Source of the DNA: Nocardia sienata NBRC 100364
GTDB taxonomy: Bacteria > Actinomycetota > Actinomycetes > Mycobacteriales > Mycobacteriaceae
Direction: 5' to 3'
Length of the DNA: 64,000 nucleotides
NCBI RefSeq assembly: GCF_001613205.1
Contig: NZ_BDBX01000039.1
Location: 62,001 to 126,000, forward strand
Positions 1-64,000 of this stretch are shown piece after piece. How positions within the stretch are numbered: the stretch's first letter is position 1; every line of letters begins with the position of its first letter. Both the position numbers and the translations under genes were made by a program. The notes below the pieces were generated by a model. It had not been told where the DNA came from. It worked only from the letters and a program-made list of their open reading frames with translations, and ran no database searches.

Positions 1-404
1 CAACCATGGCCACGGCCTTCCGCGCCGACGCGTATCGGCGCCGGTTTCCGGCCGCCGGAGGGTGACAAGCGCACGGATACGCGCACACATCCGGTTACCG
101 GTCCGGCGGCGACTCCGTCCGGCCGGAGCAGGCGGCCACCGGTACCCGCGCCCGCCGAATCGGGAGGGACCACGCGGGGTGTACAGCTGCCCCGGCGCAC
201 CCCTGGATACCGAGCGGCCGGAGGCAAGTTTTCGCGCCCGGCTCCGGCCCGTGGGCGCGGCGCGGCGCAGGCTGCCGGAAACGGCGGGCGATCGCCGCCC
301 GCCGGACGCCGCGGCTCGGGTGTATCGGCGGGTCCTGGCGGAGCAGTCGTGAGCTGTCGCTTTCTTACAAGAATTCGCGGCGCGCGCCCGGCAGAGTCAC
401 AGGC
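1..404. other. left-edge stretch without a convincing gene
   Basis: I see no complete gene here. A plus-strand frame that is open from the window edge ends in TGA at 63-65 (last residues AYRRRFPAAGG), so the 3' tail of a gene lying mostly outside the window is possible but unproven. The open frame at 62-352 is arginine-rich, has no ribosome site and shows no family signature. The last 40 bases before the VOC gene contain a less GC-rich patch (tttcttacaagaatt) that may carry its promoter. Confidence 0.4.
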
Positions 405-875
405 ATGAGCAAAGCAGTCGATCCCATTCCCGAGGGCTACCACTCCATCACCGTGTTCATCGCGGTCTCCGACGGCAACGCCGCCATCGACTTCTACACC
501 GCGGTGTTCGGCGCCGAAGTGATCTCGCGCAACGATATGCCCGACGGGCAGCCCGCCCACGCCGAACTGAAGATCGGCGATTCCACCATCCAGCTGGGGA
601 TCCCGGTACCGGACCAGAACGTGCTGGCACCCAGCGGCGACTGGGTGCACACCTCGCTGGTCCACTACTGCCCCGATGTCGACGCGGTGATCGCCCGCGC
701 CCGCGAGCACGGTGCCCGGGTGGCCGAGGACCCGGCCACCTTCGTCACCGGCGACCGGTACGGCGCCCTGAAGGACCCCTTCGGCCATCGCTGGGTCGTG
801 ATGACCCGGGTGGAGGATGTCTCCCGCGAGGAGGCCGAGCGGCGCGTGAACGAATGGATGGCCACGCAGGCCTGA
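405..875 (+). CDS. VOC family (PhnB/glyoxalase-like) protein
   Basis: A 156-residue protein of the vicinal oxygen chelate superfamily, closest in appearance to the PhnB/bleomycin-resistance-like group. It shows the N-terminal SITVFIAVSD strand, the helix with IDFYTAVFGAEV, and a C-terminal DPFGHRWVVMTR segment. Such proteins use two beta-alpha-beta-beta-beta modules to bind a metal ion or a small ligand. The substrate cannot be read from the sequence. The start at ATG 405 gives a full-length N-terminus; no clear ribosome site is visible. The gene converges on uvrB with a 29-base gap and has no partner on its own strand. Confidence 0.85.
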   Translation: MSKAVDPIPEGYHSITVFIAVSDGNAAIDFYTAVFGAEVISRNDMPDGQPAHAELKIGDSTIQLGIPVPDQNVLAPSGDWVHTSLVHYCPDVDAVIARAREHGARVAEDPATFVTGDRYGALKDPFGHRWVVMTRVEDVSREEAERRVNEWMATQA

Positions 876-904
876 GCCCGGTGGCCGGCGGCGTCCGGAT
901 CCGG

Positions 905-3097
<2,193 letters not shown>

Positions 3098-3109
3098 GTC
3101 CCAAGACTA
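3098..3109 (-). promoter_or_regulatory. uvrB -10 box, leaderless start
   Basis: On the minus strand TAGTCT (3109-3104) is followed by six bases and then the uvrB ATG. That is the usual -10 to +1 spacing, so the transcript should begin at or next to the start codon. Confidence 0.55.
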
Positions 3110-3231
3110 GGCGCGCACACCGACAGAATCCCGCCCGCTACCGGTGCCGGAGCACACATCCCGCGGCCGGTCCCGGCGCGACGGGCGGCGGCCCCCACGC
3201 GCGGACAGTCGAGTGGGTAGATTCAGCAGCT

Positions 3232-3756
3232 GTGACAGAGGCATCGACCGTGGACGTCCACCGGCCCAAGGTGGAGTACTTCGATATCGCGGAATTGACG
3301 AACACCGACCCGAAAGGTTTCGTCCGCGATGTGGAGCGCTACCACCTCGAGCCCTGGGGGCTGTACATGGCGCGGACCGCCGACCACCCGCAATTCCACT
3401 ACATCGAATCGTGGCTGCTCCCCGAATTGAACCTGCGCGCGACAGTGTTCCATTTCCATCCGGCCCATCGACGCGATCAGGACTATTACCTCGACATCGG
3501 CGAATTCGGTGAGGTCGGGCCGAAGAAATGGCGCTCGGTGGACCATTATCTGGACCTGGTGGTTCGCACGGGCCGGGAGACCGAACTCCTGGATGTCGAC
3601 GAGCTCCTGGCCGCGCACACCATGGGCCTGCTGGACCCCCGCGCCGCGGAGCGAGCGGTGGCCACGGCCACCCGGGCCATCGACGGTATCGCCGCCCACG
3701 GACACGACTTCCTGGCCTGGACGGCCTCGCTGGATATGCCGCTCAGCTGGCTCTGA
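3232..3756 (+). CDS. DUF402 domain-containing protein
   Basis: A 174-residue protein matching the DUF402 group: WLLPELNLRATVFHFHP followed by DYYLDIGEF and the DHYLDLVV-x-RTG segment, with the acidic ELLDVDELLAA motif. Some DUF402 proteins are nucleoside diphosphate/triphosphate phosphatases and others are fused to RNA-binding domains; the role here is not evident. The GTG at 3232 was chosen over in-frame upstream starts because TAGATT (3218-3223) lies eight bases before it, as in a leaderless transcript, and because the extra upstream residues are arginine-rich and unlike the family. It is divergent from uvrB across 134 bases. Confidence 0.85.
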   Translation: MTEASTVDVHRPKVEYFDIAELTNTDPKGFVRDVERYHLEPWGLYMARTADHPQFHYIESWLLPELNLRATVFHFHPAHRRDQDYYLDIGEFGEVGPKKWRSVDHYLDLVVRTGRETELLDVDELLAAHTMGLLDPRAAERAVATATRAIDGIAAHGHDFLAWTASLDMPLSWL

Positions 3757-3844
3757 CCCGCCCCAGCCGGCCAGGCACGGCGCGGCCGAACCCGACCGGC
3801 CCGCTGCGCGGAGCGGGTCACAGCCCGGGCACGTCCCCCTACCG

Positions 3845-5047
3845 CTACTCCGGATGCGCGGCCCGCCAGGTGAGCACCCGCTGGTACACCGCATCGAACC
3901 AGGGTTCCTTGACCGCCAGGTAGGCGGCGACGGCTTCCTCTCGATCGAGCCCGCCCGCCGCGGCCGCCGCCTTCCGCTTCACCTCGGCGTATTCCGCCCG
4001 CGCGGCCGGTTCGGCGCGCAGCCAGTCGCGGAAGGCGAGCGCGAACACCTGCCCGGGCCCTCCGGCGACCCGCAGATGGACATAGGCCGGGCGCCCGGGA
4101 TCGGCGCTGCCGTGCACGCGTTTCTCCCAATGCCCCGGATCCACCTCGGCCCCGGCACCGGGCTTCGGATTGTCGTGGGTGTGCTGTGGGATCGCCGGGA
4201 ACCCGGCGGCGGCCAGCGCGTCGCGGATACTGTCGGCCGCGGCGAGATCCGGCACGGTGATCTGCAGGTCGAGAAGATCTTTCGCGGGCAGACCGGGCAC
4301 CGCGGTGGAGCCGATATGGTCGATCCGCACCGCGGCGGCACCGGCGGCCACTCGCAGCCGCGCGATCAGCCGCTGCGCCTGCGCGGACCATCCCGGATCC
4401 GGGTCCACGAGCCGTGGCACCGGGCGCACCGCGCTACCGGAACGCATATTCGCCTCGAATGGGATCAACCGTTCCTCCCACAGCCGCGCCACAGCGGCCT
4501 CGACCGCTGCGGCCGGGCCGTTGTTGTCCAGCAGCACATCGGCGGCCGCGCGGCGCTGTTCGTCGGTCGCCTGCGCCGCGATCCGCGCCCGCGCGTCGTC
4601 CTCGGCCACCCCGCGGAATTCGACCAGGCGCCGGATGCGGGTTTCGGCGGCGACATCCACCACCAGCACCAGGTTCATGAAGGGCGCCATATGGTTTTCC
4701 ACCAGCAGCGGAACGTCCTGAACCACAATGGCGTCCGGCGCGGCGGCGGCGAAGAGTTCGGCCGTGCGCTGCCCGACCAGCGGATGGGTGATGGAGTTCA
4801 GGGTGGTGCGGGATTCGTCGTCGCGAAACGCTCTGGCCGCCAGCGCCGGACGATCCAGGCTGCCGTCCGCGGCGAGAATATCCACACCGAACGCTTCGAC
4901 CAGGGCGGCGAGCCCCGGCGTGCCGACCGCGACCACTTCCCGCGCGATGACATCGGAGTCGATGAGCACCGCGCCCCGTTCCACGAGCGCTCGCGCGACC
5001 GTCGATTTGCCCGCTCCCATACCGCCGGTGAGGCCGATTCGTAACAT
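3845..5047 (-). CDS. coaE: dephospho-CoA kinase fused to a GrpB domain
   Basis: CoaE phosphorylates the 3'-OH of dephospho-CoA in the last step of coenzyme A synthesis. The 400-residue product begins [16 protein letters not shown], a P-loop at residues 8-16, and the kinase domain runs to about residue 200. The second half (about 215-390) is a GrpB/UPF0157 nucleotidyltransferase-fold domain with the signature [20 protein letters not shown]. The same two-domain fusion is known in mycobacteria, where the extra domain has been linked to folding or activity of the kinase. ATG 5047 gives the canonical N-terminus and follows GAGACT at six bases, again leaderless. The start is 853 bases from the rpsA stop. 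Confidence 0.96.
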
Positions 5048-5229
5048 TCGCTCAGTCTCGCATTCGCCCCTACCGGCATGGCGGCGAGGTTTCACGCATT
5101 ACCCGCTCGACACGCCCACGGGTGGCAGAACGGCGCAAATGTCCTGATTACGCCGGCTGCTGCGTTAGTGTTCGGCCTGAGTGCACGCCCCGATTCACCG
5201 CTTCTGTTACGGATAGCAAAGGAACGAGC

Positions 5230-5442
5230 ATGCGCATCAGGCACTACCGCACAGGCCGGCACCGGCTGGGAGCGCCGGGGCGGGTGCACTGTCTCACCAT
5301 TCCGGCCGTGGCGGCGTATCTGGCGAAGAATCGCCGCCCCTGGCTCAGCCTTTTCACTATCGCGCCTCGTCACAGTCTTGCCGCTCATCGCCCGCGTCCG
5401 TCGATCGTCTGGCCGCGCTGGGTCCCGGTCCCGGCAGGTTAG
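5230..5442 (+). CDS. possible small protein of 70 residues
   Basis: An ATG at 5230 follows a ribosome-site-like AAAGGAACG and opens a 70-codon frame beginning MRIRHYRTGRHRLG. The product is basic and has a moderately hydrophobic middle (LTIPAVAAYLAK, then PWLSLFTIAP), but no family resemblance I recognise. It could be a real small gene, the decayed start of a secreted protein, or chance. A strong hairpin 13 bases after the stop would suit a terminator. Confidence 0.3.
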   Translation: MRIRHYRTGRHRLGAPGRVHCLTIPAVAAYLAKNRRPWLSLFTIAPRHSLAAHRPRPSIVWPRWVPVPAG

Positions 5443-5454
5443 TTCCTCGACGGA

Positions 5455-5490
5455 CAACGGTGGCCCGGTCCTCGGACCGGGCCACTGTTG
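5455..5490. terminator. 17-bp hairpin, likely terminator
   Basis: Bases 5455-5471 pair with 5474-5490 with one mismatch around a two-base centre (tggcccggtcc/ggaccgggcca core). It lies just after the small open frame ending at 5442 and could stop transcripts in either direction between coaE and rpsA. Confidence 0.6.
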
Positions 5491-5832
5491 TGCTGTGTTC
5501 ATGTGCGGCGCCTTCGGCGCCGCGGGCTCGAGGCCCCCTCGGTCTCGCCGTTTCGGCCTCGAGACTCGCGCTTCGCGCATGCGATGTGCGGTGGTCCGTC
5601 CATGGAGTGCGACCTTTGAGCACCTTCGGTCAAGGGGCGAGACGGGCCTCAACCCTTTGAGGTGTCTCGTAGGACTCGACTCATGCGGGTTGCGTCGGCA
5701 TTCGATGTCCGGGTCGGATGCCGACCTCGCGCACCGAGTGGGAAACCCGCGGTCATCCAGCCGGGCCAGAGCGGCAAACAACGTGGTTCTGTCACCGTTT
5801 CGACCGGTTGAGCAGAACCGGTCGGATACGCA
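5491..5832. other. densely hairpinned intergenic region, candidate structured RNA
   Basis: No protein gene is convincing here. There is a run of separate dyads: gcggcgcc-ttc-ggcgccgc (5506-5523); CTCGAGGCC pairing with GGCCTCGAG (5527-5535 with 5555-5563); a two-part stem CGAGAC-CCTCAA closing with TTGAGG-GTCTCG (5638-5669); GTCGGCAT with ATGCCGAC (5694-5701 with 5718-5725); and CGACCGGTT-gagcag-AACCGGTCG (5801-5824). I could not match the region to RNase P RNA, tmRNA or SRP RNA by their conserved cores. It may be a structured non-coding RNA, a long 3' region of rpsA, or a clustered palindromic element. Confidence 0.4.
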
Positions 5833-5868
5833 GAAGACCCCGGTCCCCTGATGGGGGCCGGGGTCTTC
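5833..5868 (-). terminator. rpsA terminator
   Basis: A 16-bp stem with one mismatch (5833-5848 with 5853-5868, core gaagaccccgg/ccggggtcttc) and a four-base loop starts 33 bases beyond the rpsA stop. On the minus strand it is followed by TCTGCG rather than a long U run, as is usual in high-GC actinobacteria. Confidence 0.75.
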
Positions 5869-5900
5869 CTACGTTCGGCTATCCGCTAGCGGTATTCGCC

Positions 5901-7367
5901 TCAGGCGTTACCGGACAGCTTCTCCCGCAGAGCCGCGAGCTGGGCGTCGCTGGCGAGCGATCCGCCGGCCGACTCCTGCTGGCCGGCGCTGGACTGCGCG
6001 CCGCTCTCGGAGGAGTAGTTCGACGAACCGCCGCCGCCCGCGGCCTCGGCCGCGGCGTCGGCCGCCATCTTCTCCATCTGCGCGGTGTGCATCTTGTGCC
6101 GGCGCTCCGCCTCGGCGTAGCGGCCTTCCCACTCTTCGCGCTGCTTGTCGAAGCCCTCGAGCCATTCGTTGGTCTCGGGATCGAAGCCCTCGGGGAAGAT
6201 GTAGTTGCCCTGCTCGTCGTAGCTGTCGGCCATGCCGTACTTCGACGGATCGAACTCGGAGCTGTAGTCCTCGTTGGCCTGCTTGAGGCTCAGCGAGATC
6301 CGGCGACGCTCCAGGTCGATGTCGATGACCTTGACCATCGCGTCGTCGCCCACGACCACGACCTGGTCCGGGACCTCCACGTGGCGCTCGGCCAGCTCGG
6401 AGATGTGCACCAGGCCCTCGATGCCCTCTTCGACGCGTACGAACGCACCGAACGGCACCAGCTTGGTGACCTTGCCCGGCACGATCTGGCCGATGGCGTG
6501 GGTGCGGGCGAACTGCCGCCACGGATCTTCCTGGGTGGCCTTCAGAGACAGCGAGACGCGCTCCCGGTCCAGGTCGACGTCGAGCACCTCGACGGTGACC
6601 TCGTTGCCCACCTCGACCACCTCGGAGGGGTGATCGATGTGCTTCCAGGAGAGCTCGGAGACGTGCACCAGGCCGTCGACACCGCCGAGATCGACGAAGG
6701 CGCCGAAGTTGACGATGGAGGAGACCACACCCTTGCGGACCTGGCCCTTCTGCAGCTGGTGCAGGAATTCGCTGCGCACCTCGGACTGGGTCTGCTCCAG
6801 CCAGGCGCGGCGGGACAGGACCACGTTGTTGCGGTTCTTGTCCAGCTCGATGATCTTGGCCTCGATCTCCTTGCCGACATACGGCTGCAGATCGCGGACC
6901 CGGCGCATCTCGACCAGCGAGGCGGGCAGGAAGCCGCGCAGACCGATATCGAGGATCAGACCGCCCTTCACGACCTCGATCACGGTGCCGCGGACGGCCT
7001 CGTCCTTCTCCTTGAGCTCCTCGATCGTGCCCCAGGCGCGCTCGTACTGCGCCCGCTTCTTGGACAGGATCAGGCGACCCTCTTTGTCCTCCTTGGTGAG
7101 GACAAGAGCCTCCACCTCATCGCCCACGGAAACGACCTCGTTCGGGTCGACATCGTGTTTGATGGAGAGCTCGCGAGACGGAATGACGCCTTCGGTCTTG
7201 TAACCGATGTCGAGCAGGACCTCGTCGCGGTCGACTTTGACGATGGTTCCTTCGACGATATCGCCGTCGTTGAAGTACTTGATCGTGGCGTCGATGGCGG
7301 CGAGGAAATCCTCGGCGGAGCCGATGTCGTTAACGGCTACCTGCGGCGAGGTGACGGTGGTGGGCAT
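5901..7367 (-). CDS. rpsA: 30S ribosomal protein S1
   Basis: S1 binds the 5' region of mRNA and helps it dock on the 30S subunit. The 488-residue product has four S1 RNA-binding repeats (roughly residues 35-105, 125-190, 210-280 and 295-365), seen in the recurring GTIVKVDRDEVLLDIGYKTEG, VSSIVNFGAFVDLGG and VTKLVPFGAFVRVEEG patterns, and a glycine/serine-rich tail ending LREKLSGNA. ATG 7367 gives the N-terminus MPTTVTSPQVAVNDIG, matching the mycobacterial protein; an in-frame ATG at 7409 is less likely. Its upstream region of about 170 bases is shared with a divergent methyltransferase gene. Confidence 0.98.
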   Translation of the reverse strand: MPTTVTSPQVAVNDIGSAEDFLAAIDATIKYFNDGDIVEGTIVKVDRDEVLLDIGYKTEGVIPSRELSIKHDVDPNEVVSVGDEVEALVLTKEDKEGRLILSKKRAQYERAWGTIEELKEKDEAVRGTVIEVVKGGLILDIGLRGFLPASLVEMRRVRDLQPYVGKEIEAKIIELDKNRNNVVLSRRAWLEQTQSEVRSEFLHQLQKGQVRKGVVSSIVNFGAFVDLGGVDGLVHVSELSWKHIDHPSEVVEVGNEVTVEVLDVDLDRERVSLSLKATQEDPWRQFARTHAIGQIVPGKVTKLVPFGAFVRVEEGIEGLVHISELAERHVEVPDQVVVVGDDAMVKVIDIDLERRRISLSLKQANEDYSSEFDPSKYGMADSYDEQGNYIFPEGFDPETNEWLEGFDKQREEWEGRYAEAERRHKMHTAQMEKMAADAAAEAAGGGGSSNYSSESGAQSSAGQQESAGGSLASDAQLAALREKLSGNA

Positions 7368-7534
7368 GTGGCGGTTTGCTCCGGACGGATTGTGATCGGT
7401 TGCGGACATTGAGACTTTCGGTACGCTGCGATACACCCAGCGGCTCCAGGTGTGATCACTTGCGCGTTCAGCGTACGCGACCCGGAACCGGGCGGGCAAA
7501 CGACCCCCCGCAGCGAATCTATAGGCTTGAAATC

Positions 7535-8401
7535 GTGTCCGACGACCTCGTTCAAGATCGCCACGCTCAGGCCACCGAACTGCTGGGCACCGCGGGTGCG
7601 GCACGCCTGCGGATCGGCTCGGCCGAGAGCGAACGCGCGAACCGGCGCTGGTGGGACGCCGACGCCGGCCAGTACCACGATACGCACGGCGATTTCCTCG
7701 GTGTCGACAGTGTCGGCGGCGAATTCGTCTGGTGCCCGGAGGGCCTGCACGAGGGCGATATGCGGTTCCTCGGCGAGGTCACCGGTAAACGGATACTCGA
7801 GGTCGGCTGCGGATCGGCGCCCTGCGCGCGCTGGCTGGCCGGCCGGGGAGCCCATCCGGTCGGACTGGATATCTCGCGGGGAATGCTGTCACGGGGGCTT
7901 GCCGCCATGGCGCGGGGCGGACCGCGCGTGCCGCTGGTGCAGGCGGGCGCCGAGGCCCTGCCGTTCGCGGACGAATCCTTCGATCTGGCCTGCTCGGCTT
8001 TCGGCGCGGTCCCTTTCGTCGCCGATTCCGCCCTGGTGATGCGAGAGGTCGCGCGGGTACTGCGGCCGGGCGGGCGCTGGGTGTTCGCGGTGAACCATCC
8101 GATGCGGTGGATCTTCCGCGACGATCCCGGTCCCGACGGCCTCGAAGCGGTGATCCCCTACTTCGACCGCACCCCGTACACCGAGATCGACAGCGAGGGC
8201 CGCTGCACTTATGCGGAGCACCACCGCACCATCGGCGACCGGGTCCGGGAAATAGTGGCGGCCGGACTGCTGCTCGACGATATCGTCGAACCGGAGTGGC
8301 CGGAATGGCTGGACCGGGAATGGGGCCAGTGGAGTCCGTTACGCGGGCAACTGTTCCCGGGAACGGCCATCTTCGTGAGCCATAAACCCGACCGGCCGTA
8401 G
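7535..8401 (+). CDS. class I SAM-dependent methyltransferase
   Basis: A 288-residue methyltransferase of the UbiE/Methyltransf_11 type. The SAM-binding motif I reads ILEVGCGSAPCARWLA, followed by the acidic PVGLDISRGML motif and the post-motif region LPFADESFDLACSAFGAVPF. Residues NRRWWDADAGQYHDTHGDFLG form an N-terminal segment typical of actinobacterial members. The substrate is unknown. GTG 7535 is chosen because TAGGCT lies seven bases before it (7522-7527), a leaderless arrangement; in-frame codons further upstream overlap the rpsA leader. A strong terminator follows at 8498. Confidence 0.88.
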   Translation: MSDDLVQDRHAQATELLGTAGAARLRIGSAESERANRRWWDADAGQYHDTHGDFLGVDSVGGEFVWCPEGLHEGDMRFLGEVTGKRILEVGCGSAPCARWLAGRGAHPVGLDISRGMLSRGLAAMARGGPRVPLVQAGAEALPFADESFDLACSAFGAVPFVADSALVMREVARVLRPGGRWVFAVNHPMRWIFRDDPGPDGLEAVIPYFDRTPYTEIDSEGRCTYAEHHRTIGDRVREIVAAGLLLDDIVEPEWPEWLDREWGQWSPLRGQLFPGTAIFVSHKPDRP

Positions 8402-8497
8402 GTCCCGACGGTAAGCGCTCCTCCCGTCGAAGAGCAGAGTGCGCCGCGGACGCGGCCCGGACGCGGGACACCTCGGCGGTGACGGACACAAGAATCT

Positions 8498-8527
8498 CCC
8501 GGCTCGCTCGAAAACGAGCGAGCCGGG
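8498..8527. terminator. bidirectional terminator
   Basis: A perfect 13-bp stem (cccggctcgctcg with cgagcgagccggg) closes an AAAA loop between the methyltransferase stop at 8401 and the converging ribbon-helix-helix gene ending at 8540. It can serve both transcripts. Confidence 0.85.
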
Positions 8528-8539
8528 ATTCCGGTCCGA

Positions 8540-8713
8540 TCAGGATCCGTCGCCGCGCGACGGCCGCGGGGAGCGCCCGGCCTGCTCCAGCGCGCGCCGC
8601 AGGGCGAACTCGATCTGCGCGTTGACGCTGCGCAGATCGTCGGCCGCCCATTTGGCGATCGCGTCGTGGATCGCGGGGTCGAGCCGGAGCAGGACCTTCT
8701 TGCGCTCGGCCAT
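8540..8713 (-). CDS. small ribbon-helix-helix (Arc/CopG-like) DNA-binding protein
   Basis: A 57-residue product, beginning MAERKKVLLRLDPAIHDAI and ending with a charged tail. The pattern KKVLLRLDP (beta strand), then IHDAIAKWAADD (helix) and SVNAQIEFALRRAL (helix) is that of the MetJ/Arc/CopG ribbon-helix-helix fold, which binds DNA as a dimer through the N-terminal strand. Its ATG overlaps the TGA of the upstream SPFH gene as TGATG, so translation is coupled. The obvious target is the palindrome at 9611-9634 in front of the operon. No toxin-like partner is present, so the membrane protein is its only operon mate. Confidence 0.8.
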   Translation of the reverse strand: MAERKKVLLRLDPAIHDAIAKWAADDLRSVNAQIEFALRRALEQAGRSPRPSRGDGS

Positions 8714-9597
8714 CAGTTGTACAGCGATCCCGCATTGACCACCGGCTGCGTCGGCCGGTCACCGCACAGCACCACCAGGAGATTCGAGACCATGGTGGCC
8801 TTGCGTTCCTCGTCCAGCTCGACCATGCCCTCGGCGGTGAGCCGATTCAGCGCCAGTCCGACCATGCCGACCGCTCCTTCGACGATCTGCGTCCGAGCGG
8901 CCACCACCTGCGCCGCCTGCTGACGGACCAGCATCGCCTGCGCGATCTCCGGGGCGTAGGCGAGGTGGGTGATCCGCGCCTCGATCACCTCGATCCCGGC
9001 GGTTTCGGTGCGGTCGCGCAATTCCACGGTGAGTTCCTCGGCGACCTCGGCGCCGTCGCGCAGGCTGGTGCGGCCGGCGTCGTGGGCGTCGTAGGGGTGG
9101 GTGGTGGCCAGGTGCCGGACCGCGGCCTCGGACTGGGTTTCCACGTATTCCTCGTAGTCGTCCACGGCGAAGGCCGCCTTGAAACTGTCGACCACCTTGT
9201 AGACGACCACCGCCGCGATCTCCACCGGGTTACCGTCGGCGTCGTTGACCTTCAGTTTCTGGGTTTCGAAGTTGCGAACCCGCAGCGAGATACTCCGGCG
9301 ATCGGTCAGTGGCAGGACCGAGAAGAATCCGGGCTCACTCACCGAGCCGATATAGCGGCCGAAGAACTGGACGACCTTGGCCTCGTTGGGATTCACCACC
9401 GTCAGGCCGGTGATGCCGAGCAGCAGGATCACCCCCAGCACGCACGCGACGATCGCCCCCGCCAATCCCGCGGCGTTCTGGTGCTGTGCGAATGCCGCGA
9501 ATCCCGCGATCGCCACCGCCGCCAGCGCGATGGTGAGCACCAGCCAGATCAATAGCACGACGAACCCGTTGACCCGCGCGGCGTTCCGGAATGTCAT
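8713..9597 (-). CDS. SPFH/band 7 domain membrane protein (slipin-like)
   Basis: A 294-residue stomatin/prohibitin-family protein. Two hydrophobic segments near the N-terminus (about residues 10-37 and 44-66) anchor it in the membrane, followed by the SPFH domain starting VNPNEAKVVQFFGRYIGSV and containing RTSLRDGAEVAEEL, then a coiled region with MLVRQQAAQVVAART. Such proteins scaffold membrane microdomains and often modulate proteases or transport. The start at ATG 9597 gives a short basic N-terminus before the first membrane segment, with GAGGGAGGATGTC upstream as ribosome site. It is coupled to the small ribbon-helix-helix gene. Confidence 0.9.
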   Translation of the reverse strand: MTFRNAARVNGFVVLLIWLVLTIALAAVAIAGFAAFAQHQNAAGLAGAIVACVLGVILLLGITGLTVVNPNEAKVVQFFGRYIGSVSEPGFFSVLPLTDRRSISLRVRNFETQKLKVNDADGNPVEIAAVVVYKVVDSFKAAFAVDDYEEYVETQSEAAVRHLATTHPYDAHDAGRTSLRDGAEVAEELTVELRDRTETAGIEVIEARITHLAYAPEIAQAMLVRQQAAQVVAARTQIVEGAVGMVGLALNRLTAEGMVELDEERKATMVSNLLVVLCGDRPTQPVVNAGSLYN

Positions 9598-9610
9598 GAC
9601 ATCCTCCCTC

Positions 9611-9634
9611 TATCAAAGTGATATCACCAAGATA
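9611..9634 (-). promoter_or_regulatory. palindromic operator before the SPFH operon
   Basis: TATC-aaa-GTGATATCAC-caa-GATA is a near-perfect dyad: nine of twelve half-site positions pair, including a ten-base perfect core. It lies 14-37 bases before the SPFH start, overlapping where the promoter should be. It is the natural candidate site for the ribbon-helix-helix protein encoded last in the same operon. Confidence 0.6.
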
Positions 9635-9727
9635 GCATGAAGGTCGCCGGGCCGGGTGCGCACGATACGAATCGCGAACCGCCGGCCCCGCGGCCGGACA
9701 CCGCCGATTGCCTGCGACCATGTGCGG

Positions 9728-10813
9728 ATGGAACGGACAGCACTGGGTGAGCGGCTCCGCCTCGGCGTGATCGAGGGTGACGGGATCGGGCCCGAAGTGG
9801 TGGGTTCGGCGCGGCGGGTGGTCGACGAGGCACTGTCCGCCGCCGGCGCGGCCGAGGTCGACTGGGTCCCGTTGCCGATGGGCCGGCGGGCCATCGACGA
9901 ATTCGGCACCGCCCTACCGGAATCAACCCTGACCGGTCTGCTCGACACCGACGGCTGGATCCTCGGCCCGCACGACAATGCCTCCTATCCCCCGCAGCAC
10001 CGCATCGCCCCCGGCGGTGCGATCCGGCGCCATTTCGGCCTGTACGCCAATATCCGGCCCGTGAAAGCATTTCCCGGCGTCGCCGCGCTCGCGCCGGATA
10101 TCGATCTGGTGGTCGTCCGCGAGAACAGCGAGGGTTTCTATGCCGACCGGAACATGGCGGTCGGCTCCGGGGAGTTCTGTCCCACCCCGGATATCGCGCT
10201 GTCGGTCGGCCTGGTGACCCGCGCGGCCTCCGAACGGATCGCGCACGAGGCCTTCCGGCTGGCCGCCGCCCGGCGCGGCCGGGTGACCATCGTGCACAAA
10301 GCGAATGTGCTGCCGCTGAGCATGGGATTGTTCCGCGATACCTGCTATGCCGTGGCGCGCGAGTACCCCGGTGTGACAGTGACCGACGAGCACGTCGACG
10401 CGGCCGCCGCGCATCTGGTTCGCGCCCCCGGCGATTTCGATGTGCTGGTCACCGAGAATCTGTTCGGCGATATCCTGTCCGACCTGGCCGCACAACTCGG
10501 CGGCTCACTGGGTACGGCCGCCTCTCTCAACTGCTCGGCCGACCGGGCGATGGCGCAGGCCGTCCACGGCGCGGCCCCCGATCTGGCCGGGCACAACCGC
10601 GCCGACCCGGTGGCTGCGCAACTGTCCGCCGCCATGTTGCTGCGCTGGCTCGCCGACCGGCGCGACCAGCCGGTGCTCGCCCGGGCAGCGGAGCGGATCG
10701 AACACGCGGTGGCGGCGACCTTCGCCGCCGGTATCGCGACAGCCGATCTGGGTGGTCTGGCGTCGACCAGCGAATTCACCGAACAGGTCACCGCCCGGGT
10801 CCACTTCCGATAG
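9728..10813 (+). CDS. isocitrate/isopropylmalate dehydrogenase family protein
   Basis: A 361-residue NAD(P)-dependent beta-decarboxylating dehydrogenase. It begins with LGVIEGDGIGPEVV, has the RENSEGFYADR loop in place of the usual ENTEG(L/I)Y, the catalytic lysine in VHKANVLPLS, and the metal-binding aspartates in ENLFGDILSDLAAQLGGSLG. The family covers isopropylmalate, isocitrate, homoisocitrate and tartrate dehydrogenases; the segment GPHDNASYPPQ after residue 80 is unlike typical LeuB, so I leave the substrate open. ATG 9728 is preferred, with GTG 9722 possible. It stands alone, divergent from the SPFH operon. Confidence 0.85.
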   Translation: MERTALGERLRLGVIEGDGIGPEVVGSARRVVDEALSAAGAAEVDWVPLPMGRRAIDEFGTALPESTLTGLLDTDGWILGPHDNASYPPQHRIAPGGAIRRHFGLYANIRPVKAFPGVAALAPDIDLVVVRENSEGFYADRNMAVGSGEFCPTPDIALSVGLVTRAASERIAHEAFRLAAARRGRVTIVHKANVLPLSMGLFRDTCYAVAREYPGVTVTDEHVDAAAAHLVRAPGDFDVLVTENLFGDILSDLAAQLGGSLGTAASLNCSADRAMAQAVHGAAPDLAGHNRADPVAAQLSAAMLLRWLADRRDQPVLARAAERIEHAVAATFAAGIATADLGGLASTSEFTEQVTARVHFR

Positions 10814-11039
10814 CGACCGCCACACCGTCCACCGCGAGCCGCAGCCAAGATACGGGCGTGCCACCGCGGGTCCCGAAGACTCCGCCAGCGCGCCGTGCCG
10901 GGAGGCGCGGCGCGGCCGAAGCGCCCCGTCGGCCCACCCGCATATGGTGAAATTCCGCTCCGAGAATGTCATTGTGGTTCGAAGAGTCCGGTGCCGGACG
11001 ACGAACCGCGCGAGAATAAACAGCAGGACAAAGCCGAAT
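10814..11039. other. intergenic region before a two-gene unit
   Basis: These 226 bases hold no gene I can support. They contain the probable promoter for the next two genes, in a slightly less GC-rich stretch (aatgtcattgtggttcgaag and gagaataaacagcaggac) close to the 11040 start. Confidence 0.4.
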
Positions 11040-11393
11040 ATGCCGCAGCAGAACCCCGAACCGACCGTGGTCGCCGTCTACGAGTTGGTGGCGACGCGGT
11101 ACCGGCGAGTTGCGGAATTCCGTCTCGCGGCAACGGGCACCGTGGCATTGACGCTCGCCGAAGCCGGTGGATGTCCGATGGCGCGACGGTGGTTGCGCGA
11201 CGGCCTCCGCGTTCCGGGCACCTCGCAGACCGTCACCGCGGAGGACGGGACCGCCTTCATGCGCGCTCTGCTGCTGCCGCGCCCGCTCAGATATAGCCGG
11301 GTGGTCGACGAAAGCCCCGGCCCCGCCGCTGCCGAAGTCCGGCGGCGACGATCGGCCGGTTCCGGGGAACCGCCGCGCCGGAGCCGAACGTAG
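11040..11393 (+). CDS. small protein preceding a kinase-like gene
   Basis: A 117-residue protein I do not recognise. It starts MPQQNPEPTVVAVYELVATRYRR, has a compact alpha/beta-looking core (RLAATGTVALTLAE, ARRWLRDGLRVPG, VTAEDGTAFMRALL) and a basic, disordered tail rich in arginine. It ends five bases before the next start, so the two are an operon. The fixed pairing suggests that it is a partner, substrate or regulator of the kinase-like protein downstream, by analogy with HipB/HipA-type pairs, though it shows no helix-turn-helix. ATG 11040 follows an AGCAGGAC ribosome-site-like stretch. Confidence 0.7.
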   Translation: MPQQNPEPTVVAVYELVATRYRRVAEFRLAATGTVALTLAEAGGCPMARRWLRDGLRVPGTSQTVTAEDGTAFMRALLLPRPLRYSRVVDESPGPAAAEVRRRRSAGSGEPPRRSRT

Positions 11394-11397
11394 TGCA

Positions 11398-12381
11398 ATG
11401 AATGCGTTGTCCCCGTGGCGCGGCATCACCGACGAGACACTGTTGCGCCTGACCAATCTCGCCGGCCGGGTGAGTAAATTCCGGTCCGGACTGATTCGCG
11501 ACTACAGTTACCACCTCGACGTACTGATCGAAGAGCTGACCACCAGCGACCGCGATTTCGAACTGCCGATGGAGTGGCGTTCCGTGGCGGAGCCGGGCGC
11601 GCGCGGAGCCGTGCCGCCCAGCGGCCGCTTTCCGGCCTACACACCGAGCCGCGCCGAACACCACGTCGCGACGCGGCGCCTGGTGATCGACGAAGAACTC
11701 TCGGAGACACTGCCCAGCAGCGCGAACGGTATCTATGTCACACGCGATCAAGACGGCGTCCTGTACGTGTACAAACCAGACGATCTGGAGATGTACGACG
11801 GCCTGAACTGGCTGCCGCACGTGTCCGGCCAGTTGGCGCGCAGAGAGGTCGCGGGGTTCCGGATATTCGAACTGTTGCAGGCGCCGCGGGTGCCACCGAC
11901 GGCACTCGTCGACGGGCCACGCGGGCCGGGCATGGCGCAACTGTTCGTCCCGATGAAGGCCAGTAAGGATGTCGGCCGCTACCCGGTGCTGCAACAGCAG
12001 CAGGCCGCGATAGGTCATTTCGTGGCCGGTAGCCACGACGGGAACGAGACGAACTTCCGGCCGGCTTACGACGGGAACATCGAGAGCCATCGTCCCGATG
12101 ACGATCTGGTCATCTTCGATCTGGGGCAGTCCGGACCCGAATCGCCCGACCCGCGACGCGGCGATCAGGACTTCGCCATCATCTCCCCGTTCATCGAGCG
12201 TTGGGCCGGCGAGCAGTTGGATCCTGACCTGCTGCGAACGGTCCGGGCGATCCCACCCGAGCGGCTGGGTAGCTGCCTCGAAGACCTCCGGTTCAGTGAC
12301 AGCGCTATCGACAACGACCTGGACCGATTGGAGTATGTGCAGCGTACCGGCACCGTCACCGCCGATTGGCAGCCATCCTGA
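11398..12381 (+). CDS. divergent PI3K/HipA-like kinase-fold protein
   Basis: A 327-residue protein with a scattered but complete kinase-like motif set. The N-terminal lobe has NGIYVTRDQDGVLYVYKP with a candidate ATP-binding lysine at residue 126. The C-terminal lobe has HDGNETN, with candidate catalytic Asp214, Asn216 and Asn219, then VIFDLGQS with a DFG-like Asp241. The order and spacing (D-x-N-x-x-N, then D-x-G about 22 residues later) resemble HipA and the PI3/PI4-kinase-like proteins of actinobacteria rather than Hanks-type kinases. Residues 1-105 are an extra N-terminal region of unknown role. It is coupled to the small upstream gene and converges on an ABC transporter gene with a 19-base gap. 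Family assignment is inferred from motifs only. Confidence 0.6.
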   Translation: MNALSPWRGITDETLLRLTNLAGRVSKFRSGLIRDYSYHLDVLIEELTTSDRDFELPMEWRSVAEPGARGAVPPSGRFPAYTPSRAEHHVATRRLVIDEELSETLPSSANGIYVTRDQDGVLYVYKPDDLEMYDGLNWLPHVSGQLARREVAGFRIFELLQAPRVPPTALVDGPRGPGMAQLFVPMKASKDVGRYPVLQQQQAAIGHFVAGSHDGNETNFRPAYDGNIESHRPDDDLVIFDLGQSGPESPDPRRGDQDFAIISPFIERWAGEQLDPDLLRTVRAIPPERLGSCLEDLRFSDSAIDNDLDRLEYVQRTGTVTADWQPS

Positions 12382-12400
12382 CGCCCCGGCCGGACGGTCG

Positions 12401-13171
12401 CTACAGCAGCCGGGAGAGAAACGATCTGGTGCGGTCGTGCGTCGGATTCGTCAGCAGATCTTCCGGCGCCCCGGCCTCGACCACCACTCCCCCGTCCATG
12501 AACACCAGCTGGTCGGCCACCTCGCGCGCGAAACCCATCTCATGGGTCACCACGATCATCGTCATACCCGAGGCCGCGAGCTCACGCATGACCGTGAGAA
12601 CTTCACCGACCAGCTCCGGATCCAGCGCGGAGGTGGGCTCGTCGAACAACATGAGTTTCGGGTCCATCGCCAGCGCCCGGGCGATCGCCACCCGCTGCTG
12701 CTGGCCACCGGACAACTGTGCCGGATAGGCGCCTGCCTTGTCGGCGAGCCCGACCCGGTCCAGCAGCTCCCTCGCCCGCGACACCGCCTCGGCCCGGCGG
12801 ATCTTCTTGACCTGGATGGGTGCCTCGATGATGTTGGCGAGCACGGTGCGATGCGGGAACAAGTTGAAATGCTGGAAGACCATGCCGATCTCACGCCGCT
12901 GACGGGCGGCGTCGCGGGGGTGCAACTCGTAGAGTTTGCCGCCTTTCTCGCGGTATCCGACAAGTTCCCCGTCCACGTACAACCGGCCCGCGTCGACCTG
13001 CTCCAGATGGTTGATACACCGCAGAAAAGTGGATTTTCCCGAACCCGACGGCCCGATCAGGCACATCACCTGGCCGTGCCGGACATCCAGTGATATGCCC
13101 TCGAGCACCCGTAGCGCGCCGAAACTCTTGCAGACCCGGTCGGCGCGCACCATCGGTTCCGTCGCACTCAT
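12401..13171 (-). CDS. polar amino-acid ABC transporter ATPase
   Basis: A 256-residue ATPase powering uptake through the permease encoded just upstream. It shows Walker [11 protein letters not shown]-loop [11 protein letters not shown], signature LSGGQQQR, Walker [14 protein letters not shown] and the switch histidine in VTHEMGF, all typical of the GlnQ/HisP subfamily. ATG 13171 overlaps the permease TGA as ATGA, so the two are translated together. The substrate is probably a polar amino acid, but the exact one cannot be told. Confidence 0.95.
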
Positions 13172-14088
13172 TTCGCCCGCACCTCTCCGCGCGCGTCGGC
13201 CAGCTCTTGGAGTTGTTTGGCGGTCAGTTGCCGGGAGATCCCCCGCGAAAAGTATTTCTCCAGATAGTACTGGCCGACCATCAGCACGCTGGTGATCGCC
13301 AGATACCAGGTGGCGGTGACCAGCAACAGCGGGATGGGCAGGAAGTTGACCCCGTAGATATCGCGGGCCCGGCCGAACAGATCGGTACTGAGCGGTATGG
13401 CGGTGACCAGCGCGGTGGTCTTCAGCATGCTGATGAGCTCGTTGCCGGTCGGCGGGATGATCACCCGCATGGCCTGCGGCAGCACCGTCCGCCGCATGGT
13501 CTGGGACCAGGACATGCCGAGCGCGATGGACGCTTCGCGCTGACCTTCGCCGACCGAGTTGATACCGGCCCGGACGATCTCGGCCATATACGCGGCCTCG
13601 TTGAGTCCCAGCCCGATCACGGCGAAGGCGAACCCGGCCTGCAAACTCTGCACATCGACCTCGAACAGGCGCGGGCCGAAGGGCACCCCGAACGCCACGT
13701 TCTGGTACAGCGACGGGACCAGGCCCCAGAAGACCAGTTGCACGTACACCGGGGTCCCGCGGAACACCCACAGGTAGACCCAGGCACTCGCCCGCAGCAC
13801 CGGGTTCGGCGACAGCCGCATCACCGCCAGCGTGGTACCGAGTACGACGGCGATGACCATCGCGAGCACGGTGAGCTCCAGGGTGACCATCGCGCCCGCC
13901 GCGATCCGGGTATCGCGGAGATATTGCCAGTACACATCCCAGCGATACGCGGGGTTGGTGGCCGCGCCGTAGACGAACAACCCGGCGAGCGCCAGGATCA
14001 GCGTGGCGGCCACCCAGCGGCCGGGCCGCCGCAACGGCACAGCGGCGATGGGTTCGGGTTCGGCGGCCCCCAACGGATCGGCGGTCAT
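13168..14088 (-). CDS. polar amino-acid ABC transporter permease
   Basis: A 306-residue HisM/GlnP-type permease with one N-terminal membrane segment ([17 protein letters not shown]) before the usual five-helix core. The EAA loop that contacts the ATPase reads [26 protein letters not shown]. The last about 40 residues are a charged cytoplasmic tail. The start overlaps the stop of the binding-protein gene as TGATG. Longer in-frame upstream codons lie inside the binding-protein gene and were rejected. Confidence 0.95.
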
Positions 14089-14987
14089 CACGTCGGCTCC
14101 CTCGCACCGTTGATCACGGAGTTGCGCAATGCGCCCTCCTGGACACCCCAGTTCTCGGTGATCTGCCGGTACTGCCCGTTGTCGATGAGGTGCTGCAGCG
14201 CATCGCGCAGCACCGGCGCCAGCGGCGACCCTTTCGCGACGGCCCATCCGTAGGGCGCCGCGTCGAAGATCGGGCCGGCCGGTTCGATCTTGCCGTCGGT
14301 CTGTGCTATCGCGTACGCGGTGACCGGGGAATCCGCGGACATGGCGTCGACCTGGCCGAGTACCAGCGCATTGGTCACCGCGCTCTGCTCGTCGAACGCA
14401 TCGATGATGATCGGGTCCCGGCCCGCCGCGACACAGGCTTCGCTCTTGGCCGGGACTTCTTCTATGTGCTCCACCGTTGTCGCCTGGACCGCGACGCGCT
14501 TACCGCAGGCGTTCGCAGGGTCGACGTGCCGGCCGGTGCGCTGCGCCCACTGCACGCCCGCGCTGAAATAGGTGACGAAATCGACCTGCTTCTCCCGCTC
14601 CACCGAATCGGTGATCGAGGACATGCCCAGATCGTAGGTACCGGCCTGGACGGCGGGAATGATCTTCTCGAACGCCGATTCGGTGTAGCGGGCGCGCAGC
14701 CCGAGGACCGCGGTGACCGCGTCCATCAGATCCACATCGAAACCGACGATCGCACCGTGGCGGTCGCGGTACTCGTTCGGCTGATACGGCACATTGACCC
14801 CGACCACCACCTCCCCGGCGGCGGCGATATCGGCCGGCACCCGCGCGGCCAGCGCGTCCACCGCGCGCACCGCGACCTTGGGCGGCACCGGCCCGGTGTC
14901 CTCGACATTGGTCACACACCCGGCCACCAGCGCGAGACCGGCCAGCCCGCACACTATGCGCCGCACCCGGGCACCGGATCGATCCAT
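14088..14987 (-). CDS. amino-acid ABC transporter substrate-binding lipoprotein
   Basis: A 299-residue SBP_bac_3 family protein that captures the substrate outside the membrane. The N-terminus has an arginine-rich signal peptide and the lipobox LVAGC with the lipid-anchored cysteine at residue 24. The mature part shows the family pattern [15 protein letters not shown], then [21 protein letters not shown] and [18 protein letters not shown] 14987 gives the best signal peptide; a GTG four codons earlier (14999) is an alternative. It is the first gene of a three-gene coupled operon (binding protein, permease, ATPase). Confidence 0.93.
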
Positions 14988-15171
14988 CACCGCCACCACC
15001 TGCCGCTCACGAAGAATCGGACCCTCGGCCGCTCGTCGACCTTGTCAGGCACAGTAGGCGACCGCGGCCCGCGGCACACCCCGGGTAACGCAAGATTGAT
15101 CTCCGGGCGCGCCGCACCCTGGAACCACCGCCCCGGTGCTCCGGCGCCCGACCCGCTACCGTCTGCAGAGC

Positions 15172-15705
15172 ATGGTGCAGTCGGTGGAATTACTGCTCGA
15201 CGAGGCAGCCGAGCAACGTATCCGGCGGCAGTGGGAACTGCTCGCCGAAGCGGGACTGCCCGGACTGGGGCAGGGCAGACGCGACGGGGACACCGAAGGC
15301 CACCGGCCGCATATCACGGTGGCGGTGGCCCGGCAGATCTGGCCGCGGATCGAACAGGAACTCGACCGGTTGCCGTTCCGGCCCTTCCCGGTACGTCTCG
15401 GCGGTGTGCTCGTATTCGGCGCGCGGCGGCCGATCCTGGTGCGGGCGGTGGTTCCGTCCGAACAGCTGCTGGCCTGGCATCGCCGCATCCACCAGGTGAT
15501 CGAGCCATGTCCCGATATCCCGGCCAACCTGCGCCCCAACCAGTGGACACCGCATGTCACGCTGGCGCGGCGGGTCCTCCCGCAGCGGATCGGTGACGCG
15601 GTGGCCGCGGTGGCCGCCGACCGGGACACCACCGCGACCGTGGTGGGCGTCCGGCGCTGGGACGGCGACCGGCGCCGGGCGTGGGCGGTGGCCGAACACG
15701 GCTGA
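15172..15705 (+). CDS. 2'-5' RNA ligase / cyclic phosphodiesterase family protein
   Basis: A 177-residue 2H-phosphoesterase protein. The two defining H-x-T motifs are present: HIT at residues 47-49 and HVT at residues 128-130. Relatives include LigT/ThpR, which hydrolyses 2',3'-cyclic phosphates or joins 2'-5' RNA ends, but the physiological substrate in actinobacteria is usually unknown. ATG 15172 gives a normal N-terminus MVQSVELLLDE; TACCGT lies nine bases before it. It is divergent from the amino-acid transporter. Confidence 0.88.
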   Translation: MVQSVELLLDEAAEQRIRRQWELLAEAGLPGLGQGRRDGDTEGHRPHITVAVARQIWPRIEQELDRLPFRPFPVRLGGVLVFGARRPILVRAVVPSEQLLAWHRRIHQVIEPCPDIPANLRPNQWTPHVTLARRVLPQRIGDAVAAVAADRDTTATVVGVRRWDGDRRRAWAVAEHG

Positions 15706-15828
15706 CCGGAGCCGGCGCGCCCGCGGACCCTGCCACGTAGGGTGGGGGCCGGTGGCGTACGACACCGCCGCGGAACACCGCGGCCGGGGCCGGCGTTACA
15801 GCCTGAATACCGACCACGAGAGGACGTC

Positions 15829-16212
15829 ATGGCCACCCAGACACTGACGCAGCAGAATTTCGATGACGTAGTCACCAGTAACGACGTCGTACTCGTCGAT
15901 TTCTGGGCTTCCTGGTGCGGACCGTGCCGCAGTTTCGCCCCGACCTACGACGCGTCGTCGGAGAAACACCCCGATGTCGTGCACGGCAAGGTCGACACCG
16001 AAGCCGAACAGGGCCTGGCCGCGGCCGCCAATATCCAGTCCATCCCGACCATCATGGCCTTCCGCGAGGGTGTGCTCGTCTTCGCGCAGCCCGGGGCGCT
16101 CCCGCCCGCGGCGCTCGAGGATCTGGTGTCCCAGGTGAAGGCACTCGATATGGACGAGGTTCGTAAGCAACTCGCCGAGCAGCAGGCGGCCGACGGCGAA
16201 GCAGCCGAATAG
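15829..16212 (+). CDS. thioredoxin
   Basis: A 127-residue thioredoxin. The active site VDFWASWCGPCRSFAP has its redox cysteines at residues 30 and 33, and the cis-proline loop is SIPTIMAF. An extra C-terminal tail (EVRKQLAEQQAADGEAAE) is common in actinobacterial paralogues. ATG 15829 follows a good ribosome site (agaggacgtc); TAGGGT about 90 bases upstream may be the -10 box. It is probably one of several thioredoxins in the genome, and a strong terminator follows it. Confidence 0.95.
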   Translation: MATQTLTQQNFDDVVTSNDVVLVDFWASWCGPCRSFAPTYDASSEKHPDVVHGKVDTEAEQGLAAAANIQSIPTIMAFREGVLVFAQPGALPPAALEDLVSQVKALDMDEVRKQLAEQQAADGEAAE

Positions 16213-16221
16213 AATCGACGA

Positions 16222-16271
16222 ACGACGGCGGGCTCCACACTTTCCGGGGATGGTGTGGAGCCCGCCGTCGT
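16222..16271. terminator. bidirectional terminator
   Basis: A perfect 19-bp stem (16222-16240 with 16253-16271, acgacggcgggctccacac and its complement) with a 12-base loop sits between the converging thioredoxin and LeuA-domain genes. Confidence 0.88.
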
Positions 16272-16300
16272 GTCGACGTCCGTAAGCGGCCGGTAGCCCG

Positions 16301-16741
16301 CTAGCGCGGCGCCCCCAGGCGGTTCACGCTGGCGATCATCGCCCGCACCGAGGATTCCGCGCCGTCGGCGGCGAGGGCGGCGCCCCAGCCACGGCGCCCG
16401 TCGCATTCGCATTGCACGAAGGTCGCGGTGCCCGCCGCCGTGCGGCGCTGATGGAACCGCAGGATCTCGACGGGGTAGCCGGCTTCGTAGAGCGCCGAGG
16501 TCATGGCGGCGATGGGGCTGCCCGCCGCCACGACCGAACGGGACCAGCCCGCGAATTCGAGAGTCGCGGTGAAGGCGCCACCGCGCGCACCGGTGGACGA
16601 CCAGCCCGCGAGCCGGATCGGACCGGCGCATTCGCCGTAGCGGTCGTGGAATTGGCCGGCCGTCAGTTCCGCGCATTCGGTACGCAGGCTGCGCGGGGCG
16701 GCCGTGGTCAGGGCGTCGTTTTCCAGAGTCAGTGTGGTCAT
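16301..16741 (-). CDS. free-standing LeuA regulatory (allosteric) domain protein
   Basis: A 146-residue protein that matches only the C-terminal regulatory domain of 2-isopropylmalate synthase: FHDRYGECAGPIRLAGW, a central alternating strand region, SPIAAMTSALYEAGYPVEIL, and the closing GWGAALAADG-ESSVRAMIASVNR that resembles the LeuA end. There is no TIM-barrel catalytic domain, so it cannot make isopropylmalate alone. It could bind leucine as a sensor or modulate the full LeuA. The start is ATG 16741 (a GTG two codons earlier is possible). A Leu/Val leader peptide and attenuator hairpin lie just upstream, which supports a link to branched-chain amino acids. Confidence 0.75.
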   Translation of the reverse strand: MTTLTLENDALTTAAPRSLRTECAELTAGQFHDRYGECAGPIRLAGWSSTGARGGAFTATLEFAGWSRSVVAAGSPIAAMTSALYEAGYPVEILRFHQRRTAAGTATFVQCECDGRRGWGAALAADGAESSVRAMIASVNRLGAPR

Positions 16742-16787
16742 GAGCACGTAGGTCTTCCCAGAGATTGTCGGCAGGTTTGGGGGACCA

Positions 16788-16852
16788 GCAAAAGCAGAAA
16801 AGGGGGGCCCGCAGCGAGGGGGCCGGTCCGAATCAGACCCCGCTACGGCGGG
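16788..16852 (-). promoter_or_regulatory. transcription attenuator before the LeuA-domain gene
   Basis: On the minus strand cccgccgtagcgggg (16852-16838) pairs with cccctcgctgcggg (16821-16808) and is followed by CCCCCC-TTTT-CTGC-TTTT, a U-rich tract by high-GC standards. The upstream arm begins inside the last codons of the Leu/Val leader peptide, so a ribosome stalled on those codons would prevent the hairpin. That is the layout of a branched-chain amino-acid attenuator. Confidence 0.72.
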
Positions 16853-16931
16853 TTACTACTACGGCAAGTAGCCGACGAGCCGACTCCGCGGTACGCGAGA
16901 GGAGCACCGCACCGTCGCGATCTGCGAACAT
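16833..16931 (-). CDS. Leu/Val-rich leader peptide
   Basis: A 32-codon open frame, ATG 16931 to TGA 16833. The product starts MFADRDGAVLLSRTA and continues with ARRLLAVVVTRRSGV. Two Leu-Leu pairs and a Val triplet sit just before the attenuator stem, and the VVVTRRSG ending resembles ilv/leu leader peptides of corynebacteria and mycobacteria. A GTG at codon 9 could also serve as start. The role would be to stall the ribosome when charged Leu- or Val-tRNA is scarce and so let transcription pass into the LeuA-domain gene. Confidence 0.7.
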   Translation of the reverse strand: MFADRDGAVLLSRTAESARRLLAVVVTRRSGV

Positions 16932-17462
16932 CGGCGCGGCGCACAGGCCGGCGGCAGGAATTTGCACGGGGTCGAGAATAAAGACTCCCCGGGAAGATGG
17001 CAACCATATTCGCCCGCCGTTTCGCCTACCGCCGAGTACCGTTCTCCCTGGTCACCGGTAAGCAACCCGAAACGGCGCCGGAGTAGCGGTGGCCGAACAG
17101 GTGCCGCGCTGCCGACCATGAGACCCGAGTGATCCGCGTCGGCCGCCGACCACGCAGCGGCCGGCCCGCGGGCCCGCGCCTCTCCTACCGCGGAAGCGGT
17201 GCCTTCCCATGCCGATTCGGAGCTCTCGTGGTCGCCCCCCGGGACTGTCCTCGCCCCGCGCGCAGCCGGTGCGGCGTCGGCGGTGATGGACGGCCATACC
17301 GTCACGACACGCGGCCGAGCGGCAGGCCGGCCGACCGTGCTCGACTTCCGGCAACGCGCGGGTGACCTTCACCACACACTGCGCGCCACCCGGGCCGCGC
17401 TTCGAGAGCCGTCGGCACCCCCGAGCCCCGACACGCGAGCACGGCCGCCCCCGCGGGTGTGC
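16932..17462. other. intergenic region upstream of the leader peptide
   Basis: About 530 bases without a gene I can support. The minus-strand frame at 17052-17375 is arginine-rich with no recognisable domain. A plus-strand 28-codon frame starting at the ATG near 16998 (MATIFARRFAYRRV) is noted but unsupported. The promoter for the leader-peptide transcript should lie in its lower half, and the 3' end of the porin gene borders it on the right. Confidence 0.4.
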
Positions 17463-18254
17463 TCAGAACGTGAACGATGTCCCGTAACCCGTCGTCTGCA
17501 CGCTGCCGCCGGCGGTATCGGCGCGCACGGTGACGAACGGCATGGCCGAGGCCGGGGACAGACAGCCGTTGACCTGCAACGGGGTATTGCTGTGGGCGAA
17601 GGTGTACGGGAAGGTCGACTCCTCGTCGAGTTCCGCCGCGCCGATCACGGCCGTCGTCACCGTGCCGGGCGCCAAGTTGACCGCGAGCTCGCCGGCGAGG
17701 CCTTTCTCGATACCGAAGGCCTGCGCCAGGGCAGCACCCACACCGGCGCTGACGCCGACCTCGGGCGGCGCTACGACGTCGAGGTTGGGATCGATCATCT
17801 GCTGTTCGTCCGCCTCGGGATCTTGCTCGTCCGAAGGCGGTGCGACCGCCCCGAGGCCGAGATCGACCCCGAGATCGACACCCACCTCGGGTGCGACCTC
17901 GGTGGCGACAGCGACACTCGGCGCGATGGCGACCGAGATGCCGTTGGCTATATCGACAGCGCAGCCGAGCAGATAGCCCGCGACGATCTCCCCGGCGCGC
18001 AGCGGTGACCCGACCTCGGCGGCGACCGAGAAGTCCCCGGAAACCTTGACCGCGTGCGCGAAGGGCACCCCCATCGCCGTATCACCGGACGGCTCGGAAG
18101 TACTGGAATTCGCGGACGCCACCACCCGCAGCCCACCGGAATCGATCTGCCCCGGCGCTGCCCACGCCGCGGTATCGACAGTGGAGACAGCGCCGGTGAC
18201 GGCCGATATCACCGCGGCGAGTGTGGCCACAATGGATGAATACTTGCGGTTCAT
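17463..18254 (-). CDS. MspA family porin
   Basis: A 263-residue outer-membrane (mycomembrane) porin candidate. A signal peptide covers about residues 1-31 (MNRKYSSIVATLAAVISAV ... AWA before APGQ). The mature part is rich in alternating small and hydrophobic residues, with the MspA-like AGEIVAGYLLGCAVDI strand, AVNLAPGTVTTAVIGAAEL and a C-terminal region with two conserved-looking cysteines. An acidic, proline-containing insert (DEQDPEADEQQM) sits in the middle. MspA proteins form octameric pores for hydrophilic solutes in mycolic-acid bacteria. ATG 18254 follows a GGAG ribosome site at four bases. Confidence 0.82.
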   Translation of the reverse strand: MNRKYSSIVATLAAVISAVTGAVSTVDTAAWAAPGQIDSGGLRVVASANSSTSEPSGDTAMGVPFAHAVKVSGDFSVAAEVGSPLRAGEIVAGYLLGCAVDIANGISVAIAPSVAVATEVAPEVGVDLGVDLGLGAVAPPSDEQDPEADEQQMIDPNLDVVAPPEVGVSAGVGAALAQAFGIEKGLAGELAVNLAPGTVTTAVIGAAELDEESTFPYTFAHSNTPLQVNGCLSPASAMPFVTVRADTAGGSVQTTGYGTSFTF

Positions 18255-18611
18255 CGTGCTCCAGTCCTCATGTTCGGATCGAAAATTCACACGAACTCGG
18301 ACACCGCCGACTGTTACGAAATCCGGATCGCGCAGGCGAACCGGTTTCCAGGCGATTACCGCGGAAGCAATATCCGTACCGCAGCCGAGATTCGCCGATG
18401 AATCGGTAAGCAGTACTCGCGGAGCATCATAAACAGTTACGCCCGATACCGGGCACAGGCCACGCGCCGAATCCTCCACGGATCGGCGCGCAATCGCCGT
18501 CCATCCCGATTCCGGAACGCGGATCGGCGCGGGCGGACGACGCCTCACGGCAGAAATCGCTCACGACCGCTGTCCGCTCCGCACAGCACGGCACCCGGCC
18601 GGGCCACCCAC
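18255..18611. other. intergenic region between porin and polA
   Basis: No gene seen. The first 150 bases are less GC-rich than the surroundings (gttacgaaatccggatcg, agcatcataaacagttacg on the plus strand) and should hold the porin promoter and leader. The rest is arginine-codon-rich in every frame without domain features. Confidence 0.4.
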
Positions 18612-18635
18612 GATCACCCGTCCGGGCGGATGATC
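18612..18635 (-). terminator. polA terminator candidate
   Basis: GATCACCCG pairs with CGGATGATC (eight of nine bases) around a TCCGGG loop, 27 bases after the polA stop. Confidence 0.55.
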
Positions 18636-18661
18636 CGGACCGCCGCCGCCACCCGCGCGAC

Positions 18662-21403
18662 TCAGTGCGCCGCCGCGTCCCAGCTGCGCCCGACGCCGAC
18701 CGAAACACTGAGCGGGACAGACAGTTCGATGGCCGAGGCCATCTGCTCCCGGGCCAACTCCTGCAACTGTTCCCGCTCACCCGGCGCAACCTCGAAGACG
18801 AGTTCGTCATGGATCTGCAGCAGCATCCGCGAACGCAGCCCGGATTCCGCGAGCGCGCTGTGCACGTTGATCATCGCGACCTTGATGATATCGGCGGCGG
18901 TGCCCTGGATCGGGGCGTTGAGCGCCATCCGCTCGGCGGCCTCGCGACGCTGGCGGTTGCTGTGGTCGAGGTCCGGGAGGTAGCGACGGCGGCCGAAGAG
19001 GGTCTGCGTGTAACCCACCTTGCGGGCCTGCTCCACCACGGCGTGCAGATAGTCGCGGATACCGCCGAAGCGGGCGAAGTAGATATCCATCTGCTCCTTC
19101 GCCTCCTGGGTGCTGATCTTCAGCTGGGCGGACAGACCGTAGGAGCTGAGACCGTACGCGAGGCCGTAGGACATGGCCTTGATCCGGCGGCGCACCTCGG
19201 GGGAGACCTCGGAGATCGGGATGTCGAACGCCTTGGAGGCGACGAAACTGTGCAGGTCCTCGCCGGAATTGAAGGCTTCGATCAGGCCCTCGTCCCCGGA
19301 GAGGTGGGCCATGATCCGCATTTCGATCTGGCTGTAGTCGGCGGTCATCAGCGATTCGTAGCCCGGGCCGACCACGAAGGTGTCGCGGATCATCCGGCCG
19401 GTATCGGTGCGGATGGGAATGTTCTGCAGATTGGGCTCGGTGGACGACAGCCGCCCGGTGGCGGCGATGGTCTGGTTGAAGGTGGTGTGGATCCGGCCGT
19501 CGTCGGCCACCGATTTCAGCAGGCCGTCCACGGTGACCTTCAGACGAGTGGCGTCGCGGTGGGCGAGCAGATGCTGCAGGAAGGGATGCTCGGTCTTCTC
19601 GTAGAGCGATTCCAGCGCGTCCGCGTCGGTGGTGTAGCCGGTCTTGGTGCGCTTGGTCTTGGGCATATCGAGTTCGTCGAAGAGCACCACCTGCAACTGC
19701 TTCGGGGACCCGAGATTGATCTGCTTGCCGATCACGTCGTAGGCGGCGTTCGCGGCCTCGGCGACCTTGTCCGCGAACTGCCGCTGCAATTCGCCGAGCT
19801 GATCGGTGTCCACGGCGATACCGGCGTTCTCGAGTTCGGCGAGCACTCCGAGCAACGGCAGTTCCATCTCGTCGAGCAACGGCGTGGATTCGATCTTGGC
19901 GAGCTCTTCGTCCAGGGCGTCGGCCAGATCGGCGACCGCGCGGGCGCGCAACATCTCGTTCTGCGCGAGTTCGGCGTCGACCGCGTCCTCGGCGTCCAGC
20001 AGGGAGAGCTGCGGCGCGGCCTCGGTCTCGGTGCGCAGTTCCCGATGCAGGTACCGCAGCGACAGATCGTCGAGGTTGAAGCTGCGCTGCCCCGGCCGGA
20101 CCAGATAGGCGGCCAGCGCGGTATCGCTGCTCAGACCGCCCAGCGTCCACCCGCGACCGCGCAGCGCGTGCAGTGCGCCCTTGGCCTCGTGCAGGGCCTT
20201 GCGATGCGTGGTATCGGTGAGCCAGGCGCCGAGCGCCGATTCGTCCTCGGCGGTGAGGGCGGTGATATCGATATAGGCCGATTCGCCGTCCGCGGCGGCG
20301 ATGGCGAGCGCACGCACGTCACCGGCCGCGGGGGTGCTGGTGCCCGACAACGAAATACCATGCCGGGCACCGGATTTCGCGTGTTCGGCGAGCCAGTCCG
20401 CGACACTGCCGGGCTCCAGCGTGCGCCCGCTGATCTCGAAGCCCGATTCGGCCTCCACGGTGGGCGGGGCCAGCGTTTCGAAGAGCCGGTCGCGCAGGAC
20501 CCGGAACTCCAGATCGTCGAACAGCTGGTGGATCCGCTCCCGGTTCCAGGCCCCCTGGGCCAGCTGATCGGGGGTGTAGGGCAGCGGGACGTCGCGGACC
20601 ATCTCGGTGAGCTGCCGGTTGAGCACCACACTGCTCAGATTGGCGCGCAGCGAGTCGCCGACCTTGCCGCGGACCTCGTCCACCTTGTCGACGAGCGTGT
20701 TCAGATCGCCGTACTCACGGATCCATTTCGCGGCGGTCTTCTCCCCCACGCCGGGGATACCGGGGAGATTGTCGCTGGGGTCACCACGCAGGGCCGCGTA
20801 ATCGGGGTACTGCGCCGGGGTGAGACCGTATTTCCTCTCGACCTCCTCCGGGGTGAACCGGGTGAGATCGGAGACCCCTTTGCGGGGGTACAGCACCGTC
20901 ACATCGTCACAGACCAGCTGGATCGAGTCACGGTCGCCGGTGACCACCAGCACCCGGTACCCCTGCGGGACGGCCTGGGTGGTGAGCGTGGCGATGATGT
21001 CGTCGGCCTCGTAACCCTCGATCGCCATCACCGGGATGCCGAGCGCGCCCAGAACCTCTTTGGTGAGTTCGACCTGCCCGCGGAATTCGTCGGGAGTGGC
21101 CGAGCGGTTGGCCTTGTACTCCGGGTAGGCCTCCACCCGGAAGGTCTGCCGCGAGACATCGAAGGCGGCCGCCACATGGGTCGGCTTCTCGTCGCGCAGC
21201 AGGTTGATGAGCATGGCGGTGAAGCCGTACACCGCATTGGTGGTCTGCCCGGTGACCGTCTGGAAATTCTCCGCGGGAAGCGCGTAGAAGGCCCGGTAGG
21301 CCAGCGAATGCCCGTCCAGTAGCAGCAGCGTGGGCCGATCTCCCGAGGAGCCCGGGGCGGCGGAGGCGGAGGTCGTCGGCTGCGCAGTGGTCGGTGAGGT
21401 CAC
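18662..21403 (-). CDS. polA: DNA polymerase I
   Basis: PolA fills gaps and removes primers during replication and repair. The 913-residue product has an N-terminal 5'-3' exonuclease domain (LLLLDGHSLAYRAFYALP; GEKTAAKWIREYG), a middle 3'-5' exonuclease-like domain that lacks the usual acidic catalytic set, and a C-terminal polymerase with motif A DYSQIEMRIMAH, motif B RRIKAMSYGLAYGLSSYG and motif C QIHDELVFEV. GTG 21403 is the likely start: TAGACT lies eight bases before it, and the next 200 bases upstream are repetitive and non-coding in character. Confidence 0.97.
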   Translation of the reverse strand: MTSPTTAQPTTSASAAPGSSGDRPTLLLLDGHSLAYRAFYALPAENFQTVTGQTTNAVYGFTAMLINLLRDEKPTHVAAAFDVSRQTFRVEAYPEYKANRSATPDEFRGQVELTKEVLGALGIPVMAIEGYEADDIIATLTTQAVPQGYRVLVVTGDRDSIQLVCDDVTVLYPRKGVSDLTRFTPEEVERKYGLTPAQYPDYAALRGDPSDNLPGIPGVGEKTAAKWIREYGDLNTLVDKVDEVRGKVGDSLRANLSSVVLNRQLTEMVRDVPLPYTPDQLAQGAWNRERIHQLFDDLEFRVLRDRLFETLAPPTVEAESGFEISGRTLEPGSVADWLAEHAKSGARHGISLSGTSTPAAGDVRALAIAAADGESAYIDITALTAEDESALGAWLTDTTHRKALHEAKGALHALRGRGWTLGGLSSDTALAAYLVRPGQRSFNLDDLSLRYLHRELRTETEAAPQLSLLDAEDAVDAELAQNEMLRARAVADLADALDEELAKIESTPLLDEMELPLLGVLAELENAGIAVDTDQLGELQRQFADKVAEAANAAYDVIGKQINLGSPKQLQVVLFDELDMPKTKRTKTGYTTDADALESLYEKTEHPFLQHLLAHRDATRLKVTVDGLLKSVADDGRIHTTFNQTIAATGRLSSTEPNLQNIPIRTDTGRMIRDTFVVGPGYESLMTADYSQIEMRIMAHLSGDEGLIEAFNSGEDLHSFVASKAFDIPISEVSPEVRRRIKAMSYGLAYGLSSYGLSAQLKISTQEAKEQMDIYFARFGGIRDYLHAVVEQARKVGYTQTLFGRRRYLPDLDHSNRQRREAAERMALNAPIQGTAADIIKVAMINVHSALAESGLRSRMLLQIHDELVFEVAPGEREQLQELAREQMASAIELSVPLSVSVGVGRSWDAAAH

Positions 21404-21447
21404 ACCCCGAGAGTCTAGGGACCCCCACCGACACCCGCCCACTCCCG

Positions 21448-21608
21448 TACCGGGTCGACCTCGGCCGACAGCCGGCGGACCGGCCCCGGCCGACGCCACC
21501 TGTACCGGGCCGATCTCGACGGGCCCGACACGCACCGGGCCGGCCACACCCGGCCGGCCGACTACCGGGCCGACCGCGCACCCGACGCGACCCGGCACCG
21601 GGCCGACC
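21448..21608 (+). repeat. degenerate ACCGGGCCGA repeats
   Basis: Five copies of a short motif (a/t ACCGGG t/c CG) begin at about 21448, 21503, 21533, 21563 and 21596, three of them spaced 30-33 bases apart. The stretch between polA and livF has no gene and a strongly biased composition of GGCC and CCGG words. It may be a low-complexity expansion rather than a functional array. Confidence 0.4.
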
Positions 21609-21676
21609 GCAACCGACGCACCGCCGCGGACACCGGCCGATCGCGCACGGCACCACCCGATGTCGCGCCGCGGACC

Positions 21677-22438
21677 TCACCCGACGCCCAGATAGGCGGC
21701 CTGCACCGCGGGATCGTCCAGCAGTTCGCGGCCGCGCCCGGTCTTGGTGACCTCCCCGGTCTCCAGGATGTAGGCGCGGTCGCTGCGGGCCAGCGCCTGC
21801 CGGGCGTTCTGCTCGACCAGCAGCACGGTGGTGCCGGAGGCGTTGATCTCGGCGATGATCCGAAAGATCTGTTGGATGACCATCGGCGCCAGCCCCATGG
21901 ACGGCTCGTCCAGCAGCAGCAGCCGCGGCCGGGCCATGAGCGCCCGGCCGATGGCGAGCATCTGCTGTTCACCGCCCGAGAGGGTGCCGCCGGCCTGTTT
22001 GCGCCGCTCCAGCAGCCGCGGGAACAGTTCGAAGACCCGGTCCAGGGTGGCCGCGTACTCGGTCTTCTTCGCGAAGGGCCGCGCGTAGCACCCCATATCG
22101 AGGTTCTCCTGCACGGTCATCCCGGGGAACACGCCCCGGCCCTCGGGCGCCTGCACCAGCCCGGCGATCACCCGTTCGTGTGCCTTCACCCGGCTGATAT
22201 CGCGGCCTTCGAACCGGATCTGCCCGCGGGTCAACGGCAACAACCCCGACAGAGCGCGCATGGTGGTGGTCTTGCCGGCCCCGTTCGCACCGAGCAGGGT
22301 GACCAGTTCCCCAGGGGCGACTCGCAGCGAAATACCGTGCAGGGCTTGGATTCTTCCGTAGCCGACGACCATATCGTCGACCTCGAGCAGCGGCTCGGTG
22401 CCGGTGTCCTTCGCGAACTTCTCCGGTGCCGTGGTCAT
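21677..22438 (-). CDS. livF: branched-chain amino-acid ABC transporter ATPase LivF
   Basis: A 253-residue LivF-type ATPase. Walker A is GANGAGKTT, the Q-loop region VQAPEGRGVFPGMTVQENL is diagnostic of LivF, the signature is LSGGEQQML and Walker B is LLLLDEPSMGLAP. It pairs with LivG to drive uptake of leucine, isoleucine and valine or related compounds. The start at ATG 22438 overlaps the livG stop as ATGA. It is the last gene of the five-gene liv operon. Confidence 0.95.
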   Translation of the reverse strand: MTTAPEKFAKDTGTEPLLEVDDMVVGYGRIQALHGISLRVAPGELVTLLGANGAGKTTTMRALSGLLPLTRGQIRFEGRDISRVKAHERVIAGLVQAPEGRGVFPGMTVQENLDMGCYARPFAKKTEYAATLDRVFELFPRLLERRKQAGGTLSGGEQQMLAIGRALMARPRLLLLDEPSMGLAPMVIQQIFRIIAEINASGTTVLLVEQNARQALARSDRAYILETGEVTKTGRGRELLDDPAVQAAYLGVG

Positions 22439-23481
22439 CGCCGCTCCTCCGCTCCGTGCCCGGCGTCATCCGCCGCGTCCCGCTGCGCGCGCAGCGCCAC
22501 CGTGGACGCCGCGAGCTCCGCCGAGGTCAGTTCCTCGTCCGGTACACCCAGATAAGCGGCGATCACGGCGGGATCGGTGCGGATCTGCTCGGGCAGGCCG
22601 TCGGCGATCTTGCGTCCGAACTCCAGCACCACGATCCGATCGGTGACTCCCATCACCAGCCGCATATCGTGCTCGATCAGCAGCACGGTGAACCCGTCGT
22701 CGCGGATCTTGCGGATCAGGTCCATGAGCGCGGATTTCTCGCTCGGATTGAACCCCGCGGCCGGTTCGTCCAGGCACAGCAGCTTAGGTTCGGTCGCCAG
22801 CGCCCGCGCGATCTCGAGGCGCCGCTGATCGCCGTAGGAGAGATTGCGGGCCTTCTCCACCGCGCGCGGCGCGATCCCCACGAACTCCAGCAGCGCCATT
22901 CCGCGTTCGAGCGCGTCACGTTCCTCCCGGCGATGCCGCCGCGTCCGCAGGATCGCTCCCGGCACCGAGGTCCGGTGCCGGGCATCGGTACCCACCACCA
23001 CGTTCTCCAGGGCGGTCATCTCGCCGAAGAGCCGCACATTCTGGAAGGTGCGGGCGATCCCGAGCCGGGTGATCGCGTTGCGTTTGCTCTTGGTGAGCGG
23101 TTTCCCGTCGAAGTACACCGCGCCCGCCGCGGGCCGGTACACCCCGGTGATCGCGTTGAAACAGGTCGTCTTCCCGGCGCCGTTTGGCCCGATGAGGCCG
23201 AGGATCTCCCCGCGCCGGATCTCGAAACTCACCCCATCGAGGGCGGTGAGCCCGCCGAACTTCACGGTGAGGTTCTCGGTCCGCAGCAGCGGCGCCCCGA
23301 CCTCGGTCCGGATCTCCCGGTGCGCTGCCACCACCTCGGCCACCGTCGCCGCGTCGGCCAGCGCCGGATCGACGGCGGTCACATCGACCTCACCGGCCGA
23401 CTCGATCGGTTGCCCGGTCGCGTATCCGGCCGCCAGGTCCTCATTGTCGAACAGCGCGTCACCCGCGTTCGGCCCGGTCAC
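22435..23481 (-). CDS. livG: branched-chain amino-acid ABC transporter ATPase LivG
   Basis: A 348-residue LivG-type ATPase: Walker A GPNGAGKTT, ARTFQNVRLFGEMTALENV, signature LSYGDQRRLEIARAL, Walker B LLCLDEPAAGFNP, switch histidine in IEHDMRLVM. It carries an unusual acidic, alanine-rich N-terminal extension of about 65 residues before the family core, and an extra C-terminal tail. A shorter start inside the extension cannot be excluded, but ATG 23481 overlaps the livM stop (ATGA), which supports it. Confidence 0.93.
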   Translation of the reverse strand: MTGPNAGDALFDNEDLAAGYATGQPIESAGEVDVTAVDPALADAATVAEVVAAHREIRTEVGAPLLRTENLTVKFGGLTALDGVSFEIRRGEILGLIGPNGAGKTTCFNAITGVYRPAAGAVYFDGKPLTKSKRNAITRLGIARTFQNVRLFGEMTALENVVVGTDARHRTSVPGAILRTRRHRREERDALERGMALLEFVGIAPRAVEKARNLSYGDQRRLEIARALATEPKLLCLDEPAAGFNPSEKSALMDLIRKIRDDGFTVLLIEHDMRLVMGVTDRIVVLEFGRKIADGLPEQIRTDPAVIAAYLGVPDEELTSAELAASTVALRAQRDAADDAGHGAEERR

Positions 23482-24872
23482 GACGTCTCCTCCGCGGCGG
23501 GCCGGCGGACGGCCCGCACGATCTGCCGGCCGTAGGCGAGCAGTTTCTGCCGGACCGGGAACAGACCCTGGGGTCGCAGGATCATCATCACCACCAGTGC
23601 GATTCCGAAGTACAGATATTTGAGGTCACCGAGACTCTGCGCACCGCCGGAATAGAACATCAGCACACTGCTCAGCAGGAGCACGGCGTACACCGCAGCC
23701 AGCACGGCCACGGTGAGATACACCCAGCGCCACGGGCCGGTCAGGTCCCGGGCCCGCAGCCGCCAGCCCATCAGCAGCGCGGCGACCACCGCGATCGCGA
23801 CCGCGAGCTGGACGTATCCGGTCGTCTCGTCATCGATGATCTCCACCGACATCAACCGGTTGGGCAGATACACCACCAGGAAGGCCCCGACGATCACGCC
23901 GAGTTTGTTGCCCTGGCCGCCGATCACCACCGCGCACAGGAACAGCATCGAGTTGATGATGTTGAACCCGGTCGGGTTGATGAACTGCACCTGCCCCGCG
24001 AACAGGGCACCCGACAGGCCACCGATACCGGCGCCGATCATGAACGCCCACAGCTTGAATTTGAACGTGGGCACACCCATGATCTCGGCGGCGTCCTCGT
24101 CCTCGCGGATGGCCACCCACGCCCGGCCGACCCGACTGCGTTCCAGATTGCCCACCAGTAGCAGCACCGCCACCACGGCGAGCATGCCGACCCAGTACCA
24201 CCAGGTCCCGGAGTTGGCGCGGTCGATCAGGTCGGAACCGGTCGGGTCGCCGACGTTCCCGGCGGAGAACACCCCGTTGGGCCGGGCTTCCGATTCGCCG
24301 ATGTGTGGGTAGGCGATACCGGACAGACCCAGGCTGCCGTTGGTGAGTTCGCCCAGGTTGTCGGCGAGCAGGCGGACGATCTCGCCGAAACCGAGGGTCA
24401 CGATGGCCAGATAGTCACCGCGCAGGCGCAGCGTCGGCGAACCGAGGATCAGCCCGGACACCGCGGTCACCAGGATGGCCAGCGGAACACAGGCCAGCCA
24501 CGCCCAATCGGAGTGCAGCCAGCCGCCGTCGGTCTGGTTCCAAGGACTGTTCGGGCTGGTCAGCAGGCCGACGGTATAGGCGCCGACCGCGTAGAAGCCG
24601 ACATACCCGAGATCCAGCAGCCCGGCCTGGCCGACCACCACGTTCAGGCCGATGGCGATCAGGGCGTACATGGCGAACTGGGCCATGACCCCGCCGAAAC
24701 TGGTCCCGGGGGTGCCCAGCAGCGGCGGCGGGAACAGCGGCAACAGCGCCAGCACCGCGAGGGCGGGGATACCCACCGCCCATTGCGCCGGTCGGCTCAG
24801 CCCGGCCCACCAGGCGCGGATCTCGTCGCCCAGACCGTGCCCGGCGGCCTTCTCGATCTGCACGGTGCTCAT
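23478..24872 (-). CDS. livM: branched-chain amino-acid ABC transporter permease LivM
   Basis: A 464-residue permease with about ten hydrophobic segments. Family signatures are GLNVVVGQAGLLDLGYVGFYAVGAYTVGLL and the EAA-like loop GRAWVAIREDEDAAEIMGV. The C-terminal part has extra membrane segments beyond the E. coli protein. ATG 24872 overlaps the livH stop as ATGA. Confidence 0.94.
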   Translation of the reverse strand: MSTVQIEKAAGHGLGDEIRAWWAGLSRPAQWAVGIPALAVLALLPLFPPPLLGTPGTSFGGVMAQFAMYALIAIGLNVVVGQAGLLDLGYVGFYAVGAYTVGLLTSPNSPWNQTDGGWLHSDWAWLACVPLAILVTAVSGLILGSPTLRLRGDYLAIVTLGFGEIVRLLADNLGELTNGSLGLSGIAYPHIGESEARPNGVFSAGNVGDPTGSDLIDRANSGTWWYWVGMLAVVAVLLLVGNLERSRVGRAWVAIREDEDAAEIMGVPTFKFKLWAFMIGAGIGGLSGALFAGQVQFINPTGFNIINSMLFLCAVVIGGQGNKLGVIVGAFLVVYLPNRLMSVEIIDDETTGYVQLAVAIAVVAALLMGWRLRARDLTGPWRWVYLTVAVLAAVYAVLLLSSVLMFYSGGAQSLGDLKYLYFGIALVVMMILRPQGLFPVRQKLLAYGRQIVRAVRRPAAEETS

Positions 24873-25906
24873 GTGCGGGCCCTTCCGAGACTTTCACCGA
24901 GAATGCCGGTGGGCCGGAAGAACAGCACCAGCACCAGCACCACGAACGCCACCACGTCCCGCCATTCGGTACCGAACAGCATCTGGCCGTAGTTCTCGAC
25001 CAGGCCGAGCAGCAGACCACCGAGCAGGGCGCCGCGCAGGTTCCCGATCCCGCCCAGTACCGCGGCGCTGAACGCCTTGATACCGAGCACGAACCCGCCG
25101 GAGAAGATGACGGCGTTGGGTATCTTCATCACGTACAGCATCGCGGCGGCGCCGGCCAGCAGACCGCCGATGAGGAACGTCAACATGATGACCCGTTCCC
25201 GCGACACCCCCATCAACGTGGCGGTATCGGGATCCTGGGCCACCGCGCGGATACCACGCCCGAACCGGGTGCGGTTGATGAGCACCTCGGCCAGAATCGC
25301 CAGCGTCACCGCCGACACCACGATCACCAGCGTCACATTGGTGACGTCGGCGCCGCCGATGGTGAACTGCACCGTCGGTTCGACCAGCATGATCGGCTGC
25401 TGCGCATTGGTACCGCCCAGGTCCGGCCACAGCTTCGGCAGCACGAAGTGCACGAACTCCTGGAGTACGAACGACATACCGATCGCGGTGATCAGGAAGG
25501 TCAGCGGTTTGGCACCGCGGCGGCGCAGCGGCCGATAGGCCGTACGCTCCAATCCGACCGCGGCCGCGCCCGACACCGCCATCCCGAAGAGCATCGCCAG
25601 GCCCATATAGGTCACCGTGAGGATCACGCCCTGGCTGTAGACATTGCCGCTGGGCGCGAACCCCAGCAGCATCAGGCCGACGTACTGCCCGAACATCCCG
25701 AGCATGAACACTTCGGAATGCGCGAAATTGATCAATCGGAGTACCCCGTAGACCAGGGTGTACCCCACCGCTACCAGCGCGTATATCGCACCGTAGGACA
25801 AACCGTCGACCGTGAGCCGCCAGAACTGATCGATAACACCCTGGTAGTTGAAGTCGATCGATCCCTGCGCGAGAACGGCCGCGGCGGCCGGCAAGGATGC
25901 TGTCAT
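24869..25906 (-). CDS. livH: branched-chain amino-acid ABC transporter permease LivH
   Basis: A 345-residue permease: YGAIYALVAVGYTLVYGVLRLINFAHSEVFMLG is the LivH hallmark, and the cytoplasmic loop GRGIRAVAQDPDTATLMGV contacts the ATPases. A ribosome site (gagggcgga) precedes ATG 25906. A stable stem-loop separates it from livK. Confidence 0.94.
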   Translation of the reverse strand: MTASLPAAAAVLAQGSIDFNYQGVIDQFWRLTVDGLSYGAIYALVAVGYTLVYGVLRLINFAHSEVFMLGMFGQYVGLMLLGFAPSGNVYSQGVILTVTYMGLAMLFGMAVSGAAAVGLERTAYRPLRRRGAKPLTFLITAIGMSFVLQEFVHFVLPKLWPDLGGTNAQQPIMLVEPTVQFTIGGADVTNVTLVIVVSAVTLAILAEVLINRTRFGRGIRAVAQDPDTATLMGVSRERVIMLTFLIGGLLAGAAAMLYVMKIPNAVIFSGGFVLGIKAFSAAVLGGIGNLRGALLGGLLLGLVENYGQMLFGTEWRDVVAFVVLVLVLFFRPTGILGESLGRART

Positions 25907-25951
25907 CGAAAATCCGCCCTCATCATCATCGGACCCTCACCCGGGCAGCGC

Positions 25952-25989
25952 GCGGTACGCGCCCCGGCGAGTGCCGGTGCGCGTACCGC
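25952..25989 (-). terminator. livK-livH intercistronic stem-loop
   Basis: GCGGTACGCGC pairs perfectly with GCGCGTACCGC (11 bp), with a smaller CCGGC/GCCGG dyad in the loop. It lies between the binding-protein gene and the membrane genes, where such structures commonly stabilise or partly terminate the upstream message so that more binding protein than permease is made. Confidence 0.65.
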
Positions 25990-25999
25990 CCGCCGGCCG

Positions 26000-27247
26000 T
26001 TATCCGACCTTGTAGACCCAGATCAGCGCGGAGGACAGTTCACCGTCGGCATTCCACTGGTAGTGCCGGGCCAGGCCGTCCCCGCTGTACCCGCGGACGA
26101 ACTCCAGCAGGTCGGGGCGGGTGAGTTTGCCGGCATCGATGCCGGCCGCGAGGATGGTGGCGAGGTCATAGCCCTCCACCGAGTACACGCCCGGGGCCTG
26201 GCCGTTCAGTTCCTCATATGCTTGCGAGAACTCGTCCGGCCCGGGACCGCACGGGCACGACAGCAGCGCGCCCTCCGACGAGCCGCCCGCCTGGGAGACG
26301 AACTGCGGATCGTTGGTGCCGTCGGCGGAGACGAAGGTCGCCTCCACCCCGCCGGACCGCAACTGCTGCACCAGCGGCGCCGCCTCGGCGTAGTACCCGG
26401 AGTAGAAGATCGCGTCCGGCCGGGCACCGGAGATCTTTGTGACGGTGGCGGAGAAGTCCTTGTCGCCCTTCTTGATACTGGCCGCGCAGGCCGGATCGGC
26501 GGCCGCGCCCAGGCCGGCGGTGATGCTCTGGGCCAGGCCGACACCGTAATCGGTGTTGTCCTGGACCACGCACACCTTTTTGTAGCCGGCCGTACCGACC
26601 AGGTACTTCGCCACCGAAGGCCCCTGCACGTCGTCATTGGCCAGACCACGGAAGAAGGTTTTCCAGCCGTTCTTCGTCAGCGTGGCGTTCGTGGCCGAGG
26701 AGGAGACCGCGACCAGCCCGGCATCGCTGAGGATCTGACCGGTGGCCTTGGTCTCACCGGAGAACGCCGGACCGACCACGCCCAGCACCGACGGATCGTT
26801 CACGATCTGCGGGATCACCTGGCTGGCCTTCTGCGGATCGCCCTCGGTGTCGTATTCCTTCAGATTGATCCGGCAGCCCGGATTCGCCTTGTTGTGCTGG
26901 TCCAGCGCCAATTTCACACCGTTGACGATATTGATACCCAGCGCCGCGTCGGGGCCGGTCAGCGCGCCGGCCATGGCGATGGTGGTGGTCGGCGGGCAGG
27001 TCGCCGTGCCGTCGCCGGCCGGATCGGCCGCGGCCCCGGTATCGGCGGCCGGCACTTCCTTACCCGCGGAGTCGATCTGCATCAGCGGCTGGATGGACAG
27101 TTCCCCCGCTCCCGATGCCTGCGTGCTTTCGGCGGTCTTGTCACCGCATCCGGTCAGGACCAGCGCGGCGGCAGCCCCGAGACTCAGTATTCCGCGTACC
27201 GTGCGTCCGCGCCGGGGGGCACCCGACAGCCATATCGAACCGAGCAC
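26000..27247 (-). CDS. livK: branched-chain amino-acid ABC transporter substrate-binding lipoprotein
   Basis: A 415-residue periplasmic-binding-fold protein of the LivJ/LivK group. The N-terminal signal peptide ends in the lipobox LVLTGC. The mature part has IAMAGALTGPDAALGINIVNG, the central VLGVVGPAFSGETKATGQIL and PDAIFYSGYYAEAAPLVQQL. A linker of about 70 residues rich in small residues precedes the domain. GTG 27247 follows GGGGTAG. It heads the liv operon, which ends with livF. Confidence 0.92.
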   Translation of the reverse strand: MLGSIWLSGAPRRGRTVRGILSLGAAAALVLTGCGDKTAESTQASGAGELSIQPLMQIDSAGKEVPAADTGAAADPAGDGTATCPPTTTIAMAGALTGPDAALGINIVNGVKLALDQHNKANPGCRINLKEYDTEGDPQKASQVIPQIVNDPSVLGVVGPAFSGETKATGQILSDAGLVAVSSSATNATLTKNGWKTFFRGLANDDVQGPSVAKYLVGTAGYKKVCVVQDNTDYGVGLAQSITAGLGAAADPACAASIKKGDKDFSATVTKISGARPDAIFYSGYYAEAAPLVQQLRSGGVEATFVSADGTNDPQFVSQAGGSSEGALLSCPCGPGPDEFSQAYEELNGQAPGVYSVEGYDLATILAAGIDAGKLTRPDLLEFVRGYSGDGLARHYQWNADGELSSALIWVYKVG

Positions 27248-27352
27248 GATCTACCCCTATGTTCCTCATCAACCTCGGCCGGCGCCGAGGGAGCCGAAGA
27301 CTCCGACTCGTGAGAAACATAGCTCCGGCATGTTGATCCCGTGTCACATTCG

Positions 27353-27369
27353 GATCATCTCCGATGATG
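27353..27369 (-). promoter_or_regulatory. dyad upstream of livK
   Basis: ATCATC-tcc-GATGAT is a perfect inverted repeat about 107 bases before the livK start, in a relatively AT-rich promoter-like stretch (27360-27420). It may be an operator for the liv operon; the protein that would bind it is unknown. Confidence 0.35.
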
Positions 27370-27427
27370 TCGTCGCAAATTATTTTCCGGTTTGTGTTTC
27401 CGGGCTGTTAAGGCCGCTACGCGGGGC

Positions 27428-28024
27428 TTACTGCGGGGCGAGATTCTCCAGGACGACTTCGGCCACCGCCTTCATGGTGGTGCGGCGGTCCATGGCGGTG
27501 CGCTGGATCCACTTGAAGGCCTGCGGTTCGCTGAGCCCCTGTGTCTGCATGAGCACACCCTTGGCCCGTTCGACGAGTTTGCGGGTCTCCAACCGCTCGG
27601 ACAGGCCCGCCACCTCGGTCTCCAGCGCGGTGATCTCGTGGAACCGGCTGGCCGCCAGCTCGATCGCCGGAACCAGATCGGACTTGGTGAACGGCTTCAC
27701 GAGATAGGCCATGGCACCGGCATCGCGCGCCCGCTCCACCAGGTCACGCTGACTGAACGCGGTCAAGATGACCACGGGCGCAACACGTTTGGAGGCGATC
27801 TCGGCCGCGGCGTCGATTCCGTCCCGGCGCGGCATCTTCACATCCATGATCACCAGGTCCGGCCGGTGCTCCACCGCGAGATCCACCGCCTGCTGGCCGT
27901 CGCCGGCCTCCCCCACCACCTGGTATCCCTCTTCGGTCAGCATCTCGACCAGATCCATCCGGATCAACGCCTCGTCTTCGGCGACGACCACACGTTTCGC
28001 CGCGGCGTCCGCACTAGTGCTCAT
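27428..28024 (-). CDS. pdtaR: ANTAR-domain response regulator PdtaR
   Basis: A 198-residue response regulator that, in mycobacteria, is phosphorylated by the histidine kinase PdtaS and binds RNA hairpins through its ANTAR domain to prevent termination. The receiver domain (residues 10-125) shows VVVAEDEALIRMDL, the phospho-acceptor aspartate in LVIMDVKMPRRDG, and the conserved lysine in YLVKPF. The ANTAR domain follows with ALETEVAGLSERLETRKLVERAKGVLM and EAFKWIQRTAMDRRTTM. No kinase gene lies next to it, which is usual for this pair. Confidence 0.95.
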   Translation of the reverse strand: MSTSADAAAKRVVVAEDEALIRMDLVEMLTEEGYQVVGEAGDGQQAVDLAVEHRPDLVIMDVKMPRRDGIDAAAEIASKRVAPVVILTAFSQRDLVERARDAGAMAYLVKPFTKSDLVPAIELAASRFHEITALETEVAGLSERLETRKLVERAKGVLMQTQGLSEPQAFKWIQRTAMDRRTTMKAVAEVVLENLAPQ

Positions 28025-28245
28025 AAACGACCCCTCTGGTTCCGATGCCTCGTCCCGAGAGCACGGACGACGGATCCCGGCCGAGGCACGGCCGTCGATC
28101 CGCCGTCACGTGATCGGGTGGTGTAGAGACTACCTTTCACAGTGATCGGCGGTGCATATACCCTGCGTAACACGGTTCCGGTGCTCTCGCGACCCCCGCG
28201 ATTCGCCGATCCGGGCACGCAGCGGATACTATGTGCACCCGGTGC

Positions 28246-28332
28246 GCCGAGTTGGCGGAACTGGCAGACGCGACGGTCTCAAAAACCGTTGTCCGAAAGG
28301 ACGTGTGGGTTCGAGTCCCACACTCGGCACCA
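28246..28332 (+). tRNA. tRNA-Leu(CAA)
   Basis: Class II tRNA. The acceptor stem GCCGAGT pairs with ACTCGGC, the CCA end is encoded, the anticodon arm is acggt-ctCAAaa-accgt with anticodon CAA, the long variable arm is tgtcc-gaaa-ggacg, and the T arm is gtggg-ttcgagt-cccac. It reads UUG leucine codons. Confidence 0.97.
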
Positions 28333-28481
28333 AGGTCGGAGGGCACTTCCCGCTCCGTTCCATTCCTCTTCTCCGCGCGCGGTCCGCTGTGCGTCCGCAG
28401 CTGCCCGCACTCCGCGGCCCTAACCCTCCGCCAACCGGCGGGCATCGCCCGGTCAGGGGCTTACCGGACGGTTGGCCGCGA

Positions 28482-29849
28482 TCACACCTGCGGCGTGACC
28501 GCGGGAGGCGACCAGCTGCCGTCGAGAATGCCGGATTCGGGCCAGTAGGCGCGCAGGCACAACGAGAATTCGCCATTGGGCGCGGGCAGCCAATCGGCGA
28601 GTTTTTTCGGATCGCTGGGCCCGGGGCCACCGACGGTGAGAGTGAGTGATCCGTCGTCACCGTAGATGAGTTCCCGGTTCCTGGTCCCCAGCGAATACCG
28701 ATCCAGTTCGTTGGAGTGGAACAAGTGCCGTTTGTTGTAGACCGTCAGCGACCAGAAACCCCGGACCGGCGGCAACTGCCCGGCGGGAAAGTGCACCGTG
28801 TAGGTGCGGGCGCCGTGCAGGCGCTCGCCGCCGGCGTCGAAATCTTGGTAGAAGTAAGCGGTTTCGTCCAGGGGGGCGGCGAAGATATTCGATTTCGCCG
28901 TGGCGGTCCGGGACAGGTAGTCGGTTCCGAACGCGGCGCCGTTGTGCTGGGTGGTCCAGTGCCCGGCCACCGGAATTCCCAGAGTGCGGAACTCGAACAA
29001 CTCCCCCACCACCGCATCGGTGTCGATCGCCGACTGCCGCAGCACCTCCGCGATCTCGCGGTCACGCGCGGCCGCGGCGAGCACTGCCCGGAACCGACCG
29101 TAGAGCGCCTGCTCACCCGGCCGCGCCGGTACCTCGTCGAGCACCTGACCGAGTACGCAGAAGAACTGCTCCGGATTCACCCACCGTGTCTCGCTCCGGC
29201 CGCGGGTCGCCGAACCGTCGCCGAAGGAGGGCGCCGCCGACCGGTCGGCGATACGCACACTGCCGTCGAACTCCGAGAGCGGATACATAGTGATCCGGTC
29301 CACCAGCGGCGCGATCACCGCACGGTCGCGCGCGGTGTCGTCCAGAAAGACCCGCGGGATCACCACCGCGCAGCGGGTGTCGTACCGGAGGACGGCGGTG
29401 ATCCCGGCGGGGATCGTGCCCGTCCACGATTGGTGTGCGAGCAGATAGAACCCGGGCGCGGTCCGGTACACGGCGCCGAGCCGGGCGAACGAATCGGTGC
29501 GCTGATCCAGCGCTTGATACGCCCAGAACCGGTCACCGAATTCGGGCACCTGCAGCACCGAGGGCTCCAGCCGCGCGTCCAGTACCCCGAACCCGTGGAC
29601 GACGTCCTGATCCGGGCACGCCACGAGGCGTTCTTCGGGCCGGAGGTAATCGCCCAGCATGCCGAGCGTGCCGGGTGGACCGGCGGGCACGACACCGGCC
29701 AGCAGTCCGGGCTCGGGAAGCCGAGCCATCGCGACGCGGCGGTTGTGTATGTTCACCAGCGGCCAGCCCCACAGATACGCCGTCCGCGCCACCGTGCGCG
29801 CGTATTCCGGAGTCATCTCGCACTCCGCCGAACCCACAGAACCGGCCAT
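28482..29849 (-). CDS. DUF1254/DUF1214 domain protein
   Basis: A 455-residue protein with the DUF1254 domain first (TAYLWGWPLVNIHNRR, then QDVVHGFGVLDARLEPSVLQVPEF, RFWAYQALDQRTDSFARLG) and the DUF1214 domain last (ARTYTVHFPAGQLPPVRGFWSLTVYNKRHLF; LPAPNGEFSLCLRAYWPE). The function of this widespread family is not established. No signal peptide is visible. ATG 29849 gives a short N-terminus; in-frame codons upstream are arginine-rich. It converges on the tRNA gene. Confidence 0.88.
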   Translation of the reverse strand: MAGSVGSAECEMTPEYARTVARTAYLWGWPLVNIHNRRVAMARLPEPGLLAGVVPAGPPGTLGMLGDYLRPEERLVACPDQDVVHGFGVLDARLEPSVLQVPEFGDRFWAYQALDQRTDSFARLGAVYRTAPGFYLLAHQSWTGTIPAGITAVLRYDTRCAVVIPRVFLDDTARDRAVIAPLVDRITMYPLSEFDGSVRIADRSAAPSFGDGSATRGRSETRWVNPEQFFCVLGQVLDEVPARPGEQALYGRFRAVLAAAARDREIAEVLRQSAIDTDAVVGELFEFRTLGIPVAGHWTTQHNGAAFGTDYLSRTATAKSNIFAAPLDETAYFYQDFDAGGERLHGARTYTVHFPAGQLPPVRGFWSLTVYNKRHLFHSNELDRYSLGTRNRELIYGDDGSLTLTVGGPGPSDPKKLADWLPAPNGEFSLCLRAYWPESGILDGSWSPPAVTPQV

Positions 29850-30191
29850 GAGCAGCCACCTTCCCCTCGCTCGACGGTTCTTCCGGGCACACCCCGGCGA
29901 CCGTACGCCGCACGTTGCGTGCCCCGGTTCACCCGAACCGGGTGAACCGGCCGCAGAAACCCGCCGGGCATCCGCGACCGATCGCATCGGATTCGAACTG
30001 ACCGCGCGGGCGGCGCGGAACCACCGCGGGCAACGGCACAGTATTCACGGAAACATTTTTTGTACCGCCGGGAAAACTCGGGCCGGATTCGTGTACGGCA
30101 CGCTACAAGCATATGAATTGACACCCGAAGCGCTGTGATATTACACAGAGGACGGTGCCGGCCGCAGACAGCGCGAATTACCGTTGCCGCT
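29850..30191. other. intergenic region between two divergent genes
   Basis: These 342 bases hold promoters for the DUF1254 gene (leftward) and the phosphatase gene (rightward). The right part is AT-rich for this genome (acattttttgtaccgccggg; acaagcatatgaattgacac) and contains the promoter described separately. I see no gene. Confidence 0.5.
30118..30148 (+). promoter_or_regulatory. sigma70-like promoter with a CTGTG dyad
   Basis: A full-consensus TTGACA (30118-30123) is followed 15 bases later by TATTAC (30139-30144). Overlapping the -10 is the perfect dyad CTGTG-ATATTA-CACAG (30133-30148). The arrangement suggests a regulated promoter for the phosphatase gene starting 44 bases downstream. 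The dyad resembles CRP-family half-sites but with closer spacing. Confidence 0.5.
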
Positions 30192-30821
30192 ATGCACATC
30201 CTGTTCGTCTGCAATGGAAACGTGTGCCGCTCGGTGATCGCCGAACGGCTCACCCGTTCCATCGCGGTCGAATACCGGCTCTCCGGCATTACCACCGAAA
30301 GTGCCGGCACCCGGGCCCTGGTCGGTTTTCCGGTGGAACCGCGGGCGGCCGAGGCCATCACCGGGCTCGGTGGGGATCCCGGTGGTTTCCGTGCTCGCAA
30401 ACTCAGGCCAGAGCATATCGATCGCGCGGATCTCGTACTCACCATGACCGAGAACATTCGCGACGAGGTCGGCGAAATGACTGCCGGATCGGCCTCCCGG
30501 ACCTTCACATTGCCGGAGGCCTACCGGATCGCCCGCGTCACCGGCGCCCGCACCGTGGCCGACCTGCATCGCCACCGACACAATCTGTCCCGGGTCGGAC
30601 GGGAGAACATCGCCGACCCGGTCGGCCTGTCGGCAAAGGCGTACTGCGAGGTCGGTGACCGTATCGCCGATGCCCTCGTGCCGCTGCTGGTGGCGCTGGC
30701 CCCCGCCGCCACGCCCGGGGCTCAGCATTGGGGCCGGCCGCCGCTGGTGGTGCAGCCGAGTGCCGCGACGAACCGGCTCTCACCGCTGATCGCGGCCCAG
30801 CACACCGGCTGGTACGCGTGA
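30192..30821 (+). CDS. low-molecular-weight protein-tyrosine phosphatase
   Basis: A 209-residue phosphatase. The P-loop CNGNVCRS places the nucleophilic cysteine at residue 7 and the arginine at residue 13, and the general-acid aspartate is Asp142 in IADPVG. About 50 extra residues at the C-terminus distinguish it from the minimal family length. Actinobacterial relatives dephosphorylate tyrosine kinases of capsule or cell-wall pathways, or are secreted by pathogens; no such kinase is adjacent. ATG 30192 directly precedes the family N-terminus HILFVCNGN. Confidence 0.9.
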   Translation: MHILFVCNGNVCRSVIAERLTRSIAVEYRLSGITTESAGTRALVGFPVEPRAAEAITGLGGDPGGFRARKLRPEHIDRADLVLTMTENIRDEVGEMTAGSASRTFTLPEAYRIARVTGARTVADLHRHRHNLSRVGRENIADPVGLSAKAYCEVGDRIADALVPLLVALAPAATPGAQHWGRPPLVVQPSAATNRLSPLIAAQHTGWYA

Positions 30822-31068
30822 GGACTCCGGCCAGAACACCGGTCCGACCGGCGCCCGGTCTCCCCGCCGGATACGCCTCCCGGATTCCCCGCCGTACCGA
30901 GGCAGGCCGGGCCCTGCGAACCCGCCTCCGGACCGCCGACGCTCCGACGGGCCGCGAATAGCGACATGCGTCATGACATTTCAGGTTCCGGGCACTACAC
31001 TCGCCATCCGGACCATCGATCCAAGAATCCGATCCCGTTGCAGGTTCGACACACGACAGGAATCAGGC

Positions 31069-31476
31069 ATGCCGAAACGCATTTCGGATGTTTCGCTTCA
31101 TGTTTATGTGACACCGGAAATCCTGGACGATCTCGTCGACACCGTCAGAGCGGAATTGGACGAGCATCTGGGCGACGGTGATATCTGCGCGTGGCGTTTC
31201 ACCTTGCCCGTCGCCGAGGACGATTCCCGGCACCGCGAGTTCGACGATCGCTGGCGGACCGCTAATCCGGGGGCGCAGCCGCAGGGGCACGCGACATTCG
31301 AGATCGCGCTGAGCCTGGCCGGCGATCCGGCCGAACTCACCGACGGCTATCTCGCCGCCCTCGAACACCGGCTGCTCCGCGGCCTGGACACCCACGGCCC
31401 CGGCGCCCCGTTCACCCTCAGCGCCGCGCAGCGCACCGATTCCGACCGGGAGCCGCTGCTGCCGGAGCGGCTTTGA
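31069..31476 (+). CDS. hypothetical protein, 135 residues
   Basis: I do not recognise this protein. It begins MPKRISDVSLHVYVTPEILDD, has a strand-helix start, a middle segment ICAWRFTLPVAEDDSRHREFDDRW and ends FTLSAAQRTDSDREPLLPERL. It is mildly acidic, soluble, with no signal peptide or membrane segment. ATG 31069 follows a strong AGGAATCAGG ribosome site. It stands alone between the phosphatase and the converging tesB. Confidence 0.7.
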   Translation: MPKRISDVSLHVYVTPEILDDLVDTVRAELDEHLGDGDICAWRFTLPVAEDDSRHREFDDRWRTANPGAQPQGHATFEIALSLAGDPAELTDGYLAALEHRLLRGLDTHGPGAPFTLSAAQRTDSDREPLLPERL

Positions 31477-31495
31477 TCCGGCAGTTCACGTCGGC

Positions 31496-32389
31496 TCAGC
31501 GGCGGGCCGGGAAGTGCCGGATCACGCCCTCCTGCACGGTGGTGGCCAGCAGATCGCCCTCGCGCGAGTAGAACCGCCCGGTGGCCAGGCCGCGCGATCC
31601 CGCGGCGACCGGTGATTCGGTGGAGTACAGCGCCCAGTCGTCGAAACGGAACGGCCGATGGAACCAGATGGAATGGTTCACCGTGGCGGCCACGATCCGG
31701 TCCAGACCCCACGACAGGCCGTGGGTGGTGATGATCGAATCGAGCACGGTGGTATCGGAGGAATAGCTCAGTGCCGCGACATGGATCAGCGGATCGTCGG
31801 GCAGAGTGCCGTCGGCGCGCATCCACACCCGGTTGTGGTTGAGCTTCTCCCCGGTGCCCTTGAGAATCCAGGCCGGGTCGTTCGTGTACCGCATATCGAT
31901 CGGATGCGGGGCGTTCACGAACATCTCGAGTTTGTCCTCGAACCCGGCGAAACTCTCCTGGATCCGCGGCAGGGTCTCCGGGTCGGGCACCTCCGGCCGC
32001 TCGTGCGCGTGCTCGAGACCCTTACCCCACTCCTGGAACGAGGCCAGCATGACGAACAGCTCCTGGCCGTCCTGGGTGGCGGTGACCGTGCGGTTGGCGA
32101 ATGCCCGGCCGTCGCGATGCCGCTCCACGTGGTACTCGATCGGCTTCTTCACATCGCCGCCGCGCACGAAATGAGCGTTCAGCGCGTGGATCGGGCGATG
32201 GCCGGCGGTCCGGCCCGCCGCGATCACCGCCTGGGATACGAGCTGGCCGCCGAAAGTGCGGCTGGACACCTTCTCCGGATGGTGTCCGAGGAAGACGTCC
32301 TCGGACACCTCGTCGAGATCGAGCAGTTCCAGCAGGGTGTCGAGATCGGTGTGGTTGTCCGTCTCGGTCTCCTCGACCGGCGCGCTCAC
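31496..32389 (-). CDS. tesB: acyl-CoA thioesterase II
   Basis: TesB hydrolyses acyl-CoA to free fatty acid and CoA. The 297-residue product is a double hot-dog protein: the first repeat has SRTFGGQLVSQAVIAAGRT and PIHALNAHFVRGGD, the second has AALSYSSDTTVLD, HSIWFHRPFRFDDWALYSTESP and the ending GDLLATTVQEGVIR. GTG 32389 is chosen: GGAG lies seven bases before it, and a nine-codon frame starting on the pyk stop (ATG 32415) ends on this GTG. It is cotranscribed with pyk. Confidence 0.93.
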   Translation of the reverse strand: MSAPVEETETDNHTDLDTLLELLDLDEVSEDVFLGHHPEKVSSRTFGGQLVSQAVIAAGRTAGHRPIHALNAHFVRGGDVKKPIEYHVERHRDGRAFANRTVTATQDGQELFVMLASFQEWGKGLEHAHERPEVPDPETLPRIQESFAGFEDKLEMFVNAPHPIDMRYTNDPAWILKGTGEKLNHNRVWMRADGTLPDDPLIHVAALSYSSDTTVLDSIITTHGLSWGLDRIVAATVNHSIWFHRPFRFDDWALYSTESPVAAGSRGLATGRFYSREGDLLATTVQEGVIRHFPARR

Positions 32390-32415
32390 CGGGCGGCTCC
32401 GCGATCCTCGGTCAT
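32386..32415 (-). CDS. nine-residue coupling frame between pyk and tesB
   Basis: ATG 32415 overlaps the pyk TGA (TGATG), codes MTEDRGAAR and ends in TGA that overlaps the tesB GTG (GGTGA). A GAGGAGGACC ribosome site precedes it. It probably carries ribosomes from pyk to tesB rather than making a functional peptide. It could instead mark a lost upstream N-terminus of tesB. Confidence 0.4.
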   Translation of the reverse strand: MTEDRGAAR

Positions 32416-33833
32416 CAGTGGTCCTCCTCGCCGATACGGTGCACATGGATCAGGTTGGTGGAACCGACGGTACCGGGCGGGGAGCCGGCGACGATCACCA
32501 CGAGGTCGCCCTTGCGATACCGGTTCATGCTCAGCAGCGCCTGATCGACCTGTTTGATCATGGCGTCGGTGCTGTCCACGGTGGGCACGATGAAGGTTTC
32601 GGTACCCCAGGTGAGCGCCAACTGACTGCGCACTTCCGGAAGGGGGGTGAACGCCAGCAACGGCAGCGGCGTGTGCAGCCGGGCCAGCCGGCGCACCGTG
32701 TCACCGGACTGAGTGAAGGCCACCAGCGCCTTGGCATTGAGGCGCTCGCCGATATCCCGGGCCGCGTAGGAGATCACGCCGCGTTTCGTCCGCGGCGTGT
32801 GGGTGAGCGGGGGAACGTTGGTGGATTCGGTCTCCACCGCGTGCACGATGCGGGCCATGGTGCGCACCGTCTCGATCGGGTACTTACCGACCGAGGTCTC
32901 CCCGGACAGCATGACCGCGTCCGCACCGTCGAGCACCGCGTTCGCCACATCCGAGGCCTCGGCGCGGGTGGGCCGGGAATTCTCGATCATCGATTCGAGC
33001 ATCTGGGTCGCCACGATGACCGGTTTGGCGTTTTCCCGCGCCATCTGGATCGCCCGCTTCTGCACGATCGGCACCTGCTCGAGCGGCAGTTCCACACCGA
33101 GATCGCCGCGGGCCACCATCACCGCGTCGAACGCCAGAACCACGGCCTCGAGGTTGTCGATGGCCTCGGGCTTCTCCAATTTGCCGATCACCGGCACCCG
33201 GCGGCCGACCCGGTCCATCACATCGTGGACGAGTTCGATATCCGCGGGAGAGCGGACGAACGACAGCGCGATGAAGTCCACGCCCAGGTTGAGGGCGAAT
33301 TCGAGGTCTTCGATGTCCTTGTCGGAGAGCGCGGGCACCGAAACGTCCATACCCGGCAGCGAAACACCTTTGTTGTTGCTGACCGGGCCGCCCTCGGTCA
33401 CCTCGCACACCACGTCGTTGCCCTCGACGCGGATCACCTCGAGTCCGACCTTGCCGTCGTCGACCAGCAGCCGGTCGCCCGATTTGGCGTCGGCGGCGAG
33501 CTGTTTGTAGGTGGTGGAGACGCGGTCGTGGCTGCCCACGATCTCGTCGACGGTGATACGCACGGTCTCACCGGTCGCCCAGACCGTCCGGTCCTCGGCG
33601 AAGCGACCCAATCGGATCTTGGGGCCTTGCAGATCGGCGAGTATGCCGACGGCGCGGCCGAGATCATCGCAGGCCTGCCGCACCTTCTTGTAGTTTTCGG
33701 CGTGGTCGGAGTGTTCGCCGTGGCTGAAATTGAGCCGGGCGACATCCATACCACTCTCGACGAGCTCTCGAATACGTTCCTCGGTGGCAGTGGCCGGGCC
33801 GAGGGTGCACACAATCTTCGTCCGTCGCATCAC
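32415..33833 (-). CDS. pyk: pyruvate kinase
   Basis: Pyruvate kinase transfers phosphate from phosphoenolpyruvate to ADP at the end of glycolysis. The 472-residue product shows KIVCTLGPAT, MDVARLNFSHG, the catalytic-lysine and metal region PVIGKLEKPEAI with MVARGDLGVELP, and the C-terminal regulatory domain. GTG 33833 is preferred to ATG 33830 because TAGGCT (33845-33840) lies exactly six bases before it, consistent with a leaderless start. Confidence 0.97.
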   Translation of the reverse strand: MMRRTKIVCTLGPATATEERIRELVESGMDVARLNFSHGEHSDHAENYKKVRQACDDLGRAVGILADLQGPKIRLGRFAEDRTVWATGETVRITVDEIVGSHDRVSTTYKQLAADAKSGDRLLVDDGKVGLEVIRVEGNDVVCEVTEGGPVSNNKGVSLPGMDVSVPALSDKDIEDLEFALNLGVDFIALSFVRSPADIELVHDVMDRVGRRVPVIGKLEKPEAIDNLEAVVLAFDAVMVARGDLGVELPLEQVPIVQKRAIQMARENAKPVIVATQMLESMIENSRPTRAEASDVANAVLDGADAVMLSGETSVGKYPIETVRTMARIVHAVETESTNVPPLTHTPRTKRGVISYAARDIGERLNAKALVAFTQSGDTVRRLARLHTPLPLLAFTPLPEVRSQLALTWGTETFIVPTVDSTDAMIKQVDQALLSMNRYRKGDLVVIVAGSPPGTVGSTNLIHVHRIGEEDH

Positions 33834-33845
33834 GTGTCGAGCCTA
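33834..33845 (-). promoter_or_regulatory. pyk -10 box
   Basis: TAGGCT followed by six bases and GTG on the minus strand. About 90 bases further upstream a dyad TAAATC-N9-GATTTA (33932-33952) sits in an AT-rich patch and may be an operator. Confidence 0.5.
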
Positions 33846-34076
33846 ATCCTGCCGAGTTGTCCCGTTGCCTCCACCCCCGGGCGATCCGCCGACCCCACCG
33901 TGCGGCGAATCAGCGGGTAGACCTGCGAAGCTAAATCTGCCATACGGATTTAACTGCATAGCTACACGAAGGTGAACTCCACGCTACGGCACCCGAAGTC
34001 GGCGTGCCCGCGACCGCATCCCGGGCGTGGACAACGCCCCACCGCACAGCGACACGCCAACCATCCGGAAAACGGA

Positions 34077-34104
34077 ACAGACCCCCGGGGTGCCGGGGGT
34101 CTGT
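34077..34104. terminator. terminator of the TM2 gene
   Basis: A perfect 12-bp stem (acagacccccgg with ccgggggtctgt) and a GGTG loop, 18 bases beyond the stop of the TM2-domain gene. Confidence 0.8.
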
Positions 34105-34121
34105 GGAAAGTGTGTGGCGGG

Positions 34122-34628
34122 TCAGTTCTCGCGCAGGGGACGTCCCTGCGGGTCCTGCACACTGCCGGTGAGCATCATGATGCCGTCGATGAGCGGCCAG
34201 ATCCCCCCGAAACCGCAGGTGAGCCAGGTGACCGCGATCTGGGCGATCGCGATACCGGTATCACCGATGTAGAACCGTCCCGCGCCGAACGCGCCCAGGA
34301 AGATCTGCAGCAGGCCGGCGGTCAGTTTCTGCTTGTCCGAGTACGGGACACCGTTCATATCCCGGCCGTAGGGCGCCTCGGGGTCCATCGGGTTGTATCC
34401 GCCGGGGCCCATCGGGGGGCCGTAACCGACCGGCGGCTGGCCGTAGCCGGGAGGCGCCCCGTACTGGCCGCCCTGGGGCGGGTACGGCTGCGGCTGGGAC
34501 GGATAGGACTGGTAGGGCTGCGGCTGCGGCTGGGACGGGTAACCCGGCGCACCGGGCGATTTGCTCAGGTCCGGCCCGGTTCCGGGTGGGCCGTACTGCG
34601 GCCCACCCTGCTGGTACGGATCGGTCAT
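34122..34628 (-). CDS. TM2 domain-containing membrane protein
   Basis: A 168-residue protein. The first 100 residues are a disordered region rich in proline, glycine, glutamine and tyrosine (PSQPQPQPYQSYPSQPQPYP). The C-terminal TM2 domain has two hydrophobic helices (LTAGLLQIFLGAFGAGRFYIG and IAIAQIAVTWLTCGFGGIWPLIDGIMML). TM2 proteins are widespread and their function is poorly known. ATG 34628 is chosen because AGGAGG sits five bases before it; the ATG just upstream is too close. Confidence 0.88.
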   Translation of the reverse strand: MTDPYQQGGPQYGPPGTGPDLSKSPGAPGYPSQPQPQPYQSYPSQPQPYPPQGGQYGAPPGYGQPPVGYGPPMGPGGYNPMDPEAPYGRDMNGVPYSDKQKLTAGLLQIFLGAFGAGRFYIGDTGIAIAQIAVTWLTCGFGGIWPLIDGIMMLTGSVQDPQGRPLREN

Positions 34629-34731
34629 CATTCCTCCTTGGTCGGTGCCCCCGGCAGCGGAAGACAACCTGATGTCGCCTCCCCTCCGCCAAGATGCTGC
34701 CAGACGCCCGGACCGAACGCCGAACGGAGCC

Positions 34732-36045
34732 CTATTTGGCTCGCGGAGCAGCGGATTCGGCGGTGTCACCGTCCTTCTCCGCCACGGAACCATCGGATGA
34801 CTCGGTCGCGGTCGCCGCCGATTCCGGCGCAGCCGTGCCCGAACCCGACTTCGCCTCCGCCGCATCGGAGTCCGCGGTGACCGAATCGGCCTCCTCGGCG
34901 CCGCCGGGCGCTTCCTTCCCCGTCACAGGCCCGGAAGCCGATGCGGCACCGGCGGTTCCGGTGTTCTCGGCCGCGTCCGCCCCGGTGTCCTCGGCCGCGT
35001 CACCGGCGGTGTCCTCGACCGCCTCGTCGGCGGGAGCGGCTGCCGTCGCCACCGAACCCGCCGCGCCGGCGGCTCCCGCCGCACGCAATGCGCCCAGCTG
35101 CCACGGCCACGGCCGGGGGGCCGCGTCCGGGCTCAGCTGCTCGGGAGTTTCGCGCCCCTTGGTCGCGAACAGGACATAGGCGACCGCCGCGAGGAACACC
35201 AGACCGGAGGTGAACGAGTTGATCCGGATCCCCGCGATCTGCGTGGCCTCGTCGTCACGCATGAGTTCGACGAAGAACCGGCCGAAGCAGTAACCGGCCA
35301 CATACAGGGCGAACAGTCGGCCGTGGCCGATCCGGAAACGCCGGTCGATCAATACCAGCGCGACAACCACCAGCACGTTCCAGATCAGTTCGTAGAGGAA
35401 CGTGGGATGCACGATCGAATGCACCTCGCCGGAGGAGACACCGTTCATCATGTCGAGCCGGCCGGAATCGTCGAACCGGAGATAGATCTCCAGACCCCAC
35501 GGCAGCTCGGTTTCCCGGCCGTAGAGCTCCTGGTTGAAATAGTTGCCGAGCCGCCCGATGGCCTGCGCCAGCAGGATCGCCGGGGCGACGGCGTCACCGA
35601 GCGCGGGCAGGGGGATCTTGTAGATGCGGCAGGCGATCCAGGCACCGATGGCGCCGAAGAAAACCGCGCCCCAGATGCCGAGCCCGCCCTGGTAGATCTT
35701 CAGCGCGTCCATCGGATTGCCGTCGGCGCCGAAGTACTTCTGCCAGTCGGTGGCGACGTGGTAGAGGCGTCCGCCGATGAGACCGAACGGGACCGCGAAG
35801 ACCGCGACATCCAGCACGGTGCCGGCTTCGCCGCCGCGGGCCTGCCAGCGTTTCTCCCCCCACCCGATGGCGACGATGATGCCGATGATGATGCAGATCG
35901 CATACGCCCGCAGCGGGAACGGCCCGATATCCCAGACGCCCTGCGGCGGGCTGGGCAGGTAGGCCAGTAGATCGGCGGCGTGCGGGACGGCGCCGCCGGG
36001 GGTTCCGGCGGTCGCGACGGTATCCGGTGCGGCGATAACGGTCAC
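34732..36045 (-). CDS. lgt: prolipoprotein diacylglyceryl transferase with a long acidic tail
   Basis: Lgt attaches diacylglycerol to the lipobox cysteine of prelipoproteins. The 437-residue protein has the seven-helix core with GLIGGRLYHV, the Lgt signature QAIGRLGNYFNQELYGRETELPWGL and the conserved HPTFLYELIWN. Residues from about 310 on form a cytoplasmic tail of over 120 residues, almost all alanine, glutamate, aspartate, glycine and threonine, unlike E. coli Lgt (about 290 residues) but typical in kind for mycolic-acid bacteria. GTG 36045 follows TACGGT by six bases, so the message is probably leaderless. It modifies lipoproteins such as the two binding proteins in this window. Confidence 0.96.
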   Translation of the reverse strand: MTVIAAPDTVATAGTPGGAVPHAADLLAYLPSPPQGVWDIGPFPLRAYAICIIIGIIVAIGWGEKRWQARGGEAGTVLDVAVFAVPFGLIGGRLYHVATDWQKYFGADGNPMDALKIYQGGLGIWGAVFFGAIGAWIACRIYKIPLPALGDAVAPAILLAQAIGRLGNYFNQELYGRETELPWGLEIYLRFDDSGRLDMMNGVSSGEVHSIVHPTFLYELIWNVLVVVALVLIDRRFRIGHGRLFALYVAGYCFGRFFVELMRDDEATQIAGIRINSFTSGLVFLAAVAYVLFATKGRETPEQLSPDAAPRPWPWQLGALRAAGAAGAAGSVATAAAPADEAVEDTAGDAAEDTGADAAENTGTAGAASASGPVTGKEAPGGAEEADSVTADSDAAEAKSGSGTAAPESAATATESSDGSVAEKDGDTAESAAPRAK

Positions 36046-36057
36046 GGGGCAACCGTA
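36046..36057 (-). promoter_or_regulatory. lgt -10 box
   Basis: TACGGT followed by TGCCCC and the GTG start on the minus strand. It separates lgt transcriptionally from trpA, although readthrough from trp is possible because no terminator is seen in the 72-base gap. Confidence 0.5.
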
Positions 36058-36117
36058 GTCGAGCCGGTTATCCAGGCAAGGACGGGCTCCACCCGTGTGT
36101 CACGGGCGGCACACCGA

Positions 36118-36918
36118 TCAGGAGGCGACAGCCGCCGCGCGGACTCCGCCGGCCAGCTCGCCGGTGAGCGCGCGGACCGCGTCCAGACCCTGCGCCGCCG
36201 CCGATACGAGCGCGGATCCGACGATCACACCGTCGGCGTACGCGGCGATCTCGGCGGCCTGCGCGCCGGAGCGCACGCCCAGGCCCACCCCGATCGGAAT
36301 CTCGCTGTGCTCGCGGATACGAGCACACAGCGCGGGGGCCATGGACGAGACGGCGTCCCGGGCGCCGGTGACACCCATGGTCGACGCGGCGTAGACGAAA
36401 CCGGAGCTGGCCTCGAGGGTGGCGGCCAGACGCTCCTCGGTGGAGGACGGGGCGACCAGGAAGATCCGGTCGAGGTGGTGGGCCTCGGAGGCGGCGAACC
36501 AGTCGCCGGCCTCCTCCGGGATCAGGTTCGGGGTGATCAGCCCGGCACCGCCGGCCGCGGCCAGGTCGCGGGCGAAACGGTCCACACCGTATTTGAGCAC
36601 CGGGTTCCAGTAGGTCATCACCACGGCCTGCGCGCCCGCGCTCGTCACGGCCTCGACCACGGAGAACACATCGCGCACCCGGACCCCACCGCGCAGGGCC
36701 TGATCGGCCGCGGCCTGGATGGTGGGCCCGTCCATCACCGGATCGGAGTAGGCGACACCGACTTCGACGATATCGCAACCGGATTCGACCATCGCGCGCA
36801 CGACCTGGCGCGATCCCTCGAGATCCGGGTATCCGGCGGGCAGATATCCGACGAGCGCGGCCCGGTTTTCGGCCCGGCAGGCGGCGAAGGTGGGGCCGAG
36901 TCGGGAATCGGAACTCAC
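36118..36918 (-). CDS. trpA: tryptophan synthase alpha subunit
   Basis: TrpA cleaves indole-3-glycerol phosphate and passes indole to TrpB. The 266-residue TIM barrel shows the catalytic glutamate in [19 protein letters not shown], the aspartate of the same motif, and [15 protein letters not shown] phosphate-binding region. In E. coli the corresponding motif reads LGVPFSDPLADGP. ATG 36918 overlaps the trpB stop as ATGA. Confidence 0.97.
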
Positions 36919-38210
36919 TGACCGTTCTCCTTGCCGGTGTCCGGATCGTCGAAGAGCCCGAACCAGCGGGCGGCGGTATCCATATCCTTGTCACCACGGC
37001 CGGACAGGTTCACCAGGATGATCGCGCCCTCGCCGAGTTCCCGGCCGAGTTCGATCGCCCCGGCGACCGCGTGCGCCGATTCGATGGCCGGGATGATGCC
37101 CTCGGCGCGGCTCAGCAGCAGCAGGGCGTCCATCGCGGCGGTATCGGTGACCGGGAGGTATTCGGCGCGGCCGATATCCTTCAGGAAAGCGTGCTCGGGA
37201 CCGACGCCGGGATAGTCCAGTCCGGCGGAGATGGAATGCGAGTCGATGGTCTGGCCGTCCTCGTCCTGCAGCAGGTACGAGTAGGCGCCCTGGAACGCAC
37301 CCGGGGAACCGCCGGCGAAAGTGGCCGCGTGCCGTCCGGTCTCCACACCGTCGCCGGCCGCCTCGTACCCGATCAGCCGGACGCCGGGGTCGTCGATGAA
37401 GGCGTGGAAGATCCCGATGGCGTTGGAGCCGCCGCCCACACAGGCGGTCACCGCGTCGGGCAGTCGCCCGGTCAGCGACTGCACCTGCGCGCGGGCCTCC
37501 AGCCCGACGACCCGCTGGAAATCGCGGACCATCACCGGGAAGGGGTGCGGGCCGGCGGCGGTGCCGAAACAGTAGTAGGTGTCGTCGGCATTGGTGACCC
37601 AGTCACGCAGCGCCTCGTTGATCGCGTCCTTGAGCGTCTGCGAGCCCAGGGTCACCGAGACGACCTCGGCGCCGAGCAACCGCATCCGGGCCACATTGAG
37701 CGCCTGCCGCGCGGTATCCACGGCACCCATGTAGACGATGCATTTCAGGCCCAACAACGCGCAGGCGGTGGCGGTGGCGACACCGTGCTGCCCGGCGCCC
37801 GTTTCGGCGATGATCCGGGTCTTGCCCATCCGTTTGGCGAGCAGGGCCTGGCCCAGCACATTGTTGATCTTGTGCGACCCGGTGTGGTTCAGGTCTTCGC
37901 GTTTGAGCAGGATTCGCGCGCCCCCGGCGTGCTCGGCCAGGTTCACGCATTCGAAGACCGGGGACGGACGGCCGGTGTAGTCGCGCTGCAGCCGGTCCAG
38001 CTCGGCGAGGAAGTCCGGGTCCAGCCGGGCCTTGTCGTATTCGGCGGTGACCTCCTCGATCACCGCCATCAGCGCCTCGGGCACATGCCGGCCGCCGTAG
38101 ACACCGAAGTGGCCGCCCTCGTCGGGTTCGTGCTCGCTACGCTGGGCCACCCCCCGGCTGGCGGCGGGCAGCGGAGCACTGGTGGACGAGGGACCGCCCG
38201 CGGCCATCAT
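36915..38210 (-). CDS. trpB: tryptophan synthase beta subunit
   Basis: TrpB condenses indole with serine on pyridoxal phosphate. The 431-residue product has the PLP lysine in [16 protein letters not shown], the glutamate in [13 protein letters not shown], and the phosphate-binding loop [10 protein letters not shown]. About 30 extra N-terminal residues precede [16 protein letters not shown] 38210 overlaps the trpC stop; the ATG one codon later is equally possible. Confidence 0.97.
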
Positions 38211-39025
38211 CGCCCCCGCCGGGCCGGTTTGGGGCAGGACGGGTGCGTGCCCGCGGTGACCAGTTCGGATACCGCCGCGCGGGGATCGCCACTGGTGACC
38301 AGGCCCTCGCCGACCAGTACCGCGTCCGCGCCGGCACCGGCGTAGGCGAGCAGATCGGCGGTGCCGCGGACCCCGGATTCGGCGATTCGGATGACCTCGG
38401 TGGGCAGGCCCGGGGCGATCCGGGAGAAGCAGTCCCGGTCGACCTCGAGAGTTTTCAGGTTGCGGGCGTTGACACCGATGACCGTGGCGCCCGCGGTGAG
38501 GGCCCGATCGGCCTCCTCCTCGGTGTGCACCTCGACCAGCGCGGTCATCCCGAGCGATTCGGTGCGGTCGATGAGCGAGGCCAGGGTGTCCTGCTCCAGT
38601 GCCGCGACGATCAGCAGGATCACATCGGCGCCGTGGGCCCGGGCCTCGTGGATCTGGTAGGGACCGACGACGAAATCCTTGCGCAGCACCGGGATGTTCA
38701 CGCTGGCCCGGACCGCGTCCAGATCGTCGAGCGATCCGTGGAAGCGGCGGCCCTCGGTGAGCACGCTGATCACGCGCGCGCCACCGTCCTCGTAGGCCTT
38801 GGCGAGACTGGCCGGATCGATGATCTCGGCGAGTGCTCCTTTGGAGGGACTGGCCCGCTTCACCTCGGCGATCACGCCGATACCGTCTTCGAGAAGGGCG
38901 GCCTTCGCATCGAGCGGCGGGGCCGCGGCGGCGGCCGCTGCCTTCACCGCCGGGAAGTCCAGCACCGCTTCCCGAGCGGCTACATCCGAGCGGACCCCGT
39001 CGAGAATCGAGTCGAGTACCGTCAT
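38207..39025 (-). CDS. trpC: indole-3-glycerol phosphate synthase
   Basis: The 272-residue TIM-barrel enzyme closes the indole ring. Signatures are [15 protein letters not shown], the catalytic lysine in [28 protein letters not shown], and [13 protein letters not shown]. It is separate from TrpF, as in other actinobacteria. The start is ATG 39025 with AAAGGA further upstream. It forms a coupled unit with trpB and trpA. Confidence 0.97.
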
Positions 39026-39168
39026 CTGGCTCGAATCCTTTCTGGGGAGACGCGAGTTACTGCCTGCAGGATTCCCCCAGGCGATGTCTCACCGATGCTG
39101 AACAAGAGTAAATGGAAGCGCGCGGCGCCGTGACGCCGGGGGCGGATCACACCGCCCCGGCCGACCTG

Positions 39169-40068
39169 CTAAGGGGCGTCGCCGGATTCCTTCGAATCCG
39201 CCTTTCCGGCCGTACCCGGCCGGTTCTCGGCGCCTCCGGGTGCGCCGGAAATGTTTCCCGACGTATCGGAACGGGTATCGCGCGTGTCCGGTGTGTCGCC
39301 CGGTGCCGCCGACTCCGTGTCCGCAGGATCGGTCGGGTCCGCACCGGCGTCGAGGGCATCCCACAGCACTCGCTCCGGTAGCGGTCCATCCGCCGGTCCC
39401 TCCCGCACCGCCCGCGTCGCCGCGGCCTTGCGGGTGGCCGGCGCGTCGTACTTGCCCGACAGCTGTTTCGTACCGGCCGGCATCCGGGCCAGTAGCAACC
39501 CGGCACCGAATGCGGCCAGCGCCCCGGCCAACGCGAGCACGGCGGCGCCCGGCGCCGTCACCACCTCCTGTACCTGCGCCCGGCCGGGCAGTTCGGCCAG
39601 CGCCGCCGCTCGCTGCTCGGTGGCCCCGGAGCCGGTGAGCAACGCCAGCGCCGGCACGGCGGTCACCGCGGCGATCAACGCCACCAGGACGCCCACCAGC
39701 CGGCGTATCCAGCCGCGGGTCGCCAGGATCGCGGCGATCGCGGCCAGCAGCACCAGCGCCAGCGGGGTCAGGGCGCCGAACCAGACGCCACCGTTCAGCT
39801 CGTCGGTACGGGGTTCGGTGAGTCCGTCCGCCGAGGTCACCGTGACCCAGGTCAATCGCGAGGACCCCCACAGCGCGGCCGCGGCCACGGCGAGCAACCC
39901 GATCGCGGGCACCGGGTACCGGCTGCCCGGGGCGGGCCCGGCCGGTTCGGTGGCGGGCGATTTCTCGTCGCCCCAGTCCAGGGGGTCCGGTCGAGGGGCG
40001 CCGGTATCCGCCCCGTCCGAGGCGGAACCGCGTGGGCCGTCGGGCCCGGGATCGCCCGCCGCTGTCAT
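39169..40068 (-). CDS. trp-region conserved membrane protein (TIGR02234 type)
   Basis: A 299-residue protein with four hydrophobic segments ([87 protein letters not shown]) flanked by long hydrophilic ends. It fits the actinobacterial family always found between trpE and trpC, whose role is unknown; a link to tryptophan metabolism is inferred from position only. Its start overlaps the trpE stop as ATGA. Confidence 0.9.
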
Positions 40069-41663
40069 ACGCCGCCCCCGGGCACCGCTGCGGCGGATTC
40101 GCGCGCCCCGTCCCGCCGCGGGTCGGCATCGGTCCCCTCGTCGAAGGCGCGCACCGTTTCGGCGGCGGCGACCGCACGCAGTACGGCCATCGCCTTGTTA
40201 CGGGATTCGGTGTCCTCGTATTCGGCCTCGGAGTCGGCCACCACACCGGCGCCCGCCTGCACGTAGGCGATACCGTCCTTGAGCAGGGCGGTGCGGATGG
40301 CGATCGCGGTATCGGCGTCGCCGGCGAAATCGAGGTAGCCGACCACCCCGCCGTACACCCCGCGCCGAGTGGGCTCGAGTTCCTCGATCAACTGCATGGC
40401 ACGGACCTTGGGCGCCCCGGAGAGCGTGCCCGCCGGGAAACACGCGCGCACCGCGTCCAGGGCGATCTTGCCCGGGGCGAGCCGCCCGGTGACCGTGGAG
40501 ACCAGATGCATCACATGGCTGTACCGCTCGACGTGCCGGTATTCGGTGACGCGCACCGTCCCCGGGACACACACCCGGCCCAGATCGTTACGGCCGAGGT
40601 CGACCAGCATGAGATGTTCGGCGTTCTCCTTCTCGTCGGCCAGCAGCCCCTTCTCGAGCAGCAGATCGTCCTCCTCGGTGGCGCCGCGCCACCGGGTACC
40701 CGCGATCGGATGCGTGGTCGCGACCCCGTCCTGCACCGCCACCAGCGCTTCCGGGCTGGAGCCGACGATGGAGAACGCAGTGTTGCCGTCCCCGTCCGGG
40801 ATGTGCAGTAGGAACATGTAGGGGCTCGGGTTGGCCGCACGGAGCATGCGGTACAAATCGATCGGCGCGCCGCCGTAGTCCATCTCGAATCGTTGCGACA
40901 GCACCACCTGGAACGCCTCACCGGCCTCGATCTCCGACACCAGGCGACGCACGCCGGCGCCGAACTCGTCCGGCGTACGGGCGCGCCGGTACTGCGGTTC
41001 GGGCTGATCGAACACCGAGACCGTGGAGGGGGCGGGCGCGCCGAGGGCGGCGGTCATCCGGTCCAGCCGGGCGACGGCGTCGTCATAGGCCGCGTCGACG
41101 TTCTCGGAGGTGCCGTTCCAGTTCACCGCGTTGGCGATCAGGGTGATCGCGCCCTCGTGGTGATCGAACGCGGCCAAATCCGTGGCCAGCAGCAGCACCA
41201 TCTCCGGCAGTCGCAGATCGTCGAGCGCGTACTCGGGCAGCCGTTCTATGCGGCGCACCGCGTCGTAGCCGAGGTAACCGACCATGCCGCCGGTGAGTGG
41301 TGGCAGATCGGGCAGCCGCTCGGTGCGCAGCAGTTCCAGGGTCTCGCGCAACACCTCGAGCGGATCGCCGCCCGATGGCGCACCCGCCGGAGTCGCGCCG
41401 AGCCAGGTGGCGGCGCCGTCCACGGCGGTGAGCGCCGACGGGCTGCCCGCGCCGATGAACGACCAGCGCGACCACGATCGGCCGTTCTCCGCGGATTCGA
41501 ACAGGAAAGTGCCCGCGCGGTCACCGGCCAGTTTGCGATAGGCCGACAGCGGCGTCTCCGAATCCGCCAGCACCTTCCGGGTCACGGGAACGACCCGGTG
41601 TTCGGCAGCGAGTTCGAGGAACTGTTCGCGGGAGGTAGTCGCGGGAGTATGCGCGCCGTGCAT
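40065..41663 (-). CDS. trpE: anthranilate synthase component I
   Basis: TrpE converts chorismate and ammonia to anthranilate. The 532-residue product has the N-terminal feedback region with FLFESAENG, and the catalytic core with [62 protein letters not shown] and [16 protein letters not shown] 41663 follows AATGAT at six bases, so it is likely leaderless. No TrpG gene lies nearby. The divergent bcp start is 76 bases away, leaving no room for a classical trp attenuator. Confidence 0.97.
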
Positions 41664-41739
41664 CTGCCTATCATTCCAGTTCCACCCGAAGGCGTCGCGA
41701 CGCACCCCGCGCGGTACGCCGCCGCAGTACTGTCCGGGT
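41664..41739. promoter_or_regulatory. divergent trpE/bcp promoter region
   Basis: Both genes have a -10-like hexamer six bases from the start codon: AATGAT on the minus strand (41675-41670) and TACTGT on the plus strand (41728-41733). The whole regulatory space is 76 bases. Confidence 0.5.
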
Positions 41740-42204
41740 ATGAAGATCGGCTCGCTCGCCCCCTCGTTCGAACTCCCGGATCAGCGCGGCACACTGCGCT
41801 CCCTGGACTCCCTGCTGGCCGACGGGCCGCTCGTGCTGTTCTTCTACCCCGCCGCGAACACACCTGTGTGCACCGCGGAGGCCTGTCATTTCCGCGACCT
41901 CACCGCCGAATTCGCCGCGCTCGGCGCGAGCTGCGCCGGGATCAGTGCCGACGCGGTGGACGTGCAGGCCGGATTCGCGGGATCGCAACGACTGGAGTAT
42001 CCGCTGCTCTCCGACGCCGACGGCACGGTCGCCGAGGAATACGGCGTCAAGCGTGGTCTGCTGGGCAAGCTGATGCCGGTGAAACGGCATACCTTCGTAA
42101 TCGGTACCGACCGCCGGATCCTGACCGTGATCAGCAGTGAACTGCGGGCGAATGTGCACGCGGACAAGGCCCTGGAGTTCCTGCGCGGCCGCACCGACGC
42201 CTGA
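41740..42204 (+). CDS. bcp: peroxiredoxin (BCP/AhpE-like)
   Basis: A 154-residue thiol peroxidase. The peroxidatic cysteine is Cys44 in [10 protein letters not shown] and a likely resolving cysteine is Cys49, the five-residue spacing of BCP-type enzymes. Other features are [11 protein letters not shown] and [15 protein letters not shown]. It reduces peroxides at the expense of thioredoxin or a related donor. A peroxiredoxin at this place next to trpE is also found in mycobacteria. Confidence 0.92.
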
Positions 42205-42257
42205 CCCCTCACAGGGTCCGCGCGGGCCCTGTGAGTGAACTCACCTTGTTTCCGAGA

Positions 42258-42285
42258 TGCCACACGACCGAGCGAAGTCGTGGCA
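42258..42285. promoter_or_regulatory. dyad before the MarR gene
   Basis: TGCCAC-a-CGAC-cgagcgaa-GTCG-TGGCA is an almost perfect inverted repeat, 63-90 bases before the MarR start and 54 bases after the bcp stop. It could be the operator of the regulator, or a weak terminator for bcp. Confidence 0.45.
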
Positions 42286-42347
42286 AACTCTTCATAGCCG
42301 AGCGACCGCTGCCGCAATCGTCGCCGGGGTGGAGAGAAGGCGGACAA

Positions 42348-42839
42348 GTGACGGATTGGCTGAACCCGGTCGAAGGGCGCGCCTGGCGCGCGCTGGTCGC
42401 ACTGTTGAACCGCCTGCCCGGGGCTTTGGACACCGATCTGCAGCGAGAGTCCGGGGTCACTCATTTCGAGTACTGGGTGCTCACCCTGCTCTCGGAGGCG
42501 CCGGACCGGCGACTGCAGATGAGCGAACTCGCGCACAGAGCTAACTCATCGCTATCGAGGCTGTCGCATGTAGTGTCCAAGCTCGAGCGTATGGGCTGGG
42601 CTACCCGCACGCCGACCACCGGCCGTCGCGGTGTGCTGGCCCTGCTCACCGACGAGGGCCAGCAGAAGGTCCTGGAGGCAGCGCCCGGCTATATGGACGT
42701 GGTGCGCCGGCTGGTGTTCGAGGCCCTGGACGCCGAACAGACCGCGGCCCTGGCCGACCTGGGCGAGACCCTCACTACCCACCTGGGAACAGCCCTCGGA
42801 CGGTCCGGTCCGCCCACCGCCTCGGATTCGCGACGCTGA
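42348..42839 (+). CDS. MarR family transcriptional regulator
   Basis: A 163-residue winged-helix repressor. It shows THFEYWVLTLLSEAPDRRLQMSELAHRANSS leading into the recognition helix SLSRLSHVVSKLERMGW, then the wing RTPTTGRRGVLALLTDEG and a dimerisation helix at the C-terminus. GTG 42348 follows GAGAGAAGG. The ligand and targets are unknown; bcp upstream on the same strand, or itself, are candidates. Confidence 0.9.
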   Translation: MTDWLNPVEGRAWRALVALLNRLPGALDTDLQRESGVTHFEYWVLTLLSEAPDRRLQMSELAHRANSSLSRLSHVVSKLERMGWATRTPTTGRRGVLALLTDEGQQKVLEAAPGYMDVVRRLVFEALDAEQTAALADLGETLTTHLGTALGRSGPPTASDSRR

Positions 42840-42848
42840 CCCGCCGGC

Positions 42849-43199
42849 CTACTCTCCGGCCAGCAGTACATCGGCGTCGAAGCACGTATGTGTACCGGTA
42901 TGGCAGGCCGCGCCCTCCTGATCGACGATCAGCAGCACGGTGTCACCGTCGCAGTCCAGCCGCACCTCGTGCACGTACTGGGTGTGCCCGGAGGTCTCGC
43001 CCTTCACCCAGTACTGCTGCCGGGACCGCGAATAGTAGGTGGCACGGCGGGTGGCCAGGGTGCGCGCCAGCGCCTGGTCGTCCATCCAGGCCATCATCAG
43101 CACCTCGCCGGTGGCGCGTTCTTGCGCGACAGCGGCCACCAAGCCGGCCTCGTTGCGTTTGAGCCGGGCGGCGATGGCCGGATCGAGGATCTGATCCAT
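42849..43199 (-). CDS. hisI: phosphoribosyl-AMP cyclohydrolase
   Basis: HisI opens the adenine ring of phosphoribosyl-AMP in the third step of histidine synthesis. The 116-residue product shows [25 protein letters not shown], and the zinc site with [10 protein letters not shown] and [15 protein letters not shown] 43199 overlaps the hisF stop as TGATG. It is the last gene of the minus-strand his unit. Confidence 0.96.
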
Positions 43200-43972
43200 C
43201 ACCGCACCACCAGATCTGCCGCGCGCATGGCGTCCTTGACCTGCGGAATGGTCAAATCACCGAAGTGGAACACGCTCGCGGCCAGAACGGCGTCGGCACC
43301 GGCCTGCACGGCCGGGGCGAAATGCTCCACCGCGCCCGCACCACCGGAAGCGATCACCGGGATCGAGACCGCGGCCCGCACCGCGCCGATCATCGGCAGA
43401 TCGAAACCGGCCTTGGTACCGTCGGCGTCCATCGAGTTGAGCAGGATCTCCCCCACCCCGAGTTCGGCGCCGCGGATCGCCCATTCGACTGCGTCGATTC
43501 CGGTCCCGCGCCGCCCGCCGTGCGTGGTGACCTCCCAGCCCGACGGGGTGGCCGGCTCCCCCTCGGGCACGGTCCGGGCGTCCACCGACAGCACGATGCA
43601 CTGCGACCCGAATCGCTGCGACATCTCGTGCAGCACCTCGGGCCGTGCGATGGCGGCGGTATTGACCGAGACCTTGTCGGCTCCCGCGCGCAACAGCCGG
43701 TCCACATCCTCGACGGTGCGGACCCCGCCGCCGACGGTGAGCGGGATGAAGATCTGCTCGGCGGTCCGGGTCACCACGTCGAGCATGGTTCCGCGATCGC
43801 CGCTGGAGGCGGTGACATCGAGGAAGGTGAGTTCGTCGGCGCCCTGGGCGTCGTAGACCGCCGCCAATTCCACGGGGTCACCGGCATCGCGCAGGTTCTG
43901 GAAGTTCACGCCCTTGACCACGCGCCCCGAATCGACGTCCAGGCAAGGAATCACCCGGGTAGCGAGTGTCAT
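43199..43972 (-). CDS. hisF: imidazole glycerol phosphate synthase cyclase subunit
   Basis: HisF uses ammonia from HisH to form imidazole glycerol phosphate. The 257-residue TIM barrel starts [21 protein letters not shown] with the catalytic aspartate, and has [21 protein letters not shown] and [16 protein letters not shown] with the second aspartate. Its partner hisH is in the opposite unit at 51.8 kb. ATG 43972 overlaps the impA stop. Confidence 0.97.
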
Positions 43973-44841
43973 CAGGTGTTCTCCTCTCCGCCACGCGGAC
44001 CGGCCGTGTCCACCCGCTCGGAGACGGCGGTGTACCCGCTGCCCCTGGTCGCGGCGATCATATCCAGCAGTTCGGCGTGCACACCCGGCGCGGCCGCCAG
44101 CACCGAACCGGATTCGATGGTCCAGTCCACGCCCTCGAGGTCGGTGACCACGCCGCCCGCGCACCGGACCATGAGCGCGCCGGCCGCGTTGTCCCACGGG
44201 TGGTGGCCGAAGACGATCGCCCCACCCAGCGTGCCCTCGGCGGTGAAGGCCAGGTCGATACCGGTGGACCCGTGCATCCGCACCCGGGAGGACAGCGCGC
44301 TGAGCGCACCGAGGACCCGATGCCGGAACAGACCCGGTACCCGTCCGGTGGATTCGATGTTGAACGCCCCGAACCCGATCATCGCCTCGTCGAGCACGGC
44401 CGGGGCCAGCGGCGGCTGCGGCTTTCCGTCGAGCAGCAGCGGGCCGCCCGCGACCGCCGCGTACCGGCGGCCCAGCGGCGGAAACCACGCCAGGCCGAGT
44501 ACCGGTTCACCATCGCGGATCAGCGCCAGCAAGGTCCCGGTGAGCGGATGCCCGTTCGAATAGTTGAAGGTGCCGTCGATGGGGTCCAGCACCCAGGCGG
44601 TGCCGCTGGTGAGCGTGGGGCCGCCGAACTCCTCGCCGTGCACCTCGATACCGGTCCGGTCGACCAGCCGGGCGGAGATGGTGCGTTCGAGCTCCAGATC
44701 CAGTTCGGTCGCGAAATCCCGCGACCCCTTGGCCACCGCACTGGGCGCGCCCCGGCCCTCGAGAAAGCGTGCGCTCACGCCGTCGAGGACCTCGGCGGCG
44801 GTCGCCAGTAGAGTGGCCAGTTCACTGTCTGTCCTGGTCAT
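43972..44841 (-). CDS. impA: inositol monophosphatase family protein (ImpA/HisN-like)
   Basis: A 289-residue lithium-sensitive-phosphatase-fold enzyme. The metal-binding motifs are [21 protein letters not shown] and, near the end, [16 protein letters not shown]. In mycobacteria this gene sits in the same place between hisA and hisF. It could act on inositol phosphate or on histidinol phosphate; members of this family serve as the histidinol-phosphatase in actinobacteria, which would suit the operon. ATG 44841 follows TGAGG. Confidence 0.9.
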
Positions 44842-44866
44842 CGCCTCAGACCTCGATCGTCGCGGT

Positions 44867-45598
44867 TCAACGTACGGCGGCCAGCGCCTCGGGAAGAGTG
44901 AACCGGCCCGCGTACAAGGCCTTGCCCACGATCGCCCCCTCCACACCCTCGGGCACCAGTTCGGCGATCGCGGTGAGATCGGCCAGGGCCGACACCCCGC
45001 CCGAGGCGATCACCGGCGCGTCGGTGGCCATGCACACCTCGCGCAGCAGGTCCAGGTTCGGTCCGGTGAGGGTGCCGTCCTTGGTGACATCGGTGACGAC
45101 GTAGCGGGAGCAGCCGTCGCGTTCCAGCCGTTCGAGTACCTCCCACAGGTCGCCTCCGTCGCTGACCCAGCCGCGGCCGCGCAGCCGGTATTCCCCGTCG
45201 ACCTTCTGCACATCGAGCCCGACCGCGACCCGTTCGCCGTACTCCGCGATCGCCCGGGCACACCACTGCGGGTCCTCGAGGGCGGCGGTGCCGAGGTTGA
45301 CCCGGGCGCAGCCGGTGGCCATCGCGGCCTTCAGCGATTCGTCGTCGCGGATCCCACCGGACAGTTCGACGGCCACATCGAGTTCACCGACGACCGCCGC
45401 GAGTAGTTCCCGGTTGGAGCCGCGGCCGAACGCCGCGTCGAGATCGACCAGATGGACCCATTCGGCGCCGGCCTCCTGCCACGCCAGAGCCGCGTCGCGG
45501 GGCGAACCGTAACTGGTTTCGCTGCCCGCCGCGCCCTGTACCAGGCGAACGGCCTCTCCATTGGCGACATCGACAGCGGGCAGCAGCACAAGACTCAC
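44867..45598 (-). CDS. priA: phosphoribosyl isomerase A (bifunctional HisA/TrpF)
   Basis: PriA carries out the Amadori isomerisation of both ProFAR (histidine) and PRA (tryptophan) in actinobacteria, which generally lack trpF. The 243-residue TIM barrel shows [18 protein letters not shown] with the first catalytic aspartate, [23 protein letters not shown], and [15 protein letters not shown] with the second aspartate. GTG 45598 follows TAGGCT by seven bases. Bifunctionality is inferred from the family and from the absence of trpF in this trp region. Confidence 0.93.
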
Positions 45599-45611
45599 TC
45601 GGAACAGCCTA
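45599..45611 (-). promoter_or_regulatory. priA -10 box
   Basis: TAGGCT (45611-45606) and a seven-base spacer before the GTG on the minus strand. It makes priA the promoter-proximal gene of the priA-impA-hisF-hisI unit. Confidence 0.55.
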
Positions 45612-45886
45612 GTAGGTGCGGCCGGGCGTGACCCATCCGCAGTCCGCGCCCGGCCGGTCCAGCGGTGGCGGCGGGCAGGTTCGCCCGGCGTTCGCCACGT
45701 TTCGCGGGCGGCGCCCGCGCGCCCTCCGGCCGGCACGCCTCCACGACCGGCCGCCCGCTAAGGTGACATCACCCACTGGGGCGGTCGAGGTGCCCGCTAC
45801 ACTCGTCCCGGACGCGTGAGTGGTCAAGGACGCGGCATGTCACGATTTCGAGAAGGTTCGGAGTAGGCGCCATCGATACCGGTCAG

Positions 45887-47455
45887 TTGATCGCGGATCA
45901 CTACCGCCTGGTCGAGCAGATTGGTAGCGGCGGCACAGGCGTGGTCTGGCGTGCCGTCGACGAGCGTCTGCAACGGTCGGTGGCGATCAAGCAGATCCAT
46001 ATCAAACCCAGTCTGCCGCCCGCGGAGCGCGATGTGCTCCGCCAGCGCGCGACCCGGGAGGCCCGCAACGCTGCCCGGTTCCAGCATCCGAATGCCATCG
46101 TGGTCTTCGATATCACCGAGCACGGCGGCGATCCGTGCCTGGTGATGGAGTACATGAAATCCCGCAGCCTGGCGCAGGTGCTGTCCGCGCAGGGGCCGCT
46201 GCCGCTACCGCAGGTCGCCCGGATCGGCGAACAGGTGGCCTCGGCGCTCATCGCGGCCCATCAGGCCGGGATCGTGCACCGCGATGTGAAACCGGGCAAT
46301 GTGCTACTCGACGATCACGGCACCGTGAAGATCACCGATTTCGGTATCTCCCGGGCCACCGGTGATGTCACGCTCACCGAGACCGGCCTGATCTGCGGAA
46401 CCGCCGCCTATCTCGCGCCGGAAGTGGCGCGCGGCGCCGATCCGACGCCGGCCGCGGACGTCTTCGCTCTCGGCGCCACGCTCTTCCACGCACTGGAGGG
46501 TGAGCCGCCGTTCGGATCGGGCAATCCGCTCAAGGTGCTCTACGCCGCGGCCAACGGCCAGGTGAGCGAACCGCAGAATGCCGGCCCCGCCACCGATTTC
46601 GTACTGGATCTGCTCAGCTCCGATCCCCGGGACCGGCCGAACATGCGCGAGGCCCGGGAAGCACTGGCCCGATTCGCCGGCTACGAGAACGCCGCGGCCG
46701 AGCACGCGGGATTCGTTCCGGCGCGCGAGGCCTTCGACCGCCACGGTCGCAACGGCCACGGCGGCGCCGCGGTCAGCACCATGGAATCCCCGGCCCCCGG
46801 CCGGTACGGCCCCCCGGCCGAGGACGCCCCGCCCCGGCGACGGCCGGAATCACGGTCGCCGGGTCGTAACGAGCAGGAGTCCCGGCCGCCGCGCCGGCCG
46901 GCCGGGCATCCGCCGACCACCACCCAGCCCGTCGCGCAGAAAGCGGGCGGGGGCGGCGGAGTCAAACGCGCGGTGATGATCGGCGGTATCGCCGGTGCCG
47001 CGGTCGTCGGCGGGGTGCTGTTCTTCAACTCCGCCGACTCCGGAGACAGCGGTTCGGCGCAGGCCGACACCACCACCAGTGCCACCGTCTCGAACTCGCC
47101 CGACACCCCGGCCTCGAGCGGTCCCGCGCTCGGTGCCACGGCCAGTACCGGCTCGGTGGAATGGGTACAGGCCGGGCAGCTCATCGAACAGTTCTATCTC
47201 GATCCCGCCGGGTCCTGGTCGCTGCTGACCCCCGCCGCCCAGCAGGTGTACGGCAGCCAGCAGGAGTTCCAGCAGTACTGGTCGACCCGCACCGTGCAGA
47301 ATTTCAGCCGGATCGAGGCGTACAAGGGCAACAATCCCGACGGTTCGGTGGATATGCGGGTGAACAATCTCAGTTACGGCGGCCAGACCCGTACTCCGAC
47401 CCTGCGCATCATCAGCTCCGGTGGCAGTCTGCTGATCGACAGCGACACCCGCTGA
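45887..47455 (+). CDS. membrane-anchored Ser/Thr protein kinase
   Basis: A 522-residue Hanks-type kinase. The kinase domain (about 6-265) has the glycine-rich loop IGSGGTGVVW, the lysine in VAIKQI (residue 35), the catalytic loop HRDVKPGN (Asp133), DFG at 151-153 and GTAAYLAPEV. A proline/arginine-rich linker (270-358) leads to a membrane helix (about 362-380), and residues 381-522 form an exported domain resembling a small lipocalin/NTF2-like sensor. The start is uncertain: TTG 45887 has no ribosome site, whereas an in-frame ATC at 45872 (giving DTGQL before it) has GGAG eight bases upstream. It lies between the two halves of the his genes. Confidence 0.94.
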   Translation: MIADHYRLVEQIGSGGTGVVWRAVDERLQRSVAIKQIHIKPSLPPAERDVLRQRATREARNAARFQHPNAIVVFDITEHGGDPCLVMEYMKSRSLAQVLSAQGPLPLPQVARIGEQVASALIAAHQAGIVHRDVKPGNVLLDDHGTVKITDFGISRATGDVTLTETGLICGTAAYLAPEVARGADPTPAADVFALGATLFHALEGEPPFGSGNPLKVLYAAANGQVSEPQNAGPATDFVLDLLSSDPRDRPNMREAREALARFAGYENAAAEHAGFVPAREAFDRHGRNGHGGAAVSTMESPAPGRYGPPAEDAPPRRRPESRSPGRNEQESRPPRRPAGHPPTTTQPVAQKAGGGGGVKRAVMIGGIAGAAVVGGVLFFNSADSGDSGSAQADTTTSATVSNSPDTPASSGPALGATASTGSVEWVQAGQLIEQFYLDPAGSWSLLTPAAQQVYGSQQEFQQYWSTRTVQNFSRIEAYKGNNPDGSVDMRVNNLSYGGQTRTPTLRIISSGGSLLIDSDTR

Positions 47456-47507
47456 CCGCCGGTCGGCTCCGGGACACACCGGAGTCCGGCCGGTTATGGT
47501 GGGCGAC

Positions 47508-48110
47508 ATGGATATTCGGCGGATGCTCGCCGACGAGCGCGCCGAGATGACCGCCCTGCTGCGGGAGCTGTCCGAGGCGGAGTGGGACGCGCCCACCCTG
47601 TGCACCGGCTGGCGGGTGCGGGAGCTGGTGGCCCATCTGCGCTACGACAGCATCTCGCTCACCGAGTACGCCGGGATCACGGTGCGTAACCGTTTCTCCA
47701 TCGACGGCGTCAACAACGCCATGGCGGCGATCGGTGCGCGGCGGACGCCGGCGCAGCTGCTGGCGGAGTTCGCCGCGGCTGCGGGGTCGGTATCGCGCTG
47801 GTGGCCCCGGCTGGGTCTGGTCGACCTGTTCGTCCACCAGCAGGACATCCGCCGCCCGCTCGGCCGGCCCCGCGAGATCCCCGCCGACCGGCTGCGCGCC
47901 GTGCTCGACCGGCCCGACCCGTTCGCCCGTCCCGGGCGGTATACGAAGGGGTTACAGTTCGCCGCGACAGATTTCGACTGGGTCAAAGGGTCCGGTCCTG
48001 CGGTACGGGGCCGGGGCGAGGCGCTAGCGTTGGCGATGGTTGGCCGTCCGGTGGTCCTCGACGAACTCGAGGGCGAGGGGGTGGCGGAACTGCGTCGCCG
48101 CTGTAGCTGA
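47508..48110 (+). CDS. maleylpyruvate isomerase-fold (mycothiol-dependent type) protein
   Basis: A 200-residue DinB-like protein of the TIGR03083/MDMPI N-terminal family: MLADERAEMTALLRELSEAEWDAPTLCTGWRVRELVAHL, with the conserved histidine of VAHL, and LVDLFVHQQDIRRPLG carrying a second histidine. Related enzymes use mycothiol and a metal ion; the substrate here is unknown. ATG 47508 follows TATGGT by seven bases, so it is likely leaderless. Confidence 0.88.
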   Translation: MDIRRMLADERAEMTALLRELSEAEWDAPTLCTGWRVRELVAHLRYDSISLTEYAGITVRNRFSIDGVNNAMAAIGARRTPAQLLAEFAAAAGSVSRWWPRLGLVDLFVHQQDIRRPLGRPREIPADRLRAVLDRPDPFARPGRYTKGLQFAATDFDWVKGSGPAVRGRGEALALAMVGRPVVLDELEGEGVAELRRRCS

Positions 48111-48146
48111 ACATCAGAGTTCGCCCCACCGATGGGAGACGCGTAG

Positions 48147-48578
48147 ATGACCGAGTCCGCGCTGTCCGCGATGGGCAGGATGACCGGGGAATGGAAGACG
48201 ACCACGAGCCTGTACCCCGATATCACCGGGCATACGGCGATCGAGTGGATGCCCGACGCACGATTCCTGACGGTCCGCTACACGGTCCCGGATCCGGGGG
48301 TCAGCTGGACCTGGCTCGTCGGCGCGGACGATCTCTACCAGGAGCGCCTCGTCATCCTGCACTACGACCAGTTCGGCGAGCACCGCGTCTACCAGGGTTC
48401 CTTCGACGGACCGCTGTGGCGGGTGTGGCGCGATGCGCCCGGTCATTCCCAGCGGTTCACCGGAAACCTGGACGAGACGGGGACCACATTCCGCGCCACC
48501 TGGGAGCGCTCGGACTCCGAGCTGGATCCGCGCAGCTGGGAGCACTGGCTCGATTTCGTCTACACCCGGATCTCCTGA
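48147..48578 (+). CDS. DUF1579-like small protein
   Basis: A 143-residue protein with the pattern of small lipocalin-like domains: LSAMGRMTGEWKTTTSLYP, ILHYDQFGEHRVYQGSFDG and FRATWERSDSELDPRSWEHWLDFVY. It has no signal peptide. The function is unknown. ATG 48147 follows GGGAG. It may be cotranscribed with the upstream isomerase-fold gene (36-base gap). Confidence 0.65.
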   Translation: MTESALSAMGRMTGEWKTTTSLYPDITGHTAIEWMPDARFLTVRYTVPDPGVSWTWLVGADDLYQERLVILHYDQFGEHRVYQGSFDGPLWRVWRDAPGHSQRFTGNLDETGTTFRATWERSDSELDPRSWEHWLDFVYTRIS

Positions 48579-48615
48579 TCACCGACCGCGCGGATATTCG
48601 GTGGTTGCGGCCCGT

Positions 48616-48621
48616 TAGGCT
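48616..48621 (+). promoter_or_regulatory. hisD promoter -10 box
   Basis: TAGGCT about 55 bases before the hisD ATG, the same hexamer as before priA, pyk and the methyltransferase gene. It implies a 5' leader of about 48 bases for the plus-strand his unit. Confidence 0.45.
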
Positions 48622-48675
48622 TGGAACCGCACCCTGTGCTGAGTACCCAGGCCGGAGACAAGGACCGAAACCACC

Positions 48676-51167
<2,492 letters not shown>

Positions 51168-51187
51168 GCACCGAGACGGAAGTGAGT

Positions 51188-51820
51188 ATGAACCGAACCG
51201 CGCGGGTGGAGCGCACCACCAGGGAATCCAGCATCGTGGTGGAACTGGACCTCGATGGCACCGGCAAGACCGATATCGCCACCGGGGTCCCGTTCTACGA
51301 CCATATGCTCACCGCGCTCGGCACCCACGCCAGTTTCGACCTGACCGTGCGCGCCGACGGCGATATCGAGATCGAGGCGCACCACACCGTCGAGGACACC
51401 GCGATCGTTTTCGGGCAGGCGCTCGGACAGGCGCTCGGCGACAAGAAAGGCATCCGCCGCTTCGGCGACGCCTACATTCCGATGGACGAGACCCTGGCGC
51501 ATGCCGCGGTGGACGTCTCGGGCCGGCCCTACTGTGTGCACACCGGCGAACCCGATCACCTGCTGCACGCCGTCATCCCCGGCGCACCCGTGCGTGGCCG
51601 CAACGATCCCGGCGCGCCGTATTCGACGGTGCTCAACCGGCACGTCTTCGAATCGATCGCCCTCAATGCCCGGATCGCGTTACACGTCCGGGTGCTCTAC
51701 GGCCGCGACCAGCACCATGTGACCGAGGCCGAGTACAAGGCGGTGGCCCGCGCGCTGCGCGCCGCCGTGGAACCCGATCCGCGCGTCCAGGGTGTGCCCT
51801 CGACGAAGGGAGCGCTATGA
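51188..51820 (+). CDS. hisB: imidazoleglycerol-phosphate dehydratase
   Basis: A 210-residue monofunctional IGPD. The duplicated metal-binding motifs are [15 protein letters not shown] and [15 protein letters not shown]; other signatures are [18 protein letters not shown] and [12 protein letters not shown]. There is no phosphatase domain, so histidinol-phosphatase activity must come from elsewhere, for instance the impA product. ATG 51188 follows GACGGAAGTGAGT. Confidence 0.97.
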
Positions 51821-52449
51821 CGTCGGTGGTTCTGTTGGATTACGGGTCGGGCAATCTGCATTCGGCCGAGCGGGCGCTGGTGCGCGCCGGTGCGCAGGTG
51901 GAGGTGACCGCCGATCCCGAGGCCGCGCTCGCCGCCGACGGCCTGGTGGTCCCCGGTGTCGGGGCCTTCGCCGCCTGTATGGCCGGTCTGCGCGAGGTGC
52001 GCGGGGAACGGATCATCGGGCAGCGTCTGGCCGGTGGGCGGCCGGTACTGGGTATCTGTGTGGGGATGCAGATCCTGTTCGACCGGGGTGTGGAGTTCGG
52101 TGTGGAAACCGAGGGGTGCGGGGAATGGCCCGGCACCGTCGACAAATTGGACGCGCCGGTGCTTCCGCATATGGGCTGGAACACCGTCACCGCGCCGGCC
52201 GACAGCGTGCTCTTCGCGGGTATGGATCCCACCACCCGCTTCTATTTCGTGCACACCTACGCCGCCCGCAGCTGGGAGCTGCCTCCCAGCGACCACCTCG
52301 CCGCTCCCGGACTGACCTGGTGCGAGTACGGCACCGGCCGGTTCCTGGCCGCGGTGGAGAACGGCGCGCTCTCGGCGACGCAGTTCCATCCGGAGAAGTC
52401 GGGTGACGCCGGGGCGCAGCTGCTGTCCAACTGGGTGAAATCGCTCTGA
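51817..52449 (+). CDS. hisH: imidazole glycerol phosphate synthase glutaminase subunit
   Basis: HisH hydrolyses glutamine and passes ammonia to HisF. The 210-residue class I glutaminase shows [16 protein letters not shown], the oxyanion strand [10 protein letters not shown], the nucleophilic Cys81 in [11 protein letters not shown], and the His/Glu pair in [14 protein letters not shown] 51817 overlaps the hisB stop as ATGA. It is the last gene of the plus-strand unit, so HisF and HisH are made from separate transcripts here. Confidence 0.97.
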
Positions 52450-52463
52450 TCGCTACAACTCCG

Positions 52464-53438
52464 CTACGCGGCGCATTTGGCGTCGGGCGGCGGCGGGGGC
52501 GCGGCCACGACGCCGCGGGCGACATCGACCACGTAGTCGCGGTTACCGTCGAGTGGCTCGGTCCCGAGCGCGAGCCGCTCCACCACACAACCCGCCTCGA
52601 ACAGGGCCGGCCCGACATTGTGGCGGCCCGGTTCGACCGCTCCGTTCAGGGTGCGCCCGCTCACGATCGAGTACAGCGTGCTGGGTTTGCCGGCGAGCAT
52701 CAGCGCGGCCCGCATCTGGGTACTGGCCGCGAATGGCACCACCTCGTCGGCGGTTCCGTGGATGAGGAAGGCATGCCGGATACCCATCCGGCCGGCCTGT
52801 AGCGCCGGCGACCGTTCCGCGTAGGCGAGCGGGCACGCCAGGGGGACACAGCCACCCGCGTCCCGCTGGATCTGTGCCTGCAGCGCGGGGTAGTCCGAGG
52901 CGGGCCCCGCCCAGTGCGTGGCCAGATCGGACGGGCCGAAGGTGTCGACCCAGTAGTCGAACAGTCCGGCCGGGCCGTAGGCGGCGGCCAGGCCGGAGGT
53001 CATCGCACCCTGGCTCCAGCCCCACAGGATGGTGCGCGCGACGCCGGGATGTGAGCCCTTGTACCACTGGGTCGCGGCGACCAGGTCCTGCCATCCGGCC
53101 CACAGGTTCCACTCACCGGTGGGCCACCGGGCACTGCCCCGCATATCCATGGACAGGACCGGAGTCCCGGTCCGCGCGGCGATCGCGGTGACGTACTCGG
53201 CATACTGGGCGGCCGAACCCTTGTGCCCGTGCGCCGCGACGATCAACGCGTTCCCGACCGCGCAGCCGTGCGGTTCGTAGATGAGGCCGGTGGCCTGCTC
53301 GCCGTCGACCGGAAGTGAGACCGGCCGGGCCTGGACCGAGCACGCCTGGGTCGCGCCGGCGGGTGCGGCGGCCGGCAGCGTCGCCGTCAACGCCGTCAAC
53401 AGCACCCCGGTCAGGAAGCTCATCACGCGTCTGCTCAT
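52464..53438 (-). CDS. secreted alpha/beta hydrolase
   Basis: A 324-residue exported hydrolase. The signal peptide covers about residues 1-29 (MSRRVMSFLTGVLLTALTAT). The nucleophile elbow is GWSQG with Ser142, the acid is in HGTADEVVP and the histidine in GRHNVGP. The oxyanion strand is ALIVAAHGHKG. An acidic and proline-rich end (AAPPPPPDAKCAA) closes it. It may act on cell-envelope esters or exogenous substrates. ATG 53438 gives the best signal peptide. It converges on hisH with a 14-base gap. Confidence 0.85.
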   Translation of the reverse strand: MSRRVMSFLTGVLLTALTATLPAAAPAGATQACSVQARPVSLPVDGEQATGLIYEPHGCAVGNALIVAAHGHKGSAAQYAEYVTAIAARTGTPVLSMDMRGSARWPTGEWNLWAGWQDLVAATQWYKGSHPGVARTILWGWSQGAMTSGLAAAYGPAGLFDYWVDTFGPSDLATHWAGPASDYPALQAQIQRDAGGCVPLACPLAYAERSPALQAGRMGIRHAFLIHGTADEVVPFAASTQMRAALMLAGKPSTLYSIVSGRTLNGAVEPGRHNVGPALFEAGCVVERLALGTEPLDGNRDYVVDVARGVVAAPPPPPDAKCAA

Positions 53439-53527
53439 CCTTCGAATATTCCACGGCGCGGCACACATTCGCCGCAACCGCGCCGCGACCGGCCGGGATG
53501 TCGGATCTCGCCGCTAGCATCCGGGCC

Positions 53528-54706
53528 ATGTATTCGATCAGTACTGCGCAGCGCCGTGCCCGGATCGGCGTCCGGCACCGGCTCGCCGCTGCGCACCGCG
53601 GCGCCGATCCGGCCGAGATCGCGCGGTCGCTGGTGGTGCTGCACGCCACCGACCCGGCCACCGTGCACCTGTCCGTGGCGGCGCGCGGTCACGACCTCGG
53701 CCCGGCGCAGGTGGAGCGGGCGCTGTACGAGGACAGGTCGCTGGTGCGCATGCTGGCCATGCGGCGCACCATGTTCGTCGCGCCGGTCGACCTGGTGCCC
53801 GTGCTCCATGCCTCCTGCGGTGCCGATCTGGCGGTCAAACAGCGCCGCACCTATGCGCGGTATCTGGAACAGGCGGGTATCGGCGAGGGTGACGCGGCCG
53901 GCTGGCTCGACGATGTCGCCGATCGCACGCACCGAGCCCTGCTGGCCCGGGGCAGTGCGACCGGAGCCCAGCTGAGCAAGGACGTGCCCGAACTGCGTAC
54001 ACAGATCAATACCGCGCCGGAGAAGTCGTATTCACGGCCGACGAGTATCACCAGCTGGGTGCTGGTGCTGCTCGGGACCGAGGGCCGGATCGTGCGGGCC
54101 CGGCCGAACGGCACCTGGTCGAGCAGCCAGTACTCCTGGGCGCCGGTGGAATCCTGGCTGTCCGGGCCACTTGCCGGACCCGGAATCGACCAAGCCCGTA
54201 CCGAATTGGTCCGGGCCTGGTTGCGCGCGTTCGGCCCGGCGCCCATCGGCGATATCAAATGGTGGACCGGTTGGACACTGGGTCAGGTCCGCAAGGCGTT
54301 GGCGGGGCTGGAGACCGTAGCGGTCGAGTTGGACGGCGGCACCGGCGTACTCCTGGCCGACGACCTCGAACCGGTGGCCGATCCGTCGCCGTGGGCCGCA
54401 CTGCTACCCGCGCTGGATCCGACTCCGATGGGCTGGCAGTCGCGCGCCTGGTATCTGGGTGAACATCGGCCTCGGCTCTTCGACCGCAACGGCAATATCG
54501 GGCCGACCATCTGGTACGACGGCCGGATCGTCGGCGGCTGGGCCCAGCGCAAGGACGGCGAGATCGTGACACGGCTGCTGGAGGATATCGGCGCGGACGC
54601 CACCGCGTTGGTCGACGCGGAGGCCGAACGCGCCGCCGGCTGGTTCGGTGAGATGCGCCCGATCCCGCGGTTCCGCACCCCGCTGGAGCGGGAACTCACC
54701 GCATGA
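53528..54706 (+). CDS. winged-helix DNA-binding protein, YcaQ/AlkZ-like (HTH_42)
   Basis: A 392-residue protein of the HTH_42 family (formerly DUF1006), which includes the DNA glycosylases AlkZ and YcaQ that unhook bulky or cross-linking alkyl adducts. It shows STAQRRARIGVRHRL, VVLHATDPATVHLSVAARG, RSLVRMLAMRRTMFVAP and repeated winged-helix segments. Whether the catalytic motif of AlkZ is kept could not be confirmed by eye. ATG 53528 follows TAGCAT by seven bases, a leaderless start. Members are often found near natural-product clusters as resistance proteins, which is notable given the neighbouring polyketide genes. Confidence 0.82.
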   Translation: MYSISTAQRRARIGVRHRLAAAHRGADPAEIARSLVVLHATDPATVHLSVAARGHDLGPAQVERALYEDRSLVRMLAMRRTMFVAPVDLVPVLHASCGADLAVKQRRTYARYLEQAGIGEGDAAGWLDDVADRTHRALLARGSATGAQLSKDVPELRTQINTAPEKSYSRPTSITSWVLVLLGTEGRIVRARPNGTWSSSQYSWAPVESWLSGPLAGPGIDQARTELVRAWLRAFGPAPIGDIKWWTGWTLGQVRKALAGLETVAVELDGGTGVLLADDLEPVADPSPWAALLPALDPTPMGWQSRAWYLGEHRPRLFDRNGNIGPTIWYDGRIVGGWAQRKDGEIVTRLLEDIGADATALVDAEAERAAGWFGEMRPIPRFRTPLERELTA

Positions 54707-54868
54707 GAGCGGGCGCTCTACCGAATTGCACTGTCCGATACGCGAATCCGCGCCTTTCGGGAAGCCGACGGTGACGCGTTGCGGCTGCTGTTCGTTACCC
54801 GGTCCGCGGTACCGGGGCGAGCGGGAGCGCACCGTGGTCCGCGACTGCTGATTTCGCGGGGCCCTCCG

Positions 54869-57800
54869 TCACCCCGGGAGTGAGCCGCCGGAAGCGGTCG
54901 ACCAGCTGCCACTGGCCACGGCGGCGAGTTCGGTCCGCGACGAGACGCCGAGTCTGGTGTAGAGGCGAGTGAGGTGGGCCTCGACGGTTTTCTCGCTGAG
55001 GTGGAGTTCTTCGGAGATCTGTTTGTTGGTCCGGCCGAGCACCACACGAGACACGATCTCGGTCTGTCGCTCGGTCAGGTCGCCGAGCCGATCCGTGGTC
55101 GCCGGCGGCCGGTCGCGGCGCCGCGAGGGCCGACGTCCACCCACCCGATGCAAGCCCAGCCGGGCCCGTTCGGCCAGCCGCGCCGCACCGCAGATCTCCG
55201 CGGTGCTCAACGCGCTGTCGAACTCCCGCTCGGCGGCGGCCTCGTCGTAGCCCGACAGCGCGTGCCCGAGCAGCAGCCTCGCCCGAGCGGCCTCCACCGG
55301 GGTTCCGGCCGCCTCGTAGGCGGCGACGGACTGTTCGGCGGTGATGCGGGCAGCGGCGTCGTCTCCGCAGTGCAGCTGAATTCTGGCCCGGCAGTATTTG
55401 GCATCCCCGGCGCGCATGGACAACATCGGCATCGCGCCGACAATGCTCTCGACCTGGCGCGTGGTCTGCTCGGCGGCGTCGACACGTCCGAGTGCGAGTT
55501 CACTGTCGACGAGATAGCGGTAGAAGTACGGCATCGTGGTCGGGAACATCGGCGGCTGCTCGTGTCCCCCGGCGACGGTGAGCAGTTCGCGGCGGCCGTG
55601 GCGGTAGCGGCCCGCTTCGATGAGCGCGGCCCCGTGGACCAGCGGAGCATGCCAGGCGAACAGCGCGTTCGGCGCCTGCGCGTTCACCCGGACGGCCAGC
55701 GCCCCGGAGGCGAGAGAATCGGCTATCCGGCCCAACAGCATCAGCAGCCAGCAGCGGGTCGCCTCGGTCAATGCCACCATCGGCGAATTGCCGAGCAACA
55801 GAGCGCTTTCCACAGCACTCGCGGCGGCCGAGAGCCCGGCCTCCAACCGGCCCTGCATGAGAAAGGCGAGTGCGCGCAGATGCTGGAGTTCCACCAGATG
55901 TCTGCCGTGTCCGGTATCCCGGGAGAGCCGGATACCGCGCGCCGCGTGCGCGGCCGCGGACGCGAACCGCTCCAGCGATACCTCGGCGTACACCACATTG
56001 GTGAGCCCGTCCAGCAGGTCGGGTGCGACCTCGGTGTCGGTCAGCGCGTCCAGCGCCGAAGCGGCCTCATCGAGGCGGGCCGATGCCTGCACGAGCGAGT
56101 CCCCGCACTGCAGGGTGCCCATATAGGCATCGGCCGCGGTCGCGGCCAGATACAACCGCTGGTCGGCGCAGTCCTGCGCGCCGCTGCGCACCTGCCGGGT
56201 TACGCGGGCCGCTTCGTCCCAATCCCGCATCATCAAATGGTTCTTGGCCAGCTCGAGCTGCAGCGCGCCCGCCGTGAGACTGCCCGCAGGGGTCAGCGAC
56301 AATGCCGCGGTCAGCAGCCGCCCGCCTTCGGTGGCGTTGCCGAGACCCTGCTCGGTCAGCGCGATCCGAGTCAGCACACCGGCTCGGTCGGTGACGGCCT
56401 CCGCGGGAATGAGGTCGAGCGCGCGTCGCAGCACCTCGCTGCATTCGCCGAGCCGGCCGGTCGCGTTCAACGCGTCGGCGAGCGAAAGCGACAGTGAGAG
56501 CCGCTGTCGGGCCGGTGCGTCGTCGCTCAGCAGCCGCAGCGCCGCCCGGAACCAGCGTGCCGCGGCAACCGGGGCCCGGGGTGCCACCGCCACGCCCGTC
56601 TCGGTGAGCAGGGTGATCGCCTGTTCGTCGCCGACCGTGGCACAGCGCTCCCAGTGGTGGGCGCGCACCGCCAGTGCCGCACCGCGCCGGGCCAGCGCTG
56701 TCGCCGCGCGGCGATGGGCCTGGGTGCGCCATCCGTAGCCCGCGGCCTCGTAGACGGCGAGGCGGACGATGGGATGCCGGAACACCAGCCGGCCCGGTGT
56801 CGCCGACCCGTGCACGATGCCGGTCTCCACCACTTCGTTGGTCGCACGCCGAGCCTGCGCTGGGGTCAGTTCGCTTATCTCGACAGCGAGATCCCATTCG
56901 ACGGAACCACCGGCTACGGCCGCGGCGTGCAGCAGCCGACGGGCATCGGGGGACAATGCGCGGATCTCCTGGGCCAGTGCCACCCGGATCGCGGCGGGAA
57001 CCTCGAGCGGGCCGGTGCCGCCATCGCCGGCCGCCGCGGCCGCCGATCGCCGCCAGACACGGGCCAGTTCCTGGAGATAGAAGGGATTACCGCCGCACTG
57101 ATCGTGCAATTGTGTCAGTTCGCCGTCGTCCAGATCTTCGCCGTGGACGAGTTCGGCGGTTTCGCCCAGCGACAACGCCCCGAGTTCCAGCACGGTGAGG
57201 GTGCGGTCGTAGGCGGCGCGGTACAGGGCCGCGGACGCGATATCGGGAAGCGACGGACGGCGATGGGCCAGCAGCAACATCAGCCCGGGCGACCGGTGCC
57301 GCAACAGATGCACGACCACTTCGACGGAGGCGTGATCGGCCCACTGCACATCGTCGAGCACCAGCAACACCGGCCGCCGGGCAGCGAGCCGATGCAGTAC
57401 CGACCGAATGGCGTGATGACAGCGATGCCGCTCTACCTGCAGGGTGGTCGCCAAGGGCCCCGCCCATGCCGCCAGCGATGGCAGCAGCCGGCCGAGTTCG
57501 GCCAGGCTGTCGCGGCCGAGGGCGGTGAGATCGGCGCGGCGCAGCGCGCTCAGCGGTTCGTCGAGGGCGTCGATCACGGCCGCGTAGGGAATCTCGTGCT
57601 CGAGTTCGGTGCCACCCCCATACATCACCTGGAAGCCCAGCTCCGCGGCCCGGTCGGCGGCTTCCCGTAGCAACCGGGTCTTTCCGATACCCGGTTCGCC
57701 GGTGATCAGGATCGCCGCGTCGGCTCCCTGCCGGGTGGCGAGCAACGCCGCCTGGATCTCCTGCAGTTCCGCCGTCCTGCCCACCAAGGACAGGCCATCT

Positions 57801-57889
57801 CGTCCCGGTGACATCACCGATTCGCTACCTCCGGGCCCAGCGGCCCGGTTCGCCGATCTCTCCGGGCCTTGGCCGAGGATGGTAGCCAC
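54869..57889 (-). CDS. LuxR-family transcriptional regulator with AAA ATPase (LAL type)
   Basis: A 1006-residue large ATP-binding LuxR regulator. The N-terminal ATPase has Walker A GEPGIGKT (about residues 64-71) and Walker B VLLVLDDVQWAD; the middle is a helical, TPR-like region; the C-terminal LuxR helix-turn-helix is LTERQTEIVSRVVLGRTNKQISEELHLSEKTVEAHLTRL. Such proteins often activate antibiotic or polyketide clusters. GTG 57889 follows GAAGGA at the proper distance. It is divergent from the type III polyketide synthase, and a perfect palindrome lies in the shared promoter region. Confidence 0.93.
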   Translation of the reverse strand: MATILGQGPERSANRAAGPGGSESVMSPGRDGLSLVGRTAELQEIQAALLATRQGADAAILITGEPGIGKTRLLREAADRAAELGFQVMYGGGTELEHEIPYAAVIDALDEPLSALRRADLTALGRDSLAELGRLLPSLAAWAGPLATTLQVERHRCHHAIRSVLHRLAARRPVLLVLDDVQWADHASVEVVVHLLRHRSPGLMLLLAHRRPSLPDIASAALYRAAYDRTLTVLELGALSLGETAELVHGEDLDDGELTQLHDQCGGNPFYLQELARVWRRSAAAAAGDGGTGPLEVPAAIRVALAQEIRALSPDARRLLHAAAVAGGSVEWDLAVEISELTPAQARRATNEVVETGIVHGSATPGRLVFRHPIVRLAVYEAAGYGWRTQAHRRAATALARRGAALAVRAHHWERCATVGDEQAITLLTETGVAVAPRAPVAAARWFRAALRLLSDDAPARQRLSLSLSLADALNATGRLGECSEVLRRALDLIPAEAVTDRAGVLTRIALTEQGLGNATEGGRLLTAALSLTPAGSLTAGALQLELAKNHLMMRDWDEAARVTRQVRSGAQDCADQRLYLAATAADAYMGTLQCGDSLVQASARLDEAASALDALTDTEVAPDLLDGLTNVVYAEVSLERFASAAAHAARGIRLSRDTGHGRHLVELQHLRALAFLMQGRLEAGLSAAASAVESALLLGNSPMVALTEATRCWLLMLLGRIADSLASGALAVRVNAQAPNALFAWHAPLVHGAALIEAGRYRHGRRELLTVAGGHEQPPMFPTTMPYFYRYLVDSELALGRVDAAEQTTRQVESIVGAMPMLSMRAGDAKYCRARIQLHCGDDAAARITAEQSVAAYEAAGTPVEAARARLLLGHALSGYDEAAAEREFDSALSTAEICGAARLAERARLGLHRVGGRRPSRRRDRPPATTDRLGDLTERQTEIVSRVVLGRTNKQISEELHLSEKTVEAHLTRLYTRLGVSSRTELAAVASGSWSTASGGSLPG

Positions 57890-57937
57890 CCCGAGTCCTT
57901 CTGTCGCGCTGAGTTTCTCGTCCCCGCATACCCGAAT

Positions 57938-57953
57938 GTAGGGATCTCCCTAC
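57938..57953. promoter_or_regulatory. 7-2-7 palindrome between regulator and polyketide synthase
   Basis: GTAGGGA-TC-TCCCTAC is a perfect inverted repeat, 49 bases before the LuxR-regulator start and 104 bases before the synthase start. The form agrees at 13 of 16 positions with the consensus I recall for the PAS-LuxR regulator PimM (CTVGGGAWWTCCCBAG). It is the likely binding site of the adjacent regulator. Confidence 0.65.
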
Positions 57954-58057
57954 TGTCCGGGGGTCCGCGGTGTCGGTGATCCTTGGTTCGGCAGCGTCGC
58001 CGGCACGAGAACCCGTGGCCGACGGCGACGCGCCGGAGCAGAGATTGGACGCACTCA

Positions 58058-59227
58058 GTGAATCCGCCCGTCAGGCATCCCCGAGTATCGGTCCCGGTGG
58101 TGACCGTTCCGCCACATGCGATACCGCACACCGAACTCGTCGCGGCTGTGCGCGACCGGTACGAGCGGGTGTTCCCGCCCGGCAGCCCGCGGGCCCACGC
58201 GGTGGAGCGTGCCCTCACCATGGCCGGCCGGCTCGCCATCGAGGTGCATCCGATGCACCTGCGCACCGAGGAGATCATGGGTATGCGGGGGTTCGCGGCC
58301 CGCAATGCCGCTGCCTGGGACGCATTCCACGCCTACGCGGTGCCCGCCGCGTGGGCAGCGCTGGATTCGGTGGGCCGCAGCGGCACCGATATCGATGTGG
58401 TGATCCTCGAGTCGTCCACGCTGATGTCGATGCCGTCCCCGATCAGCGCGCTGACGCAGGCCTTGGGGCTGCGCCGGGACTGCGCCGCGCTGCCGGTGGC
58501 AGGGATGGGTTGCCGGGGCGGCGCGCACGCGATCACGCTGGCGCACACGTGGCTGCGGGCCCACCCCGGCGACACGGTCCTGATCGTCACCGCCGATACC
58601 GCGTCGCCGCATTTCCATGTCGAAACAGAGCTGGACGAAGCCGGGCTGGTCGGCAATATCGTGTCCAGCACGCTGTTCTCCGACGCCGCGGCAGCCGCTG
58701 TCGTGTCCGCCTCGCTCGAGGAGGGCATAGAGCTGCTCGATATCGCCCGCTACGAGGTGCCCGGCACCTCGGACGCCATCACCTGGGTCGTCACCGACGA
58801 GGGGCCGCGGTTCCGGCTCACCACCGACGCGGTGCGTTCCATCCCGGCCGTGGCACCCACACTGCGGGCGCTGCTGGGCAGGCAAGGGTGGGCCGCGGCG
58901 GATCTGGCCGTCTGTGCCCTGCACGCGGGCGGCAACAACATCATCCGGGATGTCCAGCAGACCCTTGGTCTCGACGCCCACCAGGTCGCCCCGGCGTGGC
59001 AGTCGCTGACCCGCGGCAACCTCATGTCCTCGGCCGTGCTGGACGCGATCGCGCTGATCGCGGCGGATCCGGCGCTGCGCCCGGCACGGGGTGCTCCGCT
59101 GCTGGGCGCCGGGTTCGGCCCCGGCTTCGGTACCGACGCGTTCGTCGGCCGGGCCCTGCTGCCCGCGGCCCGGCCGGACGCGGTGGACCGCACGACAGTG
59201 GTGCGCGGTGACGTCGTGGTCGGCTGA
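58058..59227 (+). CDS. type III polyketide synthase
   Basis: A 389-residue chalcone/stilbene-synthase-family enzyme that extends a CoA starter with malonyl units and cyclises the product. The catalytic triad is Cys152 in VAGMGCRGG, His289 in LHAGGNNII and Asn321 in TRGNLMSSAV; the C-terminal cyclisation loop GAGFGPGFGTDAF is present. GTG 58058 gives the normal length for the family; codons back to 57983 are open but arginine-rich. The product class (alkylresorcylic acid, pyrone or a naphthalene) cannot be read by eye. It is followed after 35 bases by a decarboxylase-like gene. Confidence 0.93.
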   Translation: MNPPVRHPRVSVPVVTVPPHAIPHTELVAAVRDRYERVFPPGSPRAHAVERALTMAGRLAIEVHPMHLRTEEIMGMRGFAARNAAAWDAFHAYAVPAAWAALDSVGRSGTDIDVVILESSTLMSMPSPISALTQALGLRRDCAALPVAGMGCRGGAHAITLAHTWLRAHPGDTVLIVTADTASPHFHVETELDEAGLVGNIVSSTLFSDAAAAAVVSASLEEGIELLDIARYEVPGTSDAITWVVTDEGPRFRLTTDAVRSIPAVAPTLRALLGRQGWAAADLAVCALHAGGNNIIRDVQQTLGLDAHQVAPAWQSLTRGNLMSSAVLDAIALIAADPALRPARGAPLLGAGFGPGFGTDAFVGRALLPAARPDAVDRTTVVRGDVVVG

Positions 59228-59262
59228 CCGCGGAAACCGCGGATCGAAAAGAGAGGAAAGTC

Positions 59263-60342
59263 ATGCCACAGCCCATCGGGCGCCCCGAGCGGATCGTCAC
59301 CGTGGAGGAGCACGTGCTCCCGTATTTCCTGAGCGAGTATCTGGACGGCGCCCGTAACAACCTCGACGCCGCGTACTGGGCCGAGGCCGAGCACCGGCTG
59401 CGCGATGTCGGCCACGAGCGACTGGCCACGATGGACGCCCACGGCATCACCGTGCAGGTGCTGTCGCCGACCGCGCCCGGTATCCAGATCGAGCCGGACC
59501 CGGCGAAGGCCACCCGCCTCGCGGCCCGCACCAACGACTGGCTGGCCGAGGTGGTGGCCTCGGCACCGGACCGGTTCGCCGGCTTCGCCACGGTCGCGCT
59601 GCAGGACCCCGCCGCCGCGATCCGGGAGCTGCAGCGCGCGATCGGCGAGCTGGGCCTGGTCGGAGTATTGATCAACGGCCACACCTGCGGCTCCTACCTG
59701 GACGAACCGCAGTACCGGGATTTCTTGGAGGCAGTCGCCGAACTCGATGTTCCGCTGTATCTCCATCCGGCGAATGCGCCGGACGCCGCGGCGTGGACGG
59801 CCGGTCATCCACAATTACGCGGGCCCCTGTTCGGCTGGGGCGTCGAGACGGCCGCCCATTTCCTGCGTCTGCTGTGCGCCGGTGTCTTCGACCGTCCGGC
59901 GACCCGTGGGCTCACCGTGATCCTCGGCCACGCCGGTGAAGGCCTGCTCGCCGCCCCGTCCCGGTTGGACTCCCGCTGGCAGGTGGCGAACGCGCAGCGG
60001 CACGGCCTGCGGCTCGATCATCCCCCCTCGCACTATCTGCGCACCAACCTGTTCGTCACCACCTCGGGGGTGACCGACCCGGTCGCATTCTGGGCGGCGG
60101 TCTCAGGGGCGGGAGCCGACCGGGTGGCGATGGCGCTGGACTATCCGATGGAGGAGGTGGGTCCGCAACTGGCCGCGCTGCGGGCACGGTGGCGGGTGGA
60201 CGAGCTGGACGCCGCTGCCGACGATGAACTGCTGGAACGAGTCGCCTGGCGCAATATCAGCGAACTGCTCGGGCTGACGCCGGGCTCGCGTCCGGCGGCG
60301 CCGGCCACGGCCGCGGTCAACGGCGCCCCGGTGCCGAGATGA
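59263..60342 (+). CDS. amidohydrolase family protein, resorcylate-decarboxylase-like
   Basis: A 359-residue metal-dependent amidohydrolase of the ACMSD/gamma-resorcylate decarboxylase group. Metal ligands are visible: the VTVEEH motif (Glu15/Glu16, His17), His168 in LYLHPAN, His223 in LGHAGEG and Asp293 in ALDYPMEE. This set matches the Glu-x-His, His, Asp layout of 2,6-dihydroxybenzoate decarboxylase. A decarboxylase acting on the acid made by the adjacent type III synthase is a sensible inference. ATG 59263 follows a strong AGAGAGGAAAG ribosome site. Confidence 0.88.
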   Translation: MPQPIGRPERIVTVEEHVLPYFLSEYLDGARNNLDAAYWAEAEHRLRDVGHERLATMDAHGITVQVLSPTAPGIQIEPDPAKATRLAARTNDWLAEVVASAPDRFAGFATVALQDPAAAIRELQRAIGELGLVGVLINGHTCGSYLDEPQYRDFLEAVAELDVPLYLHPANAPDAAAWTAGHPQLRGPLFGWGVETAAHFLRLLCAGVFDRPATRGLTVILGHAGEGLLAAPSRLDSRWQVANAQRHGLRLDHPPSHYLRTNLFVTTSGVTDPVAFWAAVSGAGADRVAMALDYPMEEVGPQLAALRARWRVDELDAAADDELLERVAWRNISELLGLTPGSRPAAPATAAVNGAPVPR

Positions 60343-61583
60343 CCGGAGCGCCGGCGCTGGGGGAAGACACCGTTGCCGGTCCGCCCGGCCGGGCCTGGCT
60401 CCTCGGCGCCGCCGCGCTGGTCCTCGCGGGATTCTGCCTGCGCCCACCGATCACCGGTCTCGGCGCGGCGCTGGAATTCGTGCCGGCCGCCACCGGCATC
60501 GACTCGGTGGTCCTCGGTTGGGTCGTCACGTTGCCGCTGTGGTGCTATGCGGTGGGCGGTCTGCTGACACCGCGGCTGGCGGCGGCATGGGATCCGGCGC
60601 GTGTCTTCGCCGGCGCGCTGGCGATCATGGCGGTCGGCCAGCTCGTGCGCGTTCTCGGCGGGCCCGGTCTGCTGATCACCGGCACGACGGTAACGGCGCT
60701 GGCCACCGCGCTGGTGGCGACCCTGCTACCGGTCCTTGCCGGCCGCTCCGCGCACGGCGCGACTCGGATGACGGCCCTGTACGCGCCCGCCATCGGTATC
60801 GGCAGCGCCGCCGGGGCATTCCTGACCACACCGGTGAGCGCGGCCGGTTCGTGGCGGTGGGGTCTGGGACTGTGGGCGCCGGTATGCGCGGTGGCCGTGG
60901 TGCTGTGGGTGTGTGCGCTGCGGCGCGACCCGGGCCCGGACGCGACCGGCTCACCCGCGCCGCCCCTGCGGTCGATACTGGTTCCGCGCGGACGACTGTC
61001 CTGGTCGCTGATCGTGTTGTTCGCCGCGTGGGCGACCACAGCGTTCGGCGTCATGAATCTGCTGCCGTCGTTCTATCGCGAGGCGGGTACCGACCCCGCC
61101 ACCGCGGGACTGCTGCTCGGTATCGCGGCCGCCGCCGGGCTTCCGGCCGCTGCGCTGCTGCCCGGGTGGGTGCGCCGCGCGGACGGACCCGGCCGCGCTC
61201 TGCCGCTCGTCGTCGCCACCGTGACCCCCGCGCTGGGCCTACTGGGTCTGTCCCGGTATCCGCAGACGGCGCCGTGGCTGTGGGCCGCGGCGATCGGAGT
61301 GGGGCTGGGAACTCTGTCGCTCATCCTGAGCCTGATCTCACTGCGCGCGCCCGGCCAGGGCTCGGTGACGGTGTTGTCGGCGACGACCCACGGAATCGGT
61401 TACGCACTGGCGGGTGTGGGGGTCGCGGCGCAGAGCGCCCTGCATATGTGGTGCGGGTCCTGGGAGCCGGTCATCTGGCTGCTGGCCGGTTTATGCCTGG
61501 TTCAGCTCCTGGCGGGTTCGGCCGTACCGCAACCGCCCCGCCGGCCGGACCCCGGTGGGCACGCAGTCGCAGGCGGGCCGTGA
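60339..61583 (+). CDS. MFS transporter (CynX/NimT-like)
   Basis: A 414-residue major-facilitator protein with about twelve membrane segments. The FCLRPPITGLGAALEFV start is typical of the CynX/NimT branch, followed by GWVVTLPLWCYAVGGLLTPRLA and AAAIGVGLGTLSLILSLISLR. ATG 60339 overlaps the amidohydrolase stop as ATGA, so export or import of the pathway compound is tied to its synthesis. The direction of transport is unknown. Confidence 0.9.
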   Translation: MTGAPALGEDTVAGPPGRAWLLGAAALVLAGFCLRPPITGLGAALEFVPAATGIDSVVLGWVVTLPLWCYAVGGLLTPRLAAAWDPARVFAGALAIMAVGQLVRVLGGPGLLITGTTVTALATALVATLLPVLAGRSAHGATRMTALYAPAIGIGSAAGAFLTTPVSAAGSWRWGLGLWAPVCAVAVVLWVCALRRDPGPDATGSPAPPLRSILVPRGRLSWSLIVLFAAWATTAFGVMNLLPSFYREAGTDPATAGLLLGIAAAAGLPAAALLPGWVRRADGPGRALPLVVATVTPALGLLGLSRYPQTAPWLWAAAIGVGLGTLSLILSLISLRAPGQGSVTVLSATTHGIGYALAGVGVAAQSALHMWCGSWEPVIWLLAGLCLVQLLAGSAVPQPPRRPDPGGHAVAGGP

Positions 61584-61640
61584 TGCGCGTCCGCTGAGCC
61601 GGGCGCGCCGCGTGATCCGTTGCCGCGTCGGGGCTCCCGG

Positions 61641-62111
61641 TCACGCTTGCGCGCGGGCCGCGGCCGCCGCATGCGCGTCGAGAATGCGGGTGAGCAGACC
61701 GACGAGCGTGCGCCGCTCGTCTGCCGAGAGCGCGGTGAGCAGTTCGTCCTGCGCCCGGTCCAGTCTACGGTCCAGGTCGTCGAGGTGGGCGTTACCCGGT
61801 TCGGTGAGGGTGACGATATTGCGGCGGCGGTCCTCGGGATCGGCGGTGCGATCCGCGAAACCGCGGGCGACCAGTTCGTTGAGAACCGCCACCATATCGC
61901 TGCGGTCGATACCGGTGCGACGCCCGAGTTCGGCCTGACTGGCTGCGCCGGCCTCCCGCAGTGTGGTGAGCACGGCGTAGTGGTATCGCCGTGAACCGGT
62001 ATCGGCCAGCGCCTGTTCGGTGGCGCGGCCGGCGAGGAGCGCGGTCTGGTTGATCAGTCGCGTCGGCAGGGAACGCAACCTGCCGGGGACGTCCTCATGC
62101 GCGATCTTCAT
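61641..62111 (-). CDS. MarR family transcriptional regulator
   Basis: A 156-residue winged-helix regulator: YHYAVLTTLREAGAASQAELGRRTGIDRSDMVAVLNELVARGFADRTADPEDRRRNIVTLTEPG is the helix-turn-helix and wing. ATG 62111 follows TAGATT by six bases, so the message is leaderless, and an AACAA-N4-TTGTT dyad abuts this -10 box. It converges on the MFS gene and probably represses its own gene and the export or biosynthetic genes in response to a phenolic ligand, as many MarR proteins do. Confidence 0.9.
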   Translation of the reverse strand: MKIAHEDVPGRLRSLPTRLINQTALLAGRATEQALADTGSRRYHYAVLTTLREAGAASQAELGRRTGIDRSDMVAVLNELVARGFADRTADPEDRRRNIVTLTEPGNAHLDDLDRRLDRAQDELLTALSADERRTLVGLLTRILDAHAAAAARAQA

Positions 62112-62117
62112 ATCCGG

Positions 62118-62136
62118 AATCTAACAAGAAATTGTT
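62118..62136 (-). promoter_or_regulatory. MarR -10 box and operator dyad
   Basis: The minus-strand TAGATT (62123-62118) lies six bases before the ATG. AACAA-gaaa-TTGTT (62123-62136) overlaps its edge. The site is well placed for autorepression. Confidence 0.6.
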
Positions 62137-62217
62137 GGCAACTCCCACGAAGACCGGCCGGGCCGGTTGCGGACCCGGCGCCGAGGGCGATGCCGGCCGC
62201 GCGGTGCCCGGGGCCGG

Positions 62218-63081
62218 TCAGCGTGTCGCCCACGGCGCGGCGATCAGCGTCTCGGCATCCTCGGCCGAGATCTCGATATCGAAGACCTCACTCAGCACCT
62301 TCGCCAACTCCGCGAGTTCCAGCTCCCGGGAAACACTCGTCCCGTCCGGATACTCGGTCGTCAGCGTGCGGCCGTCGAGCGTGTGGTGGACGCCGGGAAG
62401 GAACCGTTGCACGAACGGCCGCTGGGTGAACGGGGAGCGCGGCGAGGTGGAGACGAAATGGTTACCCACCTCATAGTCGATCCGGTACTGGGGGTTCAGC
62501 GTGAAGGTGTAGCGATCCACCCAGCCCGCGAACGCGAATTGGTACAGCACCCACTGGTCGCCACCCAGTTCGCCCGACGTGCGTTCGAGCCGGAACCGCC
62601 AGCCGCCGAGAGTGAATTCGTCCGGGCGTTCGACCAGCGGGTAGGGTTCGGACGGCCCTGCCCCGAACCCGACGTCGGCCAGCCACACCCGGTCGTCATC
62701 GGAGACGGTGATCCGCAGCAGCGCATGGGTGGCCGGACGCAACCCGCCCGACCCCATGGTGACCCGGCCGGACAGTCCGGTGACACCGAATCCGAAGCGC
62801 TCCAGCGCCGCCGCGAACACGGTGACGTTCTCGTAGCAGTATCCACCGCGCCGCCGCCGGATCAGCTTGTCCTGCAGAGATTCCAGATCCAGCGGCACCG
62901 GCCGCCCCAGCACCGCCTCCAGGTTCTCGAACGGCACCGCGGTGGTGTGCGCGGCCACCAGCTCGCGCAGCACGGCCAGCGTCGGAGTGCGCGGGCCGGT
63001 GTATCCGATCCGCGCCAGATACGCCTCCAGATCCAGTGCTTCGCCGTTCCAGTGATAGGCGGCATCGGCCGGCTTCGACAT
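62218..63081 (-). CDS. nat: arylamine N-acetyltransferase
   Basis: A 287-residue NAT enzyme that transfers acetyl or acyl groups from CoA to aromatic amines. The catalytic triad is Cys82 in RRGGYCYENV, His119 in ATHALLRI and Asp136 in WLADVGFG. Other features are PFENLEAVLGRPVPLD and the C-terminal NPQYRIDYEVGNHFVSTSP. ATG 63081 follows AAAGGGATGAC. In mycobacteria nat lies in a sterol-catabolism operon; here it sits between a MarR gene and nadC. Confidence 0.95.
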   Translation of the reverse strand: MSKPADAAYHWNGEALDLEAYLARIGYTGPRTPTLAVLRELVAAHTTAVPFENLEAVLGRPVPLDLESLQDKLIRRRRGGYCYENVTVFAAALERFGFGVTGLSGRVTMGSGGLRPATHALLRITVSDDDRVWLADVGFGAGPSEPYPLVERPDEFTLGGWRFRLERTSGELGGDQWVLYQFAFAGWVDRYTFTLNPQYRIDYEVGNHFVSTSPRSPFTQRPFVQRFLPGVHHTLDGRTLTTEYPDGTSVSRELELAELAKVLSEVFDIEISAEDAETLIAAPWATR

Positions 63082-63160
63082 GTCATCCCTTTCGCCCGGG
63101 TACGCAACAAGCAACCGCGCGCATGCGCCGGATGTTCCGCACGCGAAGCGCACAGTGCCG

Positions 63161-64000
63161 CTACATGTCCAGACCCAGGTCCAGCACCCGGACCGAATGG
63201 GTCAGCGCGCCCACCGCCAGGAAATCGACGCCGGTGCGCGCGTAGTCCGCGGCCATGTCGAGGGTGAGTCCACCAGAGGATTCCAGCTTCGTCTCCGGTG
63301 CGACGGCATTGCGGCGCTGGACCGCGGCCTGGGTCTGCCAGAGCGGGAAATTGTCGAGCAGGACCAGTTGTACCTGTTCGCCGAGTACGGCGTCGAGCTG
63401 GTCGAGATCGTCGACCTCGACCTCGCATTCGATCTCCGGCGCGGCGGCGCGAACGGCCCGCAATGCCTCGACCACCGAACCCGCCGCGACGACGTGGTTG
63501 TCCTTGATCAGCGCGGCATCGCCCAGACCCATGCGATGGTTCACTCCACCCCCGGCGCGCACCGCGTACTTCTGCAGCGCGCGCAGACCCGGCAGCGTCT
63601 TGCGGCTGTCCCTGATCCGGCAGCCGGTGCCCTCGACCGCGTCCACCCAGTCGGCGGTGGCGCTGGCGATACCCGAGAGATGACACATCAGGTTGAGCAT
63701 GGTGCGTTCGGCGGTGAGCAGGCCGCGGGTCGGCGCCACCAGTGCCAGCACCGTCTGTCCGGGCGCGATCCGGGTACCGTCGGGCACCCGCTCGGTGATC
63801 TCGTAGCCATCGGCGCCGATCACCTCGTCGAGCACCAGCAGCCCGATATCGATCCCGGCGACGGTGCCCGGCTGCCGGGCCACCACCGCGGCCTTCACCG
63901 CCGCGTCCGGGGGGACGGTGGCCGCGGTGGTGATATCGGGCCCGTAGCGCAGATCCTCGTCCAGCGCGGTACGGATGAGGGCGCGGACCTCCGCGGGATC
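63161..64000 (-). CDS. nadC: nicotinate-nucleotide pyrophosphorylase (carboxylating), 5' end beyond the window
   Basis: NadC makes nicotinate mononucleotide from quinolinate and PRPP. The visible part has RTALDEDLRYGPDITTAATVPPD at its start, then ERTMLNLMCHLSGIAS, GCRIRDSRKTLPGLRALQKYAVRAGGG-x-NHRMGL, IKDNHV, and the end ESSGGLTLDMAADYARTGVDFLAVGALTHS. About ten N-terminal residues are missing because the frame runs off the right edge. In related genomes nadA and nadB follow upstream. Confidence 0.96.
   Translation of the reverse strand, partial: DPAEVRALIRTALDEDLRYGPDITTAATVPPDAAVKAAVVARQPGTVAGIDIGLLVLDEVIGADGYEITERVPDGTRIAPGQTVLALVAPTRGLLTAERTMLNLMCHLSGIASATADWVDAVEGTGCRIRDSRKTLPGLRALQKYAVRAGGGVNHRMGLGDAALIKDNHVVAAGSVVEALRAVRAAAPEIECEVEVDDLDQLDAVLGEQVQLVLLDNFPLWQTQAAVQRRNAVAPETKLESSGGLTLDMAADYARTGVDFLAVGALTHSVRVLDLGLDM

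What the first reader, a model, noticed from the sequence alone, without database searches (positions are those of the whole stretch)
11040..12381. Two-gene unit with a divergent PI3K/HipA-like kinase and a small unknown partner
The second protein shows a candidate ATP lysine (Lys126), a D-x-N-x-x-N catalytic motif (Asp214/Asn216/Asn219) and a DFG-like motif (Asp241), in the order seen in HipA and PI3/PI4-kinase-like bacterial proteins, plus a novel N-terminal region of about 105 residues. The small first protein is encoded five bases upstream. The unit may be a toxin-antitoxin-like or phospho-signalling pair not yet described.
Basis: inference. Interest (0 to 1): 0.66.

Follow-up and report, generated by a model that had tools for sequence, protein, structure and literature searches.

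The report
Putative kinase toxin with small antidote
A two-gene unit in a Nocardia-like genome appears to encode an unusual kinase and a small partner protein resembling the inhibitor half of the HipA persistence toxin; relatives of the same pair sit on proteins that look like secreted bacterial weapons, so it may be a toxin-antidote pair.

Summary
Window 11040-11393 (A, 117 aa) and 11398-12381 (B, 327 aa) form a two-gene unit. B has a confident predicted kinase fold, closest to PI4-kinase II, then CtkA/Fam20, then HipT/HipA. Asp214, Asn219 and Asp241 are kept in 55 of 55 relatives, Lys126 in 51. A has no known family; its predicted fold best matches HipA N-subdomain 1, which is what the split antitoxin HipS is, but weakly (Z 4.2; profile P 0.015).

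The pair recurs: 33 of 50 examined B loci have A alongside, in both orders, and A and B co-vary. The window copy is an islet of about 1.6 kb, absent in two close relatives. In another family B is the C-terminal domain of a WXG100 (type VII secretion-like) protein followed by A; in Nocardia, B domains lie in giant secretion-like proteins, some followed by A.

Best reading: a kinase toxin held by a HipS-like inhibitor, used as a chromosomal toxin-antitoxin pair and as an effector-immunity module. Against: 17 of 50 B loci lack A, lone B proteins keep the active site, A's match is weak, and toxicity and substrate are untested. New variant of a known kind.

The parts
11040..11393 (+). Gene A: 117-aa small partner, predicted HipS-like (HipA N-subdomain-1-like) fold; putative antitoxin/immunity protein
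   Evidence: no Pfam, NCBIfam, PADLOC or PHROG family
11398..12381 (+). Gene B: 327-aa PI4K-II/HipA-superfamily kinase; putative toxin/effector
11575..12378 (+). Kinase domain of B (residues ~60-327; ten-residue blocks from residue 61 on have mean pLDDT 83-98)
11719..11721 (+). Ser108 in the loop before the first kinase strand: S/T in 27 of 30 A-paired rows, S in 5 of 12 unpaired, S/T in 3 of 13 giant-embedded
   Evidence: the comparison with HipA Ser150/HipT Ser57 is inference
11773..11775 (+). Lys126, candidate ATP lysine (K in 51 of 55, R in 4)
12037..12039 (+). Asp214, candidate catalytic aspartate (55 of 55)
   Evidence: aligns with the HipA catalytic motif
12052..12054 (+). Asn219, catalytic-loop asparagine (55 of 55)
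12118..12120 (+). Asp241, DFG-like metal-binding aspartate (55 of 55)
10814..12389 (.). Approximate islet carrying A-B (about 1.6 kb), absent in G229 and G703 whose flanking genes are otherwise continuous

Best explanation
A-B is a split-HipA-like kinase pair. B is an ATP-dependent kinase of the PI4K-II/Fam20/HipA superfamily that harms the cell in which it is free, most likely by phosphorylating a protein. A folds like HipA N-subdomain 1 (HipS), binds over B's nucleotide-binding loop and blocks ATP binding, so B stays silent in cells that carry A. In the window the pair is a chromosomal toxin-antitoxin islet; the same kinase-partner module is used elsewhere as the C-terminal domain of type VII secretion-like proteins, with A as the immunity protein. 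Shown here: gene pair, recurrence, covariation, predicted kinase fold and conserved active site, islet presence/absence, and effector architecture in relatives. Inferred: HipS homology of A (weak evidence), kinase activity, toxicity, blocking mechanism, substrate.
For: Kinase fold and invariant catalytic residues. Profile alignment of B with HipA cores puts Asp214/Asn219/Asp241 on the HipA motifs (P 0.0023). A: best VIA match is HipA 3tpt, Z 4.2, 69 residues, aligned to HipA 2-105, with HipA entries also at ranks 3, 4 and 19 of the 50 shown; hhalign of 40 A proteins against 24 HipA N-domains P 0.015, colinear, score reached by 1 of 300 column shuffles in local mode. A adjacent to B at 33 of 50 examined loci, 26 A-first and 7 B-first; both orders exist in published hipBST and hipJS (PMC8262856, sections read). 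A and B distances correlate: r 0.88 (30 pairs), 0.54 (16 dereplicated), 0 of 5000 permutations as high. Islet absent in G229 and G703, whose nearest flanking proteins are 94-99% identical to the window's (permease 85-88%). G482: WXG100_2 N-terminus plus PI3_PI4_kinase C-terminus, EspC-like gene upstream, overlapping A downstream. G673: giant protein ends in a B domain, A 22 bases downstream.
Against: 17 of 50 examined B loci have no A beside them, and lone B proteins keep the catalytic residues (12 of 12); some genomes with B have no detected A at all (G764, G716). 31 of 68 Nocardia A matches have no listed B nearby (coordinates, read by hand). A's Foldseek search found nothing (best E 0.42), its Z of 4.2 is within the range that can be chance, the global-mode profile score was reached by 21 of 300 shuffles, and no HipA was found by sequence in the PDB. 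No HTH (HipB) gene flanks the pair. Only 5 of about 20 genomes with giant-embedded B domains have A in the same locus. B's nearest solved fold is a lipid kinase, not HipT.
Confidence: 0.58

Rival explanations
1. Phospho-signalling pair: B is a non-toxic regulatory kinase and A its substrate or adaptor; the link to secretion proteins is domain shuffling only.
For: Lone, intact B genes exist with no A in the genome; SCO1664-like kinases are widespread in actinobacteria and my search showed no described toxic role; A and B co-vary as any interacting pair would.
Against: Patchy islet distribution with empty sites, split B genes at 5 loci (G690a, G065b, G703, G659, one copy in G729), orphan A genes, and B at the C-terminus of a WXG100 protein with A just downstream look like toxin-antidote biology.
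Confidence: 0.2
2. Lipid-kinase effector: B phosphorylates phosphatidylinositol, in neighbouring actinobacteria or in eukaryotic predators or hosts, and A is its chaperone or inhibitor.
For: Best fold match is PI4K-II alpha/beta (Foldseek E 1.4e-7, VIA Z 18.9); PF00454 matches 36 of 55 relatives; secretion-linked relatives. That Nocardia membranes contain phosphatidylinositol is recalled.
Against: Fold does not give substrate: Fam20, CtkA and HipT, known as protein kinases, are in the same list; the window copy has no recognised secretion domain.
Confidence: 0.15
3. Decaying genomic remnant: standalone pairs are leftovers of effector cassettes with no present function.
For: Split B genes in several genomes; scattered positions.
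Against: Catalytic residues invariant in 55 of 55; both window genes are intact; A and B co-vary over deep divergence.
Confidence: 0.07

Closest known systems
HipBST / HipST toxin-antitoxin systems (E. coli O127, Legionella; PMC10627512 and PMC9325769, passages read)
   Same: Kinase core without the HipA N-subdomain plus a separate small protein with a (predicted) HipA-N fold, usually encoded just upstream; D-x-x-x-x-N and D-x-G motifs; conserved Ser/Thr near the nucleotide loop in A-paired relatives.
   Different: B has no HipA_C Pfam match and is closer in fold to PI4K-II; no HipB gene; A's similarity to HipS is not detectable by HMMER.
hipJS modules (PMC8262856, sections read)
   Same: Two genes only, a short kinase with a HipS-type partner; kinase-first order occurs in 7 of 33 pairs here.
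   Different: Window order is A-first; the kinase is not of the HipA sequence family.
SCO1664 family (TIGR03843)
   Same: Closest named family of B; all 55 relatives hit the model at E <= 0.01.
   Different: B scores 44.1 bits against a cut-off of 172.4, over the first half of the profile.
Tox-Peptide Kinase of polymorphic toxins (PMC3482391, passages read)
   Same: A kinase used as a toxin domain, with YKP and DxHxEN motifs resembling those here.
   Different: Described there as lantibiotic-synthetase-type, in PVC systems of Firmicutes, with no immunity protein listed in the passage read.

Membership tests
HipT / HipBST toxin-antitoxin | Kinase belongs to the HipA family by sequence (HipA_C) | tested here: not met
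   No Pfam family for B up to E 10. Profile comparison with 19 HipA cores is only weakly positive, P 0.0023.
HipT / HipBST toxin-antitoxin | Core kinase motifs in HipA order (ATP lysine, catalytic D/N, metal D) | tested here: met
HipT / HipBST toxin-antitoxin | Adjacent HipS-like (HipA N-subdomain 1) protein | tested here: inconclusive
   VIA Z 4.2 to HipA 2-105; hhalign P 0.015; 1 of 300 local and 21 of 300 global shuffles as high; nothing by Foldseek or HMMER.
HipT / HipBST toxin-antitoxin | HipB helix-turn-helix gene in the operon | tested here: not met
   Neighbours are a dehydrogenase gene and an ABC transporter operon.
HipT / HipBST toxin-antitoxin | Autophosphorylated Ser/Thr at the nucleotide loop | tested here: inconclusive
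   Ser108 column is S/T in 27 of 30 A-paired rows; phosphorylation not testable.
HipT / HipBST toxin-antitoxin | Toxicity relieved by the small protein | not testable with these tools
   No experiment possible.
SCO1664 family (TIGR03843) | Score above the curated cut-off 172.4 bits | tested here: not met
   44.1 bits.
PI3_PI4_kinase (PF00454) | Pfam match of the window protein | tested here: not met
   None for B, though 36 of 55 rows match at E <= 0.01.
Type VII secretion polymorphic toxin with immunity gene | Secretion (WXG100-like) domain in the same protein | tested here: not met
   Window B: none. Met in relatives: G482 and giant G751.
Type VII secretion polymorphic toxin with immunity gene | Small gene directly next to the toxin domain | tested here: met
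   Window A 4 bases upstream; A directly downstream in G482 and G673.

The most novel reading that the evidence does not exclude
A HipS-HipT-like toxin-antitoxin pair has been adopted as the warhead and immunity pair of type VII secretion effectors: PI4K-like kinases are delivered to neighbours by WXG100 proteins up to thousands of residues long, a HipS-like protein protects the producer, and the same cassette lives in chromosomes as a two-gene addiction or defence islet.
Probability: 0.4. Interest if true: 0.85.

Novelty: new variant of a known kind. Interest (0 to 1): 0.6.

Why it matters
It would link two fields that are treated apart: HipA-type persistence kinases and secreted polymorphic toxins. 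It would give a new kind of kinase toxin, a HipS-like inhibitor family without any database name, and a compact pair in which the HipS blocking mechanism can be tested on a PI4K-type active site. My literature searches (listings, plus the passages and sections named elsewhere) showed no description of this pair; most subscription papers are not held, so this is not proof of absence.

Tried and rejected
Family libraries gave nothing for A: Pfam up to E 10 on the window protein, only scattered chance-level hits on 40 relatives, NCBIfam, PADLOC, PHROGs. Sequence search of the PDB with A's profile gave only chance-level hits; Foldseek gave none below E 0.4. The first larger alignment of A held one wrong-strand row (L034); it was replaced and not used. 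A strict toxin-antitoxin reading was weakened because lone, intact B genes exist. Consensus promoter and terminator scans found nothing, which says little in a high-GC actinobacterium. SidJ, named in the finding, was not tested. In the VIA list for B the absence of a family is not evidence. The first Pfam scan of 5,000 residues of the G744 giant found no family, so its WXG100-like start is my reading of the sequence only.

Rows dropped: in the tree G065b was dropped because its best piece is short (63 rows kept, one of them the SCO1664-like protein of G000); in the covariation test 30 of 33 pairs were used (G065b, G712c34 and G748c6 left out for short B matches). The 50 B loci are not all B loci: about ten weaker, unpaired ones (for example G755 C1:6513371, G741 C120, G764 C104 and C192) were not fetched, so the paired fraction is an upper figure. 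The count of A genes with B nearby (32 next to a separate B, 5 near giants, 31 neither, of 68) is read by hand from the coordinates; one search's list was cut at E about 8e-12. The figure of about 20 genomes with giant-embedded B domains is likewise read (stop-to-stop frames above 2,500 codons).

The tree joins two long branches (G244b, G771), so their places are unsure; the giant-embedded kinases group together (13 of 13, 97/89).

Full report
WHAT IS THERE. The window lies in a 6.8-Mb actinobacterial genome (G000:C39:62001-126000). Its genus-mates include a genome with a contig of the same length as a named Nocardia carnea record (72,926 bases), so the genus is most likely Nocardia. Gene A (11040-11393, 117 aa) and gene B (11398-12381, 327 aa) are on the + strand, 4 bases apart. 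They lie between a dehydrogenase gene (9656-10813) and an ABC-transporter operon on the other strand (from 12401); these two names are my reading of the sequences.

GENE B. Pfam gives nothing; NCBIfam gives a partial, sub-threshold match to the SCO1664 family (44.1 bits, cut-off 172.4). In an alignment of 55 rows, Asp214, Asn219, Asp241, Arg149 and Pro166 are invariant, and Lys126 is K in 51 and R in 4. Of the 55, 36 match PI3_PI4_kinase and 13 match Fam20C at E <= 0.01, and all 55 match TIGR03843. The AlphaFold model has mean pLDDT 87.2, above 80 in every ten-residue block from residue 61 on and below 60 before it. Best solved folds: PI4K-II alpha and beta (Foldseek E 1.4e-7; VIA Z 18.9 over 226 residues, rmsd 3.1), then CtkA (Z 14.1), Fam20 (Z about 14), Legionella HipT (Z 12.4 and 12.2 over 206 and 190 residues) and HipA (Z 10.6) (that 7wcf is HipT is from PMC10627512, passages). 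A profile comparison with 19 HipA cores aligns the catalytic D-x-x-x-x-N and the second D motif (P 0.0023). B is thus an apparently intact kinase of the PI4K/HipA superfamily, but not a member of the HipA family by sequence.

GENE A. No family is known. Among 40 rows Ala25, Phe27, Ala48 and Gly55 are invariant, and Asp90/Glu91 near the end of the conserved part are at least 90%. The model (pLDDT 85.0, pTM 0.71) runs beta-beta-beta-alpha-alpha-beta plus a C-terminal helix in a low-confidence tail. Foldseek finds nothing. VIA puts HipA first (3tpt, Z 4.2, 69 residues, rmsd 3.4), with three more HipA entries at ranks 3, 4 and 19, all aligned to HipA residues up to about 109, its N-subdomain 1 (that 3hzi at rank 19 is HipA is recalled). 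That domain is what HipS is in the split systems (PMC8262856, sections read; PMC9325769, passages). Profile-profile comparison with 24 HipA N-domains from actinobacteria (alignment) gives P 0.015 with a colinear alignment; 1 of 300 column-shuffled profiles scores as high locally, 21 of 300 globally. Each line is weak; together with the identity of the neighbour and the gene order I take HipS-likeness of A as probable, not shown.

RECURRENCE. In 150 Nocardia genomes, A is found in 51 (68 matches), and in only 3 of 394 genomes spread over the class (G000, G065 and G482 of another family). In the same 150 genomes 120 have a B-profile match at E <= 1e-10, many of them probably ordinary SCO1664-like proteins. 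Reading coordinates, 32 of 68 A genes lie next to a separate B, 5 lie near giant genes that hold B domains, and 31 have no listed B nearby. From the B side, 33 of 50 loci examined have A adjacent, 26 A-first and 7 B-first; 17 do not. A and B distances correlate (r 0.88 for 30 pairs; 0.54 for 16 dereplicated pairs; 0 of 5000 permutations as high), and in G690, which has two pairs, each A and its B share nearest relatives, whereas for the divergent second pair of G244 they do not. In a tree of 63 B sequences the paired state needs 11 changes against 20.9 in shuffles, and the giant-embedded domains form one group (97/89). Ser108, in the loop before the first kinase strand, is S or T in 27 of 30 paired rows, S in 5 of 12 unpaired rows and S or T in 3 of 13 giant-embedded rows. 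That position resembles the autophosphorylated serine near the Gly-rich loop of HipA and HipT (PMC10627512, passages); the equivalence is my inference, and relatedness of the rows is not corrected for.

SITE. In G229 and G703 the methyltransferase, SPFH, dehydrogenase and ABC ATPase proteins are 94-99% identical to the window's (permease 85-88%) and the dehydrogenase and ATPase genes are only a few dozen bases apart: the pair is absent. N. carnea-like G688, G690 and G244 carry a 61-66% identical pair at the same site (in G690 the dehydrogenase was not found there, and the G244 contig ends inside B), and G742 carries one two genes away, A 58% and B 47%. In G712, G742 and G750 the same gap holds an oxidase-like gene instead (the name is my reading). 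So this is a variable islet at a site that gains and loses genes.

SECRETION LINK. In G482, B is the last part of a 625-aa protein with an N-terminal WXG100_2 domain (E 6e-9) and a C-terminal PI3_PI4_kinase match (E 3.7e-10); an EspC-like gene precedes it (weak, E 0.003) and the A gene overlaps its end. In G673 a giant protein ends in a B domain and A follows 22 bases later, with an EspC-like gene close by (E 1e-4). In G751 a 9,193-codon gene with WXG100_2, alpha/beta hydrolase, GDPD, PI3_PI4_kinase and RHS matches holds five B domains, and A lies about 0.6 kb downstream. In G748 and G768 an A domain forms the end of a 243-residue protein encoded directly after such a giant. About 20 Nocardia genomes have B domains in frames above 2,500 codons, but only 5 have A in the same locus. 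Where A is present this is the arrangement of polymorphic toxins with immunity genes.

READING. The most economical account is a kinase toxin and its HipS-like inhibitor, present both as a two-gene chromosomal module and as an effector-immunity module. In HipST the small protein shifts the P-loop and blocks ATP (PMC9325769 and PMC10627512, passages). I propose the same for A on B. Shown: genes, recurrence, covariation, predicted folds, conserved active site, islet, secretion architecture in relatives. Not shown: activity, toxicity, binding, substrate, secretion. The main results against it are the lone B genes with intact active sites, the orphan A genes, and the weakness of the A-HipS match. 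Rivals are a non-toxic signalling pair, a lipid-kinase effector, and a relic.

NOVELTY. The searches named under Why it matters showed no account of this pair. The nearest published ideas are HipBST/hipJS modules and the 'Tox-Peptide Kinase' of polymorphic toxins (PMC3482391, passages). I file it as a new variant of a known kind.

Noticed in passing
G744 C2, joined L260-L265 at 23391-82814: An open frame of 19,807 codons (59 kb) with two B-profile matches (one weak), about 22 kb from a gene with FtsK/SpoIIIE domains (EccC-like by my reading), and a second frame of 5,767 codons upstream. Other Nocardia show stop-to-stop frames of 11,000-17,000 codons holding B domains.
   Followed up: partly
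L043, L044, L047, L039; and L034, L035, L037, L045: Orphan A genes sit at two positions shared between species: one beside a lipoprotein-like and a permease-like gene, one (shared only in part for L037 and L045) beside an MFS-like gene. They may be maintained orphan antidotes.
   Followed up: partly
L054, L161, L174, L176, L177: B genes split by stops or frameshifts in five genomes, in L054 and L161 next to an intact A. Sequencing error is not excluded.
   Followed up: no
L172 4302-5333: A gene that looks like a tyrosine recombinase lies beside a B gene that has no A, while its near relative in G229 is paired.
   Followed up: no
window 10814-12400 and homologous gaps in G712, G742, G750: The gap between the dehydrogenase and ABC genes behaves like an insertion hot spot: A-B pair, oxidase-like gene, or nothing.
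   Followed up: partly
window 8540-8713: Small 57-aa frame on the - strand that looks like an Arc/ribbon-helix-helix protein (recalled resemblance, no call).
   Followed up: no

Follow-up and report, generated by a model that had tools for sequence, protein, structure and literature searches.

A LEU-type leader peptide and pseudoknot preceding a stand-alone LeuA regulatory domain in Nocardia sienata

The trp, leu and ilv leaders of enterobacteria, together with the trp leader of corynebacteria, are the classical amino-acid attenuators. The LEU element found before actinobacterial leuA was described computationally by Seliverstov et al. in 2005 (PMC1262725), who left its mechanism open, and no later study of LEU elements was found in the openly licensed literature searched. 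The locus described here lies on the minus strand at positions 17003-16742 of the window, the whole 64,000-nucleotide stretch of Nocardia sienata NBRC 100364 that was analysed. It resembles the LEU element in several respects: a short leader ends inside stem 1, a pseudoknot built of the same two helices stands just upstream of a gene, no terminator is conserved, and a single covariance model detects both kinds of element. In contrast to LEU elements, however, it precedes only the linker and regulatory domain of LeuA rather than leuA itself, and its leader carries Val-Val codons in place of the Leu-Leu-Leu found before leuA. Strand D of the pseudoknot also has a second possible partner next to the Shine-Dalgarno site, the base stem that LEU elements form between Leu codons and the Shine-Dalgarno site lacks statistical support, and Nocardia leaders are longer by about 30 residues or more. 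Because the downstream gene encodes linker and regulatory domain only, the element is named LEU-type, as a variant; judged by sequence, it is a paralogue of the LEU element. With classical attenuators it shares control codons and a leader that is rich in the amino acid of the pathway and overlaps the 5' arm of a stem, but it has no intrinsic terminator/antiterminator pair, and its structure is a pseudoknot. The features of the locus are as follows.

16975 to 17003, minus strand: sigma70-type promoter, TTGCCA-17 nt-TATTCT, from a scan and comparison with relatives
16833 to 16967, minus strand: leader peptide gene, (M)QIPAAGLCAAPMFADRDGAVLLSRTAESARRLLAVVVTRRSGV*, 44 codons plus stop with a GTG start, frame kept in relatives
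16854 to 16871, minus strand: control codons CTA CTT GCC GTA GTA GTA (L L A V V V), from codon counts in relatives
16838 to 16848, minus strand: 5' arm of pseudoknot stem 1, CCGTAGCGGGG, overlapping the last leader codons, from covariation
16823 to 16828, minus strand: loop strand B, GACCGG, the 5' side of pseudoknot stem 2, pairing with strand D
16809 to 16819, minus strand: 3' arm of pseudoknot stem 1, CCTCGCTGCGG, from covariation
16783 to 16788, minus strand: strand D, CTGGTC, the 3' side of stem 2 and alternative partner of strand E, from covariation and RNAalifold
16751 to 16759, minus strand: Shine-Dalgarno-like GGGAAG overlapping or abutting strand E, GACC, the alternative partner of D, from RNAalifold
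16301 to 16747, minus strand: gene for the lone LeuA linker and regulatory domain, starting at GTG 16747 or ATG 16741
16222 to 16271, no strand assigned: 19-bp inverted repeat between the convergent thioredoxin and lone genes, seen in the sequence

The leader and the lone domain

The promoter is the sole sigma70-like site between 16200 and 17200, where shuffled sequences lead one to expect 0.1, and the leader start, GTG 16967, stands 7 nt past its end. Of 144 distinct relatives, 141 have a promoter of the same geometry followed, after 6-10 nt, by an ATG or GTG in frame with the leader; the gap is exactly 7 nt in 123 of the 144. This fixed short distance suggests that the leader is probably translated from a leaderless mRNA. 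An earlier note on this DNA had drawn attention to a 32-codon frame containing LL, LL and VVV. That frame is present at 16931-16836 on the minus strand (MFADRDGAVLLSRTAESARRLLAVVVTRRSGV), but it is the 3' part of the 44-codon leader, and the conserved start is GTG 16967 rather than ATG 16931. The closest relatives in the comparison set include N. rhamnosiphila, N. testacea and N. fusca; the group termed Mycobacterium-like below was equated with Mycobacterium by inference from its family, its abundance and the resemblance between its LeuA and that of M. tuberculosis.

Across these relatives the leader frame stays unbroken while its length ranges from 13 to 68 codons: Mycobacterium-like leaders have 13-16, most Nocardia leaders 39-68. 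The stop codon lies at 16835-16833, and an alignment of Nocardia with other members of the GTDB family gives the C-terminal consensus ...(L)LVV..R(R)SGV*. The two exceptions are N. paucivorans and N. brevicatena, whose leaders have one extra base after Val-Val; the resulting frameshift ends them early, yet LLLVVARP* remains, and control codons and a nearby stop thus survive the frame change. These shifted leaders (loci L019, L046 and L047) offer a natural test of which portion of the leader is important. The N-terminal extension of Nocardia leaders (VADRDxAxLxPLTAMVA-like; 16967-16872, minus strand) is conserved as well, and is missing from the 13-16 codon leaders of relatives.

The gene that follows codes for 148 residues. 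The product matches only the regulatory (dimerisation) domain of LeuA, PF08502, in agreement with the earlier note, at 23.1 bits against a cut-off of 24.9. Among 34 members of the lone-domain family, PF08502 matches 28 (E up to 0.01) and a 2-isopropylmalate synthase model matches 33, and the family profile itself matches M. tuberculosis LeuA (E 3.7e-8), part of the linker included. Foldseek with an AlphaFold2 model returns M. tuberculosis LeuA (1sr9/3fig, with and without leucine) as the best PDB matches, followed by the regulatory domains of citramalate synthase. The lone protein therefore resembles M. tuberculosis LeuA in its regulatory domain and in part of the linker; unlike that enzyme it has no catalytic domain, and FHQ replaces the LeuA motif DYxEH.

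Of 148 Nocardia genomes searched, 147 carry the gene; the remaining one, 88% complete, gave a weak match only. Counting short open frames places it in 32 of the 37 genomes sampled from elsewhere in the GTDB family. Outside the family, the only short frames seen within the order came from fragmented genomes. In a tree of regulatory domains the lone domains form a single clade (100/100) on a long branch (3.9), and the tree does not place the clade relative to any source LeuA. The simplest reading of its origin is a duplicated leuA that kept the 5' element and the 3' domain and lost the catalytic part. The openly licensed literature yielded nothing specific on a stand-alone LeuA regulatory domain or on a mycobacterial leuA leader. 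Beyond the gene, the 19-bp inverted repeat is probably a terminator shared by the thioredoxin and lone genes; it was not flagged by the U-tract-based terminator scan.

Pseudoknot and probable pairing at the Shine-Dalgarno site

Downstream of the control codons the RNA can fold into an H-type pseudoknot, in which an 11-bp stem 1 joins 16848-16838 to 16819-16809 and the loop segment 16828-16823 pairs with 16788-16783. Covariation was assessed by aligning lone-gene elements jointly with 24 leuA elements (48 in all). The 11 pairs of stem 1 are 99.6% standard, 6 of them changed on both sides; the 6 pairs of stem 2, formed by B and D, are 98.2% standard with 3 changed on both sides. For both helices together, 99.1% of pairings are standard and 9 of 17 pairs are double-changed, with 68 double-change cells, a count matched by 0 of 500 shuffles. 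Sliding the partner strands out of register lowers pairing from 99.1% to 37-62%. Taken alone, 61 lone-gene elements show standard pairing in 99.6% of pair cells, and 18 of these sequences have a GC/AU exchange. Comparison across genomes establishes the leader, its control codons and stems 1 and 2; it also establishes that the element is homologous to leuA elements and the protein to the LeuA domain.

Among 179 lone-gene loci, a regular expression recovers the element at 177; one of the remaining two is truncated by the end of its contig, and the other has the element when read. With the covariance model built on the joint alignment, the N. sienata genome yields three strong elements, which precede leuA, the lone gene and a second leuA paralogue; Mycobacterium-like genomes yield two and others mostly one. 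An Rfam scan of 10 kb returned no relevant family. The third strong element (G000:C4:276719-276792, minus strand) lies outside the window before the second, divergent leuA paralogue, and the pair recurs in other Nocardia. In other actinobacterial orders, LEU-like elements with leader peptides also stand before leuB-like genes (L297, L299, L304) and before a different type of isopropylmalate synthase (L300, L301, L302), a distribution wider than the leuA-only picture of 2005. A short frame with QESMDR follows the element in L297, where it lies ahead of leuB, and in L298.

RNAalifold proposes that strand D has a second partner, strand E. The four core pairs of this helix are 92-97% unchanged and 95-100% standard in 60 sequences; because it shows little covariation, D:E is rated a likely alternative helix. 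When the 3' part is folded one sequence at a time, D pairs at the Shine-Dalgarno edge in nearly every case, and for much of the Mycobacterium-like group this helix spans 6-7 bp. The complementarity suggests a switch at translation initiation, since B:D and D:E are mutually exclusive and could together form a simple on/off device there. Exposure was modelled by masking the bases under a ribosome, either one halted at the Val codons while the pseudoknot is formed or one at the stop codon. Stalling left the Shine-Dalgarno region more open in 42 of the 59 modelled sequences, with a small mean change (0.44 against 0.35). Pairing of the 3' strand of the pseudoknot beside the Shine-Dalgarno site looks new.

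Two further helices were considered. A base stem joining the leader to the Shine-Dalgarno site (CUUCUCG:CGGGAAG) is seen in single sequences, with energies not below those of shuffles (median p about 0.5 in Nocardia). The other helix joins the Val codons to the spacer that precedes D (GUAGUAGC:GCUACUAC). It has support in the Mycobacterium-like group but none in Nocardia, and in non-Nocardia elements base pairing may be part of the reason why GTA GTA is kept.

Valine codons and models of regulation

Val-Val occurs in 133 of 136 distinct leaders, as GTA-GTA in 113 and GTA-GTT in 20, and two of the three leaders without it by this count are the frame-shifted, but still LLLVV-containing, ones of N. 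paucivorans and N. brevicatena. GTC and GTG, which make up 94.5% of Val codons in the likely genes of the window, are never used at this position; GTA contributes 3.1% and GTT 2.4% of Val codons there, and CTT 0.7% of Leu codons. GTA GTA GTA is found once in the 64 kb and, given the rarity of GTA and GTT, is far from a chance occurrence. Leu immediately precedes Val-Val in about three quarters of lone-gene leaders, while N. sienata has LLAVVV. By alignment, Val-Val is the invariant pair, and Leu is frequent but not universal. Leaders of full leuA, by contrast, carry LLL in 48 of 49 cases and VV in 0 of 49 (Nocardia and other actinobacterial orders). The Leu-to-Val codon change with target gene looks new; no report of it or of the lone-gene element was found in the openly licensed literature searched.

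These features make it somewhat probable that a LEU-type riboregulator, composed of a translated leader and the pseudoknot, drives the stand-alone regulatory domain via ribosome stalling. Transcription would probably begin at the leader GTG, and the leader would be translated at once. When charged tRNA-Val is short (in many species also tRNA-Leu), the ribosome would halt immediately before stem 1, on the rare GTA (CTT/CTA) codons; the stem would then fold downstream and allow strand B to capture D. With the pseudoknot formed, the segment containing the Shine-Dalgarno site and E would stay open and the lone domain would be made. With sufficient amino acids, the ribosome would reach the stop codon and cover stem 1 and B, leaving D to pair with E beside the Shine-Dalgarno site and keeping translation low. 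In the Mycobacterium-like group, pairing of the Val codons with the spacer may further count against the pseudoknot when the leader is idle. The favoured reading, in the same direction as the earlier note, is that the lone domain would be switched on by shortage of valine, and often of leucine. We infer the stalling, the direction of regulation and the function of the protein.

The earlier note had placed a GC-rich terminator hairpin with a U-tract here, in the classical attenuation layout. The overlap between the end of the leader and the 5' arm of a hairpin is real and conserved; the hairpin is the 11-bp stem of the pseudoknot and not a terminator. In N. sienata the stem is followed by CCCCTTTTCTGCTTTT, which is loosely terminator-like, but the scan of 16200-17200 contains no terminator-like site, and a U-tract after the stem is kept in only 21 of 144 relatives. 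The local single-strand fold is no more stable than shuffles (z -0.41), as expected where the true structure is a pseudoknot. Strand D, moreover, is conserved although it lies beyond the supposed terminator, which means that the transcript must continue past that point. Classical transcription attenuation via an intrinsic terminator is thus very improbable. Little better are the prospects of Rho-dependent or coupled transcription-translation control, in which the ribosome on the leader would shield its C-rich RNA from Rho with no Shine-Dalgarno switch. PMC1262725 suggested Rho-dependent attenuation for mycobacterial cys leaders and notes few rho-independent terminators in mycobacteria, but such a scheme leaves both the covarying pseudoknot and the D:E complementarity next to the Shine-Dalgarno site unexplained.

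More weight, though still an unlikely standing, is given to a pseudoknot that serves as the binding site of a regulatory protein, with the leader peptide secondary. PMC1262725 favoured protein binding, naming orthologues of the helicase-like M. leprae protein ML1624; the proposal derives from S. coelicolor leader mutations unfit for attenuation and from the lack of conserved unpaired bases for a small ligand. The very high sequence conservation of stem 1 and the loop is consistent with such a site. A pure protein site, however, needs neither frame nor codons, and the leader frame, rare codons and stop position are kept through changes of length and through the insertion in N. paucivorans and N. 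brevicatena, while the coded amino acid differs with the target gene. PMC1262725 (its ref. 22) reports S. coelicolor leuA leader mutants whose behaviour is at odds with classical attenuation. This work is the main objection to the ribosome-mediated model; it concerned leuA.

Valine, leucine and a possible role of the lone domain

LeuA consumes 2-ketoisovalerate, the precursor of valine. Because the enzyme uses up this precursor, damping LeuA in valine shortage is the most economical role for the lone domain, and in the stalling model the product might restrain LeuA under that condition. The lone protein probably acts on LeuA or as a ligand-binding partner. A bolder proposal, tentative and on balance doubtful, is that a free allosteric domain, made only on a stalled valine-coded leader, acts in trans on LeuA, for example in mixed dimers, and diverts 2-ketoisovalerate from leucine to valine, its leader having arisen from the LEU element of leuA by exchange of Leu for Val codons. 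If this is true, one RNA architecture reports two amino acids.

A Leu-coded leader before leuA and a Val-coded leader before the lone domain in one genome form a natural pair, which makes the question of the leader codons directly testable; should exchanging the codons also exchange the amino acid that induces, the sensor is leader translation. The stand-alone allosteric domain is proposed as an unstudied regulator at the valine/leucine branch point, present in nearly all sampled Nocardia and most sampled relatives.
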